64,000 nt of DNA. It comes from Halocynthiibacter styelae. Its GTDB lineage: Bacteria > Pseudomonadota > Alphaproteobacteria > Rhodobacterales > Rhodobacteraceae. The position numbers and the translations under genes are program-made. A model generated the notes under the pieces. The model searched no databases. It saw nothing but the letters and a program-made list of their open reading frames with translations, and was not told the origin of the DNA. The stretch lies in assembly GCF_016123485.1 (NCBI RefSeq), contig NZ_JADCKQ010000003.1, positions 186,001 through 250,000 on the forward strand. The letters are read 5' to 3'. Shown here one piece after another: positions 1 through 64,000 of the stretch; position 1 is the stretch's first letter, and every line of letters starts with the position of its first letter.

Positions 1-209
1 TCACCCCCGGCATCAGTCAATGCAACCCGTCGGCCATTGCGGCGAAACAGGGTAAAGCCAAGCTGCGCCTCAAGGTCTTTCACCTGACGTGAAACGGCGC
101 TTTGGGTCAGGTGCAACTCTTCCGCAGCCAGGGTGAAAGACCCGTGACGGGCGGCACATTCAAACGCACGCAGAGCGGCGAGAGACGGCAGGGAGCGTGT
201 GGGAATCAT
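1..209 (-). CDS. LysR-family transcriptional regulator, N-terminal part (runs off window)
   Basis: Reading leftwards from an ATG at 209, 69 codons remain open to the window edge. They encode a winged-helix DNA-binding domain typical of LysR regulators: a PSLAALRAFE-type helix, then LHLTQSAVSRQVKDLE as the recognition helix, then LFRR. The pattern is closest to the GcvA/AmpR-like subgroup. A purine-rich stretch (aaggatctcc on the coding strand) precedes the ATG. The gene is divergent from the dehydrogenase at 323, so it is the natural candidate regulator of that cluster; this is inferred from position only. The effector-binding domain lies outside the window. Confidence 0.9.
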   Translation of the reverse strand, partial: MIPTRSLPSLAALRAFECAARHGSFTLAAEELHLTQSAVSRQVKDLEAQLGFTLFRRNGRRVALTDAGG

Positions 210-322
210 CGGAGATCCTTCATTCCTGAAACTCATGGATTATTGCGAACTTAGTTATTTCGGCATGAAGGGGCAATTGCTATCGTCACGTCAGAACGGA
301 AATCTGCGCATAAGGATATGGC
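210..322. promoter_or_regulatory. Divergent intergenic region, lysR / dehydrogenase cluster
   Basis: These 113 bases separate the divergent LysR gene from the dehydrogenase gene and must hold both promoters. LysR proteins usually bind such regions at T-N11-A sites. The AT-rich stretch around 240-275 is the likely site, but no convincing single motif was resolved by eye. Confidence 0.4.
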
Positions 323-1387
323 ATGAAAAAGATCGCGACACTTGGTCTGGGTAAGGTTGGCACACTGGCAGCGACGCTTCTGAAAGAGGCGGGGTTTGAG
401 GTGACCGGCGTGGATATGAACCTTGGTGGTCGTGATCTTCCTTTTGACACGCAGGCGCTGGACCTGTCTGACGCGACCAACCTGCGCCCCCTGTTCGGCG
501 AAGTTGACGCGGTTCTGTCCTGTCTGCCTTATCACCTGAACACCGCGATCGCGGGCGAGGCCCATGCGGCGGGCATCCATTATTTCGACCTGACGGAAGA
601 CGTGCCAACGACCCAGGCGATTATTGAGCTGTCTAAGACGTCCAAAGGCCTGATGGCGCCGCAGTGCGGCCTGGCACCGGGCTTTATCGGGATTGTTGGC
701 GCGGATCTGATTGAACAGTTTGGTGACTGCCGCAGCTGTAAAATGCGCGTCGGTGCCTTGCCGCAGAACCCGACGGGCCTGATGGGCTATGCGTTCAACT
801 GGTCGCCTGAGGGCGTGGTGAACGAATATCTGAACGATTGTGAAGTCATTGAAGGTGGTGAGCGCAAATGGGTTTCGCCGATGGAATGGCTGGAAATGCT
901 GTATATTGACGGTGTGAAGCTGGAAGCTTTCACGACCTCTGGCGGACTGGGCACCATGTGTGACACATACCTCGGCAAGGTTGGTAACATTGACTACAAA
1001 ACTATGCGTTATCCTGGTCACATGGATCAGATGAATTTCTTCTTCCATGAACTGCTGATGCGCGATCGTCGGGCGGAGGCCGGTGAAATCCTTGTGAACG
1101 CCAAACCACCTGTTGAGGATGATGTGGTTTACGTTCATGTTGCCGCGGAAGGCATGGCAGATGGGCGGATGCAGCGTAAAGAGTTTGTGCGCGGCTACCG
1201 CCCGATTGAGGTCGCAGGCGAGATGCGCACCGCCATTGCCTGGACCACTGCGGGAAGCGTGGTGGGCGTGATTGAAATGGTGCGTGATGGCGTGCTGCCG
1301 GCGAAGGGGTTCCTGAAGCAGGAAGACATCCCGCTGGAGGCATTCCTTGCGACAAAAACAGGCGGCCTTTACGCCGCAAAGGGTTGA
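323..1387 (+). CDS. Saccharopine dehydrogenase-family oxidoreductase, probable lysine 6-dehydrogenase or saccharopine dehydrogenase
   Basis: The 354-residue protein starts at an ATG after AAGGATATGGC. It has an N-terminal Rossmann fold with GLGKVG at residues 8-13 and the saccharopine dehydrogenase signatures VLSCLPYHLNTAIA and APGFIGIVGADL. Enzymes of this family oxidise lysine or saccharopine to 2-aminoadipate semialdehyde with NAD(P). At this length it is nearer to bacterial lysine 6-dehydrogenases than to longer saccharopine dehydrogenases. The next two genes are an aminotransferase and a glutaryl-CoA dehydrogenase, both fitting the 2-aminoadipate route of lysine degradation. No lysine-ketoglutarate reductase or semialdehyde dehydrogenase is seen here, so the exact substrate is inferred. 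The stop is 2 bases before the next start codon. Confidence 0.8.
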   Translation: MKKIATLGLGKVGTLAATLLKEAGFEVTGVDMNLGGRDLPFDTQALDLSDATNLRPLFGEVDAVLSCLPYHLNTAIAGEAHAAGIHYFDLTEDVPTTQAIIELSKTSKGLMAPQCGLAPGFIGIVGADLIEQFGDCRSCKMRVGALPQNPTGLMGYAFNWSPEGVVNEYLNDCEVIEGGERKWVSPMEWLEMLYIDGVKLEAFTTSGGLGTMCDTYLGKVGNIDYKTMRYPGHMDQMNFFFHELLMRDRRAEAGEILVNAKPPVEDDVVYVHVAAEGMADGRMQRKEFVRGYRPIEVAGEMRTAIAWTTAGSVVGVIEMVRDGVLPAKGFLKQEDIPLEAFLATKTGGLYAAKG

Positions 1388-1389
1388 AC

Positions 1390-2598
1390 ATGGCTGAACT
1401 TATCCGATCAGATCGCGCGGCGTCGCTGCAGCTGTCCGAGATTGTGAAAATCTCAGAGGCGGCACGCGCCCGCCAGGCCGAAGGGCATCCTGTGCTGACC
1501 TTTGGCACGGGTGAGCCGGATTTCAAGACACCGGAAAACGTGATCGCAGCCGCACATAAAGCGGCCCTGGCCGGTGACACGGGTTACCCGCCCACCGCTG
1601 GTAAACCTGCCCTGCGCGAAGCGATTGCCATGGATGCGGAACGCTTTTGTGGGTTCCGTCCTGAGATTGCGGAAATCATGGTGTCGACCGGTGCGAAACA
1701 GGTCATTCACAATGCTTTTGCGGCGACGGTGAACCCTGGGGATGAAGTCATCATGCCCGCGCCATATTGGACGTCTTATGCGGATATCGTGGATTTTTGC
1801 CAGGGTGAAATGGTCACTGTGCCTTGCGGTGCGGATCAGGGATTTCGCCTGACGCCAGATGCGCTTGAGGCGGCGATCACCGATAAAACCCGTTGGCTGA
1901 TGCTGAACACGCCGGGCAACCCGTCGGGTGCGATGTATTCCGGTGAGGATCTTGAGGCGCTGGCTGAAGTTCTGCGCAAACACCCGCAGGTTTGGGTGAT
2001 CGCGGATGAGATTTACATGCATATCACCTATGCGCCGTTCACGTCTTTCCGCAAAGCCGCGCCGGATCTGGCGGATCGCACGCTGATTGTGAATGGCGTG
2101 TCGAAATCTTACGCGATGACCGGCTGGCGTCTGGGCTGGGGCATTGGCCCTGTTGAACTGATCAAAGCCATGACAGCGATCCAGGGGCAGTGTACTTCTG
2201 GTGCGTCCTCCATTTCCCAGGCCGCTGCTCTGGAAGCCCTGACTGGCCCACAGAACCTGCTGGCGGAACGTTGTGATGCGTTTCGGGCGCGCCGCGATAT
2301 GGTTGTCGATGCGTTGAACGCGGTGGACGGGATCACCTGCGAAGTGCCGGGTGGTGCGTTTTATGTCTACCCGAACTGTGAAGGGCTGTTTGGCCGCACG
2401 ACATCTGGCGGGAAACTTATCGAAAATGACGCGGACGTCTGCGAATACATTTTGAATGAGGGCAATGTTGCGCTTGTTCCGGGCCGGGCCTTTGGTCTGC
2501 CGGGGCATTTCCGCCTGTCATATGCCTATTCTGATGCTGATTTGACTGAAGGCTGTGCGCGTATCGCGCGCGCCGTGAACGAACTTAAAGGAGCCTGA
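1390..2598 (+). CDS. Class I/II PLP-dependent aminotransferase
   Basis: This 402-residue fold-type I aminotransferase of the aspartate-aminotransferase I-gamma type has NTPGNPSG at about 173-180, ADEIY at 205-209 and the PLP-binding Lys239 in SKSYAMTGWRLGW. An upstream in-frame TTG at 1384 is possible. ATG 1390 fits better with the AAAGGG two codons earlier in the end of the previous gene. Placed between the saccharopine/lysine dehydrogenase and glutaryl-CoA dehydrogenase, it probably converts 2-aminoadipate to 2-oxoadipate. An aspartate or aromatic specificity cannot be ruled out from sequence. It is translationally packed with its neighbours. Confidence 0.9.
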   Translation: MAELIRSDRAASLQLSEIVKISEAARARQAEGHPVLTFGTGEPDFKTPENVIAAAHKAALAGDTGYPPTAGKPALREAIAMDAERFCGFRPEIAEIMVSTGAKQVIHNAFAATVNPGDEVIMPAPYWTSYADIVDFCQGEMVTVPCGADQGFRLTPDALEAAITDKTRWLMLNTPGNPSGAMYSGEDLEALAEVLRKHPQVWVIADEIYMHITYAPFTSFRKAAPDLADRTLIVNGVSKSYAMTGWRLGWGIGPVELIKAMTAIQGQCTSGASSISQAAALEALTGPQNLLAERCDAFRARRDMVVDALNAVDGITCEVPGGAFYVYPNCEGLFGRTTSGGKLIENDADVCEYILNEGNVALVPGRAFGLPGHFRLSYAYSDADLTEGCARIARAVNELKGA

Positions 2599-2601
2599 AC
2601 C

Positions 2602-3816
2602 ATGGCTGGAAATCTGTCCCCCCAAAGCAAGCCTGACCTGGGTAAATTCACCTGGGATGATGCCTTCCGCATGGATGAGCAGCTGTCCGAAGACGAACGC
2701 ATGATCCGCGATTCCGCAAAAGCCTATGCGCAGGAAAAGCTGCTGCCGCGCGTCACCAATGCTTTTGCGAATGAAGAAACCGATCCTGCGATTTTCGCGG
2801 AAATGGGTGAGATGGGCCTGCTGGGTATTACGGTCCCTGAAGAATACGGCGGGCTTGGATCAAGCTATGTGGCCTATGGCCTGGTTGCGCGTGAAGTGGA
2901 ACGTGTGGATTCAGGGTATCGTTCCATGATGTCTGTGCAGTCATCATTGGTGATGTATCCGATCTATGCTTATGGGTCAGAAGAGCAGCGCAAGAAATAC
3001 CTGCCGGGCCTGGCTGCAGGTACATCTATCGGCTGTTTTGGTCTGACCGAACCGGATGCGGGTTCTGACCCGGCCGGCATGAAAACCGTCGCGAAGAAAA
3101 CCGATGGTGGTTATGTGCTGAACGGGTCCAAAATGTGGATTTCGAACGCACCGATTGCGGATGTGTTTGTGGTTTGGGCAAAGTCCGAAGCGCACGGCGG
3201 TAAGATCCGCGGCTTTATCCTGGACAAAGGCATGAAAGGCCTGTCCGCGCCGAAGATTGAAAACAAGATGTCTTTGCGCGCTTCGATCACTGGTGAAATC
3301 GTGATGGCGGATGTGGAAGTGGGTGAAGACGCGCTTTTGCCGAATGTCGAAGGTCTGAAAGGCCCGTTTGGCTGTTTGAACCGTGCGCGCTACGGCATTT
3401 CATGGGGTGCGATGGGCGCTGCGGAAGATTGCTGGCATGCAGCGTTGCAATATGGTCTGGACCGCAAGCAGTTTAACAAACCACTGGCGCAGACACAGCT
3501 GTTCCAGAAGAAACTGGCGGATATGCAGACTGAGATTACGCTGGGTCTTCAGGGGTCTCTGCGTGTTGGTCGCCTGATGGATGAAGGCAATGCCGCGCCA
3601 GAGATGATTTCGATCATGAAGCGCAACAACTGCGGCAAGGCCCTTGATGTGGCGCGTATGTCCCGCGACATGCACGGCGGCAATGGGATCAGCCTGGATT
3701 TTCACGTCATTCGCCACATGGTGAACCTGGAAACTGTGAACACCTATGAAGGCACGCATGATGTACATGCGCTGATCCTGGGTCGTGCCCAGACTGGTCT
3801 GCAGGCGTTTTTCTAA
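2602..3816 (+). CDS. gcdH: Glutaryl-CoA dehydrogenase
   Basis: This 404-residue acyl-CoA dehydrogenase is preceded by AAAGGAGCC. It carries glutaryl-CoA dehydrogenase hallmarks: [15 protein letters not shown] in the substrate-binding region, [15 protein letters not shown] at the FAD site, and [17 protein letters not shown] holding the catalytic Glu. The enzyme oxidatively decarboxylates glutaryl-CoA to crotonyl-CoA and passes electrons to ETF. This is the last committed step of lysine, tryptophan and 2-oxoadipate breakdown. It lies 3 bases after the aminotransferase, and its stop is followed by a GC-rich hairpin, so the fused E1 gene downstream may be only partly co-transcribed. Confidence 0.94.
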
Positions 3817-3825
3817 GAACAGAGC

Positions 3826-3843
3826 GCGGGGGCCAGCCCCCGC
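3826..3843 (+). terminator. GC-rich hairpin after gcdH, part of an intergenic repeat-like block
   Basis: GCGGGGGC (3826-3833) and GCCCCCGC (3836-3843) form a perfect inverted repeat 10 bases after the gcdH stop. A C-run and the string CGGGATATTTAGACTGAAAAG follow. There is no T-run, so termination would be weak. The block resembles short GC-rich intergenic repeats that I believe occur in Rhodobacterales genomes; that likeness is from memory. Confidence 0.5.
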
Positions 3844-3905
3844 CCCGCCCCCCCGGGATATTTAGACTGAAAAGAAAGGGGCCGTGCGCCCCGGAAGGAT
3901 AAGCC

Positions 3906-6092
3906 ATGGATCGTGCGGATATTGTGCATGAAGCCTTTCTGGAGCGTCTGAGTTCTGGTGTGTTGCCGGAAGGCGTAGCGGCCGAGGGGCCGCTGAAAGC
4001 TGAGGAGGCGGTGGCGATCTTCCGAGCGCAATGCCTCTCGCGCAACCTTGATCGGCGCTCGCGTAAAATGCAGGCGCAAGGGCAGGGATATTACACGATT
4101 GGGTCTTCTGGTCATGAAGGCATGGCAGCGGTGGCGTCTGCCCTGCGACCGGATGATATGGCGTTTCTGCATTACCGGGATGGGGCGTTTCAGACGCGCC
4201 GGTCGGCCCAGGTGCCGGGCACAACACCGGCCTGGGATATGTTGTTGAGCTTTGCGACATCTATGGACGATCCGATTTCTGGTGGGCGTCACAAGGTATT
4301 GGGGTCAAAGGCGTTGAACATTCCGCCGCAGACATCAACCATTGCATCGCATTTGCCGAAAGCTGTTGGCGCGGCGTATTCCGTGGGGCTTGCGAAACGG
4401 GTTGGGCCTGAGCATCAGGTTTTGAAGGACGACAGCATTGTTATGTGTTCCTTTGGGGATGCGTCATCGAACCATTCCACCGCACAGGGCGCGATCAACA
4501 CCGCCTGTTGGACCAGCTTTCAGTCGGTTCCGATGCCCCTGCTGTTTGTTTGTGAAGACAATGGCATCGGTATTTCGACCCGCACCCCGCGCGGCTGGGT
4601 TGCGGCGAATTATGAGAACCGTCCGGGGCTGAAGTATTTCCATGCCAATGGTCTTGATATTTTTGACACCTGGCGGGCGGCGCGGGCGGCGGCGGAGTAT
4701 GTGCGTTGTCACAAGAAACCTGCGTTTTTGCATCTGACTTTGGTGCGCCTCTATGGGCACGCGGGATCGGATATGCAGCAGACTTATCTGTCGAAGGACA
4801 TTTTTGAGGCCTGGGAGGCCGAAGATCCATTGATGCATTCGGCGCGGCTTTTGCGGGATGCAGGTGTTTTGACGGCGGATGAGATCAAGGCGATTTACCT
4901 TGAGGCCGAAGCGCAATGCACGCGGGTGGCAGAACAGGTTGTGACGCGGCCACGTTTGAAAACCGCTGAAGATGTGATGGCCAGTATCATTCCGCCGGCG
5001 CGTGATTGTGCGCCCAGCAATGGGGTTGCGGTTGCGGATCGTGAGAACGCCTTTGGCAAAAGCGACTTGCGCGCGATGGGCGAGCCGCAACCGATGTCGC
5101 GCCTGATCAACTGGGCCTTGACCGATCTGATGCTGGAACATCGCGAAATTGCCGTGATGGGCGAAGATGTTGGGGCCAAGGGCGGCGTTTATGGCGTGAC
5201 GCAGAAGCTCTGTGATCGTTTCGGGCCGGACCGGGTGATTGATACGCTGTTGGATGAGCAATCCATTCTGGGCCTCGCGATTGGCATGGCGCATAATGGA
5301 TTTGTGCCGATGCCGGAGATCCAGTTTTTGGCCTATTTGCACAATGCTGAAGATCAGATCCGGGGCGAGGCCGCAACGCTGAGCTTTTTCTCAAACGGCC
5401 AGTATACCAACCCGATGGTGCTGCGGATTGCAGGGCTTGGCTATCAAAAGGGTTTTGGCGGGCATTTCCACAATGACAACTCGCTTGCGGTTCTGCGCGA
5501 TATTCCCGGCGTGATTATCGCTTGCCCAAGCCACGGCGCGGATGCGGCAAAGATGCTGCGGGAATGTGTGCGATTGGCACGTGTTGAGCAGCGGGTTGTG
5601 GTGTTTATAGAACCCATCGCGCTTTACCCAATGCGCGATTTGCATGACGCCAAGGACAGTGCCTGGATGGATATGTACCCGGCACCGGATGAGAAAATCG
5701 CGCTGGGCGAGGTCGGCGTGACAGGGGATGGTGCGCTGGCGATTGTGACCTATGGCAACGGGAATTACCTGTCGCAGCATGCGTCTAAGGTGCTGGCTGA
5801 AAAAGGTATTCAGACGCGTGTGATTGACATGCGTTGGTTGGCACCGATGCCTGTGGACGGGATTCTGAATGCGCTTGGGGGGGCTGAAAAGGTCTTGGTT
5901 GTTGATGAATGTCGTACCACGGGCAGCCAATCGGAAGCGCTGCTTTCGATGTTGCACGAGCGCTGTGATTTGCCTTCGTCGCGGATCGCGGCTGAGGATA
6001 GTTTCATCGCGACGGGGCCGGCTTATGCCGCGACCATGCCGTCAAGTGACAGCATTGCGGATGCAGCGATTAAGCTGTGGGAGGGCAAGTAA
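3906..6092 (+). CDS. Fused alpha-beta 2-oxoacid dehydrogenase E1 component (thiamine pyrophosphate-dependent)
   Basis: The 728-residue protein joins both E1 subunits of the branched-chain/pyruvate type. Residues 1-380 are the alpha domain, with the TPP motif beginning GDASSN at 184-189 and CEDNGIGIST just after. Residues 398-728 are the beta domain, with AVMGEDVGAKGGVYG and a C-terminal transketolase-like half. E1 decarboxylates a 2-oxoacid and loads the acyl group onto lipoyl-E2. No E2 or E3 gene is adjacent. With an aminotransferase and gcdH just upstream, 2-oxoadipate is an attractive substrate, which is inference; a branched-chain 2-oxoacid is the alternative. The start follows GGAAGGATAAGCC. 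Such proteins are sometimes mislabelled as transporters, but there are no membrane segments. Confidence 0.88.
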   Translation: MDRADIVHEAFLERLSSGVLPEGVAAEGPLKAEEAVAIFRAQCLSRNLDRRSRKMQAQGQGYYTIGSSGHEGMAAVASALRPDDMAFLHYRDGAFQTRRSAQVPGTTPAWDMLLSFATSMDDPISGGRHKVLGSKALNIPPQTSTIASHLPKAVGAAYSVGLAKRVGPEHQVLKDDSIVMCSFGDASSNHSTAQGAINTACWTSFQSVPMPLLFVCEDNGIGISTRTPRGWVAANYENRPGLKYFHANGLDIFDTWRAARAAAEYVRCHKKPAFLHLTLVRLYGHAGSDMQQTYLSKDIFEAWEAEDPLMHSARLLRDAGVLTADEIKAIYLEAEAQCTRVAEQVVTRPRLKTAEDVMASIIPPARDCAPSNGVAVADRENAFGKSDLRAMGEPQPMSRLINWALTDLMLEHREIAVMGEDVGAKGGVYGVTQKLCDRFGPDRVIDTLLDEQSILGLAIGMAHNGFVPMPEIQFLAYLHNAEDQIRGEAATLSFFSNGQYTNPMVLRIAGLGYQKGFGGHFHNDNSLAVLRDIPGVIIACPSHGADAAKMLRECVRLARVEQRVVVFIEPIALYPMRDLHDAKDSAWMDMYPAPDEKIALGEVGVTGDGALAIVTYGNGNYLSQHASKVLAEKGIQTRVIDMRWLAPMPVDGILNALGGAEKVLVVDECRTTGSQSEALLSMLHERCDLPSSRIAAEDSFIATGPAYAATMPSSDSIADAAIKLWEGK

Positions 6093-7133
6093 ATGGCGAA
6101 ACAAACTGCAGTCGTCGTTGCACCTGGACGGGGCACGTATAATAAGGCGGAACTTGGCTATATTGCTCGCCACCACGCGGATAAAGCCGACATGTTTGCG
6201 CAGTTTGACGCGTTTCGCGCGCAAACCGGGCAGGAAGCGGTGACCGCACTGGACGGCGCAGAACGCTTTCAGGGCAGTAAACACACGCGCGGGGATCATG
6301 CCTCGCCGCTGATCTATGCGGCAGCACTTGCGGATTATCAGGCGATTGATCGGGATAAATACGATACTCTGGCTGTGACCGGCAATTCGATGGGCTGGTA
6401 TATTGCGCTGGCCTGTGGTGGTGCGCTGTCGCCCACGGGCGGGTTTGAAGTGGTGAACACCATGGGCACGCTGATGCAGGAAAACCTGATCGGCGGACAG
6501 ATCATCTATCCTTTTGTCGATGACAACTGGGTGGAAATTCCGGGCCGCCGGGATGAGGTGTTTGCGAAATGTGCGGATATTTCTGCGCGGGCAGATCATA
6601 TTCTGGGCCTGTCGATTGATCTGGGCGGGATGCTGGTTCTGGCCGGAAATGAAGCGGGGCTTGTTGCGTTTGAACGTGAAATGCCGCGTCTGGACGATCG
6701 CTTTCCTATGCGTTTGCCCAATCACGCGGGTTTTCACACGCATTTACAGAAGCCCGTGGCGGAACAGGGGCGGGCGCGTTTGGGTGCCGATCTGTTTGGT
6801 CAGCCGGATGTGTCGCTGATTGATGGTCGCGGGGCGATCTGGGCTCCGAAGGCCTGCAACCAACGGGCGCTTTGGGATTATACCCTGGGCCATCAGATTT
6901 ATCAGCCCTATGATTTCACCGCGGCCATCCGTGTGGCAGCGCGGGAATTTATGCCGGATGTCTTTATTGTGCTGGGTCCTGGTGGCACGCTGGGCGGTGC
7001 GGTGGCGCAAAGCCTGTTGTCCGCGAACTGGCGTGGCATGTCTGACAAGGCGGGGTTCCAGGTGGAACAGTCTGCGACACCACGATTGCTTTCGATGGGG
7101 CGTGAAGATCAGCGGGCGCTTGTGACTGGCTGA
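6093..7133 (+). CDS. FabD-like acyltransferase (malonyltransferase fold) lacking the malonyl-binding Arg
   Basis: The ATG directly abuts the TAA of the E1 gene, so the two are almost certainly translated together. The 346-residue protein has the FabD/acyltransferase fold: PGRGTY near the N-terminus, nucleophile Ser99 in GNSMG (usual GHSxG), the catalytic-His segment FHTHLQKP, and a C-terminal GPGGTLGGAV. In FabD an Arg in the MRGKxMQ segment binds the malonyl carboxylate. Here that segment reads NTMGTLMQE, with Met124 at the Arg place. Malonyl transfer is therefore doubtful and a neutral acyl group more likely. No ACP or ketosynthase gene is nearby. Annotation as ACP malonyltransferase would be misleading. 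Confidence 0.8.
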   Translation: MAKQTAVVVAPGRGTYNKAELGYIARHHADKADMFAQFDAFRAQTGQEAVTALDGAERFQGSKHTRGDHASPLIYAAALADYQAIDRDKYDTLAVTGNSMGWYIALACGGALSPTGGFEVVNTMGTLMQENLIGGQIIYPFVDDNWVEIPGRRDEVFAKCADISARADHILGLSIDLGGMLVLAGNEAGLVAFEREMPRLDDRFPMRLPNHAGFHTHLQKPVAEQGRARLGADLFGQPDVSLIDGRGAIWAPKACNQRALWDYTLGHQIYQPYDFTAAIRVAAREFMPDVFIVLGPGGTLGGAVAQSLLSANWRGMSDKAGFQVEQSATPRLLSMGREDQRALVTG

Positions 7134-7203
7134 GCGTCGCATTATCATCTTGCGGGTACGTCCTTTCGCGCTATGAGGGGGCGGCAGCAGAAAGGTAAGC
7201 GCC

Positions 7204-8322
7204 GTGCAGGGTGAGATTTTCTTTGATGACGGCCCGCTGGGGCAGGACGTAGGCGGAACCTGGTTTCGTGGGCCCAAACGTATCATTTCTGCGCAGACAC
7301 CTGAAGACGTGCCTGGGGCTATGGCCGCGCTGAATGAGGCCGAGGCCGCCGGGGAATGGCTGGCGGGATATGCGTCTTATGAGCTGGGCTATGCGCTGAT
7401 TGATAAATTGCGCGACCGCATGCCTGCGAAACGCGATACGCCTCTTTTGTGTTTTGGCGTCTTTGACGAACCTCAGCCGGGCGGCGCGTCAGATGCCGGG
7501 CCTGCTGCGTTGACGGTCCCCGCGCCGCGTTGGAACCTTGCACGCTATCGCGAGGCTTTTGACGAGGTGAAGCGCTATATCGGCCAGGGGGATTGTTACC
7601 AGATCAACCTGACTTTTCCGATGGATGCCGAGATGTCTGGCGATGCGAAGGTGCTGTATAGCATGTTGCGCGACCGCCAGAAGGTGAAGCACGGGGCGTA
7701 TGTCGATATGGGCGGGGCCACCTTTCTGTCCCGTTCGCCCGAACTGTTTTTCCGCACCGAAGGCGGCGTGATCGAAACCCTGCCCATGAAGGGCACCATC
7801 GCGCGTGGGCTAACGCCGGAAGAGGATGCGGCCCGGATCAAATGGTTGCAAAATGATGAAAAGAACCGCGCGGAAAATCTGATGATCGTTGATCTTCTGC
7901 GCAATGATATCAGCCGTGTGGCGCTGCCGGGCACAGTGAAAGTGCCGGAGCTGTTCCGGGTGCAGACCTATGCCACCGTGCATCAGATGGTCAGCCGGGT
8001 ACGCGCGGAACTGACCCCGGATCAGGGGCTGTCTGAGATTTTCCATGCGCTTTTCCCCTGTGGATCCATTACCGGTGCGCCGAAGATCCGCGCAATGGAG
8101 ATCATTGACGATCTGGAAGGTGATCCGCGCGGGATTTACTGTGGTGCGATTGGCTGGTCCGGCCCGGGCGGGCGGCGCAGTTTCAATGTGGCGATCCGCA
8201 CGCTCAGCCTGTTTAATCAGGGGCGTGTGCGTCTGAATGTCGGCGGCGGTGTCGTCTGGGACAGCACCGCGCCGAGCGAATATGAGGAAGCCCTGTGGAA
8301 AGCACGCTACGCGGAGATCTGA
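7204..8322 (+). CDS. pabB: Aminodeoxychorismate synthase component I
   Basis: This 372-residue chorismate-binding enzyme starts at GTG after GGTAAGCGCC. It has the anthranilate synthase/PabB core motifs GDCYQINLTFP, FLSRSPELFF, LPMKGTIARG, NLMIVDLLRNDISRV and CGSITGAPKIRAMEII. It makes 4-amino-4-deoxychorismate from chorismate, using ammonia from a glutaminase, for folate synthesis. The downstream class IV aminotransferase overlaps its end and supplies the next step. That pairing favours PabB over anthranilate or isochorismate synthases. It lies 70 bases after the FabD-like gene and may have its own promoter. Confidence 0.9.
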   Translation: MQGEIFFDDGPLGQDVGGTWFRGPKRIISAQTPEDVPGAMAALNEAEAAGEWLAGYASYELGYALIDKLRDRMPAKRDTPLLCFGVFDEPQPGGASDAGPAALTVPAPRWNLARYREAFDEVKRYIGQGDCYQINLTFPMDAEMSGDAKVLYSMLRDRQKVKHGAYVDMGGATFLSRSPELFFRTEGGVIETLPMKGTIARGLTPEEDAARIKWLQNDEKNRAENLMIVDLLRNDISRVALPGTVKVPELFRVQTYATVHQMVSRVRAELTPDQGLSEIFHALFPCGSITGAPKIRAMEIIDDLEGDPRGIYCGAIGWSGPGGRRSFNVAIRTLSLFNQGRVRLNVGGGVVWDSTAPSEYEEALWKARYAEI

Positions 8323-8930
8323 TTCCGGAAGACCTGGAAGTCATTGAAACCTTTGGTCGCCTGGCCACCGGTGAGATGCCGCGTCTGGAACGTCATGTAG
8401 GCCGCATGTGTCTGACTGCGCGCAAGCTGGGGTTTGATTTTTCGGCCCCGAAAGCGCGGGAGATGGCGGCGGAAATTACGGGTAATGTGGATCTGCGTTG
8501 CCGCTTTTCCCTGACGCGGAATGGTCTGAAGCTGACCACTGCGCCGGTGGGCGAAATGGCGCGTTCCTGGAAGGTTGCTATCGCGGCCGAAACACTTGAT
8601 GAGAAATCCCCCTGGCGCGGTATGAAAACCTCGGAACGTCAGATCTATGACAAGGCCCGCGCGAGCCTGCTCGCTGGCGTGGATGAAGTGATTTTTCTCA
8701 ACAGTCGGGGACATGTCGCTGAGGGGACCATCACCAATGTGTTTGTTGAAGACGACGCGGGCATTCTGTTGACGCCCGCGGTGTCTGCGGGGGCTTTGCC
8801 GGGTATTTTGCGGGCGGAACTTCTGGCTGAAGGTAAGGCAAAAGTTGCCCGTCTGCGTGCCGAAGACCTGCATCAGGGACGGCTTTTCTGCGGAAACAGT
8901 CTGCGCGGGCTGATTCCGGCAGGTTTCTGA
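8295..8930 (+). CDS. Class IV aminotransferase-fold protein, probable aminodeoxychorismate lyase
   Basis: The 211-residue protein belongs to fold-type IV PLP enzymes (branched-chain aminotransferase/PabC). Visible motifs are KTSERQIYDKAR with the likely PLP-Lys, then EVIFLNSRGHVAEGTITNVF. The likely role is release of pyruvate from aminodeoxychorismate to give p-aminobenzoate. GTG 8295 lies inside pabB, overlapping it by 28 bases, which indicates translational coupling. It is short for a PabC, lacking some N-terminal strand sequence, but the family in alphaproteobacteria is often compact. Confidence 0.82.
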   Translation: MESTLRGDLIPEDLEVIETFGRLATGEMPRLERHVGRMCLTARKLGFDFSAPKAREMAAEITGNVDLRCRFSLTRNGLKLTTAPVGEMARSWKVAIAAETLDEKSPWRGMKTSERQIYDKARASLLAGVDEVIFLNSRGHVAEGTITNVFVEDDAGILLTPAVSAGALPGILRAELLAEGKAKVARLRAEDLHQGRLFCGNSLRGLIPAGF

Positions 8931-8956
8931 GGAACCTGCACGTTTAGATGATTGCC

Positions 8957-9619
8957 TCAGAACCGATAGTTTAAACCAAAGCGTAATTCTGTGAGGGACA
9001 GATCGTTTCGGTAGCCGGTGCCGCCATTCCCAACGGAAATCCGGGAATCTTCATAGTTGGTTCTGAGAAGTTCAATCTTCCAATTCACACGGTTCGCTGT
9101 CTGATATTCCAGGCCGAAACCCATTGTAAGTCCGTTGGCCGTCGTATCGCCGCTCCAGTCGGCTGCATGACCGTCAATTTCGTTGTATAGTCTCGCGGAG
9201 CCAACTCCTGCGGTAATATAGGACAGGATGTTTTCCTGAAGCAAGATGCCGGCACGTGCGCGCAGAGATGCTGTAGATTTTATGTCCGTGCTGCAATCGT
9301 TGTTTACTCCACATCCCCAGTTGGGGCCACCATCGCCAGAACCGGATGCATTTGATGTGCTGATATCTGCTTCGGCACCAAAGACCCAGTTTCCGGATCG
9401 CCAGTTGCGACCGAATGTAAGGCCGAGGGCAGTGCCACTGACGGGATAGTCCTCTCCGGCAACAGCAGGAGAGTTGCCGCCATCTACAGGTGCATCATGA
9501 CCAGTGTGCGATGAAACGACAATGCCACCGTAGTAACCATTCCAGTCAGCCGCAGTAACTTCCGCTGCAGTATTTAAAGCTGTGAAAAACAGTATTGCTT
9601 TGATAATCTGACGCTTCAT
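8957..9619 (-). CDS. Outer-membrane beta-barrel (opacity/Omp25-like) protein
   Basis: The 220-residue product has a signal peptide (MKRQIIKAILFF... cleaved near AEVTAAD). It continues with WNGYYGGIVVSSHTG, the usual opening of small alphaproteobacterial eight-strand porin-like proteins, then alternating strands such as GLTFGRNWRSGNWVFGAEAD. It ends in RFGLNYRF with a terminal Phe, the Bam recognition signature. Residues about 98-108 hold two Cys in a loop (NWGCGVNNDC) that could form a disulfide. Function is unknown; roles in envelope integrity or adhesion are typical. It is divergent from aspS and monocistronic. Confidence 0.85.
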   Translation of the reverse strand: MKRQIIKAILFFTALNTAAEVTAADWNGYYGGIVVSSHTGHDAPVDGGNSPAVAGEDYPVSGTALGLTFGRNWRSGNWVFGAEADISTSNASGSGDGGPNWGCGVNNDCSTDIKSTASLRARAGILLQENILSYITAGVGSARLYNEIDGHAADWSGDTTANGLTMGFGLEYQTANRVNWKIELLRTNYEDSRISVGNGGTGYRNDLSLTELRFGLNYRF

Positions 9620-9767
9620 TTCTTAGTCCTGCACAACAATTATTTCGATCATTAAGAATTAATTAAGGAATGCGGCGCGAATTGGACTTTTCGGGTTCAT
9701 TTTTGAGTTTACAAAAATACCTCATCGCTGGTGTTTGTGTTCTCAGGCCGGGTCTGTTGTTGTTTGC

Positions 9768-9798
9768 TTGACTTTTGTGCCTGCGTCCTGTGTATCAG
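9768..9798 (+). promoter_or_regulatory. Candidate aspS promoter
   Basis: TTGACT at 9768-9773 is followed 17 to 19 bases later by TGTATC/TATCAG (9791-9798), about 50 bases upstream of the aspS start. This is an eye-level match to a sigma-70 promoter only. Confidence 0.3.
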
Positions 9799-9846
9799 GC
9801 CAGTGAAAAATACGCCGATACTTTTACCCTGAAGGGGATGTCCGAA

Positions 9847-11631
9847 ATGCACGCATATCGCAGCCAGACCTGTGCCGAACTGAACAAATCCAATGTGGGC
9901 GATAATGTCCGCCTGTCCGGATGGGTGCATCGTATCCGCGACCATGGCGGTCTGCTGTTTATCGACCTGCGTGACCATTATGGCATCACCCAGGTGATGG
10001 CCGACCCGGACAGCCCTGTGTTTGCGGAGCTGGAAAAGGTCCGTTCTGAATGGTGTATCCGCATCGACGGCAACGTCATGGCGCGTGATGAAAGCCTTGT
10101 GAACGCCAACATCCCGACCGGTGAAATCGAAGTCTTCATCCGCGATCTGGAAGTTCTGGGCGCGGCGCAGGAACTGCCATTGATGGTGTTCGGTGATCAG
10201 GAATACCCGGAAGAAACCCGTCTGAAGCACCGTTACCTTGATCTGCGTCGTGACCAGATGCAGAAGAACATGGTGCTGCGGTCTGACGTTGTGTCTTCCA
10301 TCCGTAAGCGCATGTGGGATCGTGAATTCCGCGAATTCCAGACGCCGATCATCACAGCAAGTTCGCCTGAAGGTGCGCGCGATTTCCTCGTGCCGTCCCG
10401 TCTGCACCCGGGCAAATTCTACGCCCTGCCACAGGCGCCACAGCAGTTCAAACAGCTGATCATGGTTTCTGGTTTTGACAAATACTTCCAGATCGCACCG
10501 TGTTTCCGTGACGAAGACCCGCGCGCTGACCGTTCGCCAACGGATTTCTACCAGCTTGACCTGGAAATGTCCTTTGTTGAGCAACAGGATGTGTTTGACA
10601 CAATCGCGCCGGTTATCGCCGGTGTGTTTGAAGAATTCGGCGGTGGCCGCAAGGTCGATGCGCCGGGTGAATGGGCGCAGATTTCTTACCGCGACGCGGC
10701 GCTTTGGTATGGGTCTGACAAGCCAGACCTGCGGAACCCGATCAAGATGCAGGTTGTGTCTGAACATTTCGCTGGTTCTGGTTTTGCAATCTTTGCGAAG
10801 CTTCTGGAACAGGAAGGCACTGAGATCCGCGCAATTCCTGCGCCGACAGGTGGTTCTCGTAAGTTCTGTGACCGTATGAACAAATTCGCGCAACAGGAAG
10901 GTCTGCCCGGTATGGGCTATATCTTCTGGCGTGATCAGGGCGAAGGCATGGAAGCTGCTGGCCCGCTGGCGAAAAACATTGGCCCGGAACGCACAGAAGC
11001 GATCCGTCAGCAGCTGGGGCTGGGTGTGGGCGATGCGGCCTTCTTCCTGGGGGGCAAGCCTAAGGCGTTTGAACCTGTTGCAGGCCGTGCGCGGAACGTG
11101 ATCGGTGAAGAGCTTGGCCTGATCGACAAAGATCGGTTTGCTTTTGCATGGATCGTGGATTTCCCGATCTACGAAAAAGACGAAGAGACCGGCAAGATCG
11201 ACTTTGAACACAACCCGTTCTCTATGCCGCAGGGTGGGATGGATGCGCTGAACGGCGATCCGCTTGATGTTCTGGGTTATCAGTATGACCTGGCCTGTAA
11301 TGGCTATGAACTTGTGTCCGGTGCGATCCGGAACCACAAGCCTGACCTGATGCTGAAAGCATTTGAAATTGCCGGTTATGGCGCGGATGAGGTGAAGAAC
11401 CGCTTTGGTGCGCTGTTCAACGCCTTCCACTACGGCGCCCCGCCCCACGGTGGCTGTGCGGCAGGGATCGACCGCATCGTGATGCTGCTGGCGGATCAGC
11501 AGAACATCCGTGAAGTCATCATGTTCCCGATGAACCAGCGTGCGGAAGATCTGATGATGAACGCACCATCTGACCCGGCCAGCGAACAGCTGCGCGAGTT
11601 GAACCTGCGTGTGATCCCGCAGGACAGCTGA
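9847..11631 (+). CDS. aspS: Aspartyl-tRNA synthetase
   Basis: The 594-residue class IIb synthetase charges tRNA-Asp (and, in bacteria of this type, often tRNA-Asn). An N-terminal OB fold ([23 protein letters not shown]) is followed by class II motif 1, motif 2 ([19 protein letters not shown]), the bacterial GAD insert, and motif 3 ([17 protein letters not shown]). Two ATGs are possible, 9838 and 9847. I chose 9847 ([12 protein letters not shown]), the conserved start context, with AAGGGG about 10 bases upstream; 9838 would crowd that site. It is monocistronic. Confidence 0.97.
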
Positions 11632-11758
11632 TACGCGATTTTGTCGCATTGAATATCGACGGGGGCGGTGATGATCTGCCCCTGTCGCAGCCAGTCCTCT
11701 CCGTTCCCGATGTATCTTCCGGGAGGCAGCCAGCCGGCGCTTTTGACGGAGATGGCAA

Positions 11759-13150
11759 ATGAAACGACGTGACTTTCTGAAAACTTCACTTGCTGGCGCA
11801 GCGCTTATGGGCGGCGGCGGGGCTTTGTTTGCGGGCGGGGCATCCCCGATCACGCATCCGCTGAAGGTGCAGCCCGCGAAATATGGATTGATGCCCGGGA
11901 AAATTACCGAAGGCATGATCAGCACCTTTGCTGATGCGCCACCGCCGGTTCTTCGCCTGAAACAAGGCGTGCCTGCGATCTTACCTGTGGAAAATGCCAT
12001 GGAAGAATACACCGCCATGCACTGGCACGGGTTGCGTATTCCGAATGCGATGGACGGCGTGCCTTACCTGACGCAATTCCCCATCGGTCCGGGCGAGACA
12101 TTTCAATATGAATTCACCCCGCCGGATGCCGGCACCTATTGGTATCACCCGCATTGCATGACCATGACCCAGATGGCCCTGGGTCTGACCGGTGTGATGG
12201 TGGTGGAAGAGGCGGAAGATCCCGGTTTTGACAGTGAAGAAGTGTTGAACCTGCGTGATTTCCGTTTGAATGACGACGGACAGTTTATTGATCTTTATAC
12301 GGGCCGTGGCGCGGCCCGTGGCGGCACCCATGGCACGGTGATGGCGGTGAACTGGCAGGATGTGCAACGCAGCGATCACCAGGCAGGATCCCTTGTGCGC
12401 CTGCGGGTGGCGGCGACGGACACAACGCGGATTTATAAGCTGTATTTTGAAGGCGCGGAGGGGAAGATCATTGCATGGGACGGGCATCCGGTGGATTACC
12501 CGGTGCCTTATCCGATCTCGCCAGATGCGCCGCTTTTGCTGTCCCCGGGTCAGCGGATGGATGTGGCTTTGCGCATGCCTTCCACTGAGGGTCAGGACGT
12601 GAAGCTGATGGCGCGGGTGCCGGGCGGTACACGTGAAATGGCGGTGCTGCGGGCGGTTGGTGCGGATGCTGGCCGTGATCTTGCGGAAATTGCGCCGCTG
12701 CCCCGTAATCCCCTGGCCGAACCTGATCTGTCCAACCCTCGGGTTGAAGAATTTGTTTTTGGCTGGTCGCCTGAAGGGGATCTGCCAAACAATGGGCTTT
12801 GTGGCACGCTGGGTTATACGTTCTGGTCCATCAACCGTAAGCCCTGGGCTGGGGATGCGGCGAAGGGCGTGGGGCCATTGGCGACCTTAAACATGGGTGA
12901 AACCGTGGTTCTGCGCCTGCGCAATGAAAGCCCGAACCTGCATCCGATCCATCTGCATGGGCTGACCTTCCGCCCGATCCGCTCCAACAAACGCGCGGTC
13001 ATTCCGAATATGACGGATACGGCGTTGCTGTTGAAAGATGAAGTTCTGGATATTGCGCTGGTTGCGGATAATCCCGGCAACTGGGCCTTCCACTGTCATG
13101 TGATTGAACATCAGAAAACCGGGCTTGCCGGTTATATCGAAGTGGTCTGA
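11759..13150 (+). CDS. Multicopper oxidase, Tat-exported
   Basis: The 463-residue protein opens with a twin-arginine signal (KRRDFLKTS plus a Gly/Ala-rich core). Three cupredoxin domains carry all copper motifs: HWHG at 88-91, HPH at 130-132, HPIHLHG near 397 and HCHVIEHQKTGL near 445. The last of these supplies the type 1 Cys and an axial Leu. It is thus an active-looking laccase/CueO-type oxidase of the periplasm, probably oxidising Cu(I) or metals or phenols. There is no Met-rich insert like that of CueO. It stands alone after aspS, with GGAGATGGCAA before the ATG. Copper-linked genes recur about 8-12 kb downstream. Confidence 0.92.
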   Translation: MKRRDFLKTSLAGAALMGGGGALFAGGASPITHPLKVQPAKYGLMPGKITEGMISTFADAPPPVLRLKQGVPAILPVENAMEEYTAMHWHGLRIPNAMDGVPYLTQFPIGPGETFQYEFTPPDAGTYWYHPHCMTMTQMALGLTGVMVVEEAEDPGFDSEEVLNLRDFRLNDDGQFIDLYTGRGAARGGTHGTVMAVNWQDVQRSDHQAGSLVRLRVAATDTTRIYKLYFEGAEGKIIAWDGHPVDYPVPYPISPDAPLLLSPGQRMDVALRMPSTEGQDVKLMARVPGGTREMAVLRAVGADAGRDLAEIAPLPRNPLAEPDLSNPRVEEFVFGWSPEGDLPNNGLCGTLGYTFWSINRKPWAGDAAKGVGPLATLNMGETVVLRLRNESPNLHPIHLHGLTFRPIRSNKRAVIPNMTDTALLLKDEVLDIALVADNPGNWAFHCHVIEHQKTGLAGYIEVV

Positions 13151-13164
13151 CAAGGACAGTTTGG

Positions 13165-13183
13165 GGCACCGTGATCCGGTGCC
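13165..13183. terminator. Hairpin between multicopper oxidase and small convergent gene
   Basis: GGCACCG (13165-13171) pairs with CGGTGCC (13177-13183) around a five-base loop. It lies between two convergent genes and could act on both, though no T-run follows. Confidence 0.5.
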
Positions 13184-13191
13184 TCAGAGAC

Positions 13192-13311
13192 TTACAGAAT
13201 GGTGGCCGAGATCAGGGCAAAGCCAAAGGCAACGATACCAACGGTCAGACAGATCCAGTCCAGCGTGGTGTTGCCGCTTTCATCTGACAGAGTTTTCATA
13301 AGTCGCTGCAT
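13192..13311 (-). CDS. Tiny single-span membrane protein, Flp/TadE-pilin-like
   Basis: A short frame encodes 39 residues from ATG 13311 (or 35 from ATG 13299). It reads LSDESGNTTLDWICLTV followed by a hydrophobic segment GIVAFGFALISATIL. The pattern of a charged head, DESG, TxDW and one helix matches small Flp-type pilin-like proteins common in Rhodobacterales (DESGAVTVDWV in many). No prepilin peptidase or Tad genes are nearby. It may be an orphan pseudopilin or an uncharacterised small membrane protein. The codons look typical of the genome. Confidence 0.6.
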   Translation of the reverse strand: MQRLMKTLSDESGNTTLDWICLTVGIVAFGFALISATIL

Positions 13312-13406
13312 ATCGGGCCCGTTTGGGAATCTGTTGTTCCTGTTCAGACTCCCATGGAAATGAGGCGAAAATATGGGCGTGATCTGTCCTCTCGGGGTCC
13401 GGCAGT

Positions 13407-14123
13407 TCAGATCGTGCCGGTCGCGGCGATTCTGTCCTGTACCAACCCGTTCAGCCGGTTCAGATCAGGGCCGAAAGCCTGCCCGGCGCGGCGGTGACGT
13501 GCCAGGGTTCTGGCGGCGGTTTCAAGATCTTTATCGGCCGCACTGCGTGCAAGTCCGCCCAGAAATTGTGAAACATAATCAAGAGTTTCTTCATCTGGCT
13601 GATCTTTCAGAACGGTGGCGATATGAGCCAGATCATCACGGAAGGCGATTGGATCGGGGTGGACATGATGTTCACTGATTGGTCGCGGGCCATCCGGCAT
13701 CCGGTTTTCCGGCAGGGCAGAAAGGATCAGTTCCTGAAAGGCGGCAAGGCCTGTAATCGGCTTTTCAAGGAAAACATCTGCCCCGGCAGCCAGTGCCAAT
13801 TCGCGCCCGCCCGGATCACCCGACGTGCCCAGAAGCACGCCAACGCGAGGGGATGCACTGTTCATTTCGCGGATCAGATCTTCGCCGGATCCGTCTGGCA
13901 GGCCCAGATCAATGATCACCACAGAGGGCCGGTAGACCTGCAAATGACGGCGCGCAGAGGCCAGACAATCGGCACGTCGGATACGCGCACCGGATCGCAG
14001 ACATAAAAGTCGCATGGCTTCGCAGGCAAATCGGCTGTCTTCCACGACAAGCACGGTCAGGCCGGCAAGCGGGCGTTCTGCGGTGGGAATCTGCGCGGCC
14101 ATCAGGCTTTCCAGGTCATCCAT
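13407..14123 (-). CDS. Response regulator receiver protein with a helical C-terminal region
   Basis: The start is set at ATG 14123 because AAAGGAAAGGAA precedes it; an in-frame ATG at 14162 lacks this. The 238-residue protein has a receiver domain at about 20-140: LVVEDS for the acidic pocket, VVIIDLGLPDGSG with the phosphoacceptor Asp, GTSG, and FLEKPI with the conserved Lys. The remaining ~90 residues are helical, with no recognisable DNA-binding domain. They could be a phosphotransfer-like or protein-binding output. No histidine kinase is adjacent, so it is an orphan. Confidence 0.85.
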   Translation of the reverse strand: MDDLESLMAAQIPTAERPLAGLTVLVVEDSRFACEAMRLLCLRSGARIRRADCLASARRHLQVYRPSVVIIDLGLPDGSGEDLIREMNSASPRVGVLLGTSGDPGGRELALAAGADVFLEKPITGLAAFQELILSALPENRMPDGPRPISEHHVHPDPIAFRDDLAHIATVLKDQPDEETLDYVSQFLGGLARSAADKDLETAARTLARHRRAGQAFGPDLNRLNGLVQDRIAATGTI

Positions 14124-14180
14124 TTCCTTTCCTTTCGGGGTTGGGGAATTCTCTAACTGCATTCAGACTGGCGTGAGTCG

Positions 14181-14203
14181 GGTGAATACATCGTTAATTC
14201 ACC
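14181..14203. promoter_or_regulatory. Inverted repeat between response regulator and epimerase genes
   Basis: GGTGAAT (14181-14187) and ATTCACC (14197-14203) are perfect inverted repeats with a nine-base spacer in the divergent promoter region. They could be a regulator site. No known consensus was recognised. Confidence 0.35.
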
Positions 14204-14315
14204 TGCGCGTATTTAGAGCAAAATGCCAGAACCGCGACCAAATGCGCGTGACTGGTGCTTGCGTGGTGGCGGGTGCATCGTCATAACGCATGAAACCTAA
14301 GCGCGGAGGAAAGTT

Positions 14316-14720
14316 ATGATCGGTCGTTTGAATCACGTGGCAATTGCAGTGCCGGATCTGGAAGCTGCAAGTGCGCAGTATAAGAACACACTGGGAGCCA
14401 ATGTCGGCGCGCCGCAGGATGAACCGGATCACGGCGTGACTGTGGTGTTCATTGAACTGCCGAACACCAAGATCGAACTGCTGTATCCTCTGGGCGAAGA
14501 TTCCCCGATCAATGGTTTCCTTGAGAAAAACCCGGCCGGTGGCATTCATCACATCTGTTACGAAGTGGATGATATTCTGGAAGCACGTGACAAAATGAAA
14601 GCCGAAGGTGCGCGTGTTCTGGGCACGGGCGAACCAAAAATCGGTGCCCACGGCAAACCGGTTCTTTTCCTGCATCCGAAAGATTTCAACGGCTGCCTTG
14701 TGGAGCTGGAGCAGGTCTGA
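14316..14720 (+). CDS. mce: Methylmalonyl-CoA epimerase
   Basis: The 134-residue vicinal-oxygen-chelate protein interconverts (R)- and (S)-methylmalonyl-CoA in propionyl-CoA catabolism. Metal ligands are visible: His in GRLNHVAIAV, an acid in KIELLYPLGE, His in GGIHHICYEV, and a C-terminal Glu in CLVELEQV. The length is normal for the family. GGAGGAAAGTT precedes the ATG. Its stop overlaps the next ATG by one base (TGATG), so the DUF1467 gene is co-translated, an arrangement widespread in alphaproteobacteria. Confidence 0.94.
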   Translation: MIGRLNHVAIAVPDLEAASAQYKNTLGANVGAPQDEPDHGVTVVFIELPNTKIELLYPLGEDSPINGFLEKNPAGGIHHICYEVDDILEARDKMKAEGARVLGTGEPKIGAHGKPVLFLHPKDFNGCLVELEQV

Positions 14721-15013
14721 TGGCGATTACCTCTGCCATTGTTCTGTTTGCCGTTGTGTGGTTCATGACGTTCCTTTGTGTGCTGCCCGTGCGCCTGAAA
14801 ACCCAGGGCGAAGACGGCAAGGTTCTGCGTGGCACCCATGCGGGCGCGCCTGTTGATCCACAGCTGAAGAAACGGGCGTTGATCACGACGGGGATTGCTG
14901 GGGTGATCTGGGCGATCCTGTTCTGGATCATCGTTTGGGAAATTGTTACCGTGCGGGATTTTGATTTTCAGAACCGGATGAACCCGGAACCCGAGGTGCT
15001 GCAGGACTACTGA
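14720..15013 (+). CDS. DUF1467 family membrane protein
   Basis: This 97-residue protein has two predicted transmembrane helices (about 3-23 and 51-75) separated by a polar loop with the family signature LPVRLKTQGEDG...GTHAGAPVDP. It overlaps mce by one base. The function is unknown, and the family is confined to alphaproteobacteria. The conserved pairing with epimerase is probably operon habit rather than shared function. Confidence 0.85.
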   Translation: MAITSAIVLFAVVWFMTFLCVLPVRLKTQGEDGKVLRGTHAGAPVDPQLKKRALITTGIAGVIWAILFWIIVWEIVTVRDFDFQNRMNPEPEVLQDY

Positions 15014-15023
15014 TCTTACGCTG

Positions 15024-15347
15024 ATGGAAACTCTCAGGCGATATGTTCTGGGCGGATGTGCCTTAGGGACCTCTGCAATGGCTTTTGTGCTTTTGCAGGC
15101 CAGGATGTTTCGCGGGTTTCCGGATGGCTACAGGACAGATTTCCAACTGTGTATGGACCCTTTTCAGGATCTGGTCCCGTACGGTCTGGCTGTTCTGACG
15201 GTCGTTCTTTTTGCTGCAATCTTTCTAAGACAACAGCGTATTCTGTTGATTGCTGTCAGTGTTGTGGTCCTGGTCGCTATGGCAGGCGGTGAATACTACT
15301 TCACCGAAGGTCTTTGCCGTGGGCTGGACAATGGGCAGGGTGGATAA
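15024..15347 (+). CDS. Small membrane protein of unknown function
   Basis: The 107-residue product has three hydrophobic stretches (about 7-27, 50-68 and 72-90) and four Cys, two of them outside the membrane segments (QLCMDP and EGLCRGL). No family was recognised. It follows DUF1467 by 10 bases and is probably in the same operon. It ends exactly where the convergent EI24 gene ends, with zero spacing. The initiating ATG has only a weak upstream purine run, so expression is uncertain. Confidence 0.6.
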   Translation: METLRRYVLGGCALGTSAMAFVLLQARMFRGFPDGYRTDFQLCMDPFQDLVPYGLAVLTVVLFAAIFLRQQRILLIAVSVVVLVAMAGGEYYFTEGLCRGLDNGQGG

Positions 15348-16037
15348 CTATCGCTGCAGCAACCGGTGATACATATGGGTGAAGGTGGCAATGCCAAGCA
15401 CCGGGATCACCAGGCTGAACAAGGGGATCATCAGGGGCACTGTCATCAGGCACCCCGCAAACCAGATCGAAGCCCTGTGCTGTTTGCGCAGGGCTCGTAC
15501 GTCTTCAGGGGGCAGGCGGCGTTCCGCGACCATGGTGAAATATTCGCGTGACAGAAGGTATCCGTTCACAGCCACGCCGATGAAGGGTGCCAGAGGTGGC
15601 AGCAGCAGGCAGAAGATCAGCGCAATCAGGTTTGCCGCCAGAAGAACCCCGAGAAACCGCAGGGATTGCACGGTGCTTTCCGCAAGGCTGCGATGGCGGA
15701 CAAGCGGCAGGTGGGGGTGGTGTTTTTCTTCCACGGCGTCTGCAACTTCATCCAGGAAGAAACCTGTGAACAGAGAGGCCACAGGCACCATCAGGAAGAC
15801 GGATAAGACCAGCATGATCAGCAAGGACGCCCAGGACAGGACTTCGTGGATGCCGCCGATCTCACCGACCCAGGGCAGAATGATCTGATCCGGGGTCAGC
15901 AGGCTGAGGATCAGGATCAGAACGCCATACACCGCCGCCAGAAGCGCAAAGGCCAGCAGGATACCAAGGAAGATCACCCGGCGAAAACGGCGGTCACCGG
16001 CCTGAGCCAGGGTTTTACTGAAGTCTGAAAAAATCAC
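15348..16037 (-). CDS. EI24 / CysZ-like domain membrane protein
   Basis: I start this at GTG 16037, giving MIFSDFSKTLAQAGDRRFRR, the usual opening of rhodobacteral EI24 proteins. A longer frame back to 16343 would run through the terminator and neighbouring gene. The 229-residue protein has about four long hydrophobic segments (AFALLAAVYGVLILILSLL, LSWASLLIMLVLSVFL, FLGVLLAANLIALIFCLL, MTVPLMIPLFSLVIPV). CysZ members of the family carry sulfate. Whether this one does is unknown, as no cysteine-synthesis genes are near. Confidence 0.82.
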   Translation of the reverse strand: MIFSDFSKTLAQAGDRRFRRVIFLGILLAFALLAAVYGVLILILSLLTPDQIILPWVGEIGGIHEVLSWASLLIMLVLSVFLMVPVASLFTGFFLDEVADAVEEKHHPHLPLVRHRSLAESTVQSLRFLGVLLAANLIALIFCLLLPPLAPFIGVAVNGYLLSREYFTMVAERRLPPEDVRALRKQHRASIWFAGCLMTVPLMIPLFSLVIPVLGIATFTHMYHRLLQR

Positions 16038-16081
16038 GATACTGTCCCGGTTAAAAGTCCTGCCAAGGATATGGGAAAGAA

Positions 16082-16109
16082 AAACGCCCTCCGCAAGGGG
16101 AGGGCGTTT
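16082..16109 (-). terminator. Rho-independent terminator of the first M48 gene
   Basis: AAACGCCCTCC (16082-16092) pairs with GGAGGGCGTTT (16099-16109). On the minus strand the stem is followed by a T-rich run (TTTTTCTTTCCC). It lies directly after the M48 gene stop at 16114. Confidence 0.88.
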
Positions 16110-16113
16110 CGGA

Positions 16114-16866
16114 TCAGAGACCGGCTGCGACGGCCTCGACATTTTCGATCCGTTTCGCATCCGGCGGGTGGGTTGCGAAGATCGGCTGGCGTCCGTTGCT
16201 GCCCCGGGCAAAGAACTGAATGCCCTTAACCGGGTCATAGCCTGCGTTATGGGTGATGCGTGCCCCAAGGCTGTCAGCTTCCAGTTCAAAGTTCTGGCTA
16301 TAGCTGCGGGATCCAAAGAATCCGCCGATTTGTGCACCATCATTCACATTGATGCCGATCTGGTTGGCCAGAATTGCCCCAAAGATCGCGCCAGCCTGGG
16401 CATTGCGCTGCTGGCGGGGCAGGTGGTTCTGGATGTGGTGTGAGGTTTCGTGGCCGATGATGAAGGCGATCTGATGGGGATCACGCACGTCATTCAGCAG
16501 TGACCGTGTAATGATCACCACAGGCTGATTGCCATCGCGCGTCTGGAAGGCATTGACCGGGGCTTCAGGATTGATGTCTTCCAGGAAAGCAAAGTCACAC
16601 CGGCTGACACCACGGGCGCGGCATTCGGCTTCGGCCACAGGTTCAATACGGGCCAGCACCGTTCTGTAATGCCGGGATCCACGTCGGGCCGGGATCAGAT
16701 GAGGGTTCTTTGCAGCAATGCGTTCCGCAGCCGTATCCCCGCTTTCGCCGGTTTGTACCGGGGCAGGGGATGTGGGTCTGTTGTTGGTCTGGGATGTCTG
16801 TTCGACATCAACACAGCCCGCTAAAAACGGCAGGGCGGACATAATCGCAAATAGGGTACGGCGCAC
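16114..16866 (-). CDS. M48 family metallopeptidase, lipoprotein (paralogue of 17279-18037)
   Basis: GTG 16866 is chosen because GGAGAG lies five bases upstream and the protein then begins with a compact lipoprotein signal ending LAGC at residues 14-17. A longer frame from 16899 is possible. The 250-residue product has the zinc motif HETSH (HExxH type) in IIGHETSHHIQNHLP and a downstream FELEADSLGAR that supplies the third ligand. It closes with THPPDAKRIENV. It resembles BepA/LoiP-like periplasmic peptidases for envelope quality control. The gene at 17279 is a clear paralogue. Confidence 0.88.
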   Translation of the reverse strand: MRRTLFAIMSALPFLAGCVDVEQTSQTNNRPTSPAPVQTGESGDTAAERIAAKNPHLIPARRGSRHYRTVLARIEPVAEAECRARGVSRCDFAFLEDINPEAPVNAFQTRDGNQPVVIITRSLLNDVRDPHQIAFIIGHETSHHIQNHLPRQQRNAQAGAIFGAILANQIGINVNDGAQIGGFFGSRSYSQNFELEADSLGARITHNAGYDPVKGIQFFARGSNGRQPIFATHPPDAKRIENVEAVAAGL

Positions 16867-16953
16867 TTTAACTCTCCGGATTCTCTGACTTTCCGTCACT
16901 ATAAAAGGAAAGCCCCGCAGAACAATGGCCGTGAAATGTCTTTGCGCCCGGGG

Positions 16954-17208
16954 TTAGCTTTTGCGCAACGCTTCCAGCATGACCCGGTTTTCGCAATAGT
17001 CCGGTGCCTTCACCAGTTCCGCATCTTCAAGACCCGCCAGCATTTTTTCACAGGTCCCTGGTTTCTTGCAGCGCATACATTGCATGACTGTGCCACGCAG
17101 GGACTGGGCGCTGATTTTGCCTTCCAGGTATTTTTCAGTCAGATCCACGCCAAGTTTCCCGGCCATTTTGCCGGACAGTTCTGCGTGACGGTCATATTTT
17201 TCAAACAT
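16954..17208 (-). CDS. DUF6455 family small Cys-rich protein
   Basis: Starting at ATG 17208 (GGGAGA upstream on the coding strand), this is an 84-residue cytoplasmic protein. It has four Cys in QCMRCKKPGTCEKM and PDYCENR, a plausible metal or Fe-S site, and helical flanks. It matches my recollection of DUF6455 proteins of Rhodobacterales, function unknown. It sits between the two M48 lipoprotein genes in the same direction, so the three may form one unit. Confidence 0.75.
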   Translation of the reverse strand: MFEKYDRHAELSGKMAGKLGVDLTEKYLEGKISAQSLRGTVMQCMRCKKPGTCEKMLAGLEDAELVKAPDYCENRVMLEALRKS

Positions 17209-17278
17209 GGTCAGGGTCTCCCTTTTACGTCTGCCAGTCAGGCACGGGTGCAAAAGGAAAACCCTGATCTGAATCAAA

Positions 17279-18037
17279 TCAGAACCCGGCAATCACCCGG
17301 CGCACGGCGGCAAGGCGGGCGGCATTGGGCGGATGGGTCGAATGCACAGGGCTTGGTACATTCAGGCGTCGGGCAAAATAGGTGGCCCCTGCTGCCGGAT
17401 CAAATCCCGATTCCCAGGCGATCCGTGCACCCAGTGCATCTGCTTCCAGTTCGTATTCCTGGCTGTATTGCAGCCGCCCGGCCACAGCCCCGCGCTGATG
17501 GGCTTCGGTCACATTGCCTCCTTCACGATGGGCATCCAGCGCCTCTGTCAGAGCAGAGGTTTCAATATCAACCCGTCCGCGGGGCTGGTGGTTCAGAATG
17601 TGATGCGCCACCTCATGCCCCAGAACAAAGGCGAGCTGATCAATGTTTTCGACTTCTTCAAAGAAGGGCAGCGAGACAATGACAATTGGCCGGGTGCCGT
17701 CGCGTGTATGCCAGGCGTTTGACGGCCGGCCCAGGGCAATATCTGCGAGGAAGGTGAAGTTGCAGTTTGGCAGTCCGGCGGCGCGGCAGTGGCGGCGCGC
17801 CACGGGTTCAATCCGTTGGGCGATTGCGTAATAGGTCGGGGTGGCCCGGTCAGACGCCGGGATCAGTTCCGCAGGCACGCCGCGCGAACCTGTCGCGCCA
17901 TCCCCGGCAGAAGGTTTACTGCCCGGTGCGGGCTTACTGCCCGTCACGGTGGCGTTGGTCTGGCCTGTCGGTACCTCACTGACGCACGCCCCCAGGCTGA
18001 CGATAAGGCCAAGCAGCATGAAAAGCCGGTAATACAT
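17279..18037 (-). CDS. M48 family metallopeptidase, lipoprotein
   Basis: The 252-residue protein has a lipobox signal (LIVSLGAC, Cys18), a Gly/Ser/Pro-rich linker, then the peptidase domain. Zinc motif HEVAH lies in LGHEVAHHILNHQPRG; YELEADALGARIAWESGFDP holds the third ligand; STHPPNAARLAAV closes it. Colinear matches with the 16114-16866 product (RIEPVA, TRDG, EADxLGARI, THPP) show a tandem duplication separated by the DUF6455 gene. The expected location is the inner leaflet of the outer membrane, acting on misassembled envelope proteins. Confidence 0.9.
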   Translation of the reverse strand: MYYRLFMLLGLIVSLGACVSEVPTGQTNATVTGSKPAPGSKPSAGDGATGSRGVPAELIPASDRATPTYYAIAQRIEPVARRHCRAAGLPNCNFTFLADIALGRPSNAWHTRDGTRPIVIVSLPFFEEVENIDQLAFVLGHEVAHHILNHQPRGRVDIETSALTEALDAHREGGNVTEAHQRGAVAGRLQYSQEYELEADALGARIAWESGFDPAAGATYFARRLNVPSPVHSTHPPNAARLAAVRRVIAGF

Positions 18038-18151
18038 GTGAAACCCTGTCTGATTTAAACGCTATACTTCCGCGAACGATAGACTTTGACCCGGAGGGCG
18101 CAAGTTCAAAATTCCCTTGCGCGAGCGGGTCGGGCGCCGCATCCTGAAGAT

Positions 18152-18403
18152 ATGTTTACCATTGAACACGAATTTGATGCCACCGTTGTCACCCTTGTGG
18201 ATGAACCCGCCAGCCATCGTCAGGAAGACATCACCATTAACGCTTTTGCCAGCTGTGTGACCGTTGAACAGCTGAACCCACAGACCAATCGGGTGGAACA
18301 GGTCACGTTTTCTATGGCGCAGTTGCGGGATCTGGCCGCCGCGCTTGACCTGCCGGAAGGGGTCTATCGTCTGATACCGGATGACACGCCCGGGCAGGGG
18401 TAA
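18152..18403 (+). CDS. Conserved hypothetical protein, about 83 residues
   Basis: I start this at ATG 18152 (MFTIEHEFDATVVTLVDE). The frame is open from 18086, but the upstream part is low-complexity and lacks conserved character. It has mixed alpha/beta composition, no signal peptide and no Cys motif. It ends in PEGVYRLIPDD. I recognise it only as a small protein recurring in Rhodobacterales. It lies 82 bases upstream of the amidohydrolase gene in the same direction. Confidence 0.6.
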   Translation: MFTIEHEFDATVVTLVDEPASHRQEDITINAFASCVTVEQLNPQTNRVEQVTFSMAQLRDLAAALDLPEGVYRLIPDDTPGQG

Positions 18404-18484
18404 GCCTGCGCAGGGTGTTCTTTCCTCTGGTCAAATCCCGGGCAGTTTGCCAGTCTGGCGCAAATCTGACAGGAGATATGGCAT

Positions 18485-19636
18485 ATGACCAGCCAGCCCC
18501 AGAACCGGCTCCCGAAAACCGGGTTTTTCCATGATGAACGCTGTTTCTGGCATACGGGCGGGCAATATGCGCTGACCCTGCCTGTGGGTGGCCCGATGGG
18601 CGGTTTTGTGCAACCTCTGGCGGCGGGTGGTTTGCCGGAGAACCCTGAAACAAAACGGCGTCTGAAGAACCTGCTGGAAGTGTCTGGCCTGTTGGCGGAA
18701 CTTGATGTGCGGTCTGCGCCTGCGGCCACGGAAGAAGACCTGCTGCGGGTGCACCCCGAAACCTATGTCACGGCTTTTCGCGAGATGTCTGACACAGGTG
18801 GGGGCGAGCTGGGCCTGCGCACGCCGTTTGGGCGTGGGGGCTTTGATCTGGCCTCGCTGTCAGCCGGGCTGGCGAAGGCCGCGCTTGAAGCGGTGATGCG
18901 GGGTGAGGTGCAGAACGCCTATGCTCTCTCGCGCCCGCCCGGGCACCACTGCCTGCCGGACTGGCCCAATGGGTTTTGCCTGCTGAACAATATCGCCATC
19001 GCGATTGAGGCGGTACAGGCGAAAGGGCTGGCGCAACGTGTTGTGGTTCTTGACTGGGATGTGCACCACGGCAATGGCACCGAGGCGATCTACTATGAGC
19101 GTGATGATGTGCTGACGATTTCCATCCATCAGGAATATAACTATCCGCTGGACACCGGTGATCTGGACGATCGCGGCAAGGGCGCCGGGCTGAACAAAAA
19201 CATCAATATTCCTCTGCCTCCGGGGCCGGGTCATGTCAGTTATCTTGAGGCGATGGAAAAGATCATTCTGCCCGTCATTACAGCCCATAACCCCGATGTG
19301 ATCATTGTCGCCTGTGGTTATGACGCTGCCGCCGTGGATCCCCTGTCACGCATGTCCTGTTCGGCAGAAACTTTCCGCCTGATGACACGTCAGGTGAAAG
19401 TGGCCGCCGAGACGCTGTGCGACGGTAAACTTCTGCTGGTGCATGAAGGCGGCTATTCCGAAGCTTACGTGCCCTTCTGTGGTCATGCGGTGATTGAAGA
19501 ACTGTCGGGCAGCAGCATTACGGTGGAAGATCCCCTGGGCGCGACAGTGAAGGCGCGTCAACCTTCACGTCGTTTTGACGCATTTATTTCAGGGCTGATT
19601 GATGAGATGGCTCAGATGCTTCTGGCGGATGAGTGA
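18485..19636 (+). CDS. Histone deacetylase-family amidohydrolase (class II-like, acetylpolyamine type)
   Basis: The 383-residue zinc hydrolase has the deacetylase-fold motifs in order: RPPGHHCLPDWPNGFCLLNN (paired His), VVLDWDVHHGNGTE (zinc Asp and His), SIHQEYNYPLDTG, VIIVACGYDAAAVDPL (zinc Asp) and LVHEGGYSEAYVPFC. It should deacetylate an acetylated amine such as an acetylpolyamine, or possibly acetyl-lysine. The substrate is not deducible from the neighbours. The start follows AGGAGATATGGCAT. The protein is cytoplasmic. Confidence 0.9.
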   Translation: MTSQPQNRLPKTGFFHDERCFWHTGGQYALTLPVGGPMGGFVQPLAAGGLPENPETKRRLKNLLEVSGLLAELDVRSAPAATEEDLLRVHPETYVTAFREMSDTGGGELGLRTPFGRGGFDLASLSAGLAKAALEAVMRGEVQNAYALSRPPGHHCLPDWPNGFCLLNNIAIAIEAVQAKGLAQRVVVLDWDVHHGNGTEAIYYERDDVLTISIHQEYNYPLDTGDLDDRGKGAGLNKNINIPLPPGPGHVSYLEAMEKIILPVITAHNPDVIIVACGYDAAAVDPLSRMSCSAETFRLMTRQVKVAAETLCDGKLLLVHEGGYSEAYVPFCGHAVIEELSGSSITVEDPLGATVKARQPSRRFDAFISGLIDEMAQMLLADE

Positions 19637-19707
19637 ACAGCGCCAGCGGTAAGCCAGCCAGATGACATGTTGCAGTTTTCTGCAATGAAGTGAAAAGGAT
19701 ACGCGCG

Positions 19708-20310
19708 ATGAGCGATGAGATCGAAATCAAACCCCTTACACGCAATGACGCTGTGCTGGACTTTCTGCAGACGCGGCGTTCCCGCCCGGTGCGCAGCCTT
19801 CAGGCCCCTGTGCCGTCACGGGACGACCTGGAGACCATCCTGAAGGCCGCCGCCCGCACGCCGGATCACAAAATGCTGGTGCCCTGGCGCTTTATTGTGC
19901 TGGAACGCGACGCCCTGCAACGATTGACTCCCCTGGTTGCGAAATATGGCGAAGCTGCTGGAATTGAACAGAAAAAGATCGACAATATCACCGGTTTTTT
20001 TGGCAATGCGAACCTGGTTGTGGCAGTGGTTTGCACTTATAAAGAATGCAATGATTTCCCGCGGATTGAACAGGATCTGTCGGCAGGTGCAGTCTGTATG
20101 AACCTTCTGAACGCGGCGCAGGCATCCGGCTGGGGCGCCAACTGGCTGACCGGATTTACAGCGTTTCACAAGGGCTTCCTGAGCGAAGGCCTGGGGATTG
20201 AGGGCGATGATTATGTGGCCGGATATATCCACCTGGGAAGTGAGGGGGCCGTGCCGTCTGATCGCAAACGCCCGGATCTGGCAGAGATCACCGAATGGGT
20301 GTCGGCCTGA
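19708..20310 (+). CDS. Nitroreductase-family protein
   Basis: ATG 19708 follows AAGGA by eight bases; an upstream GTG at 19690 is less likely. The 200-residue flavoprotein has RRSRPVRSL for FMN phosphate binding, ARTPDHKMLVPWRFIV, and the C-terminal GWGANWLTG segment, typical of YdjA-like single-domain nitroreductases. It would use FMN and NAD(P)H to reduce nitro, quinone or enone compounds. The natural substrate is unknown. Confidence 0.88.
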   Translation: MSDEIEIKPLTRNDAVLDFLQTRRSRPVRSLQAPVPSRDDLETILKAAARTPDHKMLVPWRFIVLERDALQRLTPLVAKYGEAAGIEQKKIDNITGFFGNANLVVAVVCTYKECNDFPRIEQDLSAGAVCMNLLNAAQASGWGANWLTGFTAFHKGFLSEGLGIEGDDYVAGYIHLGSEGAVPSDRKRPDLAEITEWVSA

Positions 20311-20324
20311 TTTCGACCTGAAAA

Positions 20325-20374
20325 TGTAAATTCTTTAAAGTGCCGGAAGGCCAGAATTTACAAACTTTAAAGTG
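20325..20374. repeat. Interleaved inverted and direct repeats upstream of small exported-protein/cytochrome genes
   Basis: TGTAAATTCT (20325-20334) and AGAATTTACA (20353-20362) form a 10-base inverted repeat. CTTTAAAGTG occurs at 20333-20342 and again at 20365-20374 as a direct repeat. The nested layout about 80 bases upstream of a start codon suggests a two-site operator, or a terminator of the nitroreductase gene. Confidence 0.5.
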
Positions 20375-20452
20375 GCGTCCAGGGACATTTGCAGCGCTCC
20401 GATGCATTTCGGGGCGCTTGTCGTTTTCCTGACCCCGACCTATATCGGGGAT

Positions 20453-20746
20453 ATGAGAATTCTCTTCGCACTTCTTCTGACGATCTTTGCAAGCCAGCTG
20501 TGTGCGGCTGATCTGCCAGGCTGTGCGCTGCCTTCAGAGATGGCCGGGATGGTTGTTGATGTGACCGGCTGTGAAGGCGGGGAAGAAGGGCATGATATGG
20601 CGGGTTGCGCGATCTGTGTTGTGATGCGGGAACCGGTAAATGTCCCGGTGGAACATCTGAACGCCGGGGATGTTACACCGCTGGCGCATTCCCTTTTGTC
20701 CGGGTGGGAGGGGCCGCCGCCCCATGGGCCGCCGCGTGTGATCTGA
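20453..20746 (+). CDS. Small exported Cys-containing protein, DUF2946-like
   Basis: From ATG 20453 this gives 97 residues with a signal peptide (MRILFALLLTIFASQLCAAD). The mature chain has Cys-containing HDMAGCAICVVMREPV and ends WEGPPPHGPPRVI. The C-terminal RGPP/HGPP tail and AxCxxC-type centre recall DUF2946-like proteins associated with copper handling. The similar tail of the protein at 24809 (PARGPPEYSL), which sits beside a PCu(A)C chaperone, supports this. The metal role is inferred. A cytochrome c gene follows after 40 bases. Confidence 0.6.
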   Translation: MRILFALLLTIFASQLCAADLPGCALPSEMAGMVVDVTGCEGGEEGHDMAGCAICVVMREPVNVPVEHLNAGDVTPLAHSLLSGWEGPPPHGPPRVI

Positions 20747-20786
20747 GCTTCACCTCTCACTTCACACAACAAACGGACTATTCCAT

Positions 20787-21245
20787 ATGAAACTTATCGT
20801 AATCTCTGCCAGTCTGGCGGCTGTGGCACTTTATCTGACCCTGGATAGCTCTGACGCTGGTGCGGTGCAAACCCCGCCCCTTACCGTCGCGCAACCCGCC
20901 AGCTCATCCGCCGGGCAGGAACTGTACCAATCCTTCTGCGCGGCCTGTCACGGCACCAATCTGGAAGGGCAGGCGAACTGGCGCGAACGCGGGCCGGATG
21001 GACGTCTGCCCGCGCCACCCCATGATGAAACCGGCCATACCTGGCACCATGACCGCGCGACGCTGTTTAACCTGACGAAATACGGCGTGGCCGAGATGAT
21101 TGGAGACCCGGACTACCCGACAGATATGCCGGGATTCCTAGGCGTGCTGAATGATCAGGAAATCAACGAGGTGCTGGATTACATCCAGTCCCAATGGCCC
21201 GATGAAGTCCGCGTACCCTATGAAGCGCGTCAAGCCGGGGGCTGA
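20787..21245 (+). CDS. Exported c-type cytochrome, monohaem
   Basis: This 152-residue protein has an N-terminal signal or anchor, a haem-binding motif CAACH in SFCAACHGTNLEGQANW, and the probable axial Met in TDMPGFLGVLNDQEI near the C-terminus. The spacing is that of a class I cytochrome c. A His-rich segment (HDETGHTWHHDRATLF) lies between. It is likely a periplasmic electron carrier. In related genomes such proteins accompany copper proteins; here the upstream neighbour is a small Cys-containing exported protein. A hairpin follows four bases after the stop. Confidence 0.88.
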   Translation: MKLIVISASLAAVALYLTLDSSDAGAVQTPPLTVAQPASSSAGQELYQSFCAACHGTNLEGQANWRERGPDGRLPAPPHDETGHTWHHDRATLFNLTKYGVAEMIGDPDYPTDMPGFLGVLNDQEINEVLDYIQSQWPDEVRVPYEARQAGG

Positions 21246-21249
21246 ACAG

Positions 21250-21282
21250 AAACCAGGCCGGGTGGGATGCCCGGCCTGGTTT
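21250..21282 (+). terminator. Terminator hairpin copy 1 (left boundary of insert)
   Basis: AAACCAGGCCGGG (21250-21262) pairs perfectly with CCCGGCCTGGTTT (21270-21282) across loop TGGGATG. It starts four bases after the cytochrome c stop. Its 25-base core (21254-21278) is identical to the hairpin at 22005-22029, loop included. Confidence 0.85.
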
Positions 21283-21356
21283 GGAAAAAAGGTGGGCTGA
21301 ATCGAGATCTGTGCCAGATCGCGATGCTACAGCGGAGCTTAGTCCGGTGCTGCCTT

Positions 21357-21635
21357 TTACGTATTATTTTCCCAAATATGCCACGAATAAAAGATAACGA
21401 CCAAATAAATAGTCAAATAGGTTATTCCCGGCCACCAGAGATCTTCATATTGGCCGGTAATATTCAGTTCGCCAAGTAGTACTATGCCTGCAACGTAAGG
21501 CACTAACATCAGACGACCGACCAGAACATGGTACTCAGGTTTCATCCTGGAGACCGCCAGAAGTACACCTGAAAATATAAGCGCCGTGGGCAGGGCTAGT
21601 ATCCAATTTGCATATTCGCGAGTTATCTCAATCAT
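21357..21635 (-). CDS. Small membrane protein A of a tandem paralogous pair, unknown family
   Basis: The 92-residue product has about three hydrophobic segments: NWILALPTALIFSGVLLAV, MLVPYVAGIVLLG and TYLTIYLVVIFYSW. Between the last two lies a conserved loop LGELNITGQYEDLWWPGITY. The same loop pattern (LGE, GxY, L, W/F, WP, I, Y) recurs in the neighbour at 21662, so the genes arose by duplication. I recognise no family. The start (GGGATG upstream) is 26 bases after the partner's stop, so they form an operon. Codon use is AT-rich and unlike the neighbours. Confidence 0.7.
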   Translation of the reverse strand: MIEITREYANWILALPTALIFSGVLLAVSRMKPEYHVLVGRLMLVPYVAGIVLLGELNITGQYEDLWWPGITYLTIYLVVIFYSWHIWENNT

Positions 21636-21661
21636 CGATGCATCCCATACGTGTATTGCCG

Positions 21662-21922
21662 TTACTTGGTGCGGATCCGGTAAGCGGCAATCAGCGCGAG
21701 TGCAATTGCCCCAAAGTAAACTATTGTTGGCCAGAACAGGTTTCCATAGCGGCCTGAAACATGCATCTCTCCAAGAAATATGCTACCTAGTATACTTGAG
21801 ACTAACATAATGCGGGCGATTGCATAGTAGGTTGCAATCTTCATTGCTGCGGTTGCTAAAATGATTGCGGAAATTACGGTTGTCATACCGACTATAATCA
21901 GCAAGCCTTCGTGCTCAATCAC
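21662..21922 (-). CDS. Small membrane protein B of a tandem paralogous pair, unknown family
   Basis: This 86-residue protein starts at GTG 21922 with GGAG upstream. Hydrophobic stretches are LLIIVGMTTVISAIILATAA, IMLVSSILGSIFLG and FGAIALALIAAY. The shared loop LGEMHVSGRYGNLFWPTIVY aligns without gaps to that of protein A. About a third of residues match over the C-terminal half by eye. The family is unknown. Its location within the hairpin-bounded insert and AT-rich codons suggest recent arrival. The loop's Trp-Pro and acidic residue could face the periplasm or a lipid headgroup, which is speculation. Confidence 0.7.
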   Translation of the reverse strand: MIEHEGLLIIVGMTTVISAIILATAAMKIATYYAIARIMLVSSILGSIFLGEMHVSGRYGNLFWPTIVYFGAIALALIAAYRIRTK

Positions 21923-22000
21923 ATTATTGCTCCTATTGCCTCCTCCGGCGCTTCCGGCTGGTTCGCCAATGGTATCATTAGCGCAACAACAGATGAACGC

Positions 22001-22033
22001 AAAACAGGCCGGGTGGGATGCCCGGCCTGTTTT
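22001..22033. terminator. Terminator hairpin copy 2 (right boundary of insert)
   Basis: AAAACAGGCCGGG (22001-22013) pairs with CCCGGCCTGTTTT (22021-22033), loop TGGGATG, 18 bases past the asmA stop. T-runs exist on both strands (TTTTTGTTTG on plus), so it can terminate both directions. The core is identical to copy 1. Confidence 0.85.
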
Positions 22034-22051
22034 TGTTTGTGGATGGTGGTG

Positions 22052-24079
22052 TCAGTTGCCGCCGAGGAGGCCGCGCAGGGCGTCGCGGGCTTCGTTCTCG
22101 AGGCCTCGGCGCAATGTGTCTTGCAGGTCTTCGCCTTCTTCCTGAGTGACGCCCAGTTCCTCTTCCAGCTTTTCAGCCGCGCGGGCTTCGAGGTCTTCGC
22201 GTTCCTGTTGCAGGCGGGCTTCTGCCGCTGCACGTTCTTCGGCCAGGCGGGCTTCCAGCGCGGCTTTTTCCTCAGCCAGGTTCTGATCAATCAGCGCCTG
22301 AAGGTCCGGGCGGAATTTTGGATCGGCCCAGGTGCCTTCAATGATCACCGGCACGGTGATGCCCTGGCTTTCATCGCCGGACAGGAAGGCGGCAGGGGTG
22401 ACGCGGTAATCCAGTGTCTGTGCGCCAAGACCAATCTGTCCGGCCCCATCCGCACGGATGCGATCGGCCACAAGGGCCAGGTCATTATTGTGCAGTACAC
22501 CGCCGTCGATGGTGAAACTTGCGCCGGCCTCGTTAAAGATCGTTTTCTTGCCTTCGCCCTCAAAGGACAGATCAAGATTACGCAGCATTCCGGCCAGATC
22601 CAGGCCCCGCAATTCGCCCTGACCAATGGCAAAGCGCCCGCTGCCGGACAGGCCATTCATAATGTCATGCATGTTGTTGCCGACGGCGAGGAAGCTCATC
22701 TGGAAATCGGCGTTGCCAATCAGGCGTTCATAACCAGCAAGATCGCTGAGCGCCGGTTGCAGGGCGATCTGGCTGAAGTTCAGGTTGCCGCCCATGGACA
22801 GGCCGCTGCGGTTGTTCATCACAAAGTTCCCGGACACAGCGCCCTGATAGGCGGCGATCTGGTTGATCGTGAATTCGATGCGGGAATTGCTTAGTTCGGC
22901 TGAGGTGCGCGTCGGGCCAAGTTTCAGGGTGCCCAGATCAATGCTTTCAGCGTTGAAATTCACACTCGCATTGGCGGTGGACAGGAAGGATGCGTCAATC
23001 ACATCGCGGGACCAGCCTGTGCCGCCGGATGCGCCATTGGCGGGTGCCGCGCCGTTGGAAGAGGCCGCAAGGCTTGAGAAATCCAGGGCATTGGCGGTGA
23101 GATTTGCGGTCACATCGGGGCGGTCCCCGGCCAGGGCCACGTCGATGTCACCAGTCAGACTGTTCTGATCCAGTGTCAGGGTTGCGCCGCGCAGATGGAT
23201 GGTCTGTTGTTCTGTCACGGTCAGGTTGCCGTTTGCAGTGATGGTCTGCCCAAACCCACGCGGTACGGAAGCCGGGGTCTGACCTGCGGTTCTGTAAACA
23301 GAGGCCATGTCACCAAAGTCAGCGTTAACCTGCCCTTCCAGCGAAAGCGGCAGCCAGCCACCCCGGCCAGTAAAGCCCGCAGTGGATCCGCCGACAGACA
23401 AATTGGCAGACAGGGTGGTGACCGCGCCGTTCAGGAAGGGGCCGAATTCTGCGATTTTCGCATCCAGCACCTGTTTCACGCCATTCATCGTCAGATCAAG
23501 CTGCACAGAACCTTCACCGTTAAAGTCTGGCAGGCGCAGTTCCATGTTCACGTCATTCAGGGCAACATCGGTGCCGGTCTGGTGATCCAGCCAGCGCACA
23601 GAGCCATCCGACACAATGCCTTTGCCGACGGTGAAGGCCGGGATTGCGCCACCGCTGCTGTCCCCACCAGTTGATGTGCCTTCCGCTGCAGTCACCCCTT
23701 CAAAGGCCCAGTTCGGTGTGCCATCGGAGCGAACTTCGAGCAGAACTTCGGGGGCGACGGCTTCGATCCGGCGGATGTCGATGTTGCCGCTGAGAAGGGA
23801 CAGGGCGTTTACGCCGACCAGCAATTCATCCGCCGCCAGCATCGGGCCATTATCAGACCAGGGGGCGTTGGCGATCTCGACCCGGCCGGTGCGGACACCG
23901 AGAACCGGCCAGATCGTGGTACTGACGTCAGAAGAAATTTCTATCGGACGGCCTGTGGCAGCCTCAAACTGTTCTTTGGCAATTTTTGCGATCCGTTCGC
24001 CCGGGATCATAAGAAGCCCGACAATGGCGATCCCGATGACCGCAACCAAAAACACGAAAAACCTGACAATCCAGCGCAT
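22052..24079 (-). CDS. AsmA family protein
   Basis: I start this at ATG 24079 (MRWIVRFFVFLVAVIGIAIV), preceded by AAGGGACGG; the frame extends upstream but without signal character. The 675-residue protein has one N-terminal membrane anchor. A long beta-rich periplasmic body (PGERIAKIAKEQFEAATGRPIEI is the classic AsmA opening) is followed by an AsmA C-terminal domain near 430-600 and a charged coiled-coil tail rich in Ala, Glu and Arg. AsmA-like proteins are thought to bridge phospholipids between membranes. It is monocistronic and ends at hairpin copy 2. Confidence 0.9.
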   Translation of the reverse strand: MRWIVRFFVFLVAVIGIAIVGLLMIPGERIAKIAKEQFEAATGRPIEISSDVSTTIWPVLGVRTGRVEIANAPWSDNGPMLAADELLVGVNALSLLSGNIDIRRIEAVAPEVLLEVRSDGTPNWAFEGVTAAEGTSTGGDSSGGAIPAFTVGKGIVSDGSVRWLDHQTGTDVALNDVNMELRLPDFNGEGSVQLDLTMNGVKQVLDAKIAEFGPFLNGAVTTLSANLSVGGSTAGFTGRGGWLPLSLEGQVNADFGDMASVYRTAGQTPASVPRGFGQTITANGNLTVTEQQTIHLRGATLTLDQNSLTGDIDVALAGDRPDVTANLTANALDFSSLAASSNGAAPANGASGGTGWSRDVIDASFLSTANASVNFNAESIDLGTLKLGPTRTSAELSNSRIEFTINQIAAYQGAVSGNFVMNNRSGLSMGGNLNFSQIALQPALSDLAGYERLIGNADFQMSFLAVGNNMHDIMNGLSGSGRFAIGQGELRGLDLAGMLRNLDLSFEGEGKKTIFNEAGASFTIDGGVLHNNDLALVADRIRADGAGQIGLGAQTLDYRVTPAAFLSGDESQGITVPVIIEGTWADPKFRPDLQALIDQNLAEEKAALEARLAEERAAAEARLQQEREDLEARAAEKLEEELGVTQEEGEDLQDTLRRGLENEARDALRGLLGGN

Positions 24080-24398
24080 AAAACCGTCCCTTACACCATT
24101 CATTTCCTTTGAATCTAAGCATCTGCACACCGGGGAACAAGCGTGTTCGGCCCGCTTCGGCAATCTGTCGCCCGTTATCCCGTTCGGTGTATGTTATCAG
24201 AAATGCCCTTTCCTCTGCCCCGCGGCTTTGTTATGACACCCGGACGCAGGCTTATATGCTGTGAATTCACAGGGAGCGGTTGACGCCCCCGGTGATTCCC
24301 ATTAAGAGCCAGCAGATGAATTTATGGGCACGGAGATTCCGCGGCCTTAACAGATCGCGGGCGGCAGATCGCCCCTCCAGAAGACAAGGAAGACACAT
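24080..24398. other. Divergent intergenic region asmA / rpmB
   Basis: This gap of 319 bases holds the promoters of both neighbours. I see no open frame of convincing character. A good rpmB promoter (24280-24308) is the only element I can name. The last 50 bases before rpmB are the leader with AAGGAAGACAC as ribosome binding site. Confidence 0.6.
24280..24308 (+). promoter_or_regulatory. rpmB: Candidate rpmB promoter
   Basis: TTGACG (24280-24285), a 17-base spacer, then TAAGAG (24303-24308) lie 90 bases before the start codon. The -35 is a near-perfect sigma-70 match and the -10 is weaker, as is usual in alphaproteobacteria. Confidence 0.5.
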
Positions 24399-24686
24399 AT
24401 GTCACGCCGTTGCGAATTGACCGGAAAAGGCCCAATGTCTGGCAACAATGTCAGCCATGCTAACAACAAAACCAAGCGTCGCTTTCTGCCGAACCTGAAC
24501 GAAGTTACTCTGCAGTCCGAAACACTGGACCGTGGCTTCCGCCTGCGCATCTCTGCTGCAGCGCTGCGTACTGTTGATCACCGTGGTGGTCTGGACGCGT
24601 TCCTGGCAAAAGCAAAAGATGTTGAGCTGTCTGCAAACGCTCTGAAAATCAAAAAAGACATCGCAAAGGCACAGGCTGCTGCATAA
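24399..24686 (+). CDS. rpmB: 50S ribosomal protein L28
   Basis: The 95-residue basic protein starts [28 protein letters not shown], the canonical L28 opening, and continues [11 protein letters not shown] and [15 protein letters not shown]. The length is typical of alphaproteobacterial L28. It lacks the zinc-binding Cys pairs of Cys-plus L28 forms; only one Cys is visible. A strong ribosome binding site precedes the ATG and a terminator follows. Confidence 0.98.
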
Positions 24687-24712
24687 GCGCCCGCTGACAT
24701 GCGAATGAGATC

Positions 24713-24739
24713 AGCCCTGCCATCTGGCGGGGCTTTTTC
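24713..24739 (+). terminator. rpmB terminator
   Basis: AGCCCTGCCA (24713-24722) pairs with TGGCGGGGCT (24725-24734), one wobble pair, followed by TTTTTC. Good rho-independent form. Confidence 0.88.
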
Positions 24740-24808
24740 TTTGGCAGAACATCGCTGCGTCCCCGCGTCGCGCTTTTCCCTGCCAGAAAACCCCGTTACA
24801 CATCCCCT

Positions 24809-25165
24809 ATGAAACGGCATCTGACCACATCCCTTGCCTGGCTTTTGTCTGCGCTGATCTTCGTGACCAGCGCACAGATGGCTGTGGCGCGGGGCCATGC
24901 GATGATGGCGGGGCAGATTGTGATCTGTACCGGTTATGGCCTGAAGGTCATCAACGTCGATTCTGACAATCAGCCCATTGGTCCTGTGCATTATTGCCCG
25001 GATTGTGCCCTGTCGTTCATGGATCTGGTGGCCCCAGGTCTGCCGGAGGTACGCAGCCCTTCCCGTGTCACAGCTGTCCGCTTTACGGCCATTCACGCGC
25101 AGTCCTATCAGCCAGCATGTCACCTGGCCGTGCCTGCCCGGGGGCCGCCTGAATATTCTCTGTAA
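24809..25165 (+). CDS. Exported DUF2946-like protein next to a copper chaperone
   Basis: The 118-residue protein has a signal peptide (MKRHLTTSLAWLLSALIFVTSAQMAVARG) and a CPDCALSFMDL motif typical of DUF2946-like proteins (CxxC after a histidine-tyrosine pair), then a PARGPP tail. It lies 49 bases upstream of the PCu(A)C gene in the same orientation, so a role in periplasmic copper delivery is plausible. Function is not established for the family. Its tail resembles that of the 20453 protein. Confidence 0.7.
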   Translation: MKRHLTTSLAWLLSALIFVTSAQMAVARGHAMMAGQIVICTGYGLKVINVDSDNQPIGPVHYCPDCALSFMDLVAPGLPEVRSPSRVTAVRFTAIHAQSYQPACHLAVPARGPPEYSL

Positions 25166-25214
25166 CCCTTCCCAATCCTTCCGGGGGCTATCCCCGAAAA
25201 CAGAGAATAAGACT

Positions 25215-25724
25215 ATGAAACTGAAAACTTTCTTTGGCGCTGCTGCGCTTGCCCTGACTGCTGTCCCTGCTTTTGCCCAGGACATTATGGTGCATGATTC
25301 CTACGCGCGCGCTGCCAGCCCGTCTGCGATGGCCGGTGCCGCCTTTATGCAGATCATGAACCACGGTGATAGCGGTGATCGCCTGATTGATGTGCGCTCT
25401 GATGTTGCGAAACGCACCGAACTGCATACCCATATTGAAGGCGACAATGGCGTTATGCAGATGCGCCAGGTCGAGGGCGGCTTTGCCATTCCTGCCGGCG
25501 AAACCCATATGCTGGCGCGCGGCGGGGATCACGTGATGTTCATGGGGCTGAACGAAAGCCTGAACCATGGGGACAGCGTGACTGTAACGCTGGTGTTTGA
25601 AAACGCCGGTGAGGTTGAAGTTCAGATCCCGGTTGATCTGGAACGTCAGCCCGATCACGGCGCGATGTCCCATGGGGATCAAAACGGTGATGAGGGTGAA
25701 GCTGACGAAGGTCACAGCCACTGA
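25215..25724 (+). CDS. Periplasmic copper chaperone PCu(A)C
   Basis: From ATG 25215 the product has 169 residues, with a signal peptide ending AVPAFAQD. The cupredoxin-like PCu(A)C domain follows, with the copper ligand pattern H...M...HxM: ELHTHIEGDNGVMQM and ETHMLARGGDHVMFMGL. The C-terminal tail is rich in His, Asp and Glu (DHGAMSHGDQ, EGHSH) and may bind extra copper. PCu(A)C proteins hand Cu(I) to the CuA site of cytochrome oxidase, often with Sco; no sco is seen here. The longer frame back to 24978 is not real. Confidence 0.92.
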   Translation: MKLKTFFGAAALALTAVPAFAQDIMVHDSYARAASPSAMAGAAFMQIMNHGDSGDRLIDVRSDVAKRTELHTHIEGDNGVMQMRQVEGGFAIPAGETHMLARGGDHVMFMGLNESLNHGDSVTVTLVFENAGEVEVQIPVDLERQPDHGAMSHGDQNGDEGEADEGHSH

Positions 25725-25773
25725 TATATCTTTCAGGGTTCGCAGTGCCGGGCTCTGATTCTTTGGGGGAAAA

Positions 25774-26223
25774 ATGCGCGTTCTTTTTGTCTGTCACGGA
25801 AACACCTGCCGTTCCCCCGCCGCCCAGGCGCTTGTGCGTCATACCTGCCCTCATATTGAAACCGACAGTGCGGGTGTCTCGGCAGATCGTGTGACTGCGC
25901 CGCCGACGCCTGCGATGCGGGCGCTGGTGGAAGCAGAGGGTGTTGATATGTCAGACCTTCAGGCACGCCGGATCACACCAGGTGATTTTAAGGATTTTGA
26001 TCTGATCATCGCCATGGATTATGACGTTCTGGCGCAATTGAAAAGGCTGCGCCCGATCGGGGCCACGGCAAAGATGGAAGGTTTTATGGATTATATGCCC
26101 GGCGCGACTGTGTCGGAAATCGCAGACCCCTGGCACACGGGGGATTATCCGGCGGCCTTTGAATTGATCCGGCAGGCCGCCGATGCTTTTGTTGATGCGC
26201 TGAAAGATCAGCCGCGGCAGTAA
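25774..26223 (+). CDS. Low-molecular-weight protein tyrosine phosphatase family
   Basis: The 149-residue protein has the P-loop CHGNTCRS (C-x5-R) at residues 8-15 and the general-acid Asp in IADPWHTGDY, both in correct order for an active LMW phosphatase. Upstream is GGGGGAAAA. Possible roles are regulation of tyrosine-phosphorylated exopolysaccharide kinases or stress response, but no kinase lies nearby. The last 16 bases overlap the convergent gene at 26208. Confidence 0.92.
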   Translation: MRVLFVCHGNTCRSPAAQALVRHTCPHIETDSAGVSADRVTAPPTPAMRALVEAEGVDMSDLQARRITPGDFKDFDLIIAMDYDVLAQLKRLRPIGATAKMEGFMDYMPGATVSEIADPWHTGDYPAAFELIRQAADAFVDALKDQPRQ

Positions 26224-26513
26224 GTTTCAGCCGTCTGACCAAAGTTCTTGTAACGGCGCCAGAAGCTTTCATGGCTTGCGCGATCTGACTGGCGAATTTC
26301 CTGTGCGCGGTGCGGATCAGAAAAGAAAGATGCGGCCATGCGCTGATCGCCATTTTCCAGCGTCAGATCAGCAACATCCTGAATGCAGCCACACAGCTGG
26401 CGGTTTGCGGCATCGCGATCAGACCGGTTGCAGGCGTTTTCAATTGTGCCCGCGAAAACGGTGGAACTGGAAGTAACAGTGGCGACAAGCGCCAGGGTAA
26501 ATATACGGTTCAT
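26208..26513 (-). CDS. Small exported protein of unknown function, two-Cys type
   Basis: This 101-residue protein has a signal peptide (MNRIFTLALVATVTSSSTVFAG). Four Cys follow, in IENACNRSDR, RQLCGCIQDVAD and ETYCRG, probably two disulfides. The pattern is conserved in Rhodobacterales by my recollection, where it has sometimes been called an arginine transporter without support in the sequence: there are no membrane spans beyond the signal. Convergent overlap with the phosphatase is 16 bases. Confidence 0.75.
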   Translation of the reverse strand: MNRIFTLALVATVTSSSTVFAGTIENACNRSDRDAANRQLCGCIQDVADLTLENGDQRMAASFFSDPHRAQEIRQSDRASHESFWRRYKNFGQTAETYCRG

Positions 26514-26651
26514 TTCTTGCCTCTTTGCTTACACCACGGGGCTTCTGCCCTCTTGGATATGTGTAAAATCTGAGGAAACTATGAATCAGATCTGTGGAAA
26601 ATTCAATCCACCAGATTTTGTGCCCCGGGTGCTGTGGCCGAATACCGCTGG

Positions 26652-27512
26652 TTAACGGATCGAATCACGCAGCGATTTCAGGCGGTCTGCCAGTTGCCGG
26701 CTGTCATATTCGCTTTCCCGTACCAGGCTGTCGAAATGGTTGCGGATCGATTCTACCCGTTCCTTGTCGCGGAAGGCCAGATAGCTTTGTCCCAGGTAGA
26801 TCACCGCCTGCAAGGGGCCGAAGATTGTGACCGGTGCGGAAAACAGTTTTTTGGCATCAAACAGATAGATCCGCAGTTTCGGATAAAATCTCTCATGCAG
26901 CTCCAGCATGTGATCAATCTGGTTCAGGCGATGTTCTACGGGTAACCCGTGATAATAACCTTCGGCGCGGGCGAAGGCTGTCAGTTCATCCACCGGCATG
27001 GCGATTTCAAAATCCCACAGGTTCTGACGCATCAGATTCAGCCGGTCTTCGGCAGCCCCAATCGCCTGACGTGCGGTCCGGGCCAGTTGTGGGGCATATT
27101 CCCAACGCAGCATTTCACGGGTCTTCAGCACATCCGGCATGGTCGCGGGCACATGGCAGATTTTGTAACCGGCGGCTTCCTGGTGCCAGGCAAGGATCTG
27201 TTCATCAACCATGGCGCGGGGGGCGGCGGTCATCTGAACTGAAGACGCCAGCAGGTCTGATGTGCGTTCATGCCGGTCTGTCAGCCCAAGCAACCAGTCA
27301 GCAGAGACCCCCAGCGCAGAGGCGCATTCCGCGACCACCTGAGCATTGGGCAGGCGTGGACCGTCACCGGACAAAAGCTGCGAAATGGTAGAACGATCCA
27401 CGCCCACAGCCAGCGCCAGGCTGCTGCGGTTCAGCTGGGTTTGTTTCAGGGCTTCGCCCAGACGCTGGCGAAACAGCAGGGCGCGGGCACGTTTGTCAAT
27501 TTTATTCTGCAT
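26652..27512 (-). CDS. XRE-family transcriptional regulator with a large C-terminal domain
   Basis: The 286-residue protein has an N-terminal Cro/C1 helix-turn-helix (about 17-75: LGEALKQTQLNRSSLALAVGVDRSTISQLLSGDG, then LGVSADWLLGLTD). The 200-residue C-terminal part is unrecognised. It contains EYAPQLARTARQAIGAAEDRL and AFRDKERVESIRNHFDSLV and may sense a ligand or protein. It is divergent from the DUF2061-desaturase pair, which is a possible target. Confidence 0.87.
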   Translation of the reverse strand: MQNKIDKRARALLFRQRLGEALKQTQLNRSSLALAVGVDRSTISQLLSGDGPRLPNAQVVAECASALGVSADWLLGLTDRHERTSDLLASSVQMTAAPRAMVDEQILAWHQEAAGYKICHVPATMPDVLKTREMLRWEYAPQLARTARQAIGAAEDRLNLMRQNLWDFEIAMPVDELTAFARAEGYYHGLPVEHRLNQIDHMLELHERFYPKLRIYLFDAKKLFSAPVTIFGPLQAVIYLGQSYLAFRDKERVESIRNHFDSLVRESEYDSRQLADRLKSLRDSIR

Positions 27513-27617
27513 TGTTTAAAAAATACAACTTTGTTGGATTTTGTTTACCAAGCCCCTGATACCCGAAGTCGTGAATTCATGCGAGGAAAAACAAAAGAAA
27601 CAAAGATCCGGAAACTG

Positions 27618-27851
27618 ATGGACACCCCGAAACGCACCTGGACAAAAGCAATTCTCTGGCAGGCTCTTGGTCTGTTTTCGATGCTTGTTGTTGGATTTCT
27701 GTTCACAGGGTCCATTGCGGTTGGCGGGGCGATGGCGGTTGTGAACGCCCTGATCGGGCTTACCGTTTACATCCTGTTTGAACGGGCCTGGAACCGGATC
27801 AGCTGGGGGCGCATCCCCATAAGCGAAGACCTGAAAGAAGGCCTGGAATGA
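27618..27851 (+). CDS. DUF2061 family membrane protein
   Basis: I chose ATG 27618 for a 77-residue protein (MDTPKRTWTKAILWQALGLFSM); ATG 27579 would add 13 residues without better ribosome binding. Two hydrophobic segments flank a short turn (LGLFSMLVVGFLFTGSIAVGG and AVVNALIGLTVYILFERAWNRI), matching DUF2061. Function is unknown. Its stop overlaps the desaturase start by four bases, so the two are translationally coupled and the protein may assist the desaturase. Confidence 0.75.
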   Translation: MDTPKRTWTKAILWQALGLFSMLVVGFLFTGSIAVGGAMAVVNALIGLTVYILFERAWNRISWGRIPISEDLKEGLE

Positions 27852-28753
27852 AAAAAAATCTGCCCCGTGTTGAATGGCCGACTTTGTCGCTGCTGATTCT
27901 CTGCTACATGGCCTGGGGCCTGGGCACGACATATTTGTCGGCGCTCTGGCTGCCGCTGGGGTTTGTTGTGACGATGTTGGCGATCACTCTGCATTCATCG
28001 CTTCAGCACGAAATTCTGCATGGCCATCCATTCGCCAGCCGTTTCTTGTCAGAGGCCACGGTTTTCCCAGCGCCTGGCCTGTTCATTCCCTATCAGCGTT
28101 TTCGTGATACCCATCTGGCGCATCACCAGGACTCCATTCTGACCGATCCCTATGATGACCCGGAAAGCAACTTTCAGGATCCGGAGATTTGGGCGAAACG
28201 CCCGGCCTGGCAGCAGAAAATCCTGTTGATGAACAACACGCTGGCGGGACGTCTGATTTTTGGTCCGGGCCTGTCAGTGATCTTTTTCGCTGCCTCTGAT
28301 CTGCGTGCGATCCGGGCGGGGGATCGCGTTGTTCTGATGGGTTGGCTCTGGCATATTCCGGGTGTTGTCATGGTGCTGACCTGGCTGATCGCATACGGTC
28401 AGATGCCGCTAGGCCTGTATTTTCTGGCGGCCTATTTTGGGTTCTCAATCCTGAAAATCCGCACCTTCCTGGAACATCAGGCGCATGAACGGGCACGTGC
28501 CCGCACCGTGATTATTGAAGACCGGGGGCCATTGGCGTTTCTGTTTCTCAACAACAATCTGCATGTGGTGCATCACATGCATCCGGCGGTGCCGTGGTAT
28601 CGTTTGTGGGACTATTACAGGAAGAATAAAGATCGCTATCTCGCCCGCAATGATGGCTATCTTTACACTTCCTACGGTGAGGTTTTCCGGCGTTATTTCT
28701 TCGCCCGCAAAGACCCGGTGCCACATCCGCTGTGGACGCAAGACCAGGATTAA
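27848..28753 (+). CDS. Fatty acid desaturase / beta-carotene hydroxylase-like di-iron membrane enzyme
   Basis: The 301-residue integral membrane protein has the three histidine boxes in order: HEILHGH at about 56-62, HLAHH at about 88-92 and HVVHH at about 239-243. Several hydrophobic stretches separate them. Such enzymes use O2 to desaturate or hydroxylate lipids, sphingoid bases or carotenoids. The acyl chain and regiochemistry cannot be read from the sequence. It is coupled by a four-base overlap to DUF2061. The codon style matches the genome. Confidence 0.87.
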   Translation: MKKNLPRVEWPTLSLLILCYMAWGLGTTYLSALWLPLGFVVTMLAITLHSSLQHEILHGHPFASRFLSEATVFPAPGLFIPYQRFRDTHLAHHQDSILTDPYDDPESNFQDPEIWAKRPAWQQKILLMNNTLAGRLIFGPGLSVIFFAASDLRAIRAGDRVVLMGWLWHIPGVVMVLTWLIAYGQMPLGLYFLAAYFGFSILKIRTFLEHQAHERARARTVIIEDRGPLAFLFLNNNLHVVHHMHPAVPWYRLWDYYRKNKDRYLARNDGYLYTSYGEVFRRYFFARKDPVPHPLWTQDQD

Positions 28754-28789
28754 CTCGACATTCAACAGCGCGGCTGGCAGTAAGCGTTC

Positions 28790-29695
28790 ATGCAAGCCTG
28801 GATCTGGATATCAATCGCCGCCGCCTTTTCGCAAAATCTGCGCTTTATGCTGCAGAAGCACCTGAAATCGACCAGTTTCAGCACGGCGGGGGCGACGTTT
28901 TCGCGTTTTATCTATTCCGCGCCGCTGGTCTGTGTGCTGATCTTTCTTTATGCGCGGATCAGTGATCAGGCGCTGCCTGCGATCCCTTCCGTTTTCTGGC
29001 CTTATGCGCTGATCGGGGGGCTTTCGCAGATCCTGGCAACTATGTGCGTCGTCGCGTTGTTTGCGGAACGCAACTTTGCTGTTGGCATCACATTTAAGAA
29101 AACCGAAGTCGTGCAGACCGCACTGGTGGGATTCATCGTTTTGGGCGAGGCCGTGACCACCCCGGGCCTGATCGCCATTGGCATCGGCTTCTGGGGGGTG
29201 ATTTTGCTGTCTGATCCGCCAAAGGGCAAGGTCACGCACTGGTCCCAACGTCTGTTTAACCGCGCCTCTGCGCTGGGTCTGGGATCTGGTGTTTTGTTTG
29301 CGTTCTCGGCTGTTGGTTACCGTGGTGCGTCACGGTCACTTGGTCTGGATGATGTGGTGTTGTCCGCGGGTACGACGCTGGCGATTGTTGCCAGCTATCA
29401 GGCGCTGATTATGGCGGTCTGGCTGGCCTGGCGCGAACGTGGCGAGATCACCAAAGTTCTGCGGCACTGGCGCGTGGCCGGGCTTGTGGGGATCACGTCG
29501 ATGATCGGCAGCTTCTGCTGGTTCGCAGCCTTCACGCTGCAAAATGCCGCCTATGTGAAAGCGGTCGGGCAGATTGAACTGTTGTTCAGCTTTATCACGG
29601 GGCTTGTGGTGTTTAAGGAAAAAACCAGTGGACGGGAACTGGCGGCGATGGGGTTGATCACCGCTTCTATTCTGCTGCTGATCCTTGTGACGTAA
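28790..29695 (+). CDS. EamA/DMT-family permease
   Basis: This 301-residue protein has about ten hydrophobic helices in two EamA repeats (about 5-140 and 155-300). The second repeat contains the FxxAFTLQNAAYVKAVGQIELLF segment of drug/metabolite exporters. The substrate is unknown. It follows the desaturase by 36 bases and may share its transcript. Its last 29 bases overlap the convergent Nudix gene. Confidence 0.88.
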   Translation: MQAWIWISIAAAFSQNLRFMLQKHLKSTSFSTAGATFSRFIYSAPLVCVLIFLYARISDQALPAIPSVFWPYALIGGLSQILATMCVVALFAERNFAVGITFKKTEVVQTALVGFIVLGEAVTTPGLIAIGIGFWGVILLSDPPKGKVTHWSQRLFNRASALGLGSGVLFAFSAVGYRGASRSLGLDDVVLSAGTTLAIVASYQALIMAVWLAWRERGEITKVLRHWRVAGLVGITSMIGSFCWFAAFTLQNAAYVKAVGQIELLFSFITGLVVFKEKTSGRELAAMGLITASILLLILVT

Positions 29696-30431
29696 AACGG
29701 CCGGTCAGACTGTTATCGGCCATCTGAACATCCAGCGGACGGGAGCCACCCAGGCGCAGGAACAGACTTTCTTCATCATCATTGCGGAAAAACGGTACGC
29801 CGGGTTCACGCTTCTGACCGGACAGGCGGATGTGCAGTTCTGCCAGAACGACTTCGGTGATGAAAGGCAGATCAAAGCCGCGTGCGTCATTCAGGGCGAT
29901 CCATTGAAGTGAAGATAGTTCATCACTGGCGTGGGAAAAATCATCAGGGTCGCCATGCAGCGCAGAAGCATCCGCCATAAAGAACCGCGCATCAAACCGG
30001 CGGGGGCGGCCTGGTGGCGTGATGGCGCGGAATACAAATTTCAGCGCATCGCCTGAAGGCGCAAAACCGGTTTTTGCATAGGTCTGCCAGTCAGTTGAGG
30101 GGTTTTCCATCTGACCAGGCTGACCAAGAACAAGGCCGGTTTCTTCCCAGAGTTCGCGCACGGCGGCGACCTGCAATGCGCTGACAAGACCGGGGTCGGC
30201 ATCCTCATCCAGGCGGGTGCGGCAGGGTTCCGGGATTTCGGCGGCCAGAGCCACCGAAGCATCCTCAGCATCTACGGCACCGCCGGGGAAGACGAATTTA
30301 TTCGGCATAAAGGCCGCCTTCGCCCCGCGCTGGCCCATCAGAACCCGGGCCTTCCCCGCATCCCCATCAGGGGCAGGGCGCACAAGAATGATAGTCGAGG
30401 CGTTGCGAATCGCCGTTTTGTCGATGGTCAT
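29667..30431 (-). CDS. Nudix hydrolase
   Basis: ATG 30431 is preceded by AGGAGAAGGCA, so I prefer it to the in-frame ATG at 30446. The 254-residue protein contains a Nudix box near 96-118 with AAVRELWEETGLVLG (RELxEETG) and an FPGGAVD segment ahead of it. This is the NUDT19/RppA-like layout seen in alphaproteobacteria, where CoA or acyl-CoA esters are one possible substrate. The 3' end overlaps the EamA gene by 29 bases in opposite orientation. Confidence 0.88.
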   Translation of the reverse strand: MTIDKTAIRNASTIILVRPAPDGDAGKARVLMGQRGAKAAFMPNKFVFPGGAVDAEDASVALAAEIPEPCRTRLDEDADPGLVSALQVAAVRELWEETGLVLGQPGQMENPSTDWQTYAKTGFAPSGDALKFVFRAITPPGRPRRFDARFFMADASALHGDPDDFSHASDELSSLQWIALNDARGFDLPFITEVVLAELHIRLSGQKREPGVPFFRNDDEESLFLRLGGSRPLDVQMADNSLTGRFTSQGSAAE

Positions 30432-30454
30432 TGCCTTCTCCTGCACAGGTGGTG

Positions 30455-30847
30455 TCAGTCACCAAACCCATGCATGCGTTTGGCCCACTGATAGCTGACT
30501 ACAATTCCTTTCAACCTTGGCAGGAGATAGAGGGACATTGCAACACAGACCACGGTGAAAATTGTGGCAAGCACCAGAGGTTCCGGGCGGAAGGTTTCAA
30601 AAACGAACATGATCAGCGGCACCATCAGGTGGCCGACAATCAAAATCGTCAGATAGGCCGGGCCGTCATCTGCGCGGTGATGATGCAGTTCCTGTTCACA
30701 GTTGGGGCAGGTGTCGCGTACCTTCAGATAACCCTGCAGCAGTGGCCCTGAACCGCAGTTGGGGCAACGACGACGCCAGCCACGCAGCAGGGCGGGCTTG
30801 ATCGGACGTTCGTCTGCGACATCGGCAATGCTTGTTGAATCTGTCAT
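30455..30847 (-). CDS. DUF983 family zinc-ribbon membrane protein
   Basis: The 131-residue product from ATG 30847 (GAGGAAACG upstream) has a four-Cys ribbon (RCPNCGSGPLL and DTCPNCEQEL), then an HHHRADDGPAY stretch, then two transmembrane helices. This is the DUF983 architecture. Function is unknown; in some alphaproteobacteria it lies near cytochrome oxidase genes. It is 23 bases upstream of the Nudix gene and so in its operon. Confidence 0.87.
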   Translation of the reverse strand: MTDSTSIADVADERPIKPALLRGWRRRCPNCGSGPLLQGYLKVRDTCPNCEQELHHHRADDGPAYLTILIVGHLMVPLIMFVFETFRPEPLVLATIFTVVCVAMSLYLLPRLKGIVVSYQWAKRMHGFGD

Positions 30848-30957
30848 TCGCGTTTCCTCAGGATCTCTAAGCTGACGCATCACATAGCCCATCACGACAG
30901 GAATTGCGAAGGGTGTGAATGTCGCAGCCCTGGTCCTGCGAAAAACAATTTCTGAAA

Positions 30958-30969
30958 AAGTTTAAACTT
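30958..30969. promoter_or_regulatory. Perfect 12-base palindrome upstream of EF-hand/sigma operon
   Basis: AAGTTTAAACTT is a perfect palindrome, lying 90 bases upstream of the EF-hand gene and 111 bases from the divergent DUF983 start. It is a candidate operator for the EF-hand/ECF-sigma operon. The regulator is unknown. Confidence 0.4.
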
Positions 30970-31058
30970 CTGCGACGGAAAATCTGGCGGGCTGCGTTTT
31001 ACCTTATGAAAGCGCCACAGAGAGAGCATCGCGGCGCTGATGAATGAAAGGTAAGACA

Positions 31059-31595
31059 ATGAAAATGACACGCTTTGGTAAACTGACTTCTGATGCAACC
31101 CGCCTGTGGGCGACAACCGGTGCAATTGCCCTTGGCCTGATGATCACGGCTGTTGGTCCGGTTGCTGCTGGTCCGCATGGTGACCGTGAACCGGTTGCCT
31201 TTTCTGACATTGACGCAAATGGCGATGGCGAAATCACCGAGGCTGAATTCACCGCACATCGTGCCGCCAAACGCACCGAGCGTTTTGAAACAACCGACAC
31301 CAACAATGACGGCCTGCTGTCTGAAGATGAAATCAAAGAAGCCGGTGGTCGCCGCGCCGGTCGCCGTGCCTCGCGCATGATTGATCGTTTTGATGCGAAT
31401 GATGACGGCATGCTGTCCATGGATGAGCTGCCGGAACACGGGCAGGGGCACCGGGGTGGCGATGATGATGACCGCGAAAGCTTCATGGAACGCTTTGATG
31501 AGGACAACAATGGTTCCATCAGTGAAGCTGAGTTCGAAGCGGCGAAAGAACACATGCAGGAACGCCGCGGGCGTAACGGCCGTCACCAGGACTAA
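31059..31595 (+). CDS. Exported EF-hand calcium-binding protein (four EF-hands)
   Basis: ATG 31059 (AAAGGTAAGACA upstream) gives 178 residues. A signal-like hydrophobic stretch (TTGAIALGLMITAVGPVAAG) is followed by four canonical EF-hand loops: DIDANGDGEITEAE, DTNNDGLLSEDE, DANDDGMLSMDE and DEDNNGSISEAE. All have D, N/D, D/N, G and a final E. It is periplasmic by prediction. A GC-rich hairpin separates it from the ECF sigma gene on the same strand. The likely role is calcium or cation buffering or signalling at the envelope. Confidence 0.9.
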   Translation: MKMTRFGKLTSDATRLWATTGAIALGLMITAVGPVAAGPHGDREPVAFSDIDANGDGEITEAEFTAHRAAKRTERFETTDTNNDGLLSEDEIKEAGGRRAGRRASRMIDRFDANDDGMLSMDELPEHGQGHRGGDDDDRESFMERFDEDNNGSISEAEFEAAKEHMQERRGRNGRHQD

Positions 31596-31607
31596 TTGCG
31601 GCGGACC

Positions 31608-31636
31608 GCCCCGGGGGGCTTTACTTCCCCCGGGGC
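31608..31636 (+). terminator. GC-rich hairpin between EF-hand and sigma genes
   Basis: GCCCCGGGGG (31608-31617) pairs with CCCCCGGGGC (31627-31636), a nine-base loop between. It lacks a T-run, so it may act as a partial terminator that lowers sigma expression relative to the EF-hand gene. Confidence 0.6.
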
Positions 31637-31674
31637 AGATTGAAAAACCAGGCAGGCAGGATTAGCGTTCAGGA

Positions 31675-32271
31675 ATGGCAATGCCTTTTGATTGTGACAC
31701 GGCGGAAGATGAAGCGCGGCTTCTGATGCATTTTGCATCGGGTGACCGCAACGCTGCTCGCGTGCTGACACAGCGTTTTGCCCCTGTTGCTTTTGGCTAT
31801 GCCATGCGGCGGCTTGGGGATCGTTCTGTTGCGGAAGACATCGCCCAGGATGCGATGCTGCGGCTTTGGAAAACCGCGCCGGACTGGCAGGAAGGGCGCG
31901 CCCGTATTTCGACCTGGCTGTATCAGGTGGTGTCGAACCTTTGCACTGACTGGTTCCGACGTCGGAAAGACTATGGTCAGGCTGGAGATGATGACTTGTC
32001 GCAGGTTGTGGACGAGACACATGCCGGGGCAGAAGCACAGTTGCAGCATCAGGCACGGCTGGTGGCATTGAATGCGGCGCTGATGACTTTGCCGGAGCGA
32101 CAGCGTCTGGCGGTGGAAATGCGCCATATTGAAGGGTTCTCAAACCCGGAAATTGCCGCGGCACTGGACACGCGTGTTGAAGCGGTGGAAAGCCTGACGG
32201 CACGGGGCAAACGGGCCCTTGCAAAAGTGCTGGCAGAGAAACAGGATGAACTGGGGTTTCAGGATGGATGA
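31675..32271 (+). CDS. ECF-type RNA polymerase sigma factor
   Basis: The 198-residue protein has region 2 (YAMRRLGDRSVAEDIAQDAMLRLWK, ARISTWLYQVVSNLCTDWFRRRK) and region 4 (ALMTLPERQRLAVEMRHIEGFSNPEIAAALDTRVEAVESLTARGKRAL). This is the minimal ECF layout. The next two genes encode a one-span protein and a one-span periplasmic-sensor-like protein, the order seen in metal-responsive systems such as CnrH/CnrY/CnrX. It overlaps the next gene by eight bases. Confidence 0.92.
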   Translation: MAMPFDCDTAEDEARLLMHFASGDRNAARVLTQRFAPVAFGYAMRRLGDRSVAEDIAQDAMLRLWKTAPDWQEGRARISTWLYQVVSNLCTDWFRRRKDYGQAGDDDLSQVVDETHAGAEAQLQHQARLVALNAALMTLPERQRLAVEMRHIEGFSNPEIAAALDTRVEAVESLTARGKRALAKVLAEKQDELGFQDG

Positions 32272-32659
32272 CAAAATGACAAATCCACATCAGTCAGATG
32301 ACGCAATGCTGCAGGGCTTCTTTGATGCTGCCCGTGCGCCTGCGCACGATGCTGAGCCCTCAGGTGATTTTATGGCCCGGATGCTGAATGATGCATTTGA
32401 TGTCCAGGATGCACAGGCCCCCGTTGTACAGCCCGCTGCGCGCCGCCCCTGGCATGTAGCCCTGCTGGATGCTGTCGGGGGCTGGCCTTCGCTGGCGGGC
32501 ATGGCCGTGGCGACGGTGGCCGGGGTCTGGATCGGGGTTGTAGGCCCATCGGCCCTTGCTGATTTTGCGGTGACAGGCACGGGCGAATATGACAGCGCGG
32601 CGCTGGCCTCTGACTATGGATTGACCAGCGGATTTGAAACCCTGCTGGGCGGGAGCTGA
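32264..32659 (+). CDS. Probable anti-sigma-like single-span membrane protein
   Basis: ATG 32264 overlaps the sigma gene by eight bases, giving 131 residues. The N-terminal ~75 residues are soluble and acidic. A helix near 80-105 (GMAVATVAGVWIGVVG) would insert, and the short C-terminal part would be periplasmic. No domain is recognised. By position and topology it should hold the sigma factor at the membrane, which is inference. No zinc-binding HxxxCxxC motif is visible, so it is not a ZAS-type anti-sigma factor. Confidence 0.65.
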   Translation: MDDKMTNPHQSDDAMLQGFFDAARAPAHDAEPSGDFMARMLNDAFDVQDAQAPVVQPAARRPWHVALLDAVGGWPSLAGMAVATVAGVWIGVVGPSALADFAVTGTGEYDSAALASDYGLTSGFETLLGGS

Positions 32660-32663
32660 GATT

Positions 32664-33164
32664 ATGACTGAAACACGCACAACAGACTCTGAACCAAAGA
32701 AAATGCGCCCCTGGATCAGGGTTCTTTTTGGGGTGTCCCTGTCGCTGAACCTGCTGGTGATTGCCGCAGCAACTGCGATGATCATGCGCTGGGATGGGGA
32801 CCGTTATGGGCGTGATCACCATCCGGCGGGCGGGGCGGTGACCCTGATCCGGGCGCTGCCGGACAGCCATCGCAGCCAGCTGCGCGATGCTTTTGAACGC
32901 CATAATCCGGGTGATCGTGTGACCCGCGCGGAAAGTCGACGTCAGCAGTTTCAGGATATCCTTCTGCTTCTGTCGGTTGAGCCTTTTGACGCGGCCGGGT
33001 TCGAAGCCGTGTTGAACCAGCAGGCCGATAAATCAGAAGGCCGCCTCACAGGCGGCGCTGCGGCGCTGACAGAAGTGATTGACCAGATGACTGAGGCTGA
33101 ACGGGCGACCTATCTTGAAGAAGTCAAGCGCCTTGCAGAACGCCGGCGCCGCCAACGCCGATAA
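32664..33164 (+). CDS. Periplasmic heavy-metal-sensor/ZraP-CnrX-like protein
   Basis: ATG 32664 follows GGGAG and lies four bases after the previous stop. The 166-residue protein has an N-terminal anchor (VLFGVSLSLNLLVIAAATAMIM) and a His-containing linker (YGRDHHPAGG). A long helical periplasmic domain includes LPDSHRSQLRDAFERHN and a C-terminal Arg-rich end. This matches the heavy-metal resistance/CpxP-ZraP-CnrX helical family. It may sense metal or envelope stress and release the sigma factor. The metal is unknown. Confidence 0.75.
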   Translation: MTETRTTDSEPKKMRPWIRVLFGVSLSLNLLVIAAATAMIMRWDGDRYGRDHHPAGGAVTLIRALPDSHRSQLRDAFERHNPGDRVTRAESRRQQFQDILLLLSVEPFDAAGFEAVLNQQADKSEGRLTGGAAALTEVIDQMTEAERATYLEEVKRLAERRRRQRR

Positions 33165-33168
33165 AGTG

Positions 33169-34584
33169 TTACGCAGCGGACCGGCAGAAACTGACGGTAT
33201 TGCGCCCCATATTCTTTGACGCGTAAAGTGCCTGATCTGCCTGTTGCAACAAGCCTTCCGGGTGCTGTTGGTTGCCCTGGCCTCCAGGCCCCATAGACAC
33301 ACCAATCGACAGGGTCACGTGGATTGGTTCCATGCCCGGCGCGGGAACAATGGGAATTTCTTCAACAAGACGGCGCAGGCGTTCTGCCGCGCCCCGGGCC
33401 TGATCCATCGTCGTATCCGGCATAGCCACCAGGAATTCTTCGCCCCCGATACGCGCAATCAGATCCACATCGCGCAGATTATCCCGCAGGCGATGTGCCA
33501 CCGCGCAAAGCACCTGATCCCCGACCTGATGCCCCCAGGTGTCGTTCACCTGTTTGAACCGATCAATGTCCATCATCATCACCGCGAAGGAATGGCCGGA
33601 TGTACGGGAATGTTCGCTGATCCGTGTCAGGTGTGTGAAAGCATACCGGCGGTTATAGAGGCCCGTTAAAGAATCCTGCATCGCAAGGCGCAACCGGTCA
33701 CGTACAGAATTACGCAGCTGATCAGAACGACGCTTGCGGGTGACCAGGGCATCAATGCGGATTTTCAGTTCTTCTGGGGTGAAACCGCCGGTGATCAGAT
33801 CATTTGCACCCAGATCCAGTGCGATCACTGCCTGTTGTGGGGCGCCTTCCCGCAGAACCATGATGATCCCTGCATGGCGGGTCGCCGGACGCGAGCGCAG
33901 TTCCGAAAGCAGACGCAATCCTTCGTCCTGACGTGTCAGATCGCCCGAAATGACAAACACATCCGGGGCTTTCCCGGTATCGCTGCCTTTCGGTTCCTCC
34001 CGGGCCGGCGCAGGCCAGGAGAGTGCGTTTTCCGGGGCAATGACCCGGGTGTTGTGCCGACTGTCCACAGAGGCCAGGGCAGCCTTCCAGGATACCGCAT
34101 CCCCGCCTGGCGCAATCAGGGCGACATTGGCAGGTTTTACAAAGTCAGACGCAATCTCTGCAAAGCCCAGTTCGCGGGATGTATCATCGCGCAGGCGCAG
34201 TTCATTTTCTGTTTCCCGGGCACGCAGCAGGCTGCGTACACGTGCAAGCAGCGTCATTTCATCCAGAGGTTTTGGCAGATAATCCTGCGCACCTGCACGC
34301 AGGGCGGCGATGCGTGCCTCTGCGCTGTTGCAGGTAATCGACATAACCACCGGGCAATCCCGGGTCAGCGGGTCTTTCTGCAGTTGTGCGCAGACAGCGT
34401 CACCTGACATATCTGGCAGCTCATGGCTGAGGATGATGAGATCCGGGTTTTCCCTTTTGGCAATCTCCAGCGCATCTGCGCCGGTGCCCGCTTGAGAAAC
34501 GTGATAACAGGCACCCGTCAGGCGGACCTTCAGCATAATGCGATTGGTCGCTACATCGTCAACAATGAGGATGCGTCCTGCCAT
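33169..34584 (-). CDS. PleD-like diguanylate cyclase with degenerate receivers
   Basis: ATG 34584 (AGGTGAG upstream) gives 471 residues. Residues 1-120 are a receiver domain with acidic pair Asp9-Asp10, but Ser53 stands where PleD has the phosphoacceptor Asp (LIILSHELP). A second receiver-like domain (about 155-290) also has Ser at the equivalent place (VFVISGDL). A GGDEF domain follows with RIGGEEF and an inhibitory RDVD five residues before it, so c-di-GMP synthesis and product inhibition look intact. Activation by phosphorylation does not. It is convergent with the sensor gene, four bases away. Confidence 0.88.
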   Translation of the reverse strand: MAGRILIVDDVATNRIMLKVRLTGACYHVSQAGTGADALEIAKRENPDLIILSHELPDMSGDAVCAQLQKDPLTRDCPVVMSITCNSAEARIAALRAGAQDYLPKPLDEMTLLARVRSLLRARETENELRLRDDTSRELGFAEIASDFVKPANVALIAPGGDAVSWKAALASVDSRHNTRVIAPENALSWPAPAREEPKGSDTGKAPDVFVISGDLTRQDEGLRLLSELRSRPATRHAGIIMVLREGAPQQAVIALDLGANDLITGGFTPEELKIRIDALVTRKRRSDQLRNSVRDRLRLAMQDSLTGLYNRRYAFTHLTRISEHSRTSGHSFAVMMMDIDRFKQVNDTWGHQVGDQVLCAVAHRLRDNLRDVDLIARIGGEEFLVAMPDTTMDQARGAAERLRRLVEEIPIVPAPGMEPIHVTLSIGVSMGPGGQGNQQHPEGLLQQADQALYASKNMGRNTVSFCRSAA

Positions 34585-34667
34585 ACTGTTTCTCACCTAT
34601 TTCGAATTTACTGTTGATCTCTTCTCCGGCAGAATACTTAAAAAAAGCTTTCACAAGGGTTAACAGA

Positions 34668-34952
34668 ATGACGATGACGCGGGAGTCCGCCGAGACAATT
34701 GGTTTACAGGTTCTGGCCTGGCTGGTGGGCAATGAAGACCTGCTTCCGGTCTTCCTTGGGGCTTCCGGCGCGTCGGAGGCAGACATCCGTCAACAGGCTG
34801 GAAACGCTGAGTTTCTCGGATCTGTTCTGGATTTTATCCTGATGGATGACGCCTGGGTCACGCAGTTCTGTGACGGGCAGAATCTACCCTATGAACGGTT
34901 GATGCAGGCCCGGATGAGTCTTCCGGGTGGTGAAATTGTTAACTGGACCTGA
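34668..34952 (+). CDS. DUF3572 family protein
   Basis: ATG 34668 follows AAGGG by eight bases. The 94-residue helical protein (ESAETIGLQVLAWLVGNEDLLPVFLGASGAS, FLGSVLDFILMDDAWVTQFC) matches DUF3572, an alphaproteobacterial family of unknown role. It is divergent from the PleD-like gene, with the shared promoter region at 34585-34667, an arrangement I recall from related genomes. Confidence 0.85.
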   Translation: MTMTRESAETIGLQVLAWLVGNEDLLPVFLGASGASEADIRQQAGNAEFLGSVLDFILMDDAWVTQFCDGQNLPYERLMQARMSLPGGEIVNWT

Positions 34953-35000
34953 TCAACTCACCATAAATGGGTAACCACGTTTTGGGGTGATTCTCCTGTT

Positions 35001-38000
35001 TCAGAGATCCACCTCAAGCACGCCGCCTGGTTTGGCCGCGCGGGACTGACAAAGGATAATCGCGTTTTCGCGTTCCTTATTGGACAGCACAAAATCGCGA
35101 TGTTCGGCTTCGCCTGAAATCAGCCCGCATTTGCAGACCCCGCACAGACCGTCGGAACATTTCACGTCAATATGCACGCCCGCGGCCAGGATGGCGTCGG
35201 TCGGGGCCTCATCTGCTTTGACTTCAATCACCTTACCGGATTTCGCCAGTTTCAGAGTGAAATCGTGGTTCTCATAGTCCGGCGCGTCGGGCACGGCGAA
35301 ATATTCCAGATGGCGCGCCTCTTCCGGGAAACCGCCGGCCTCTGCCGCGTCCATCACGCCATTCATATAGGCATCCGGCCCACAGGTATAAACATGCATG
35401 CCCGGCTTATATTGCAGCAGGGCATTCAGATCGGCGCGGGTGTCTTCATCTGAGAAATGCAGGTGTACTTTATCCGCCCAAGGCATATTCGGCAGATCGT
35501 TAAGGAAACCCGCATTGGCGCGTTTGGAACAGGAATAATGCAGGGCGAAATCTTTGCCCAGGGCGTGCAGGCGATGCGCCATGGCGATCATGGGGGTCAC
35601 GCCAATGCCGCCGCCCATAAGGAAGGTGAAGCTGGCGTCTTCCGCTAGTGGGAAGTGGTTGATCGGGTGCGAGATAAAGACCTTGCGCCCTTCTTCAAAG
35701 ATCCGGTGCATTAGTTTTGATCCGCCACGCCCGCTGTCTTCCCGCAGAACCGCGATCTGATATTTGCTGCGATCCGCAGGATTGCCGGACAGGGAATATT
35801 GCCGGAAGAACTCTGGCGCGACCACCACGTCAATATGGGCACCCGCCGTCAAAGGCGGCAGGTCGGATCCATCGGGCAGGCTGAATTCATATTTCGTCAC
35901 GCCTTCGGTCATTTTCTCAGCCTTAGAGATCACAACCTGCATCACCGGGCTTTCCGCCTGGTCCGCGGTGTAGATATGTTCCGGCGGCAGGCCCTGCGCG
36001 CGGCGGGTTTTGTGTTCGTCGGCTGCGATCATTTCGCCATAAGCCTGAATGCCGGCCTCCCGATCCATCGGCGCAGGCCAGCCCCAGGGTGGCGGGGCAA
36101 GCGGCGCAGGATAAACGGCCAGGGTCTGATCTTCATATTTCAGATCCAGATTTTTCTGTAGCGCACGCGCATTCACAGGCGCGGCCGGGGCGCGGTAGGC
36201 CCCGTCATCCAGCATCTCAAGATCCCACCACCATTTCTTACCGGGAACGACTTCGCCATTGCCAACAAAGTCATCAAGCTTTGCCAGAAGTTTCGCAGAT
36301 CCCGGCGCAGTCATGGCGAGTTTGCGGAAGGGTTCTTCCTTAAACAGGCCTTCAAGGTTCCAGGGACAGGTCTTCATGCAACGCCCGCACATGGCCCCGT
36401 TTTTATTGGTGATGCGATAGGTCGTGCACTTCTGACTGTCGGATTTCCAGATTTCATAGCCGTTGAACATCAGCTTTGGCCCGGCGGTAATGGCACCAGA
36501 CGGGCATTCGCGGGCGCATTTGTTGCAGGCTTCGCAGAACTTCTGCAGGCCGAAATCAATCGGCTTGTCGTGGGTCATCGGCATATTGGTGGTGACAACG
36601 CCGGATTTCAGACGCGGACCCAGGAAGGGGTTCAGGATGACCTCGCCAATGCGGGATACCTCACCCAGACCGGACAGCAATAACAGCGGCGGGTGCAGAA
36701 CCTCATCATCCATCACGCTATGCACACGCGCGGTATAACCCAGGCGGCGGATATGTTCGGCCAGAACCCCGCCCAACAGGGAAAACCGCAGATAGGCCCG
36801 CATCGATTGCGCACAGGCGATCCAGTCGTCGCCAGACGCGCCTTCCATGGTTTCGTGGCCCTGATCAATCACCATGGAAATGGCGTTGTCATGGTAAGGC
36901 GTGATCACTTGCCCGGCGGCGTCATGGCTATAATAGGCGTAATCGGGGCAGGCCGACAGACCGCAGGCGTCGACGCCCAGCCAATACAGCGCAGCTTTGA
37001 TATTGGTGGCGTTTTTATCGGGGTCCAGGGTCGACGGATGCACCTCTGCCGCTTCGCCATCCTGCAACAGAATAAACGCCCCAAGAGACGGGCGAAAGGC
37101 AAATGCAGACGCCGATTTGCGCATGAAATTCCCGTTCTTCGCCCCGTCCTGCACATGTTTGCCAAGGTCACCAAACAGCGAACGCGCAAACATATTTGCG
37201 CGTTTTGGCACGCGGGCGACATTCACGGCGTCAATATAAGTGGTCGTATCTTCCACCCGTTTCAGCGTTTCAAACGGATGCGTGCCTTTCACGTAATCGC
37301 GTTTGGCGTATGGATCGCGGTTCTTTGCGTTCTTCGCCTGTTTGCCCAGCCCCTGCGTCCAGGACATCCCACCGCTTTGCCCCGGTGCAATGGGCTGATC
37401 CGGGGCCATTTCCAGCGTGGTTGTCACAACGGAAATCGTGAAGTCCCGCCCGATGAACGGGTTCGTCAGCTGGCCATCATCCATCGCCGCCAGCCCGCTT
37501 TCCAGCGCAAGGTGATCAAGATGCACATCCGTCGCAGCCATGGAATGCGCGCGGGCGTCATAACCAAGGGAGCGGATATAACTGGCCAGCGTCACAGCGC
37601 TTTCCATCCCACGCAGGGCGGCGCGCTGTTCATGGGCATCCCGGATCCAGTCACTGCCGGTTTCATCCACACGCGGATCGCGTTGATGGTCATACATCAT
37701 AACAATCGCGTGGCTGTGATGGTGACAGTCAGGGTTTGGCGTGCGCAGGGCTTCACGCAGGTTGGCCATCACCACATCAACACCAGCGGCCAGGGTTTTC
37801 ACCTGCATGGTTTCAAGCTTATTACCCAACCGCGCCACATCTGGGTTTTCAATGGGTTCCGGCAGCCAGGCCCCCTGCGGGATCGCACAGACACCGGCCA
37901 TAGGTGTGTCACAGAAATACGCAAAGCTTTTCAGGTGGCCGCTGCGTTCCTGCAAATCTGCTGGGATCTCTGCGATTTCCTTTTTGACCAGCCCTTCGCG

Positions 38001-38195
38001 CGTCGCATCCAGCATCGCCTGATATTCCTGCATCGCATTGACAATCGACAGGGGATCATCCGGGCGACGGAAGGAAAGCCCGGCCTGGGGCGCAAGTTGA
38101 TCGGCACTTTCAGCGCGCACAACACGTGTCAGTTTCTCAAGCGGATAAGCGCCCTGATGAAAGGGACGGTTTTTATAGGAAAAGAGCTTGCCCAT
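35001..38195 (-). CDS. Self-sufficient cytoplasmic reductive dehalogenase fused to NAD/FMN/[2Fe-2S] reductase
   Basis: The 1064-residue protein is the NpRdhA/BhbA type. Residues 1-280 and 300-570 are related halves, an internal duplication also known in NpRdhA; the second should bind cobalamin and substrate (CPDYAYYSHDA at 416-425). Two [4Fe-4S] clusters follow: Cys554, 557, 560, 564, and Cys590, 603, 606, 610. Residues 750-1064 are a phthalate-dioxygenase-reductase-like module: RQYSLS for flavin, GGGIGVTPM and YTCGPDAYMNG for NAD, then Cys1013, 1018, 1021 and 1049 for [2Fe-2S]. No Tat signal or RdhB anchor, so it is cytoplasmic and aerobic-type. Halogenated phenols are likely substrates. A marR gene lies 30 bases upstream. 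Confidence 0.9.
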   Translation of the reverse strand: MGKLFSYKNRPFHQGAYPLEKLTRVVRAESADQLAPQAGLSFRRPDDPLSIVNAMQEYQAMLDATREGLVKKEIAEIPADLQERSGHLKSFAYFCDTPMAGVCAIPQGAWLPEPIENPDVARLGNKLETMQVKTLAAGVDVVMANLREALRTPNPDCHHHSHAIVMMYDHQRDPRVDETGSDWIRDAHEQRAALRGMESAVTLASYIRSLGYDARAHSMAATDVHLDHLALESGLAAMDDGQLTNPFIGRDFTISVVTTTLEMAPDQPIAPGQSGGMSWTQGLGKQAKNAKNRDPYAKRDYVKGTHPFETLKRVEDTTTYIDAVNVARVPKRANMFARSLFGDLGKHVQDGAKNGNFMRKSASAFAFRPSLGAFILLQDGEAAEVHPSTLDPDKNATNIKAALYWLGVDACGLSACPDYAYYSHDAAGQVITPYHDNAISMVIDQGHETMEGASGDDWIACAQSMRAYLRFSLLGGVLAEHIRRLGYTARVHSVMDDEVLHPPLLLLSGLGEVSRIGEVILNPFLGPRLKSGVVTTNMPMTHDKPIDFGLQKFCEACNKCARECPSGAITAGPKLMFNGYEIWKSDSQKCTTYRITNKNGAMCGRCMKTCPWNLEGLFKEEPFRKLAMTAPGSAKLLAKLDDFVGNGEVVPGKKWWWDLEMLDDGAYRAPAAPVNARALQKNLDLKYEDQTLAVYPAPLAPPPWGWPAPMDREAGIQAYGEMIAADEHKTRRAQGLPPEHIYTADQAESPVMQVVISKAEKMTEGVTKYEFSLPDGSDLPPLTAGAHIDVVVAPEFFRQYSLSGNPADRSKYQIAVLREDSGRGGSKLMHRIFEEGRKVFISHPINHFPLAEDASFTFLMGGGIGVTPMIAMAHRLHALGKDFALHYSCSKRANAGFLNDLPNMPWADKVHLHFSDEDTRADLNALLQYKPGMHVYTCGPDAYMNGVMDAAEAGGFPEEARHLEYFAVPDAPDYENHDFTLKLAKSGKVIEVKADEAPTDAILAAGVHIDVKCSDGLCGVCKCGLISGEAEHRDFVLSNKERENAIILCQSRAAKPGGVLEVDL

Positions 38196-38225
38196 GGATC
38201 GGATCTTTCGGCTGGCTGTGTGGGG

Positions 38226-38675
38226 TCAGAGACGTTGCAGCGGGTCGTCTTCACCCGTGCGCAATTTTGAAAGGAGCGCGCGCAACTGCGTGCTTTCCCC
38301 TGCTGTCAGTTTATCTTCGAAATGTGCGGCGTTGCTGGCTGCGAACTGGCTGGCGAGATCCAGGCGTTTTTCGGCTTCTGCCGTCAGGCCCACGCGGGTT
38401 GTGCGCTTGTCTTTGTCGCCACCCTGCCGTTCGATCAACCCGCCCGCTTCCATCTGGCGCAATGCGCGCGAGGTTGCGGTGCGGTCAATGCCAACGAAAT
38501 CCGCGATGTCGGAAGGTTGTGACAATCTCTGCGGCCCGGCGGCCAACAGAATACACCAGGTGATACGGGTCAGGCCGATTTCTTTCAGGCGATTTTCAAA
38601 ACCGCGTTCAAGCTGCCGCGCGGTTACAGAAATCTGATAGCCAAGAGAGGCGTGAAGGTCATAGGGTTCAGTCAT
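38226..38675 (-). CDS. MarR-family regulator of the dehalogenase
   Basis: The 149-residue winged-helix protein has ITWCILLAAGPQRLSQPSDIADFVGIDRTATSRALRQMEAGGLIERQ and GGDKDKRTTRVGLTAEAE as the wing. It precedes the dehalogenase gene by 30 bases in the same direction, so both share a transcript. MarR proteins often release DNA on binding phenolic ligands, fitting a halophenol substrate. ATG 38675 has no Shine-Dalgarno sequence; a TTG at 38693 lies inside the operator. The message may be leaderless. Confidence 0.88.
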   Translation of the reverse strand: MTEPYDLHASLGYQISVTARQLERGFENRLKEIGLTRITWCILLAAGPQRLSQPSDIADFVGIDRTATSRALRQMEAGGLIERQGGDKDKRTTRVGLTAEAEKRLDLASQFAASNAAHFEDKLTAGESTQLRALLSKLRTGEDDPLQRL

Positions 38676-38679
38676 GGTG

Positions 38680-38694
38680 ATTGACAATGTCAAT
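38680..38694. promoter_or_regulatory. MarR-type operator palindrome
   Basis: ATTGACA-A-TGTCAAT is a perfect 7-base inverted repeat with one central base, four bases upstream of the marR start codon. It would block marR-rdhA transcription if bound, which suggests autoregulation. Confidence 0.7.
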
Positions 38695-38795
38695 TAAATG
38701 CAGATCGGTCAAGATAATTCTGGCAAGACGTCCCGGTACAACCTAAAGATTCACCCAACGAGACCGCCCATCAGGGCGGAAGAGGAGGAAGCCGA

Positions 38796-39488
38796 ATGGC
38801 AAAAGATATTGGGGCGCTGCTGTTTGATAAGGACGGCACATTATTTGACTTTGAAGGCACCTGGGGGCAGTGGGCCGTGCGGGCGTTGGCGGAAATCACC
38901 GCCACACCGGAAGAAGCCAAGGCGCTGGGCGAACATATGGGCGTGGATGCGGAAACCGGAAAGTTTCAGCCCGGATCTGTGATCATCGCAGGCACGCCGC
39001 ATGAAATCGTTGCCAAAGCGCGGGAGTTGCGTCCGGATTTTGATGCGGATGAACTTTACACAACCATTAATCGAATCGCGACAGAGGTGATCCCGGTTGA
39101 GGTCACGCCTCTGCCACCGCTGTTAAAAACGTTCCGCGATATGGGGATGAAGCTGGGTGTTTGTACGAATGACACCCTGGAACCAGCCTATGCGAATCTG
39201 ACCCATGCCGGGGTGCGCGATGACTTTGACCTGGTGCTTGGTGCGGACAGCGGCCATGTGCCCAAACCCGCGCCGGATGGCCTGTTTGTTTTTGCGAAAC
39301 ATGTGGGCGTTGATCCCGCGCGTTGCGCCATGGTGGGCGACAGTCTGCATGATCTGCAATCCGGCCGCGCGGCGGGCATGAAAACCATTGCAGTGCTGAC
39401 GGGCGTTGCACCGACGGAAGAGCTTGCCCCTTACGCGGATGTTGTCCTGCCGGATATCAGCCACATTCCGGCCTGGCTGGCAGAATAA
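38796..39488 (+). CDS. HAD-superfamily phosphatase, phosphoglycolate-phosphatase-like
   Basis: The 230-residue protein has HAD motif I DKDGTLFD (residues 11-18), motif II in VCTNDT, a Lys in VPKPAPDGL, and motif III-like MVGDSLHDLQSGRAAG. The cap is helical (C1 type). The substrate could be phosphoglycolate or a related phosphoester. GAGGAGGAAGCCGA precedes the start. It diverges from marR and ends at a strong terminator. Confidence 0.9.
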   Translation: MAKDIGALLFDKDGTLFDFEGTWGQWAVRALAEITATPEEAKALGEHMGVDAETGKFQPGSVIIAGTPHEIVAKARELRPDFDADELYTTINRIATEVIPVEVTPLPPLLKTFRDMGMKLGVCTNDTLEPAYANLTHAGVRDDFDLVLGADSGHVPKPAPDGLFVFAKHVGVDPARCAMVGDSLHDLQSGRAAGMKTIAVLTGVAPTEELAPYADVVLPDISHIPAWLAE

Positions 39489-39499
39489 TCCAGAATTTT

Positions 39500-39530
39500 A
39501 AAAGGGCAGAGATCACTCTGCCCTTTTTTC
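39500..39530 (+). terminator. Terminator after HAD phosphatase gene
   Basis: AAAAGGGCAGAG (39500-39511) pairs with CTCTGCCCTTTT (39516-39527) around a four-base loop, followed by more Ts. Strong rho-independent terminator. Confidence 0.94.
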
Positions 39531-39606
39531 GTGGCGCTGCCGGGGTTGTCCGGATGTTGCGCATAAGAATTTTAAGCGGCGAAAAGCGCAGCTTCGGATT
39601 TTGAAA

Positions 39607-39623
39607 GCGACATTTTCTGTCGC
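39607..39623. promoter_or_regulatory. Small palindrome upstream of mttB-like gene
   Basis: GCGACA (39607-39612) and TGTCGC (39618-39623) are inverted repeats with a five-base AT spacer, 67 bases before the start codon. They could be an operator for the methyltransferase gene. No matching known consensus. Confidence 0.35.
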
Positions 39624-39689
39624 GAATGTCTGCGATTTGGCGTGACGCAGCGGGTCTTCTGTTCGCAACAGTTATGAACGGAGCGCAAC

Positions 39690-41243
39690 ATGGCAGATCC
39701 CAAACGCAGAAAACGGTCGGGTGGCCGCGCAGGCAACACCCGGCGCGAGGCCGCAGCGATTGACCAGATGCCCTGGCGTCTGCCGCAGAATATTGACCGC
39801 CCGACCGAGCCTCTGACACCGGAAGGCGTGGAGGCCGTTCATGATGGCGCTATGCGTATTCTGGAAGAGATCGGCATTGATTTCCTGAATGAGGAAGCGA
39901 TTGAGATCTTTAAAGAAGCGGGCTGCAAAGTTGACGGCGAAAACGTGAAGATGGATCGTGAATGGGTGATGGAGATGCTGTCCCATGCCCCATCCGACTT
40001 TCACATCACCCCGCGCAACCCGGATAAACAAATTCACGTGGGCGGCAAAACCATGCTGTTCGGCAATGTGTCTTCCCCCCCGAATTATTACGACATCGAA
40101 CAGGGTCGCAAAACCCCGGGCACCCGTGAACAATGCGCCAATCTGCTGAAACTGACCCAGTATTTCAACTGCATCCACTTCGCAGGTGGTTATCCTGTGG
40201 AACCTGTGGATGTGCATGCATCGGTCCGTCACCTGGACGTGGTGCATGACAAGCTGCTGCTGACCGATAAAGTCGTGCATGCCTATTCTCTGGGCAAAGA
40301 GCGCGTTGAAGACGTGATGGAAATGGTGCGCATTGCCGGTGGTATGACGCATGAGGAATTCGACGCCCGTCCGCATATGTACACCAACATCAACTCCACC
40401 TCGCCCCTGAAGCATGACGAACCAATGATTGATGGTTGTCTGCGCCTTGCACGTCGCGGTCAGGCGATCTTTGTGACGCCGTTTACCCTGGCGGGTGCGA
40501 TGGCACCTGTGACCATGGCAGGCGCTGTGGCGCAGTCTATTGCCGAGGCCCTGGCGGCCATTGTCCTGTTCCAATACGTGCGCCCGGGCGTGCCCTGTGT
40601 GATCGGGACATTCACCTCAAACGTCGATATGAAATCCGGCGCACCGGCGTTTGGCACGCCAGAATATATGCGCGCCACGCAGATGACCGGCCAGATGGCG
40701 CGCTTCTACAAACTGCCGATGCGCGCAAGCGGCTCCTGTGCGGCCAACGTACCGGACGGGCAGGCGATGTGGGAAACCTCAAACGCGCTTTGGTCTGCTG
40801 TGCAATCCGGCACAAACATCGTTTATCACGCGGCGGGCTGGCTGGAAGGCGGTCTGATCGCAAGCCCCGAAAAATTCATCATGGATTGCGAAGTGATCCA
40901 GATGATCCAACGCTATATGGAACCCGCGATCACCGCTGCGGGACCGGATGAAATCGCATTTGATGCGATCAAAGAGGTTGGTTCTGGCGGGCATTTCTTC
41001 GGGATTGACCACACCCAGGAACGCTATGAAACTGCTTTCTATCAGCCCTTTGTGTCTGACTGGCGCAACTTTGAGGCCTGGGAAGTAACCGGCGGCATGT
41101 GGACGGCCGAACGTGCCCATCGCACCTATAAGCAGATCCTTGAGGAATTTGAGGCACCTGCGATGGATGTGGCGATTGCGGATGAGTTGCGCGAATTTGT
41201 TGAACGCCGCAAACGCGAGGGCGGTGCGCCAACCGATTTCTGA
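39690..41243 (+). CDS. Trimethylamine methyltransferase-family protein (MttB superfamily, non-pyrrolysine)
   Basis: This 517-residue TIM-barrel protein belongs to the MttB superfamily (GAMRILEEIGIDFLNEEA, MRASGSCAANVPDGQAMWE, VYHAAGWLEGGL). There is no in-frame stop, so no pyrrolysine; such members (MtgB-like) demethylate quaternary amines such as glycine betaine, passing the methyl to a corrinoid protein. No corrinoid protein (MtgC) or methyltransferase II gene is adjacent. The N-terminal 30 residues are basic. GGAGCGCAAC precedes the ATG. The substrate is unknown. Confidence 0.88.
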   Translation: MADPKRRKRSGGRAGNTRREAAAIDQMPWRLPQNIDRPTEPLTPEGVEAVHDGAMRILEEIGIDFLNEEAIEIFKEAGCKVDGENVKMDREWVMEMLSHAPSDFHITPRNPDKQIHVGGKTMLFGNVSSPPNYYDIEQGRKTPGTREQCANLLKLTQYFNCIHFAGGYPVEPVDVHASVRHLDVVHDKLLLTDKVVHAYSLGKERVEDVMEMVRIAGGMTHEEFDARPHMYTNINSTSPLKHDEPMIDGCLRLARRGQAIFVTPFTLAGAMAPVTMAGAVAQSIAEALAAIVLFQYVRPGVPCVIGTFTSNVDMKSGAPAFGTPEYMRATQMTGQMARFYKLPMRASGSCAANVPDGQAMWETSNALWSAVQSGTNIVYHAAGWLEGGLIASPEKFIMDCEVIQMIQRYMEPAITAAGPDEIAFDAIKEVGSGGHFFGIDHTQERYETAFYQPFVSDWRNFEAWEVTGGMWTAERAHRTYKQILEEFEAPAMDVAIADELREFVERRKREGGAPTDF

Positions 41244-41263
41244 TCTGTTGTAAATCCGGGAAA

Positions 41264-41292
41264 AGGGCCGCTTTACTGCGGCCTTTTTTGTC
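41264..41292 (+). terminator. Terminator after mttB-like gene
   Basis: GGCCGC (41269-41274) pairs with GCGGCC (41281-41286); flanking A and T runs (AAAA / TTTTTT) extend the stem past a one-base bulge. Typical rho-independent form. Confidence 0.85.
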
Positions 41293-41398
41293 TGTGACTG
41301 CCAGATCTGAAAAGTAGTTCAACCTTTACAGACCCTTGAAAATTAAGGCTCCTGTTAACAGGTCTCTGCGACTGTGATCCCAGGAAAAGGGGTTTTCT

Positions 41399-41998
41399 AT
41401 GCATGGGCTGATTAACAGATCAATTCAGTGTTTTACCCGCGATACCTATGGCGAACAGGTCTGGGCGCAGGTGATGGAACGGGCGGATACCGGCTATGTC
41501 GGATTCGAAGCGATGCTAAGCTATGAAGATGATGTCAGCTATCAGGTGCTCGACGCCCTCGCTTTGGTGCTGAGCCGGACGCGCCAGGAAGTGATGGAAG
41601 ATATCGGGACCTATCTGGTCAGCCATGAAAAAATCGGGGCTGTTCGTCGTTTGTTGCGTTTCAGTGGTGTGACTTTCGCCGATTTTCTGCACTCCCTTGA
41701 TGAATTACACGAACGCGTGCGCCTTGCTGTGCCCGAACTTATCGTGCCGCAACTGACGTTGAAGGAACATGCCAGTGGGCGTTTCAGTCTTCATTCCGCC
41801 TGGGAACATCCGGATTTTGGTTATGTTGTCATGGGGCTTTTGCGCGGCATGGCGGATGATTACGGGGCCCTTGTTTTCATGGATCATCAGGGGGTTACCA
41901 AATACGGCGAAGTGATTTCCATCGAGGTTGTGGAGGCGGATTTCGCCGAAGGCCGTTCCTTCATGCTGGGATCTGATGCGGAGGCTGCGCATGGCTGA
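41399..41998 (+). CDS. H-NOX-family (heme NO-binding) sensor lacking the YxSxR motif
   Basis: The 199-residue protein starts MHGLINRSIQCFTRDTYGEQVW, a typical H-NOX opening, and has the probable haem ligand His104 in HSLDELHERV. The conserved YxSxR motif that grips the haem propionates should be near 131-135; instead FSLHSAW is present, with Leu131, Ser133 and Trp135. Haem binding may thus be weak or altered. It is coupled by an eight-base overlap to an HNOBA-like diguanylate cyclase, so it should control c-di-GMP in response to NO or another ligand. Confidence 0.85.
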   Translation: MHGLINRSIQCFTRDTYGEQVWAQVMERADTGYVGFEAMLSYEDDVSYQVLDALALVLSRTRQEVMEDIGTYLVSHEKIGAVRRLLRFSGVTFADFLHSLDELHERVRLAVPELIVPQLTLKEHASGRFSLHSAWEHPDFGYVVMGLLRGMADDYGALVFMDHQGVTKYGEVISIEVVEADFAEGRSFMLGSDAEAAHG

Positions 41999-43040
41999 GG
42001 AAAATGAAATGCAGTTGCAGGATATGGAGGCGCTTGATCAGCTTATGCCAATGAACCTTCACGTCAGCGAAACCGGTCATATCACGCATGCCGGGCCGAC
42101 GGTTCAGAAGATATTCGGCGATGCGTCATTGGAAGGCATGCGCTTTCTTGAGGTCTTTGAGGTCCGACGTCCGGGCGGCGTGAATTCAGTCACCGCGCTG
42201 CAGAAGGCCACGGGGCGGGTGTTGCACCTGACCTTCCGCCATGACCCTGCTGGCCGGTTCAAGGCCCTGGCTGTCGGGGCGGGTGACGGTAAAGATCTGA
42301 TCGTAAATATGTCTTTCGGCATCTCCGTGATCGAAGCGGTGCAAAATTACAATCTGACCAGTGCTGATTTTGAACCAACCAATCTTGCTGTTGAGATGCT
42401 GTTTCTGGTGGAAGCAAAAACCGCTGTGCTGGATGAGTTGCGACAGCTGAACGGGCGGCTGGAAGGTGCGCGCGTCGTGGCTGAGGCGCAGGCAACGACA
42501 GATATGCTGACGGGGCTTGGCAATCGACGCGGGATGGATCTGAAGTTGGCAGACCTGATGGAGCGGAACGAACGTTTTGGTCTCATGCATATTGATCTGG
42601 ATTATTTCAAAGATGTGAATGACACCCTGGGCCATGCCGCCGGTGATCATGTGTTAAAGATCGTTGCCAAAATCCTGCGCGACGAAACTCGTGAAGGGGA
42701 CATGGTGGCGCGCGCCGGGGGGGATGAATTTGTACTGCTTTTTCCAAGGCTGACCAATACGGAACGCCTGAACGATATCGCGCATCGTATTATTGCGAAA
42801 CTGGAACAGCCCATTGAATTTGAAGGGGAAACCTGCCGAATTTCCGGGTCGGTTGGCACAACGGTTTCTGACTTCTATAAATCCCCCACGGCGGAACGGA
42901 TGCTGGCGGATGCAGATGTGGCGCTTTATGCGTCCAAGCATAAAGGCCGCGCACAAGCCACGGTCTGGTCCGAACATCTGGCGGCGGCAACCCAGGCAGA
43001 AATGGCCAATGCGCCCCCGTCTCGCGAAACCCGCCACTAG
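41991..43040 (+). CDS. Diguanylate cyclase with HNOBA-like sensor-partner domain
   Basis: ATG 41991 has GGAGG seven bases upstream and overlaps the H-NOX gene. Residues 1-140 of the 349-residue protein resemble the heme-NO-binding-associated (HNOBA) domain; a short helical linker follows (LDELRQLNGRLEGARVVAEAQA), then a GGDEF domain with AGGDEF and an inhibitory REGD five residues ahead. It should synthesise c-di-GMP under control of the H-NOX partner. No EAL domain is fused. Confidence 0.9.
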   Translation: MAEENEMQLQDMEALDQLMPMNLHVSETGHITHAGPTVQKIFGDASLEGMRFLEVFEVRRPGGVNSVTALQKATGRVLHLTFRHDPAGRFKALAVGAGDGKDLIVNMSFGISVIEAVQNYNLTSADFEPTNLAVEMLFLVEAKTAVLDELRQLNGRLEGARVVAEAQATTDMLTGLGNRRGMDLKLADLMERNERFGLMHIDLDYFKDVNDTLGHAAGDHVLKIVAKILRDETREGDMVARAGGDEFVLLFPRLTNTERLNDIAHRIIAKLEQPIEFEGETCRISGSVGTTVSDFYKSPTAERMLADADVALYASKHKGRAQATVWSEHLAAATQAEMANAPPSRETRH

Positions 43041-43150
43041 TTGCTGGCATGCGAAAAATACAGCGCCCCTTGCAGCCGGGTCTGGTCGATACTAAGACTC
43101 TGTTAAGACTATAGCTCTATCGATCAAGTGACAGAAGCAGGCAGGTACTG

Positions 43151-43774
43151 ATGAACGATCCACATGAATTCTACATGAACACCCTTGTTCCTATGGTTGT
43201 CGAACAGACATCCCGCGGCGAACGGGCCTATGATATTTTCTCACGCCTGCTGAAGGAACGGATTATTTTCCTGTCCGGCCCGGTGCATGATGGCATGTCC
43301 AGCCTGATCGTCGCGCAGCTTCTGCACCTTGAAGCAGAAAATCCGACCAAGGAAATTTCCATGTATATCAACAGCCCCGGCGGTGTTGTGACCTCCGGCC
43401 TGTCGATCTACGACACGATGCAGTACATCAAGCCAAAGGTTTCTACCCTTTGTGTTGGTCAGGCCGCGTCCATGGGGTCGCTTCTGCTGGCCGCTGGTGA
43501 AGCCGGTATGCGTTATTCCCTGCCGAATTCCCGCGTGATGGTGCATCAGCCATCCGGCGGATACCAGGGCCAGGCAACTGACATTATGATTCACGCCCAG
43601 GAAACGCAGAAACTGAAAGATCGTCTGAACGCGATTTACGTGAAACACACCGGTCAAAAGATGAAAGCGGTTGTGGATGCGCTGGAACGTGACAACTTCA
43701 TGTCCGCAGAAGACGCAAAAGAATGGGGTCTGATCGACGAAATCGTGGAAAACCGCGATAAATCGGCTGATTAA
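43151..43774 (+). CDS. clpP: ATP-dependent Clp protease proteolytic subunit
   Basis: The 207-residue serine peptidase has catalytic Ser in [14 protein letters not shown] and His in [11 protein letters not shown], with Asp in the C-terminal DRDN-type segment. The length is normal. It forms tetradecamers with ClpX or ClpA. The clpX gene follows after 151 bases; that gap is large enough for its own promoter. Confidence 0.97.
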
Positions 43775-43925
43775 CCCTGACCGCAGGATCATTGGAAAGT
43801 GATGATTTTGCGATTGTAGAAGATCAAGGGGTGCCCTAAACTCATGTAAAGGGCGCTCCGGCCGGGCGAAATACGCACCGGGGCTCAAAAGGGCCGCAAC
43901 GGGGCAAAAGCCTCAGAGGATGAAG

Positions 43926-45197
43926 ATGGCGAATAATTCTGGTAACGACAGCAAGAACACTCTCTACTGCTCCTTCTGCGGCAAAAGCCAGCATGAGGTG
44001 CGCAAGCTGATCGCCGGCCCAACGGTTTTTATCTGCGATGAATGCGTGGAACTCTGCATGGATATCATCCGTGAAGAAACAAAATCTGCCGGTCTGAAAT
44101 CATCTGAAGGCGTGCCGACCCCGCTGGAAATCTGTCAGGTTCTGGATGATTATGTCATCGGTCAGGCCCATGCGAAACGCGTGCTGTCTGTTGCGGTGCA
44201 TAACCATTACAAACGTCTGAATCACGCCAGCAAAAACGGCAGCGATATTGAGTTGGCCAAATCCAATATCATGCTGATTGGTCCGACCGGTTGTGGTAAA
44301 ACTCTTCTGGCACAAACACTTGCACGCATTCTGGATGTGCCGTTCACCATGGCGGATGCCACCTCTCTGACCGAGGCCGGTTACGTTGGTGAAGATGTTG
44401 AGAACATCATTCTGAAACTGTTGCAGGCGTCTGAATACAACGTGGAACGTGCGCAGCGCGGCATCGTTTACATCGACGAAGTTGATAAAATTACCCGCAA
44501 GTCCGACAACCCGTCCATCACCCGTGACGTATCTGGTGAGGGCGTGCAGCAGGCGCTGTTGAAAATCATGGAAGGCACTGTGGCCTCTGTTCCGCCGCAA
44601 GGTGGCCGGAAGCACCCGCAGCAGGAATTCCTGCAGGTCGACACCACAAATATCCTGTTTATCTGCGGCGGCGCATTTGCCGGGCTTGATAAGATTATCG
44701 GGCAACGTGGCAAAGGGTCTGCCATGGGCTTTGGCGCGGATGTACGTGAAGAAAACGAAAAATCTGTAGGCGAGCATTTCAAAGATCTCGAACCGGAAGA
44801 TCTGCTGAAATTCGGTCTGATTCCGGAATTCGTTGGCCGTCTGCCAGTGATTGCGACGCTTGAGGATCTGGATGAAGACGCGCTTGTCACCATCCTGACC
44901 AAGCCGAAGAACGCGCTTGTGAAGCAATATCAGCGTCTGTTTGAGATCGAAGAAACAGAATTGAAGTTCACCGACGAAGCCCTGGTTGCAATTGCCCGCC
45001 TGGCGATTACCCGCAAAACCGGTGCCCGTGGCCTGCGTTCCATCATGGAAAACATCCTGTTGGATACCATGTTTGAGTTGCCAGGGCTGGAAAGCGTTGC
45101 AGAGGTCGTTGTGAACGAAGAGGCCGTCAATTCCGAGGCGGCACCGCTTTTGGTGCATGGCGACGCCAAACAGGAAGAACCGGCCAGCGCCGGTTGA
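43926..45197 (+). CDS. clpX: ATP-dependent Clp protease ATP-binding subunit ClpX
   Basis: GAGGA lies five bases before ATG 43926, so this start is preferred to ATG 43920. The 423-residue AAA+ unfoldase has the N-terminal zinc domain (CSFCGKSQ and [10 protein letters not shown]), Walker A GPTGCGKT, Walker [11 protein letters not shown], and the IGF-type loop in the ClpP-contact region ([11 protein letters not shown]). It feeds tagged proteins into ClpP. A terminator follows. Confidence 0.97.
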
Positions 45198-45212
45198 TCA
45201 ACCAGATACCAG

Positions 45213-45243
45213 GCCCCGCGCACGAAAGTGACGCGGGGCTTTT
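45213..45243 (+). terminator. clpX terminator
   Basis: GCCCCGCG (45213-45220) pairs with CGCGGGGC (45232-45239), followed by TTTTC. It overlaps the leader of the RidA-like gene. Confidence 0.88.
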
Positions 45244-45264
45244 CTTATGTCGCAGGGGCGAATC

Positions 45265-45651
45265 ATGACAACAGATGTGACGCATATCACTTCGGGTTCC
45301 ACATTTGAGGCTGCCGTCAGCTATTCCCGCGCCGTTGTGACGGATGGCTGGGTGTTTGTGTCGGGCACAACCGGTATGGATTACGGCACCATGACCCTGC
45401 CGGATGATGTGCAAAGCCAGTGTCGCAACACGCTGAACAATATTGATCAGGCGTTGAAGGCGGCGGGCAGCAGCCTGGATCATGTGGTGCGGGTGCGTTA
45501 TATCCTGCCGGATGGTGCGGATTTTGAACCTTGCTGGCCTCTGTTGCGTGCAGCATTTGCAAAGGCAAAACCGGCGGCCACCATGTATGTCGCCGGGCTG
45601 ATTGATCCGAAAATGAAGATCGAAATCGAAGTCACCGCACGGTTGCCATAA
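45265..45651 (+). CDS. RidA/YjgF/UK114-family protein
   Basis: ATG 45265 follows AGGGG by six bases. The 128-residue protein has the RidA fold signatures (VSGTTGMDYGT and QCRNTLNNIDQALKAAGSSLDHVVRVRYIL), ending DPKMKIEIEVTARLP. RidA proteins hydrolyse reactive enamines/imines. The active-site Arg near the C-terminus (RVRYILP area and VTARLP) appears present. The closest type is the YjgH/RidA 6-like subgroup, but this is not certain. Confidence 0.85.
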   Translation: MTTDVTHITSGSTFEAAVSYSRAVVTDGWVFVSGTTGMDYGTMTLPDDVQSQCRNTLNNIDQALKAAGSSLDHVVRVRYILPDGADFEPCWPLLRAAFAKAKPAATMYVAGLIDPKMKIEIEVTARLP

Positions 45652-45739
45652 TATCGCCGACCCTGCGTGAAATCGCAAAGTGACTGGACCCTGGCAGGCA
45701 GATGGTCCATATGAAAGAGAACCAAACCCGGAGGGCATT

Positions 45740-46114
45740 ATGCGCTTTATTCTTTCGCTTCTTACATGGTGGCGTGGTCAGACTGTCGGCTTTCAGCTGT
45801 TTACCTGGCGCAATGGCGTGAAGGTTGGCGAAGATGAGCTGGGCAATGTCTATTACCGCACCCGGGATGATAAGCGCCGCTGGGTCATGTATGCCGGTGA
45901 ACCCGAAGCATCCCGGGTGTCCCCTGACTGGCACGGCTGGCTGCATCACACCTGGGATGAGCCGCCGACAGACAAGCCGCTGGAACATAAGCCCTGGGAA
46001 AAAGAACATCAGGAAAACCTGACCGGTACCGCACTGGCCTATGCGCCTGCGGGCTCTTTGCGTCAGGCAAAGCCAGCGGATCGTCGCGATTACGAAGCCT
46101 GGTCACCTGAATAA
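45740..46114 (+). CDS. NDUFA12-like NADH:ubiquinone oxidoreductase accessory subunit
   Basis: ATG 45740 with GGAGGGCATT upstream gives 124 residues. The sequence [31 protein letters not shown], then [31 protein letters not shown], is diagnostic for the NDUFA12 (17.2 kDa) subunit. It occurs in complex I of mitochondria and alphaproteobacteria. It lies away from the nuo operon. A nearby mlaD and DUF2155 gene follow in the same direction. Confidence 0.95.
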
Positions 46115-46157
46115 ACCGTCACCTGAATAATTATCAGTAAATCTGTAGGGTTCAGCA

Positions 46158-46610
46158 ATGTCTGAGAATAAATCCGAAGTTCTGGCCGGCGGTATCGTGC
46201 TGGCCGCCGCTGTTGGCTTCCTTTTCTATATGGGGCAGGTCGCAGGCCTTTCCGCCGCTTCTGGCAGTGATTACGCACTGACCGCCAGTTTCCGTTCTGC
46301 GGAGGGCATCAGTGTGGGGACCGACGTGCGCCTTGCTGGCGTGAAAGTCGGCACAGTCACCGGCATGGAACTGAACCCGCAGAACTATCGCGCAGATGTT
46401 CAGATCGCGGTGCAGGACGGTATTGAGCTGTCAGAAGACACATCCATCCTGATTTCGTCTGAAGGCCTACTGGGTGGGAACTTTGTTGAACTGATCCCAG
46501 GCGGCTCGCCCTTCAATCTGGAAGCAGGCGGCGAGATCGAAGATACGCAAGGCTCTGTCAGTCTGATTTCCCTCTTGGTGAAATTCGTGGCCGGGGACGG
46601 CGGCGAATGA
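46158..46610 (+). CDS. mlaD: Outer membrane lipid asymmetry maintenance protein MlaD
   Basis: The 150-residue protein has an N-terminal membrane anchor (VLAGGIVLAAAVGFLFYMG), then an MCE domain (ALTASFRSAEGISVGTDVRLAGVKVGTV, ILISSEGLLGGNFVELIPGG). MlaD hexamers carry phospholipids between membranes. The rest of the Mla transport system (mlaE, mlaF) is not in the immediate window. Its stop overlaps the next gene start by four bases. Confidence 0.92.
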   Translation: MSENKSEVLAGGIVLAAAVGFLFYMGQVAGLSAASGSDYALTASFRSAEGISVGTDVRLAGVKVGTVTGMELNPQNYRADVQIAVQDGIELSEDTSILISSEGLLGGNFVELIPGGSPFNLEAGGEIEDTQGSVSLISLLVKFVAGDGGE

Positions 46611-46987
46611 AAAACCTTATCCCTGCGCTTTTTTTTGCTCTGACGGCCTCTTTCGCTTCCGCACAGGAAGCGTCACTGGGCGCGGGAGGCGTGCTGCGCG
46701 GGCTGGATAAGGTCAATGGCAACCTCAGCGATATTGAACTGAACAATGGCGCAACAGCGGAATTCGGACGTCTGAATGTGACTCTGGAAGAATGCCGCTT
46801 TCCCACAGGCAACCCGTCTGGCGATGCCTGGGCTTATCTGAATATCACTGATTCGCGCGATGACACACAGTTGTTTGCGGGCTGGATGGTGGCGTCTTCC
46901 CCCGCGCTGAATGCGCTGGATCACCCGCGTTACGACGTCTGGGTGCTGCGTTGCAGCACGGAACCTGTGTCCGGCGCATCTGAATAA
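46607..46987 (+). CDS. DUF2155 family exported protein
   Basis: The 126-residue protein has a signal peptide (MKNLIPALFFALTASFASAQ) and the DUF2155 core: LRGLDKVNGNLSDIELNNGATAEFGRLNVTLEECRFP, then FAGWMVASSPALNALDHPRYDVWVLRC. It overlaps mlaD by four bases, so it may be an accessory to the Mla-like system. The 3' end overlaps the convergent aat gene by 58 bases. Confidence 0.9.
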   Translation: MKNLIPALFFALTASFASAQEASLGAGGVLRGLDKVNGNLSDIELNNGATAEFGRLNVTLEECRFPTGNPSGDAWAYLNITDSRDDTQLFAGWMVASSPALNALDHPRYDVWVLRCSTEPVSGASE

Positions 46988-47571
46988 GCCAGAAAATCTG
47001 CATCTGTATCCAGGGCTGCCTGTAGTTGCCGGTGGTATTGCGCGCGCGGGATCTCAACCGCACCAAGGCTTGCCAGGTGGTCGGTGATGAATTGGGTATC
47101 AAGCAGGGTAAATCCGCAGCGCGTCAGATGTGCCGTCAGATAGGTTAGCGCGACCTTTGATGCATTCACCTGGCGCGAAAACATGCTTTCCCCGAAAAAC
47201 GCCCCGCCAAGGGAAACACCATAGGCCCCGCCGATCAGTACGCCATCTGCGATGACCTCGATAGAATGGGCGAACCCGGCTTCATGCAGCTCACAGTAAA
47301 GCCTGCGGATCGTGTCGTTGATCCAGGTGTCATCCCGGTCAGCGCAACCTTCCAGCACACCTTCAAAATCGCCATTCAGCGTCACATCAAACCCGCCGCG
47401 ACGGATATGTTTGCGCAGGCTTTTTGAGATGTGGAAATCGTCCAGCGGCAGCACACCCCGCATGCGCGGATCGACCCAGAAAAGTTCCGGATCATCGCGG
47501 CTTTCGGACATGGGGAAGACGCCATTTGCATAGGCATTCAGCAATAGATGCGCTGTGATGTCCTCGGACAT
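46930..47571 (-). CDS. aat: Leucyl/phenylalanyl-tRNA-protein transferase
   Basis: This 213-residue N-end-rule enzyme adds Leu or Phe to N-terminal Arg/Lys proteins. Signatures are NAYANGVFPMSESRDDPELFWVDPRMRGVLPL, FHISKSLRKHIRRG and GAYGVSLGGAFFGESMFS. It ends in the overlap with the DUF2155 gene. Substrates marked by it are delivered to ClpAP by ClpS; clpP is about 3 kb upstream. The upstream gene accC is 39 bases away with a hairpin between. Confidence 0.95.
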   Translation of the reverse strand: MSEDITAHLLLNAYANGVFPMSESRDDPELFWVDPRMRGVLPLDDFHISKSLRKHIRRGGFDVTLNGDFEGVLEGCADRDDTWINDTIRRLYCELHEAGFAHSIEVIADGVLIGGAYGVSLGGAFFGESMFSRQVNASKVALTYLTAHLTRCGFTLLDTQFITDHLASLGAVEIPRAQYHRQLQAALDTDADFLAYSDAPDTGSVLQRSTQTS

Positions 47572-47575
47572 GTGT

Positions 47576-47601
47576 GGCCCGCTCCTTATGCGGGGCGGGC
47601 C
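47576..47601 (-). terminator. Hairpin between accC and aat
   Basis: GGCCCGCTCC (47576-47585) pairs with GGGGCGGGCC (47592-47601), one G-T wobble, around a six-base loop. It may reduce read-through into aat; no clear T-run. Confidence 0.6.
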
Positions 47602-47610
47602 GGGAAGGCC

Positions 47611-48957
47611 TTAGCCCATATTGGTTTCAAGCCATTTTTCAAGCCAGTGGATGTTGTAATCCCCGGTCAGAACATCGTCTTCTTCCAGCAGTGCGTGGAA
47701 AAGCGGCACAGTGGTGTCGACACCATCGATGATCAGCTCGCCCAGGGCGCGTTTCAGACGTGCCAGCGCTTCCGGACGATCACGACCATGCACAATCAGC
47801 TTGCCGATCAGGCTGTCGTAATAAGGTGGGATGGAATAACCGGTATAAAGGGCTGAATCCATACGCACACCCAGGCCACCAGGCGCGTGGAATGCTGTCA
47901 CTTTGCCCGGGCAGGGCGAGAAGTTCGGCAGCTTTTCCGCGTTGATCCGGACCTCGATAGAATGGCCATCAAGCACCAGATCATCCTGGCCAAAGGTCAT
48001 CGGTTCACCCGCAGCAACCAGCAGCTGTTCACGCACCAGATCCTGGCCGTAAATGCATTCAGTTACAGGATGTTCCACCTGAAGACGGGTGTTCATTTCG
48101 ATGAAATAGAACTCGCCGTTTTCATACAGGAATTCGATGGTGCCCGCGCCGATATAGTTGATACCTGCAACAGCTTTGGCACAGGTCTCACCGATCTGCT
48201 TGCGCAGTTCCGGGGTGATGTTGGGGCCCGGGGCTTCTTCGAACACTTTCTGGTGACGACGCTGCAGGGAACAATCGCGTTCACCAAGGTGTACCGCATT
48301 GCCTTTGCCGTCGCCAAAGACCTGAACCTCAATATGGCTTGGGGTTGTCAGGTATTTTTCGATGTAAACTTCGTCGTTGCCGAAAACAGATTTGCCTTCA
48401 GACCGTGCGGTGCGGAAAGCAACCTCAAGATCATCAGCCGTTTTCGCAAGCTTCATACCACGGCCACCGCCGCCGGCAGTTGCCTTGATGATCACAGGGT
48501 AACCCATGTCATCCGCGATCTTTTTGGCTGTTTCGTAATCAGGCACACCACCGTCAGACCCAGGCACACAAGGCACGCCAAGCTTCTTCATGGTGTCTTT
48601 CGCGGTGATCTTATCGCCCATCATACGGATGTGTTCCGCTGTCGGGCCGATAAAACCGATGTCATGGTCTTCCAGCGCCTGCACAAAGCCAGCGTTTTCA
48701 GACAGGAAACCATAGCCCGGATGCACAGCTTCGGCACCGGTGACTTCGCAGGCTGCGATGATGGAAGAAACAGACAGATAGCTGTCTGTGCCCGGGGGCG
48801 GGCCGATACAGATGGCTTCATCCGCCATCCGTACGTGCATGGCATCCGCATCAGCGGTGGAATGAACAGCCACAGTGGCAACGCCCATTTCACGCGCGGC
48901 GCGGATCACACGCAGGGCAATCTCACCCCGGTTTGCGATCAGGATTTTTTTGAACAT
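47611..48957 (-). CDS. accC: Acetyl-CoA carboxylase, biotin carboxylase subunit
   Basis: The 448-residue ATP-grasp protein has MFKKILIANRGEIALRVIRA, the glycine-rich ATP loop (VIIKATAGGGGRGMK), FIEMNTRLQVEHPVTE, and a HPGYGFLSEN motif. It carboxylates the biotin on AccB using bicarbonate and ATP. It follows accB by 12 bases on the same strand. No mutations in catalytic residues were noticed. Confidence 0.97.
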   Translation of the reverse strand: MFKKILIANRGEIALRVIRAAREMGVATVAVHSTADADAMHVRMADEAICIGPPPGTDSYLSVSSIIAACEVTGAEAVHPGYGFLSENAGFVQALEDHDIGFIGPTAEHIRMMGDKITAKDTMKKLGVPCVPGSDGGVPDYETAKKIADDMGYPVIIKATAGGGGRGMKLAKTADDLEVAFRTARSEGKSVFGNDEVYIEKYLTTPSHIEVQVFGDGKGNAVHLGERDCSLQRRHQKVFEEAPGPNITPELRKQIGETCAKAVAGINYIGAGTIEFLYENGEFYFIEMNTRLQVEHPVTECIYGQDLVREQLLVAAGEPMTFGQDDLVLDGHSIEVRINAEKLPNFSPCPGKVTAFHAPGGLGVRMDSALYTGYSIPPYYDSLIGKLIVHGRDRPEALARLKRALGELIIDGVDTTVPLFHALLEEDDVLTGDYNIHWLEKWLETNMG

Positions 48958-48969
48958 ACCTGACCCGCC

Positions 48970-49467
48970 TTACTCGATGACCATCAGTGGCGCGCCATAT
49001 TCCACAGGATCGGAATCTGCGACAAGAATGCGCTTCACGGTGCCGGATTTCGGTGCCGGGATGTGGTTCATGGTTTTCATAGCTTCAACGATCAGAACAG
49101 TGTCGCCTTCAGCAACTGTCTGGCCGACGGTCACGAAAGGTGCAGCACCAGGTTCAGCCGCCAGATAAGCGGTGCCTACCATTGGGGATGTCACAGCGCC
49201 AGGCAGGTTTGCCGGATCAGCTTCTTCCGCAGCAGCTGCGGCGGCGGCAGGTGCTGCAGCCGGGGCAGCCGCAAGGGGGGCCGCAACGGCAGCAGGTGCG
49301 GCGATCTGTGTAACGATCTGTTGTGCGCCACGGCTGATCCGGACGTTCAGGTGATCGTGGTCGCTGTATTCGCGCTTAACCTGCAGTTCGTTCAGGTCGT
49401 TTTCTTCCAGAAGCTCCGCCAGAGCGCGGATGAATTCAACGTCAGAACTATGTTTATCTTTTGTCAT
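48970..49467 (-). CDS. accB: Acetyl-CoA carboxylase, biotin carboxyl carrier protein
   Basis: The 165-residue protein has an N-terminal helical region, an Ala/Pro-rich flexible linker (about 55-90), and a C-terminal biotinyl domain with [11 protein letters not shown] containing the biotinylated Lys. It carries carboxybiotin between AccC and the transferase subunits. It is first gene of the accBC operon; the promoter lies in 49468-49690. Confidence 0.97.
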
Positions 49468-49665
49468 GGGTGTCCCCGGTTTCCTCTTTCGCCCGCATTT
49501 TTACTGTCGCAGGCTTTCAATTCTCTGCCGCTTATACGCTACAACAGCCCGGCTGCAAACCCTGCTTTCCCATAGGTCAGCGGGGGAATTTCGCCTGTTT
49601 TTCCTCAACTATCTATAAATATGGGCATTCCGTGTAATTGCTGCGCTGCGGCGGAATATGTAAAT

Positions 49666-49681
49666 TTTACCAATTGATAAA
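49666..49681. promoter_or_regulatory. Possible degenerate RutR-type box upstream of preT
   Basis: TTTACCAATTGATAAA matches 11 of 14 defined bases of the E. coli RutR consensus TTGACCAnnTGGTCAA. It is 63 bases upstream of the preT start, in a plausible promoter location. This is a weak match. Confidence 0.4.
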
Positions 49682-49743
49682 AAATTGAACCTGTGTCACG
49701 ATTTTTGTCAGAGGAGAACTGTAAATCCAGCGGGGAGGCCACG

Positions 49744-51078
49744 ATGCCAAACAGCCAGATGACTCCGGGCATAGCCCCGGCGCGCCTTGAAGACGGCGCA
49801 TATGAGGACAACTTCAGCGACCTTCATCCGGGCTATGCCCCGCATGAAGCTTTGGTGGCGGCGGACAGATGTTATTTCTGCCATGACGCGCCTTGCACCA
49901 CGGCCTGTCCGACAGATATCGACATCCCGATGTTCATTCGCCAGATCCAGGCGGGCATGCCGGATGAGGCAGCGAAAACCATTCTCAGCCAGAATATCCT
50001 GGGCGGCATGTGTGCGCGGGTCTGCCCAACCGAAACCCTTTGCGAAGAGGTCTGCGTCCGGGAAACCGCCGAAGGCAAGCCCGTGGAAATTGGTCGTTTG
50101 CAACGCTTTGCGACCGACAGCCTGATGTCCCACGCGGATCAGCCTTTTACCCGCGCTGAAAGCACCGGCAAAAAAATCGCCGTGATTGGCGCCGGACCTG
50201 CGGGCCTGTCTTGTGCGCATCGTCTGGCGTCACATGGTCACGACGTTGATATGTTTGATGGTCGCGCCAAAGCGGGTGGCCTGAATGAATTTGGTATTGC
50301 CGCTTATAAATCCACCAATGATTTCGCCGCGCGTGAGGTCGAATGGCTGATGTCTATCGGCGGGATTTCCCTGACATATGGCAAACGTCTGGGTGAAAAC
50401 CTGGATCTGGCCACCTTGCAAAGTGACTATGACGCCGTGTTCCTGTCTATCGGTCTGGCCGGGGTGAATGCTCTGCGTGCGGATGGCGAAGACAAAGACG
50501 GCGTGCGTGACGCGGTCGATTTTATCTCTGATCTGCGCCAGGCGGATGATCTGGCAAAACTGCCCGTTGGGCGCAATGTGGTGGTCATCGGTGGCGGCAT
50601 GACAGCGGTGGATGCCGCCGTGCAGTCCAAACTGCTCGGCGCAGAAAACGTCACAATTTCCTATCGTCGTACCCGCGATAAAATGGGGGCCTCTGGTTTT
50701 GAACAGGATCTCGCCGCCGTACATGGCGTGCGCATTCTGGAAAACACCCAGCCCAAACGCGTGCTGGGGAACGGAAAATGCGAAGGCATTGAATTGGAAT
50801 ACACCACGGATGATGGATCCGGCCTGAAAGGCACCGGCGAAATCGTGACCCTGCCAGCGGATCAGATCTTCAAGGCCATTGGTCAGACACTGGGTGAAAC
50901 ACCTGAGGGGGTGAAACTGGAAGGGCGCAAGATCGCTGTGACTGACAGCGGCGCGACCAGCCTTAGCGGTGTCTGGGCTGGCGGTGATTGTGCATCCGGT
51001 GGCGACGATCTAACCGTGACAGCGGTGGCCGAGGGCCGGGATGCTGCGGAAGATATCAACAAAAGCCTGATGGGCTGA
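49744..51078 (+). CDS. preT: NAD-dependent dihydropyrimidine dehydrogenase, PreT subunit
   Basis: ATG 49744 follows GGGGAGGCCACG, giving a 444-residue protein. An N-terminal GltD-like cysteine domain (CYFCHDAPCTTACP, MCARVCPTETLCEEVCVRE) binds [4Fe-4S] clusters. The rest has FAD- and NAD-binding folds (IAVIGAGPAGLSCAH, VVVIGGGMTAVDAAV) and a C-terminal WAGGDCASGGDDLTVTAVAEGRDAA. PreT takes electrons from NADH to PreA for reduction of uracil or thymine. It lies directly upstream of preA. Confidence 0.93.
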   Translation: MPNSQMTPGIAPARLEDGAYEDNFSDLHPGYAPHEALVAADRCYFCHDAPCTTACPTDIDIPMFIRQIQAGMPDEAAKTILSQNILGGMCARVCPTETLCEEVCVRETAEGKPVEIGRLQRFATDSLMSHADQPFTRAESTGKKIAVIGAGPAGLSCAHRLASHGHDVDMFDGRAKAGGLNEFGIAAYKSTNDFAAREVEWLMSIGGISLTYGKRLGENLDLATLQSDYDAVFLSIGLAGVNALRADGEDKDGVRDAVDFISDLRQADDLAKLPVGRNVVVIGGGMTAVDAAVQSKLLGAENVTISYRRTRDKMGASGFEQDLAAVHGVRILENTQPKRVLGNGKCEGIELEYTTDDGSGLKGTGEIVTLPADQIFKAIGQTLGETPEGVKLEGRKIAVTDSGATSLSGVWAGGDCASGGDDLTVTAVAEGRDAAEDINKSLMG

Positions 51079-51092
51079 GGGAGGAAAACGAT

Positions 51093-52397
51093 ATGGCTGA
51101 TCTGAGATCAAATTTTGTCGGCATTAAATCCACCAACCCGTTCTGGCTGGCCTCGGCCCCGCCGACGGATAAGGAATACAACGTGCGCCGCGCCTTTGAA
51201 GCGGGCTGGGGTGGTGTTGTCTGGAAAACTCTGGGCTCCGAAGGCCCGCCCGTGGTCAACGTCAACGGTCCGCGTTACGGCGCGATCTTTGGTGCAGACC
51301 GGCGCTTGCTGGGCCTGAACAACATCGAGCTGATCACAGATCGGCCCCTGCAGCAGAACCTGCGCGAAATCAAAGCGGTCAAGAATGACTACCCGGATCG
51401 CGCGGTTGTGGTGTCCCTGATGGTGCCCTGCGAAGAAGAGGCCTGGAAAGCGATCCTGCCCGTGGTGGAAGAAACCGGTGCGGACGGGATCGAGCTGAAC
51501 TTTGGCTGCCCCCACGGCATGGCGGAACGTGGCATGGGCGCGGCTGTTGGCCAGGTGCCGGAATACATCGAAATGGTGACCCGCTGGTGCAAACAAAACA
51601 CCCGCATGCCGGTGATCGTAAAGCTGACGCCAAACATCACCAACATCATTCACCCGGCCGAAGCCGCAATGCGGGGCGGGGCAGATGCGGTTAGTTTGAT
51701 CAACACGATCAATTCAATCACCTCTGTGAATTTGGATGCGATGTGCCCCGAACCGATGATTGACGGCAAAGGCACGCATGGCGGTTATTGCGGCCCGGCG
51801 GTGAAGCCAATCGCGATGAATATGGTGGCGGAAATTGCGCGACACGCAGAAACCGCAAACCTGCCGATCTCGGCAATCGGTGGCGTAACCACCTGGCGTG
51901 ACGCGGCGGAATTCATGGCGCTGGGCGCAGGCAACGTGCAGGTGTGTACCGCCGTGATGACCTATGGTTTCCGGATCATTGAAGAAATGACCGCAGGCCT
52001 GTCCGCCTGGATGGATGAAAAGGGCTATTACAGCACCGATGAATTCTCAGGCAAAGCTGTGCCAAACGTCACCGACTGGCAGTATCTTAACCTGAACCAT
52101 GTCACCAAAGCGCGGATTGATCAGGATGCCTGTATTTCCTGCGGTCGTTGTTATGCGGCCTGCGAAGATACCTCGCATCAGGCGATAACCATGTCAGAGG
52201 ACCGTGTGTTTGATGTGGATGACAGCGAATGCGTGGCCTGTAATCTTTGCGTGAACGTCTGTCCGGTGGAAGGCTGTATCACCATGGAAACACTGGAGCC
52301 TGGCATGATGGATGAACGCACCAACACGCCGGTCAGCCCAGATTACGGCAACTGGACGCAACACCCCAACAATCCGTCTGCAACGGCAGCGGAATAG
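51093..52397 (+). CDS. preA: NAD-dependent dihydropyrimidine dehydrogenase, PreA subunit
   Basis: ATG 51093 follows GGGAGGAAAACGAT. The 434-residue protein has an FMN-binding TIM barrel like dihydroorotate dehydrogenase (LASAPPTDKEYNVRRAFEAGWGG, IELNFGCPHGMAERGMGAAVGQ, SAIGGVTTWRDAAEF), then two C-terminal 4Fe-4S sites (CISCGRCYAACEDTSH and CVACNLCVNVCPVEGC). It reduces uracil/thymine to the dihydro form, the first step of the reductive pathway. It follows preT by 14 bases, consistent with coupled expression. Confidence 0.95.
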   Translation: MADLRSNFVGIKSTNPFWLASAPPTDKEYNVRRAFEAGWGGVVWKTLGSEGPPVVNVNGPRYGAIFGADRRLLGLNNIELITDRPLQQNLREIKAVKNDYPDRAVVVSLMVPCEEEAWKAILPVVEETGADGIELNFGCPHGMAERGMGAAVGQVPEYIEMVTRWCKQNTRMPVIVKLTPNITNIIHPAEAAMRGGADAVSLINTINSITSVNLDAMCPEPMIDGKGTHGGYCGPAVKPIAMNMVAEIARHAETANLPISAIGGVTTWRDAAEFMALGAGNVQVCTAVMTYGFRIIEEMTAGLSAWMDEKGYYSTDEFSGKAVPNVTDWQYLNLNHVTKARIDQDACISCGRCYAACEDTSHQAITMSEDRVFDVDDSECVACNLCVNVCPVEGCITMETLEPGMMDERTNTPVSPDYGNWTQHPNNPSATAAE

Positions 52398-52405
52398 TGA
52401 AGCAT

Positions 52406-52452
52406 CCCGGAGTTTTTCAAAAACTCCGGGTCATTTTCTTTCAAAGAAAATG
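52406..52452. repeat. Double-hairpin intergenic repeat, plus orientation
   Basis: CCCGGAGTTTT / AAAACTCCGGG (52406-52416, 52420-52430) is followed by CATTTTCTTT / AAAGAAAATG (52432-52441, 52443-52452). It lies between convergent preA and rutR-like genes and can terminate both. The same two-hairpin structure occurs in reverse orientation at 59599-59644. Confidence 0.8.
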
Positions 52453-52456
52453 GGCC

Positions 52457-53095
52457 CTAAACGGAGAGCATCCGGGTAAACAAAGTTTCCAGATGTTCTT
52501 CGGCACGGGGATAAACCCGTTCTTCACTTGGCATAATCGCGCGGACCTGGACCTCAAAATCAGCGTAATGCTGGGTCAGCGACCAGATCGAAAACAGCAG
52601 GTGTTGCGGATCAAGCGGGGCAATCCGACCCGTATTAATCCAGCCTTGTATTATCGCGGATTTCTCCGCAACCAGATCGCGCAGTTCTCCCTCAATCGCG
52701 GGAAGAATGCGTGGCGCGCCCTGGATGATTTCATTGGCAAACAACCGGCTTTCGCGGGGGAAATCACGGCTCATTTGTAGTTTGCGGCGCACGTAAGACA
52801 GGATCTCTTCTTTAGGGTCGCCATCCGCATTCAGGGCCCGCATCGGATCCAGCCAGCTGTCCATCAGGCCCGACAGCAGTTCCGCATGGATCGCGTCTTT
52901 GGAAGGGAAGTAATACAGAAGATTCGGCTTTGACAGACCCGCAGCTTTCGCGATCTGATCAATGGTTGAACCGCGATAGCCAAACTGCGAAAACACATCC
53001 AGAGCGGCCTCAAGTATCTGTTTACGCTTTTCGCGCTGTATCCGGGTTTTGCCGTTTTTATCCGCTGATTTTGTCACTGTAAGCCTGTTATTCAC
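52457..53095 (-). CDS. RutR-like TetR-family regulator of pyrimidine catabolism
   Basis: The 212-residue protein has an N-terminal TetR DNA-binding helix pair (VFSQFGYRGSTIDQIAKAAGLSKPNLLYYFPSKDAIH) and a RutR-type C-terminal domain (DPQHLLFSIWSLTQHYADFEVQVRA). RutR binds uracil/thymine and controls pyrimidine degradation. A RutR-type palindrome lies in its divergent promoter region at 53202. GTG 53095 or GTG 53077 could be the start; neither has a strong ribosome binding site. Confidence 0.88.
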   Translation of the reverse strand: MNNRLTVTKSADKNGKTRIQREKRKQILEAALDVFSQFGYRGSTIDQIAKAAGLSKPNLLYYFPSKDAIHAELLSGLMDSWLDPMRALNADGDPKEEILSYVRRKLQMSRDFPRESRLFANEIIQGAPRILPAIEGELRDLVAEKSAIIQGWINTGRIAPLDPQHLLFSIWSLTQHYADFEVQVRAIMPSEERVYPRAEEHLETLFTRMLSV

Positions 53096-53201
53096 TGATA
53101 AATTTATGCCTGTCGGCGGCTCTTAATGCAAGGTGGTGGAAAAATACACCGTCTGGGCGCGCTTTTTATTGACTGATCACAGCGCCGTGATAGCTTGATC
53201 C

Positions 53202-53215
53202 TGACCATTTGGTCA
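53202..53215. promoter_or_regulatory. RutR-type operator
   Basis: TGACCA-TT-TGGTCA is a perfect palindrome; with flanks CTGACCATTTGGTCAA it matches the E. coli RutR consensus except the first base. It lies 79 bases before the hydrolase start and 107 from the divergent regulator start, so it may govern both. Confidence 0.85.
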
Positions 53216-53293
53216 AAATGGGGTCTGAAACATAAGCATTGCTCAGCCCCCGTTCTGGCCACTGTCCACATAGCAAGCGGGGGAGGAGAAACC

Positions 53294-54556
53294 ATGCCAG
53301 CAGACGCAATCGCACCCGGTGTGAACCTGAAAATCAACGGGGACCGCCTGTGGGAAACCCTTATGGAAATGGCGAAGATCGGGCCGGGCGTGGCGGGTGG
53401 CAACAACCGCCAGACCCTGACCGATGAAGACGCCGAGGGCCGCACGCTGTTTCAAAAATGGTGCGAAGATGCGGGCTGCACCATGGGTGTCGACACCATG
53501 GGAAATATGTTTGCGCAGCGCGCTGGCACCGATCCGGATGCGTTGCCGGTCTATGTGGGCAGCCACCTGGACACACAGCCAACGGGCGGTAAATACGACG
53601 GTATTCTCGGGGTGCTTGGCGGGTTGGAACTGATCCGCACCCTGAACGATCTTGGCATCAAGACAAAACATCCCATCGTTGCCACCAACTGGACCAATGA
53701 GGAAGGCACACGTTTTGCGCCTGCCATGCTGGCCTCTGGCGTGTTTACCGGTCGTCATACGGAAGACTGGGCCTATGACATTGAGGATGCCGAAGGTAAA
53801 AAATTCGGGGATGAGCTGAAACGCATTGGCTGGCGCGGCGACGAACCTGTGGGTGAACGTAAAATGCATGCGTTTTTTGAGCTGCACATTGAACAAGGCC
53901 CAATTCTTGAGGCCGAGAAGAAAGACATCGGCGTTGTCACCCATGGTCAGGGCTTGCGCTGGATCGAATGTACGGTCACGGGCAAGGATAGCCATACCGG
54001 CTCAACCCCCATGCATATGCGCAAAAATGCTGGGCGTGGATTGGCACTTGTGACGGAACTTGTGCATGAAATCGCGATGAAAAACCAACCGGGTGCGGTG
54101 GGGGCGATCGGACATATTGATGTCTATCCGAATTCCCGCAATGTGATCCCGGGTAAGGTGGTCTTCACCGTTGATATGCGCACGCATCTTTTAGATAAGC
54201 TTGAGGGTATGGTGGATGAATTCAACGCCCGCGCGCCGGGCCTTTGCGAGGGGATCGGCGTTGATTTCAAATGTGAAATCGTCGGCCAATTCAACCCGCC
54301 TGCCTTTGATGAAAAATGCGTGGGTGCTGTACGTGATGCGGCGCAACGTCTGGGCTATTCCCACATGGATATTATTTCCGGTGCGGGCCATGATGCCTGC
54401 TGGATCAATGATGTTGCCCCCACCGCGATGATCATGTGTCCCTGTGTGGACGGGTTGTCCCATAATGAGGCTGAAGAGATCAGCAAAGAGTGGGCCACAG
54501 CCGGTGCGGATGTGCTGCTGCATGCGGTGGTGGAAACGGCGGGGATCGTTGGGTGA
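53294..54556 (+). CDS. Zn-dependent N-carbamoyl-amino acid hydrolase (beta-ureidopropionase type)
   Basis: ATG 53294 has GGGGAGGAGAAACC before it. The 420-residue M20-family amidase has metal-binding SHLDTQPTGGKYDG, NWTNEEGTRFAPAM, ELHIEQGPILE and AGHDACWI motifs. In this operon it should convert N-carbamoyl-beta-alanine to beta-alanine, CO2 and ammonia, the third step of uracil breakdown. Related enzymes act on allantoate or other carbamoyl amino acids. GTGA overlap couples it to the barstar gene. Confidence 0.92.
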   Translation: MPADAIAPGVNLKINGDRLWETLMEMAKIGPGVAGGNNRQTLTDEDAEGRTLFQKWCEDAGCTMGVDTMGNMFAQRAGTDPDALPVYVGSHLDTQPTGGKYDGILGVLGGLELIRTLNDLGIKTKHPIVATNWTNEEGTRFAPAMLASGVFTGRHTEDWAYDIEDAEGKKFGDELKRIGWRGDEPVGERKMHAFFELHIEQGPILEAEKKDIGVVTHGQGLRWIECTVTGKDSHTGSTPMHMRKNAGRGLALVTELVHEIAMKNQPGAVGAIGHIDVYPNSRNVIPGKVVFTVDMRTHLLDKLEGMVDEFNARAPGLCEGIGVDFKCEIVGQFNPPAFDEKCVGAVRDAAQRLGYSHMDIISGAGHDACWINDVAPTAMIMCPCVDGLSHNEAEEISKEWATAGADVLLHAVVETAGIVG

Positions 54557-54897
54557 CAGCAAAGAGTGTGGTCATAGAATTAGACGGGAAGAAACTCGTT
54601 GGAAGCGACGGTTTTCACGATACGTTTGCGAACGTGATGGGTTTTCCCGACTTTTATGGGCGGAATATGGACGCCTGGATTGATTGCATGACGTCTGTCG
54701 ACGAACCCAATGCTGGAATGACGAAAATTCACGTGGCGCGTGGTAACGTTCTGACGATCAAAATCAGAAATTATAAATACTTCAAGAAAGCTGGCCCGAA
54801 GCAATGGCTCGATCTTTTGGAATGTAGTGCATTTGTGAATTACAGATGCACTGAACCGGGATTGAACCCGCTTATTGCGCTCGCTTTCTACGATTAG
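54553..54897 (+). CDS. Barstar-family protein, orphan
   Basis: GTG 54553 overlaps the hydrolase stop (GTGA). The 114-residue protein has the barstar core VVIELDGKKLVGSDGFHDTFANVMGFPDFYGRNMDAWIDCMTS, with the YGRNxDA motif. Barstar inhibits barnase-type RNases. No barnase or RNase gene is in view. The DNA is AT-richer than both neighbours, and it interrupts the pyrimidine operon between its carbamoylase and dihydropyrimidinase genes. It may be an acquired immunity gene, or have an adopted role. The start is set by the overlap. Confidence 0.8.
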   Translation: MTAKSVVIELDGKKLVGSDGFHDTFANVMGFPDFYGRNMDAWIDCMTSVDEPNAGMTKIHVARGNVLTIKIRNYKYFKKAGPKQWLDLLECSAFVNYRCTEPGLNPLIALAFYD

Positions 54898-54911
54898 GGA
54901 GGAGAAACAAA

Positions 54912-56375
54912 GTGACCACGAAAGTAATCAAGGGCGGCACGGTTTGCACGGCGGATCGCACTTATAAAGCCGATGTTCTGATCGAAGGCGAAATCATCAA
55001 GCAGATCGGTGAGGATCTGAAGGGCGATGAATATATTGATGCGGAAGGGGCCTATGTGATCCCCGGCGGGATTGATCCGCATACGCATCTGGAAATGCCT
55101 TTCATGGGGACGACTGCGGCGGAAACCTTCGAATCTGGCACTTGGGCCGCGGCCTGTGGTGGTACGACGATGGTTGTTGATTTCTGCCTGCCTGGCGAAG
55201 ATGGCTCCATCAAGAACGCGATCAATGAATGGCACCGTAAATCTGCGCCGCAGATCTGTTCCGACGTCGGCTATCACATGGCGATCACCGGCTGGAATGA
55301 AAACGTCTTTAACGAGATGAAAGACGCGGTCGATATGGGCGTCAATTCCTTCAAACACTTCATGGCTTACAAGGGTGCCTTAATGATCGAGGACGATGAA
55401 ATGTTCGCCTCTTTCAAGCGTTGTCGCGAGCTTGGCGCGTTACCAATGGTGCATGCGGAAAACGGTGATCTTGTCGCAGAAATGCAGCAGAAATTTATGG
55501 CCGAAGGCATCACTGGCCCGGAAGGCCACGCTTATTCCCGCCCGCCTGAATTTGAAGGCGAAGCCGCCAACCGCGCGATCACCATTGCCGATGCCGCCGG
55601 CGTGCCTTTGTATATCGTGCACGTTAGTTGTGAGCAGGCCCATGAAGCCATCCGCCGTGCGCGCCAAAAAGGTATGCGCGTTTATGGCGAACCTTTGATT
55701 CAGTTTCTGACGCTGGACGAAAGCGAGTATTTCAAAGGCGATTGGATGCATTCCGCCCGCCGCGTCATGTCGCCGCCCTTCCGCAATAAGGAACATCAGG
55801 ACAGTCTCTGGGCCGGTCTGCAAAGCGGGTCTTTGCAGGTTGTTGCAACCGATCACGCGGCCTTCACCAGCGAACAAAAACTGATGGGCAAGGACAACTT
55901 TTGCCTGATCCCGAACGGGTCAAACGGGCTGGAAGAACGTCTTGCCGTGCTCTGGACCGAAGGGGTGGAAACCGGCCGTCTGACGCCGAATGAATTTGTT
56001 GCAGCGACCTCAACCAATGTGGCGAAGATCCTGAACATCTATCCGAAAAAGGGTGCGATTGTTGAAGGGGCGGATGCCGATATCGTCGTCTGGGATCCGA
56101 AGATTTCTAAAACCATTTCACAGGCGAACCATCATTCTGTGCTGGATTACAACGTGTTTGAGGGCTTCAACGTCAAAGCCCAGGCCCGTTACACCCTGTC
56201 GCGTGGCGATGTGATCTGGGCCTGGGGGCAGAACAGCCAGCCCCAGCCAGGCCGTGGCCGATTCGTGCCGCGCCCGGCGTTCCCAAGCGCGAACGTTGCG
56301 CTGAGCAAATGGAAAGAACTGACCGCGCCGAAGCAAATTCAGCGCGATCCCATGAACATTCCGGCGGGCATCTGA
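54912..56375 (+). CDS. hydA: Dihydropyrimidinase
   Basis: GTG 54912 follows GGGAGGAGAAAC. The 487-residue cyclic amidohydrolase opens IKGGTVCTADRTYKADVLIEGE, then GGIDPHTHLEMPFMG (metal His-x-His), FKHFMAYKGALM (carbamylated Lys), YIVHVSCEQAHEA and ATDHAAFTSEQK. It hydrolyses dihydrouracil to N-carbamoyl-beta-alanine, the step between PreTA and the carbamoylase. It is the usual length for dihydropyrimidinase and is followed by an NCS1 transporter. Confidence 0.95.
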   Translation: MTTKVIKGGTVCTADRTYKADVLIEGEIIKQIGEDLKGDEYIDAEGAYVIPGGIDPHTHLEMPFMGTTAAETFESGTWAAACGGTTMVVDFCLPGEDGSIKNAINEWHRKSAPQICSDVGYHMAITGWNENVFNEMKDAVDMGVNSFKHFMAYKGALMIEDDEMFASFKRCRELGALPMVHAENGDLVAEMQQKFMAEGITGPEGHAYSRPPEFEGEAANRAITIADAAGVPLYIVHVSCEQAHEAIRRARQKGMRVYGEPLIQFLTLDESEYFKGDWMHSARRVMSPPFRNKEHQDSLWAGLQSGSLQVVATDHAAFTSEQKLMGKDNFCLIPNGSNGLEERLAVLWTEGVETGRLTPNEFVAATSTNVAKILNIYPKKGAIVEGADADIVVWDPKISKTISQANHHSVLDYNVFEGFNVKAQARYTLSRGDVIWAWGQNSQPQPGRGRFVPRPAFPSANVALSKWKELTAPKQIQRDPMNIPAGI

Positions 56376-56497
56376 GGAGAGATCCCCCCGGTCTGAATAC
56401 CAATCAACTGTCCGCCGGGAGGAAACGGGCGGGCAGTTGCAATAAGAAGGACAGAAAATAAATCAGGCCGCAAAGGCCGCATCTCGGGAGGAGAAAC

Positions 56498-57967
56498 ATG
56501 AGTGACAGTTATGAAGTGGAAGAGGGGATCCACTATGCCAGCCTGAGCGGGCTGGACAGTGACCTTTATAATGAAGACCAGTTGCCAACGACGCGCGAAC
56601 AGCGCAATTGGGACTGGGTGTCCATCGCCGCACTTTGGGTGGGGATGGTTGTTTGTATTCCGACCTATCTGCTGGCGTCTTATCTGATTGGCGCAGGCAT
56701 GAGCTGGGATCAGGCAGTGATGACCATCCTGCTGGCCAATCTCATCGTGCTTATTCCTATGGTGCTTGTCGGCCATGCGGGCACGAAATACGGTATCCCG
56801 TTTCCGGTTCTTTTGCGGTCAAGCTTTGGCCCTGTTGGCGCGAAAATTCCGGCGGTGGCGCGGGGCATTGTGGCCTGTGGCTGGTTCGGCATTCAGACCT
56901 GGGTTGGTGGTTCTGCGATCTATGTGATCATCAACAAGCTGACCGGTGGTGCGATTGATGGTGACATTATTGGCTTCCTTGGTATCAATCTCGGGCAGTT
57001 TATCTGCTTCCTCGCCTTCTGGGCGCTGCATTTGTATTTCATCAAAAACGGCACAGAATCCATCCGCTGGCTGGAAACCTATGCGGCACCTTTCCTGCTG
57101 GCCATGGGCTTTGCCCTTCTGGCCTGGGCCTGGGTCAGCGCCGGTGGTTTTGGCGAAATGCTGTCGACCCCAAGTGCGTTTGATCCCGGTGGTGAAAAAG
57201 AAGGCCAGTTCTGGGGCGTCTTCTGGCCAAGCCTGACGGGCATGGTTGGTTTTTGGGCGACACTTGCCCTGAACATCCCGGATTTCACCCGTCATGCGGC
57301 ATCGCAAAAGGATCAGATCAAAGGCCAGGCGATTGGTCTGCCGATCCCAATGGCGCTGTTTGCGTTCATTGCCTCTGCGGTGACATCTGCGACCGTGGTG
57401 ATCTTTGGCGAACCAATCTGGGATCCGATTGCCCTGACCGAAAAGATGGGCGGTTTCGCCGTGATCATCGCGCTGTTTGCGCTGATCGTTGCAACCCTGA
57501 CAACCAACCTTGCGGCCAATGTTGTGGCGCCTGCGCATGGGTTCTCAAACCTGGCACCGGGCAAAATCAACCTGCGTAAAGGTGGTTATATCACCGCGGC
57601 GATTGGTCTGGTGATGTTCCCATGGATCCTTGTGAACCACATCATCGGCTGGCTGATTGCCTATTCCGCGCTGCTGGGTCCGATCGCAGGCATCATGCTG
57701 GCGGATTACTATATCCACCGCAAGCAAGAGCTGAACGTCGGCGATCTGTTCCGTCGTTCCGGTATCTATGGTGACGGTATCAACTGGGCCGGAATGGGCG
57801 CGCTGATCATCGGTATTCTGCCGAACCTTCCGGGCTTCCTGGGTTCTGTTGGGCTGGCGGATCCGGCGACAGGTATCTTTGCGACGATCTACACCTATGC
57901 CTGGTTCGTGGGTCTGTTTGTTGCAGGTGCGGCGTATCTTGTGCTGGCGAAAGCCTTGGGCAAGTAA
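56498..57967 (+). CDS. NCS1-family nucleobase:cation symporter
   Basis: The 489-residue integral membrane protein has about twelve hydrophobic helices and NCS1 signatures: NWDWVSIAALWVGMVV, GIPFPVLLRSSFGPVGAKIPAVARG, NIPDFTRHAASQKDQIKGQ and GINWAGMGALIIG. It likely imports uracil, thymine or their dihydro forms/hydantoins for this pathway. A GGGAGGAGAAAC site precedes the ATG; the same style of leader precedes other genes of the operon. A terminator follows. Confidence 0.92.
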   Translation: MSDSYEVEEGIHYASLSGLDSDLYNEDQLPTTREQRNWDWVSIAALWVGMVVCIPTYLLASYLIGAGMSWDQAVMTILLANLIVLIPMVLVGHAGTKYGIPFPVLLRSSFGPVGAKIPAVARGIVACGWFGIQTWVGGSAIYVIINKLTGGAIDGDIIGFLGINLGQFICFLAFWALHLYFIKNGTESIRWLETYAAPFLLAMGFALLAWAWVSAGGFGEMLSTPSAFDPGGEKEGQFWGVFWPSLTGMVGFWATLALNIPDFTRHAASQKDQIKGQAIGLPIPMALFAFIASAVTSATVVIFGEPIWDPIALTEKMGGFAVIIALFALIVATLTTNLAANVVAPAHGFSNLAPGKINLRKGGYITAAIGLVMFPWILVNHIIGWLIAYSALLGPIAGIMLADYYIHRKQELNVGDLFRRSGIYGDGINWAGMGALIIGILPNLPGFLGSVGLADPATGIFATIYTYAWFVGLFVAGAAYLVLAKALGK

Positions 57968-57989
57968 ACCGGTCTTTATAAACCTTATG

Positions 57990-58018
57990 AAACGCGGTGC
58001 TCTTGGGTGCCGCGTTTT
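57990..58018 (+). terminator. Terminator after NCS1 transporter gene
   Basis: AAACGCGG (57990-57997) pairs with CCGCGTTT (58010-58017) around a 12-base loop, followed by T and TAC. Moderate strength. Confidence 0.72.
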
Positions 58019-58093
58019 ACGTTGCGGCGCAGGGGTTGCGGGGCTGGTCGCGCGGGGACATGATCGCAGCGGGGAAGAGGAGGAGGCAACATC

Positions 58094-59596
58094 ATGAACC
58101 TTGCACATTGGCTGGAGCGCACGGCGCGTGAACACCCGCAAAGCCCGGCCCTGTTTCTGGGGCAGGATCTGATTGCGGATTACGGGGCGTTTTATGCCCG
58201 GGCGGCTGGTCTGGCCCACAGTCTGCGGGATATGGGCGTAGCGCCGGGTGATCGTGTCGCGACTTTTGTGAAGAACTGCCCGCAATATCTGGTGGTGAAG
58301 TACGCCGCCTGGATTGCCGGTGCTGCGATTGTGCCTATCAACAATAAACTGCACGCACGCGAAGCGGCCTGGATCCTGGAAAATGCCGGGGCGAAGCTGT
58401 GCTGTGTGACATCTGATCTGCTACAGGCGCTGGGCGAGGTCACGGATGTGGCTCTGGTGGATGTGACCTCAGATCGGTTCACCGGGTTTTGTTCCGCTGA
58501 TCCCCTGCCCATCACCCCGCGCGGGGCGAATGACCTTGCCTGGCTGTTCTACACCTCCGGCACCACGGGCCAGCCCAAAGGGGTGATGATGACCCACGGC
58601 ATGCTGACGGCCATGTCGCTGGCCTACACGAATGATGTGGATGAGGTCCGTGCGGAAGACGCGGTGATCTACGGCGCGCCCATGTCACACGGGGCCGGGA
58701 TTTACTCCATGCTGCATATTCGCGCCGGTGCCCGCCATGTTTGCCCACTGTCCGGTGGATTTGATGCAGGCGAAACCCTGGACCTGGCGGCGCATTTCGG
58801 ATCGGTCCAGATGTTCATGGCCCCGACCATGGTGCGCTATCTGCTGGATGCAGCAAAGGCCTGCGGTCGCAAAGGTGAAGGCCTGCGTACAATCGTTTAC
58901 GCCGGTGGCCCGATGTATAACGCCGATATTATTGAAGCGGTGGATCACTTCGGCCCGGTCTTTGTGCAGATCTATGGTCAGGGTGAATGTCCGATGGGGA
59001 TCACGGCTTTGTCGCGTTGTGAAGTGGCGGATCGCAGCCATTCCCGCTGGCGGGAACGGCTGGGATCTGTGGGACGCGCCCAGAGTATTGTGGATGTCAT
59101 GATTGGTGACACCGCTGGCAGGCCCCTGCCAGCGGGTCAGACAGGCGAGATCATGGTGCAGGGCCTGCCGGTGATGCCCGGGTATTGGCGCAACCATGCT
59201 GCGACGGAAAAGACCCTGGTGAACGGCTGGCTGATGACCGGGGATATGGGGGCGCTGGATGAAGATGGCTATCTGACCCTTAAGGATCGTAGCAAGGATA
59301 TGATTATTTCCGGCGGCTCAAACATCTATCCGCGTGAGGTTGAGGAATGCCTGCTGACCCATCCCTCTGTGCATGAGGTGTCTGTCGTTGGCCGCGTGAG
59401 CGCGGAATGGGGCGAGGAGGTGGTGGCTTTTGTGGTTGTCGCGCCTGGCGTAAGGTCTGATGTGACGGTGCTGGAGGCTCACTGTCTTAACAACATTGCC
59501 CGTTTCAAACGTCCCAAAGATTACCTCTTTGTGCCGGAACTGCCGAAGAACAATTATGGTAAAGTCCTGAAAACAGAACTACGCGCGCGGTTGTGA
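58094..59596 (+). CDS. AMP-binding acyl-CoA synthetase/ligase
   Basis: The 500-residue adenylate-forming enzyme has P-loop AWLFYTSGTTGQPKGVMMTHG, IYGQGECPMGIT, GDMGALDEDGYL and the C-terminal SGGSNIYPREVEE and NYGKVLKTEL (catalytic Lys). It activates a carboxylic acid to its CoA thioester. The substrate is unknown; the position after the pyrimidine genes suggests a C3 product or a ring-derived acid, but a terminator lies between. GAGGAGGCAACATC precedes the ATG. Confidence 0.9.
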   Translation: MNLAHWLERTAREHPQSPALFLGQDLIADYGAFYARAAGLAHSLRDMGVAPGDRVATFVKNCPQYLVVKYAAWIAGAAIVPINNKLHAREAAWILENAGAKLCCVTSDLLQALGEVTDVALVDVTSDRFTGFCSADPLPITPRGANDLAWLFYTSGTTGQPKGVMMTHGMLTAMSLAYTNDVDEVRAEDAVIYGAPMSHGAGIYSMLHIRAGARHVCPLSGGFDAGETLDLAAHFGSVQMFMAPTMVRYLLDAAKACGRKGEGLRTIVYAGGPMYNADIIEAVDHFGPVFVQIYGQGECPMGITALSRCEVADRSHSRWRERLGSVGRAQSIVDVMIGDTAGRPLPAGQTGEIMVQGLPVMPGYWRNHAATEKTLVNGWLMTGDMGALDEDGYLTLKDRSKDMIISGGSNIYPREVEECLLTHPSVHEVSVVGRVSAEWGEEVVAFVVVAPGVRSDVTVLEAHCLNNIARFKRPKDYLFVPELPKNNYGKVLKTELRARL

Positions 59597-59598
59597 CC

Positions 59599-59644
59599 CG
59601 TTTTCTTTGAAAGAAAACGTCCCGGAAACTTCAGAAATTTCCGG
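59599..59644. repeat. Double-hairpin intergenic repeat, minus orientation
   Basis: CGTTTTCTTT / AAAGAAAACG (59599-59608, 59610-59619) and CCGGAAA / TTTCCGG (59622-59628, 59638-59644). Read on the minus strand, the order and spacing match 52406-52452. It lies between the convergent synthetase and hydrolase genes and reaches four codons into the hydrolase gene. Confidence 0.75.
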
Positions 59645-60524
59645 CGGGCAGGGCCTCATACCAGTCCAGGATATAATCCGGCCATGCACGCGTGATGCTG
59701 TGCCCGCCGTCATATGTTGCAAAGCCGATATACAGCCCTTCCCGGCAACTTTGCCAGTTGGTCGCCTGAAACGACCCTGCACTGGTCTTGATGGCCCCGA
59801 CGCATCCGGCACGTTGCGCCAGGGTTGAAGTTGCCTCTTCTGTGGAAACAAATCCCTGATATCCGTTCTGGCGTGGCAGCCCCTCAAAAGGCACAACCGG
59901 GTCACTTAAGCCATGGGTATGCATCAGGTGGTAATCCGGCACATCTGTCTGGCAATTGCCCGGGTACCTGACAATCGGCGTGCCTGAGGCCGGGGCGAAA
60001 GCCGTCAGGCGGGGATCGATATCCGCGCAGGCCAGATACCATGAGAAAATCCCGCCATTCGAATGCCCTGCGATCAATATGCGGGCGTCATCCAATGGAA
60101 AGCGATCCGTCACATCATTGAGCAGAGCCTGTATGAACGCATAGTCGTTATTGTTTCCGTTCGTACCATCATGTCGCCAGCCGGTTCTCATACCGCCATC
60201 GCCATATCTGACCAGCCCCGCAGTGGGGGCCACAAAAGCATAGCCGCGTTCAATGAAGGGGCGCACCAGATGTTCCCGCGTGATGATGTCTTTGCCAGTC
60301 AGGGCAGAGCCGTGAAAAAACACGACCACGGGAAAGGGGCCATCGCCTGTAGGGATCAACGCGTTGTAGTTGCGATCCATCAGGGGGCAGGCCTGGCCGG
60401 GGGCACCGCAGGTGGTTTCCTGCACAAGATCCGCAAGCTCCGGGAAGATATAGCTTCTGAATATCCCAAGCCACGCGGCTGTCAGAAGGACAAGCAGGGT
60501 CGCAAGGCGCAGCGGGGTGATCAT
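59631..60524 (-). CDS. Alpha/beta hydrolase, poly(3-hydroxybutyrate) depolymerase/LpqC-like
   Basis: The 297-residue protein has an N-terminal signal anchor (LRLATLLVLLTAAWLGIF), oxyanion segment VVFFHGSALTGKD, nucleophile Ser in AGHSNGGIFSW, Asp in HGLSDPVVPFEG and His in YDGGHSITRAWP. These form a complete catalytic triad. Four Cys may form disulfides, in keeping with export. The substrate is an ester, possibly a polyester or feruloyl ester. Its last codons overlap the double-hairpin repeat. Confidence 0.87.
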   Translation of the reverse strand: MITPLRLATLLVLLTAAWLGIFRSYIFPELADLVQETTCGAPGQACPLMDRNYNALIPTGDGPFPVVVFFHGSALTGKDIITREHLVRPFIERGYAFVAPTAGLVRYGDGGMRTGWRHDGTNGNNNDYAFIQALLNDVTDRFPLDDARILIAGHSNGGIFSWYLACADIDPRLTAFAPASGTPIVRYPGNCQTDVPDYHLMHTHGLSDPVVPFEGLPRQNGYQGFVSTEEATSTLAQRAGCVGAIKTSAGSFQATNWQSCREGLYIGFATYDGGHSITRAWPDYILDWYEALPAGNF

Positions 60525-60543
60525 GGAAAATGCTCATGTGAAA

Positions 60544-60594
60544 TTTCTTATGGTTGAATGGTTACCCTTCAATTCGCCTGAAAACCATAAGAAA
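60544..60594. promoter_or_regulatory. 12-base inverted repeat upstream of the hydrolase gene
   Basis: TTTCTTATGGTT (60544-60555) and AACCATAAGAAA (60583-60594) are perfect inverted repeats with a 27-base spacer, lying upstream of the leftward hydrolase gene (start 60524). They abut the terminator of the RND gene. An operator or a large stem-loop are both possible. Confidence 0.5.
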
Positions 60595-60628
60595 ACGCCC
60601 CGGGGGTTTTACAATCTCCGGGGCGTTT
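60593..60628 (-). terminator. Terminator of RND efflux operon
   Basis: AAACGCCCCGG (60593-60603) pairs with CCGGGGCGTTT (60618-60628). It is 17 bases beyond the RND stop; on the minus strand it is followed by TTTTCTTATGG. Confidence 0.88.
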
Positions 60629-60645
60629 GTGTGTTGGTATGCGGA

Positions 60646-63600
60646 TCAGGCGCGTTCGGTCGCCTTAATGCGGAAGAAGATCACATAAAGCACGGGCACA
60701 ACGATCAGCGTCAGCAGCGTTGCAAAGCTCAGGCCAAAGATCAGAACCACCGCCATGGACTTAAAGAACGCATCCCCAAGCAGCGGCAAAACCCCCAGCA
60801 CCGTGGTCAGTGACCCCATCATCACCGGGCGCACCCGGCTGGCGGCACTGTCGACTACCGCATCAAAACGCGGCATGCCTTCGCCAATCTCAAGATCCAT
60901 CTGATCGACCAGCACAATCGCGTTTTTGATCAGCAGGCCGGACAGGGACAACACGCCCAGGATCGCCATGAATTCCATCGGCACGCCCATCACAAGCAGG
61001 CCAATGACAACCCCGATGATCGACAGAGGCATGGTCAGGAAGATCAGCACTGGCTGACGGATCGCGTTGAACAGCAGAACCACAGTCAGAACCATCGCGA
61101 CAAAACCCACGGGGATGGTTGAGGCAAGGTCTTCATTTGCCTCGGCGCTGTCACCAAATTCACCACTCCATTTCATGGAATATCCGGCGGGCAGTTCGAT
61201 CGCTTCGATATCCGCCTGCAAGGCCTTCTGCAGATCGCCCGCCAGCACACCGGAGGCGGGGTCACTTTGCGCGGTGATCACCGGCACGCGGTTCACGCGG
61301 ATTTCCATCGCATCGCGCCAGATCGTGCGATAGCCATCCACAAGCTGATCCAGCGGCACAGTGGCCCCCGTGACCTGGCTTGCGATCTGGATGGAACCCA
61401 TGCTGTCGATCCCCCGGCGTTCCCGTTCCGGGGCACGTTGAATAATCGGGATCAGCGTGTCACCATCCCGGAAGGTGCCCATGGTGCGACCGGAAAAGCT
61501 GATATTGATCGCATTGGCAATGTCTTCGCGGGTGATGCCAAGGCGACGGGCACGGACTTCATTGATCACGGGTTCAATCACAGGCACCGGATTGTACCAG
61601 TCGGTTTTCACCGAAATCGCATCCGGGTTGGCGGCCATGATTGCGGTCGCTTCGGCGGCCAGTTCATGCAGAACCTTTGGGTCGGGTCCATGGAATTCGG
61701 CTTCGATCTTGGATCCGCCACCTGGCCCAAGCTGGAAGCGCCAGACTTTTGCCTGGCTGTCCGGCATATTCTGATCAAGCCAGGTCTGGATTTCCGGGAT
61801 CAGGTGATCAATCGCTTCATATTCAGACACTTTGATCAACAGCTGCCCATAGGCCGCATTGGCGCTTTCCGGCGCATAAACCAGCATGAAACGCAATGTG
61901 CCCGATCCAACCAGAGCATGCACATCGCTGACGTTTTCAAGTCCGCCGACGAAGTCTTCGATCACCTGAATATCTGCGTCCGTCTGCTGAATATCCGCGC
62001 CTTCCGGCAGGCGGTAATCAACCACAATCTGCGGGCTGGTTGAGGCCGGGAAAAAGCCCGGGATCACATAGGCAAAGCCCATGACCGCCAGAACAAAGGC
62101 CCCGACAGCGCCGGCAAGAACCAGGTATTTCAGGCGCAGAACGACAACCATAAAGGCTTTGTATCCACGCATGAAGACGCCCTCGGGCTTCACTTCAACC
62201 TCGCCTTTGCTTTCCTTAAACAGGATATCAGCAAAGAGGGGCACAGCGGTGATCGCAAAGATCCAGCTGAAAGACAGCGAGATAAAGATCACCCAGAACA
62301 GATCGCCGGTGAATTCCGCAGTTGCCCCGGGCGCAAAGCCAATGGGCGCAAAGGCGATGATGCCGACAATCGTGCCACCCAGCAGGGGCCATTTGGTTTT
62401 CGCGACAATATCAATCGCAACGTCCAGTTTCTTCTTCCCGGCTTTCACACCAATCAGAATGCCCTCAGTCACAACAATCGCGTTATCCACCAGCATCCCC
62501 AGCGCAATGATCAACGCACCAAGGGAAATCCGGTGCATCGGCACGCCCCAGAGATACATCACCGTCAGGGTGGCCGCGATGGTCAGGACCAGCACGCCAC
62601 CGATGACAACCGCCGGGCCAATGCCCATGAAGATGCCAAGGGTCACCAGAACAATCGCCAGCGCCATGGCCACGTTGACGGCGAAATCTTTCACGGAAAG
62701 ATCCACGATCCCGGCCTGGTCGTAATAGGTTTCAAGCTCCAGACCAATCGGGCGTTCACTTTCCATTTCGGCCAGTCGTGCGTTCACAAGACCGCCCACG
62801 CGCACGATGTTTTCACCGGAAACGGCAGATACACCAATCCCAAGCGCAGGCAGGCCGTTATAACGCATCAGCTGCTGGGGCGGGTCCTGATAGCCGCGGG
62901 TCACGCTGGCCATATCGCGCAGGCGCAGCACACGGCCATCATTGCCAACAGACACAATCGTATTTTCCAGTGCAGTGATGGTTTCGGTTGTGGGGGGCAG
63001 CTGAATGGTCAGGCGGCGGCCATCAAGGCTGGCCTCACCGGCAGCAGCAACCGAAGAATGTTTGCTGAGCTGGTTAAAAATCTGATCCACAGAGGTACCG
63101 GCTGCCGCGATCTGTTCCTGGCTGAATTCGATATAGATCGCTTCGTTCAAAGCGCCCTGGATCGACACTTTGCCAACACCATCGACAGTCAGCAGTGCGC
63201 GGCGCAGGTTCTTGGCGTATTCATGCATCTCGCGCGGGGAAAACCCGTCGCTGGTCAGCACATAATACAGCCCGTACACATCCGCGAAATCGTCATTTAC
63301 GATGGGATCACTTGCGCCGGGGGGCAGTTGACGCGCGGCATCGCGGGCGCGGTTGCGGATCTTGGTATAGATCAGTTGCAGGGAATCTTTATTGGGTGAG
63401 AAATCGAACTTAATGTCGATCGACAGACGTGACAGGCCATCTGTGGAAACAGACCGGACTTCTTCGACTTCCTGCATCTGCTGGAATTCACTTTCCAGCA
63501 CTTCAGACACTTCATTCGCCACTTCTTCCGGGGTTGCACCTGGGTATTGGGTGAAAACCTCAACCGTGCGAATGGTGAATTCCGGGTCTTCAAACCGTGG

Positions 63601-63696
63601 CATTTTTTCATAGGCAATCCAGCCACCCAAAAGGCTGCCCAGGATCACAATGGCGGCGATCAGGCGGTTCCTGATCGAAAATTCAGCGATGCTCAT
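60646..63696 (-). CDS. RND-family efflux permease (AcrB/HAE1-like)
   Basis: The 1016-residue inner-membrane proton antiporter has the RND layout of twelve helices and two large periplasmic loops. The N-terminus reads MSIAEFSIRNRLIAAIVILGSLLGGW, and helix 4 holds the proton-relay pair (ALIIALGMLVDNAIVVTEGI). The late part includes SGLLIKNAIVLVDQM. It should export toxic compounds with the adjacent periplasmic adaptor. No outer membrane factor is visible in the window. Drug specificity is unknown. It lies three bases downstream of the adaptor gene. Confidence 0.94.
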   Translation of the reverse strand: MSIAEFSIRNRLIAAIVILGSLLGGWIAYEKMPRFEDPEFTIRTVEVFTQYPGATPEEVANEVSEVLESEFQQMQEVEEVRSVSTDGLSRLSIDIKFDFSPNKDSLQLIYTKIRNRARDAARQLPPGASDPIVNDDFADVYGLYYVLTSDGFSPREMHEYAKNLRRALLTVDGVGKVSIQGALNEAIYIEFSQEQIAAAGTSVDQIFNQLSKHSSVAAAGEASLDGRRLTIQLPPTTETITALENTIVSVGNDGRVLRLRDMASVTRGYQDPPQQLMRYNGLPALGIGVSAVSGENIVRVGGLVNARLAEMESERPIGLELETYYDQAGIVDLSVKDFAVNVAMALAIVLVTLGIFMGIGPAVVIGGVLVLTIAATLTVMYLWGVPMHRISLGALIIALGMLVDNAIVVTEGILIGVKAGKKKLDVAIDIVAKTKWPLLGGTIVGIIAFAPIGFAPGATAEFTGDLFWVIFISLSFSWIFAITAVPLFADILFKESKGEVEVKPEGVFMRGYKAFMVVVLRLKYLVLAGAVGAFVLAVMGFAYVIPGFFPASTSPQIVVDYRLPEGADIQQTDADIQVIEDFVGGLENVSDVHALVGSGTLRFMLVYAPESANAAYGQLLIKVSEYEAIDHLIPEIQTWLDQNMPDSQAKVWRFQLGPGGGSKIEAEFHGPDPKVLHELAAEATAIMAANPDAISVKTDWYNPVPVIEPVINEVRARRLGITREDIANAINISFSGRTMGTFRDGDTLIPIIQRAPERERRGIDSMGSIQIASQVTGATVPLDQLVDGYRTIWRDAMEIRVNRVPVITAQSDPASGVLAGDLQKALQADIEAIELPAGYSMKWSGEFGDSAEANEDLASTIPVGFVAMVLTVVLLFNAIRQPVLIFLTMPLSIIGVVIGLLVMGVPMEFMAILGVLSLSGLLIKNAIVLVDQMDLEIGEGMPRFDAVVDSAASRVRPVMMGSLTTVLGVLPLLGDAFFKSMAVVLIFGLSFATLLTLIVVPVLYVIFFRIKATERA

Positions 63697-63699
63697 GGA

Positions 63700-64000
63700 T
63701 CAATCCTCATACCGGCGGATCTGCTGACCCTCGTGCAGGTAAGAGGCACCCGCACCAACAATCGTGTCACCGGCTTCCAGACCCTCAACAACCGGCAGGC
63801 TGGCACCAATGGCTTCGGCCACTGTGATATCGCGGCGGGAAACGGTCATTGTGTCCGTATCAACGATCCAGACAAATGTCTGGCCCGCGGCGGATTGCAC
63901 GGCAGCCAGTGGCACCTGCACATTGAAATTGCTGGCTGCATTCCCGGTATACAGCAGATCGGCCTGCACTTCGCCGGTCATGCCCGGCAGCACCAGGAAA
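63700..64000 (-). CDS. RND efflux periplasmic adaptor subunit, C-terminal part (runs off window)
   Basis: About 100 codons at the right edge remain open and end at 63700, three bases before the RND gene. They encode the beta-barrel and membrane-proximal domains of an HlyD/AcrA-like adaptor: LPGMTGEVQADLLYTG, VPLAAVQSAAGQTFVWIVDTDT, VVEGLEAGDTIVGAGASYLHEGQQIR. The start and N-terminal hairpin lie outside the window. It pairs with the RND permease as a periplasmic fusion protein. Confidence 0.92.
   Translation of the reverse strand, partial: FLVLPGMTGEVQADLLYTGNAASNFNVQVPLAAVQSAAGQTFVWIVDTDTMTVSRRDITVAEAIGASLPVVEGLEAGDTIVGAGASYLHEGQQIRRYED

Follow-up and report, generated by a model that had tools for sequence, protein, structure and literature searches.

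We find that the gene at positions 35001-38195 on the minus strand of the window (the whole stretch of DNA analysed here, 64,000 nucleotides long) encodes an uncharacterised member of the self-sufficient catabolic reductive dehalogenases, the group of BhbA and JtRdhA, with established domains, cofactor cysteines, catalytic residues and fold, and that the gene is under purifying selection (dN/dS about 0.05). The open reading frame check gave a single frame with an ATG start and a product of 1064 aa, in agreement with an earlier note on this DNA that had read the region as one 1064-residue chain; its strand is minus. The protein scores 200.9 bits against the NCBIfam reductive dehalogenase model TIGR02486 (cut-off 160.35) and matches the chains of NpRdhA with E values from 8.5e-153 to 2.9e-152. 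Given these two results and dN/dS values of 0.048 against L031 and 0.063 against L032 (the latter with a dS of 1.6; a third comparison was saturated), 35001-38195 is no chance frame. Rfam and tRNA scans of the whole window were empty.

The N-terminal part of the chain (residues 1-300; 37296-38195, minus strand) is a vestigial copy of the cobalamin fold without Fe-S motifs, recognised from an internal duplication and from superposition on NpRdhA. Between residues 159-272 and the second half the match is 39% across 116 positions (E 9e-15), and the first half carries A and T at the positions of Y468 and K530 of the second. That functional cobalamin/substrate half (residues 301-550; 36546-37295, minus strand) contains F336, S464, M465, Y468 and K530. 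It is followed by two [4Fe-4S] motifs (residues 554-613; 36357-36536, minus strand; Pfam Fer4_16 and Fer4_7, and the alignment), with R594 lying between their cysteines, and all eight of these (554/557/560/564 and 590/603/606/610) are invariant in 104/104 aligned proteins. The C-terminus is an FMN/NAD(P)/[2Fe-2S] module like phthalate dioxygenase reductase (residues 749-1064 plus the stop; 35001-35951, minus strand; Pfam Fer2); the reductase structure 2PIA matches residues 749-1058 with E 3.8e-57, and the [2Fe-2S] cysteines 1013/1018/1021/1049 are kept in 102-104 of the 104 proteins, the shortfall being alignment gaps. The duplicated halves, paired cluster motifs and fused reductase that the earlier note had described are therefore all present. 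It had also proposed checking Tyr426, Lys488 and Arg552 of NpRdhA by alignment: these correspond to Tyr468, Lys530 and Arg594 and, together with F336, S464 and M465 (F291, S422 and M423 in NpRdhA), each is invariant in 104/104 aligned proteins.

The structure model has the same arrangement. Residues 1-736 align with NpRdhA (6ZY0_A; Z 36.4, rmsd 2.8, 668 aligned, 39% identity), and the reductase module superposes on 2PIA with Z 29.2 over 303 aligned residues, the rmsd of 13.2 being taken across the entire module. Its weak part is residues 561-610, where block means are 54-69; this is the Fe-S stretch that includes R594. Near the second-halogen pocket and its mouth several residues depart from NpRdhA, namely A419 to C461, F290 to M335, K307 to A352, P311 to M358 and N452 to V494, the pairing of K307 and P311 being less certain because a two-residue gap adjoins K307-P311. 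At F357 and M358 the family majority has Y (97/104) and V (89/104), respectively. Departures of this kind could speak for a relic or for another redox function without dehalogenation, for example a QueG-like one, but we consider this very improbable: the catalytic residues and [4Fe-4S] cysteines are invariant, dN/dS is near 0.05, and the epoxyqueuosine reductase (QueG) model TIGR00276 reaches 22.8 bits where its cut-off is 200, for which reason QueG itself was rejected as well. A respiratory dehalogenase of the PceA type was likewise rejected: no RR motif was seen by eye, and the family matches of the nine neighbours scanned (listed below) do not include an RdhB membrane anchor. The N-terminus, MGKLFSYKNRPFHQGAYPLEKL, has by eye neither an RR motif nor a hydrophobic stretch, and the protein is predicted to be soluble and independent of a membrane partner.

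Comparison with known enzymes places the window protein more precisely. The likeness to NpRdhA and BhbA drawn in the earlier note holds as a comparison, but NpRdhA (Nitratireductor pacificus; PDB 4RAS, 6ZXU, 6ZXX, 6ZY0, 6ZY1) is described as lacking the reductase module and depending on separate electron donors (PMC10463259), so the closest architecture is that of BhbA and JtRdhA. NpRdhA shares the fold and the catalytic residues, with 253/564 aligned positions identical, and differs at the pocket mouth. BhbA (Comamonas sp. 7D-2, plasmid pBHB, NC_021077) is 48.0% identical in a match spanning 100% of the query and has the same active-site Y, K, R, S, M and F. JtRdhA from the marine Jhaorihella thermophila (WP_104007082), compared by its description in PMC10463259, likewise has a duplicated cobalamin domain, two [4Fe-4S] clusters and a fused PDOR, lacks a TAT signal and carries the equivalents of Y426, K488 and R552; unlike the window protein, its activity has been established experimentally. 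As reported there, the enzyme was purified in 2023, uses NADPH to act on ortho-bromo and ortho-iodo phenols in the presence of air and is inactive on every chloro compound tested. The NADH named in the earlier note is therefore only a candidate electron donor for the window protein. A further marine TAT-less reductive dehalogenase, Ros_A3X954 from Roseobacter sp. MED193, is described in PMC13101508 as debrominating 2,6-dibromophenol and as losing its activity upon oxygen exposure; its motifs, placed there at 283-294 and 337-345, suggest a short protein without the duplicated half.

The window protein is thus best explained, very probably, as a cytosolic, self-sufficient catabolic reductive dehalogenase, with a mechanism proposed by analogy with JtRdhA and NpRdhA. 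NAD(P)H would pass a hydride to the FMN of the C-terminal module, from which electrons would travel singly, by way of the [2Fe-2S] cluster and then the pair of [4Fe-4S] clusters, to a base-off cobalamin in the second half. The resulting cob(I)alamin would take the halogen from a phenol halogenated in the ortho position, with S464, K530 and R594 holding the phenol's hydroxyl; Y468, paired with K530, would donate the proton, so that the halide departs and the ring gains a hydrogen. The N-terminal half, as a vestigial copy, would imitate the partner subunit of a dimer. From the biochemistry described for relatives in PMC10463259 and PMC7565698, we infer that the window protein loads these cofactors, is active and tolerates oxygen, and its preference for bromo and iodo over chloro compounds and its cosubstrate would follow the same analogy. 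The genome itself encodes CobN, one cobalamin synthesis step (1026.5 bits for both pieces together, cut-off 822.05).

The fused dehalogenase is common and strongly conserved in the Rhodobacteraceae, in many genera and at the same site. Full-length genes occur in 24/61 family genomes, so the gene is not rare. BhbA is plasmid-borne and adjoins protocatechuate 4,5-dioxygenase genes, whereas the window gene lies at the site common to many relatives, has a MarR gene adjoining it, and has zero ring-cleavage genes among the nine neighbours scanned (33169-45197: MarR, HAD, MTTB, HNOB, GGDEF, ClpP, ClpX, PleD and DUF3572), among which a partner catabolic operon was also sought and not found. At loci outside the usual site, nothing recurred among ten sampled neighbour ORFs (E values up to 1e-10; five rechecked), which include an Orn/Lys/Arg decarboxylase, fumarase, malonyl-CoA synthase, sulfotransferase, glycosyltransferase and LuxR-type regulator; four of the ten had no family match. 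In the annotated 8-kb flanks of five of the eight full-length plasmid records, aromatic ring genes adjoin only two distant homologs, BhbA and that of Nitratireductor OM-1, and are absent from those on the plasmids of Ruegeria TM1040, Jannaschia M317 and Aminobacter SS-2016.

The adjoining regulator gene (38226-38675, minus strand) precedes the dehalogenase by 30 bp and encodes a MarR-family protein of 149 aa, its ATG at 38675 having been chosen from sequence and its Pfam matches (HTH_27, MarR_2 and MarR) obtained on the ORF with a longer TTG start. A MarR gene is directly upstream of the dehalogenase in the window and in 44/106 other loci, and is absent from that position in 62/106. Four bases ahead of the chosen start ends a palindrome, ATTGACATTGTCAAT (38680-38694, minus strand), a putative MarR operator that is conserved among relatives in the form TTGACANTGTCAA: it is exact in 18 of the 44 MarR-bearing loci and has at most two mismatches in 36, with 0.33 expected from shuffles, while 8 of the 44 show at least three mismatches. 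The dehalogenase is probably co-transcribed with the MarR gene and controlled by its product at this palindrome, which the regulator would bind as a repressor until an inducer releases it. Regulation of rdh genes by MarR-type proteins is known from Dehalococcoides, so dehalogenase control by MarR is not in itself new. PMC4635342 concerns MarR and a reductive dehalogenase in that genus; the papers listed in our literature search include none that treats a MarR operator of the fused gene. The newer element is likely to be the MarR gene with its predicted operator ahead of the dehalogenase in many marine relatives.

Such a regulator with a conserved site, together with the lack of catabolic genes among the scanned neighbours, raises the possibility that the enzyme serves mainly for halophenol detoxification, induced through MarR and leaving the carbon unused. 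Elsewhere in the genome the palindrome recurs exactly just once, overlapping the beginning of a Bcr/CflA efflux gene. However, a single additional exact site is near the chance level for 3.7 Mb (about 0.2 expected by arithmetic). Allowing at most one mismatch gives 10 sites (2 exact and 8 with one), compared with 9 when the pattern is reversed, and of the 8 inexact ones seven fall within predicted ORFs. BhbA, moreover, is described as part of a growth pathway, and JtRdhA as enabling E. coli W to grow on a brominated substrate (PMC10463259). We regard detoxification as doubtful, though a serious candidate.

If the carbon is used, the dehalogenation product could be 4-hydroxybenzoate, degraded through protocatechuate as for BhbA. 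Besides BhbA on pBHB, the homolog on pOM-1 of Nitratireductor sp. OM-1 adjoins pobA and protocatechuate dioxygenase genes, and pobA is over its cut-off in 37/50 dehalogenase-bearing genomes searched. Against this, pobA shows no link to the gene in 37 family genomes (10/14 with and 14/23 without a full-length copy; Fisher p 0.72), the scanned neighbours hold no ring-cleavage genes, and in the genome of the window PobA stays below cut-off (best E 5e-7) while PcaH and HpaB_N have no match. The 4-hydroxybenzoate/protocatechuate 3,4-cleavage route is therefore unlikely in this genome, and we give the protocatechuate explanation as a whole a low probability.

The same genome has both HPD and HmgA over cut-off, which fits a somewhat better, still tentative alternative: bromine or iodine would be removed from halogenated 4-hydroxyphenylpyruvate, 4-hydroxyphenylacetate or tyrosine, the product then passing to HPD and HmgA. 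In line with this, the rate of JtRdhA on 3-bromo-4-hydroxyphenylacetate is 99.3% of its highest according to PMC10463259, and marine sponges are described as widely containing bromotyrosine compounds. hmgA occurs in 46/50 dehalogenase-bearing genomes and in 23/37 family genomes without a full-length gene (22 of the 23 over cut-off; Fisher p 0.001), but this p value overstates the case, because sampling differed between the two sets and their genomes share descent. Genes of the route were not found among the nine neighbours. A tyrosine/homogentisate link of the dehalogenase is thus possible.

The enzyme class is already known and the protein itself is therefore unsurprising; its ecological weight lies in being a common, strongly conserved gene of a marine family, often accompanied by a predicted regulator and a predicted site for it. 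The frequency of that regulator and site makes the natural substrate directly testable, through whatever releases MarR from TTGACANTGTCAA. We tentatively propose, as one possibility, that in marine Rhodobacteraceae the MarR-dehalogenase pair has long resided on the chromosome as a regulated unit, in contrast to the plasmid-borne pollutant-degradation gene BhbA, and acts on natural halogenated 4-hydroxyphenyl compounds of the halotyrosine type. Such a pair may either feed the homogentisate route or take part in detoxification alongside an efflux pump controlled by the same operator. The gene also bears on the return of bromine and iodine from natural organohalides in oxygenated seawater.

Database searches confirm the dehalogenase observed in the earlier note: a single minus-strand gene at 35001-38195 opens with ATG and codes for 1064 residues. 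At 200.9 bits, its product clears the 160.35 cut-off of the NCBIfam model for reductive dehalogenases, and its nearest solved structure by sequence is NpRdhA of Nitratireductor pacificus (E 8.5e-153). The proposed likeness to NpRdhA and BhbA likewise stands, with BhbA of Comamonas sp. 7D-2 48.0% identical to the window protein over the full length. The two cobalamin-fold halves, described in that note as duplicated, are indeed related, matching at 39% over 116 residues (E 9e-15). When the halves are aligned, A and T occupy the positions of the second-half catalytic residues Y468 and K530, which fits our expectation for a vestigial copy, and we take the N-terminal half to be one. Using MAFFT to align 104 distinct proteins (the window protein included) with NpRdhA residues 108-682, we find that the eight cysteines of the two [4Fe-4S] motifs are kept in 104/104 and the four of the one [2Fe-2S] motif in 102 to 104 of 104. 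This last motif belongs to the fused reductase in the C-terminal third, a region with a match to phthalate dioxygenase reductase (2PIA, E 3.8e-57). Among near relatives the gene is under purifying selection (dN/dS 0.048 and 0.063). The earlier reading of the dehalogenase is supported; the cosubstrate may be NADH or NADPH.

The same alignment was used to examine the NpRdhA residues singled out in the earlier note. Y426, K488, and R552 align with Y468, K530, and R594 of the window protein and are invariant (104/104), as are S464, M465, and F336 (NpRdhA S422, M423, and F291). Beyond this core, pocket residues differ: the window protein has M335, C461, and V494 for NpRdhA F290, A419, and N452, and in NpRdhA the pocket for the second bromine is bordered by A419 (PMC7565698). 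NpRdhA K307 and P311 correspond to A352 and M358, a pairing that is less sure because a two-residue gap adjoins this stretch. The window protein carries F at the NpRdhA F310 position, where 97/104 have Y, and M at the P311 position, where 89/104 have V. Given this variation, NpRdhA is no guide to substrate choice.

An AlphaFold2 model of the protein (54 sequences) has a mean pLDDT of 81.9 and a pTM of 0.81; segments 1-4, 451-456, 585-587, 691-709, and 968-972 fall below 50, and confidence is low all along the Fe-S stretch 561-610 (block means 54-69). In VIA-align 2, model residues 1-736 superpose on NpRdhA (6ZY0_A) with Z 36.4 and rmsd 2.8 (668 aligned, 39% identity). Residues 748-1064 superpose on 2PIA with Z 29.2 over 303 aligned residues; the high rmsd of 13.2 in this model comparison probably reflects shifted modules.

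The fused architecture has already been described in a paper that divides the catabolic enzymes by the presence or absence of the reductase, which it says most have, and that includes Ruegeria pomeroyi and Pseudovibrio members in the tree (PMC10463259). JtRdhA of Jhaorihella thermophila, purified in that work, uses NADPH to turn over bromo and iodo phenols, with one-to-one coupling whether air is present or absent. The chloro compounds tried gave no turnover, with 3,5-dichloro-4-hydroxybenzoate acting as a competitive inhibitor, and E. coli W with JtRdhA grows on 3-bromo-4-hydroxyphenylacetate (PMC10463259). The window protein is a further, uncharacterised representative of this known enzyme class.

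The H. styelae genome has CobN (1026.5 bits, both pieces), HPD, and HmgA; there is no PobA over the cut-off and no match for PcaH or HpaB_N, and thus a BhbA-like route running via 4-hydroxybenzoate and 3,4-cleavage of protocatechuate is unlikely here. In the 50 dehalogenase-bearing genomes searched (50 of 80 loci), pobA is over the cut-off in 37 and hmgA in 46. Among 37 family genomes without a full-length dehalogenase, hmgA is found in 23 (22 over cut-off). Because the two genome sets were sampled in different ways and are related by descent, this contrast is only a hint that the dehalogenase is linked to the tyrosine/homogentisate route. In a set of 37 family genomes that includes both carriers and non-carriers of the dehalogenase, pobA shows no association with it (present in 10/14 carriers versus 14/23 non-carriers; p 0.72).

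The distribution was examined in 101 genomes: our own, 60 others of the family, and 40 from other families of the class. Full-length relatives occur in 24/61 family genomes (own included) and in 0/40 from the other families, where the matches listed are truncated or single-domain. Family genomes also contain shorter frames of about 400-460 residues with roughly 30-36% identity to the dehalogenase core (for example, G057:C1:2887160-2888014 and G043:C5:17040-17849 in two of the compared genomes), perhaps of the kind of Ros_A3X954, the TAT-less enzyme of Roseobacter sp. MED193 (PMC13101508). Among GTDB contigs, one scan found 246 relatives. Of the best 80, 76 have titles naming what we take to be Rhodobacterales taxa, three give only Alphaproteobacteria or Pseudomonadota, and one gives Pimelobacter. 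The locus in this Pimelobacter (Actinomycetota) record, L064, clusters inside Rhodobacterales, and the record is probably a mislabelled bin. Of 72,556 plasmid records, 8 have one place covering at least 80% of the query.

Upstream of the dehalogenase lies a MarR gene (start taken as ATG 38675), its stop 30 bases away. A perfect 15-bp palindrome with a one-base centre, ATTGACATTGTCAAT (38680-38694), ends four bases before the MarR ATG. In 106 dehalogenase loci (window excluded, exact copies removed), a same-strand MarR is directly upstream in 44 and an adjacent MarR is missing in 62. Scanning 80 bases before each MarR start and 12 inside for the best match to TTGACANTGTCAA, we found 0, 1, 2, 3, 4, and 5 mismatches in 18, 10, 8, 5, 1, and 2 of the 44 loci. 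Thirty-six have at most two, versus 0.33 per set from dinucleotide shuffles, although the loci are not independent since many are related. The candidate site is kept, with one mismatch, beside a MarR only ~42% identical in Aminobacter (L115). No publication on this conserved MarR site or on the shared dehalogenase locus was found in the part of the literature covered. The exact site occurs twice in the H. styelae genome, before MarR and at C12:263760-263772 (around 1500-1514 of locus L150), the latter copy overlapping a Bcr/CflA efflux gene at its start (226.9 bits for TIGR00710; cut-off 200.9). With at most one mismatch the genome holds 10 sites versus 9 for the reversed pattern, and the link to efflux is a lead, not a result.

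In the window, the dehalogenase is flanked on one side by a converging DUF3572 gene and PleD, and on the other by MarR, beyond which a HAD hydrolase and an MTTB homolog diverge. This MTTB-family methyltransferase homolog (39690-41243; Pfam 740.7 bits, and 288.7 against the trimethylamine equivalog model, cut-off 525) lies near the dehalogenase in many relatives. Farther on, at 41399-43040, the gene for a haem-NO-binding protein and a diguanylate cyclase ORF overlap and may form an NO-sensing c-di-GMP pair. In 47/80 named loci, some of whose contigs end early, an opposite-strand DUF3572 gene follows the dehalogenase downstream by no more than 150 bases; chromosomal examples of this site include L088 (a chromosome record) and L004 (a contig of 4.3 Mb). 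In 20 other loci (L005-L024), flanks of up to 1.5 kb showed no DUF3572 or PleD. In a quick tree of 105 dehalogenase rows (SH-aLRT support only, no bootstrap), a 77-row clade (99) contains the window and every row with DUF3572 close by, together with loci sited elsewhere, such as Leisingera. A 22-row clade (99) has no row with DUF3572 close by, and five full-length rows sit outside both. Among 30 DUF3572 loci (29 from relatives and our own), the neighbour is the dehalogenase in 4, HAD on that side instead in 22, and neither in 4. One of the 22 (L139), from a genome with no dehalogenase match, still has MarR lying between DUF3572 and HAD, which points to loss of the dehalogenase. We take the MarR-dehalogenase unit to have long resided at the DUF3572 site, with many genomes having lost or lacking it and others carrying it elsewhere.
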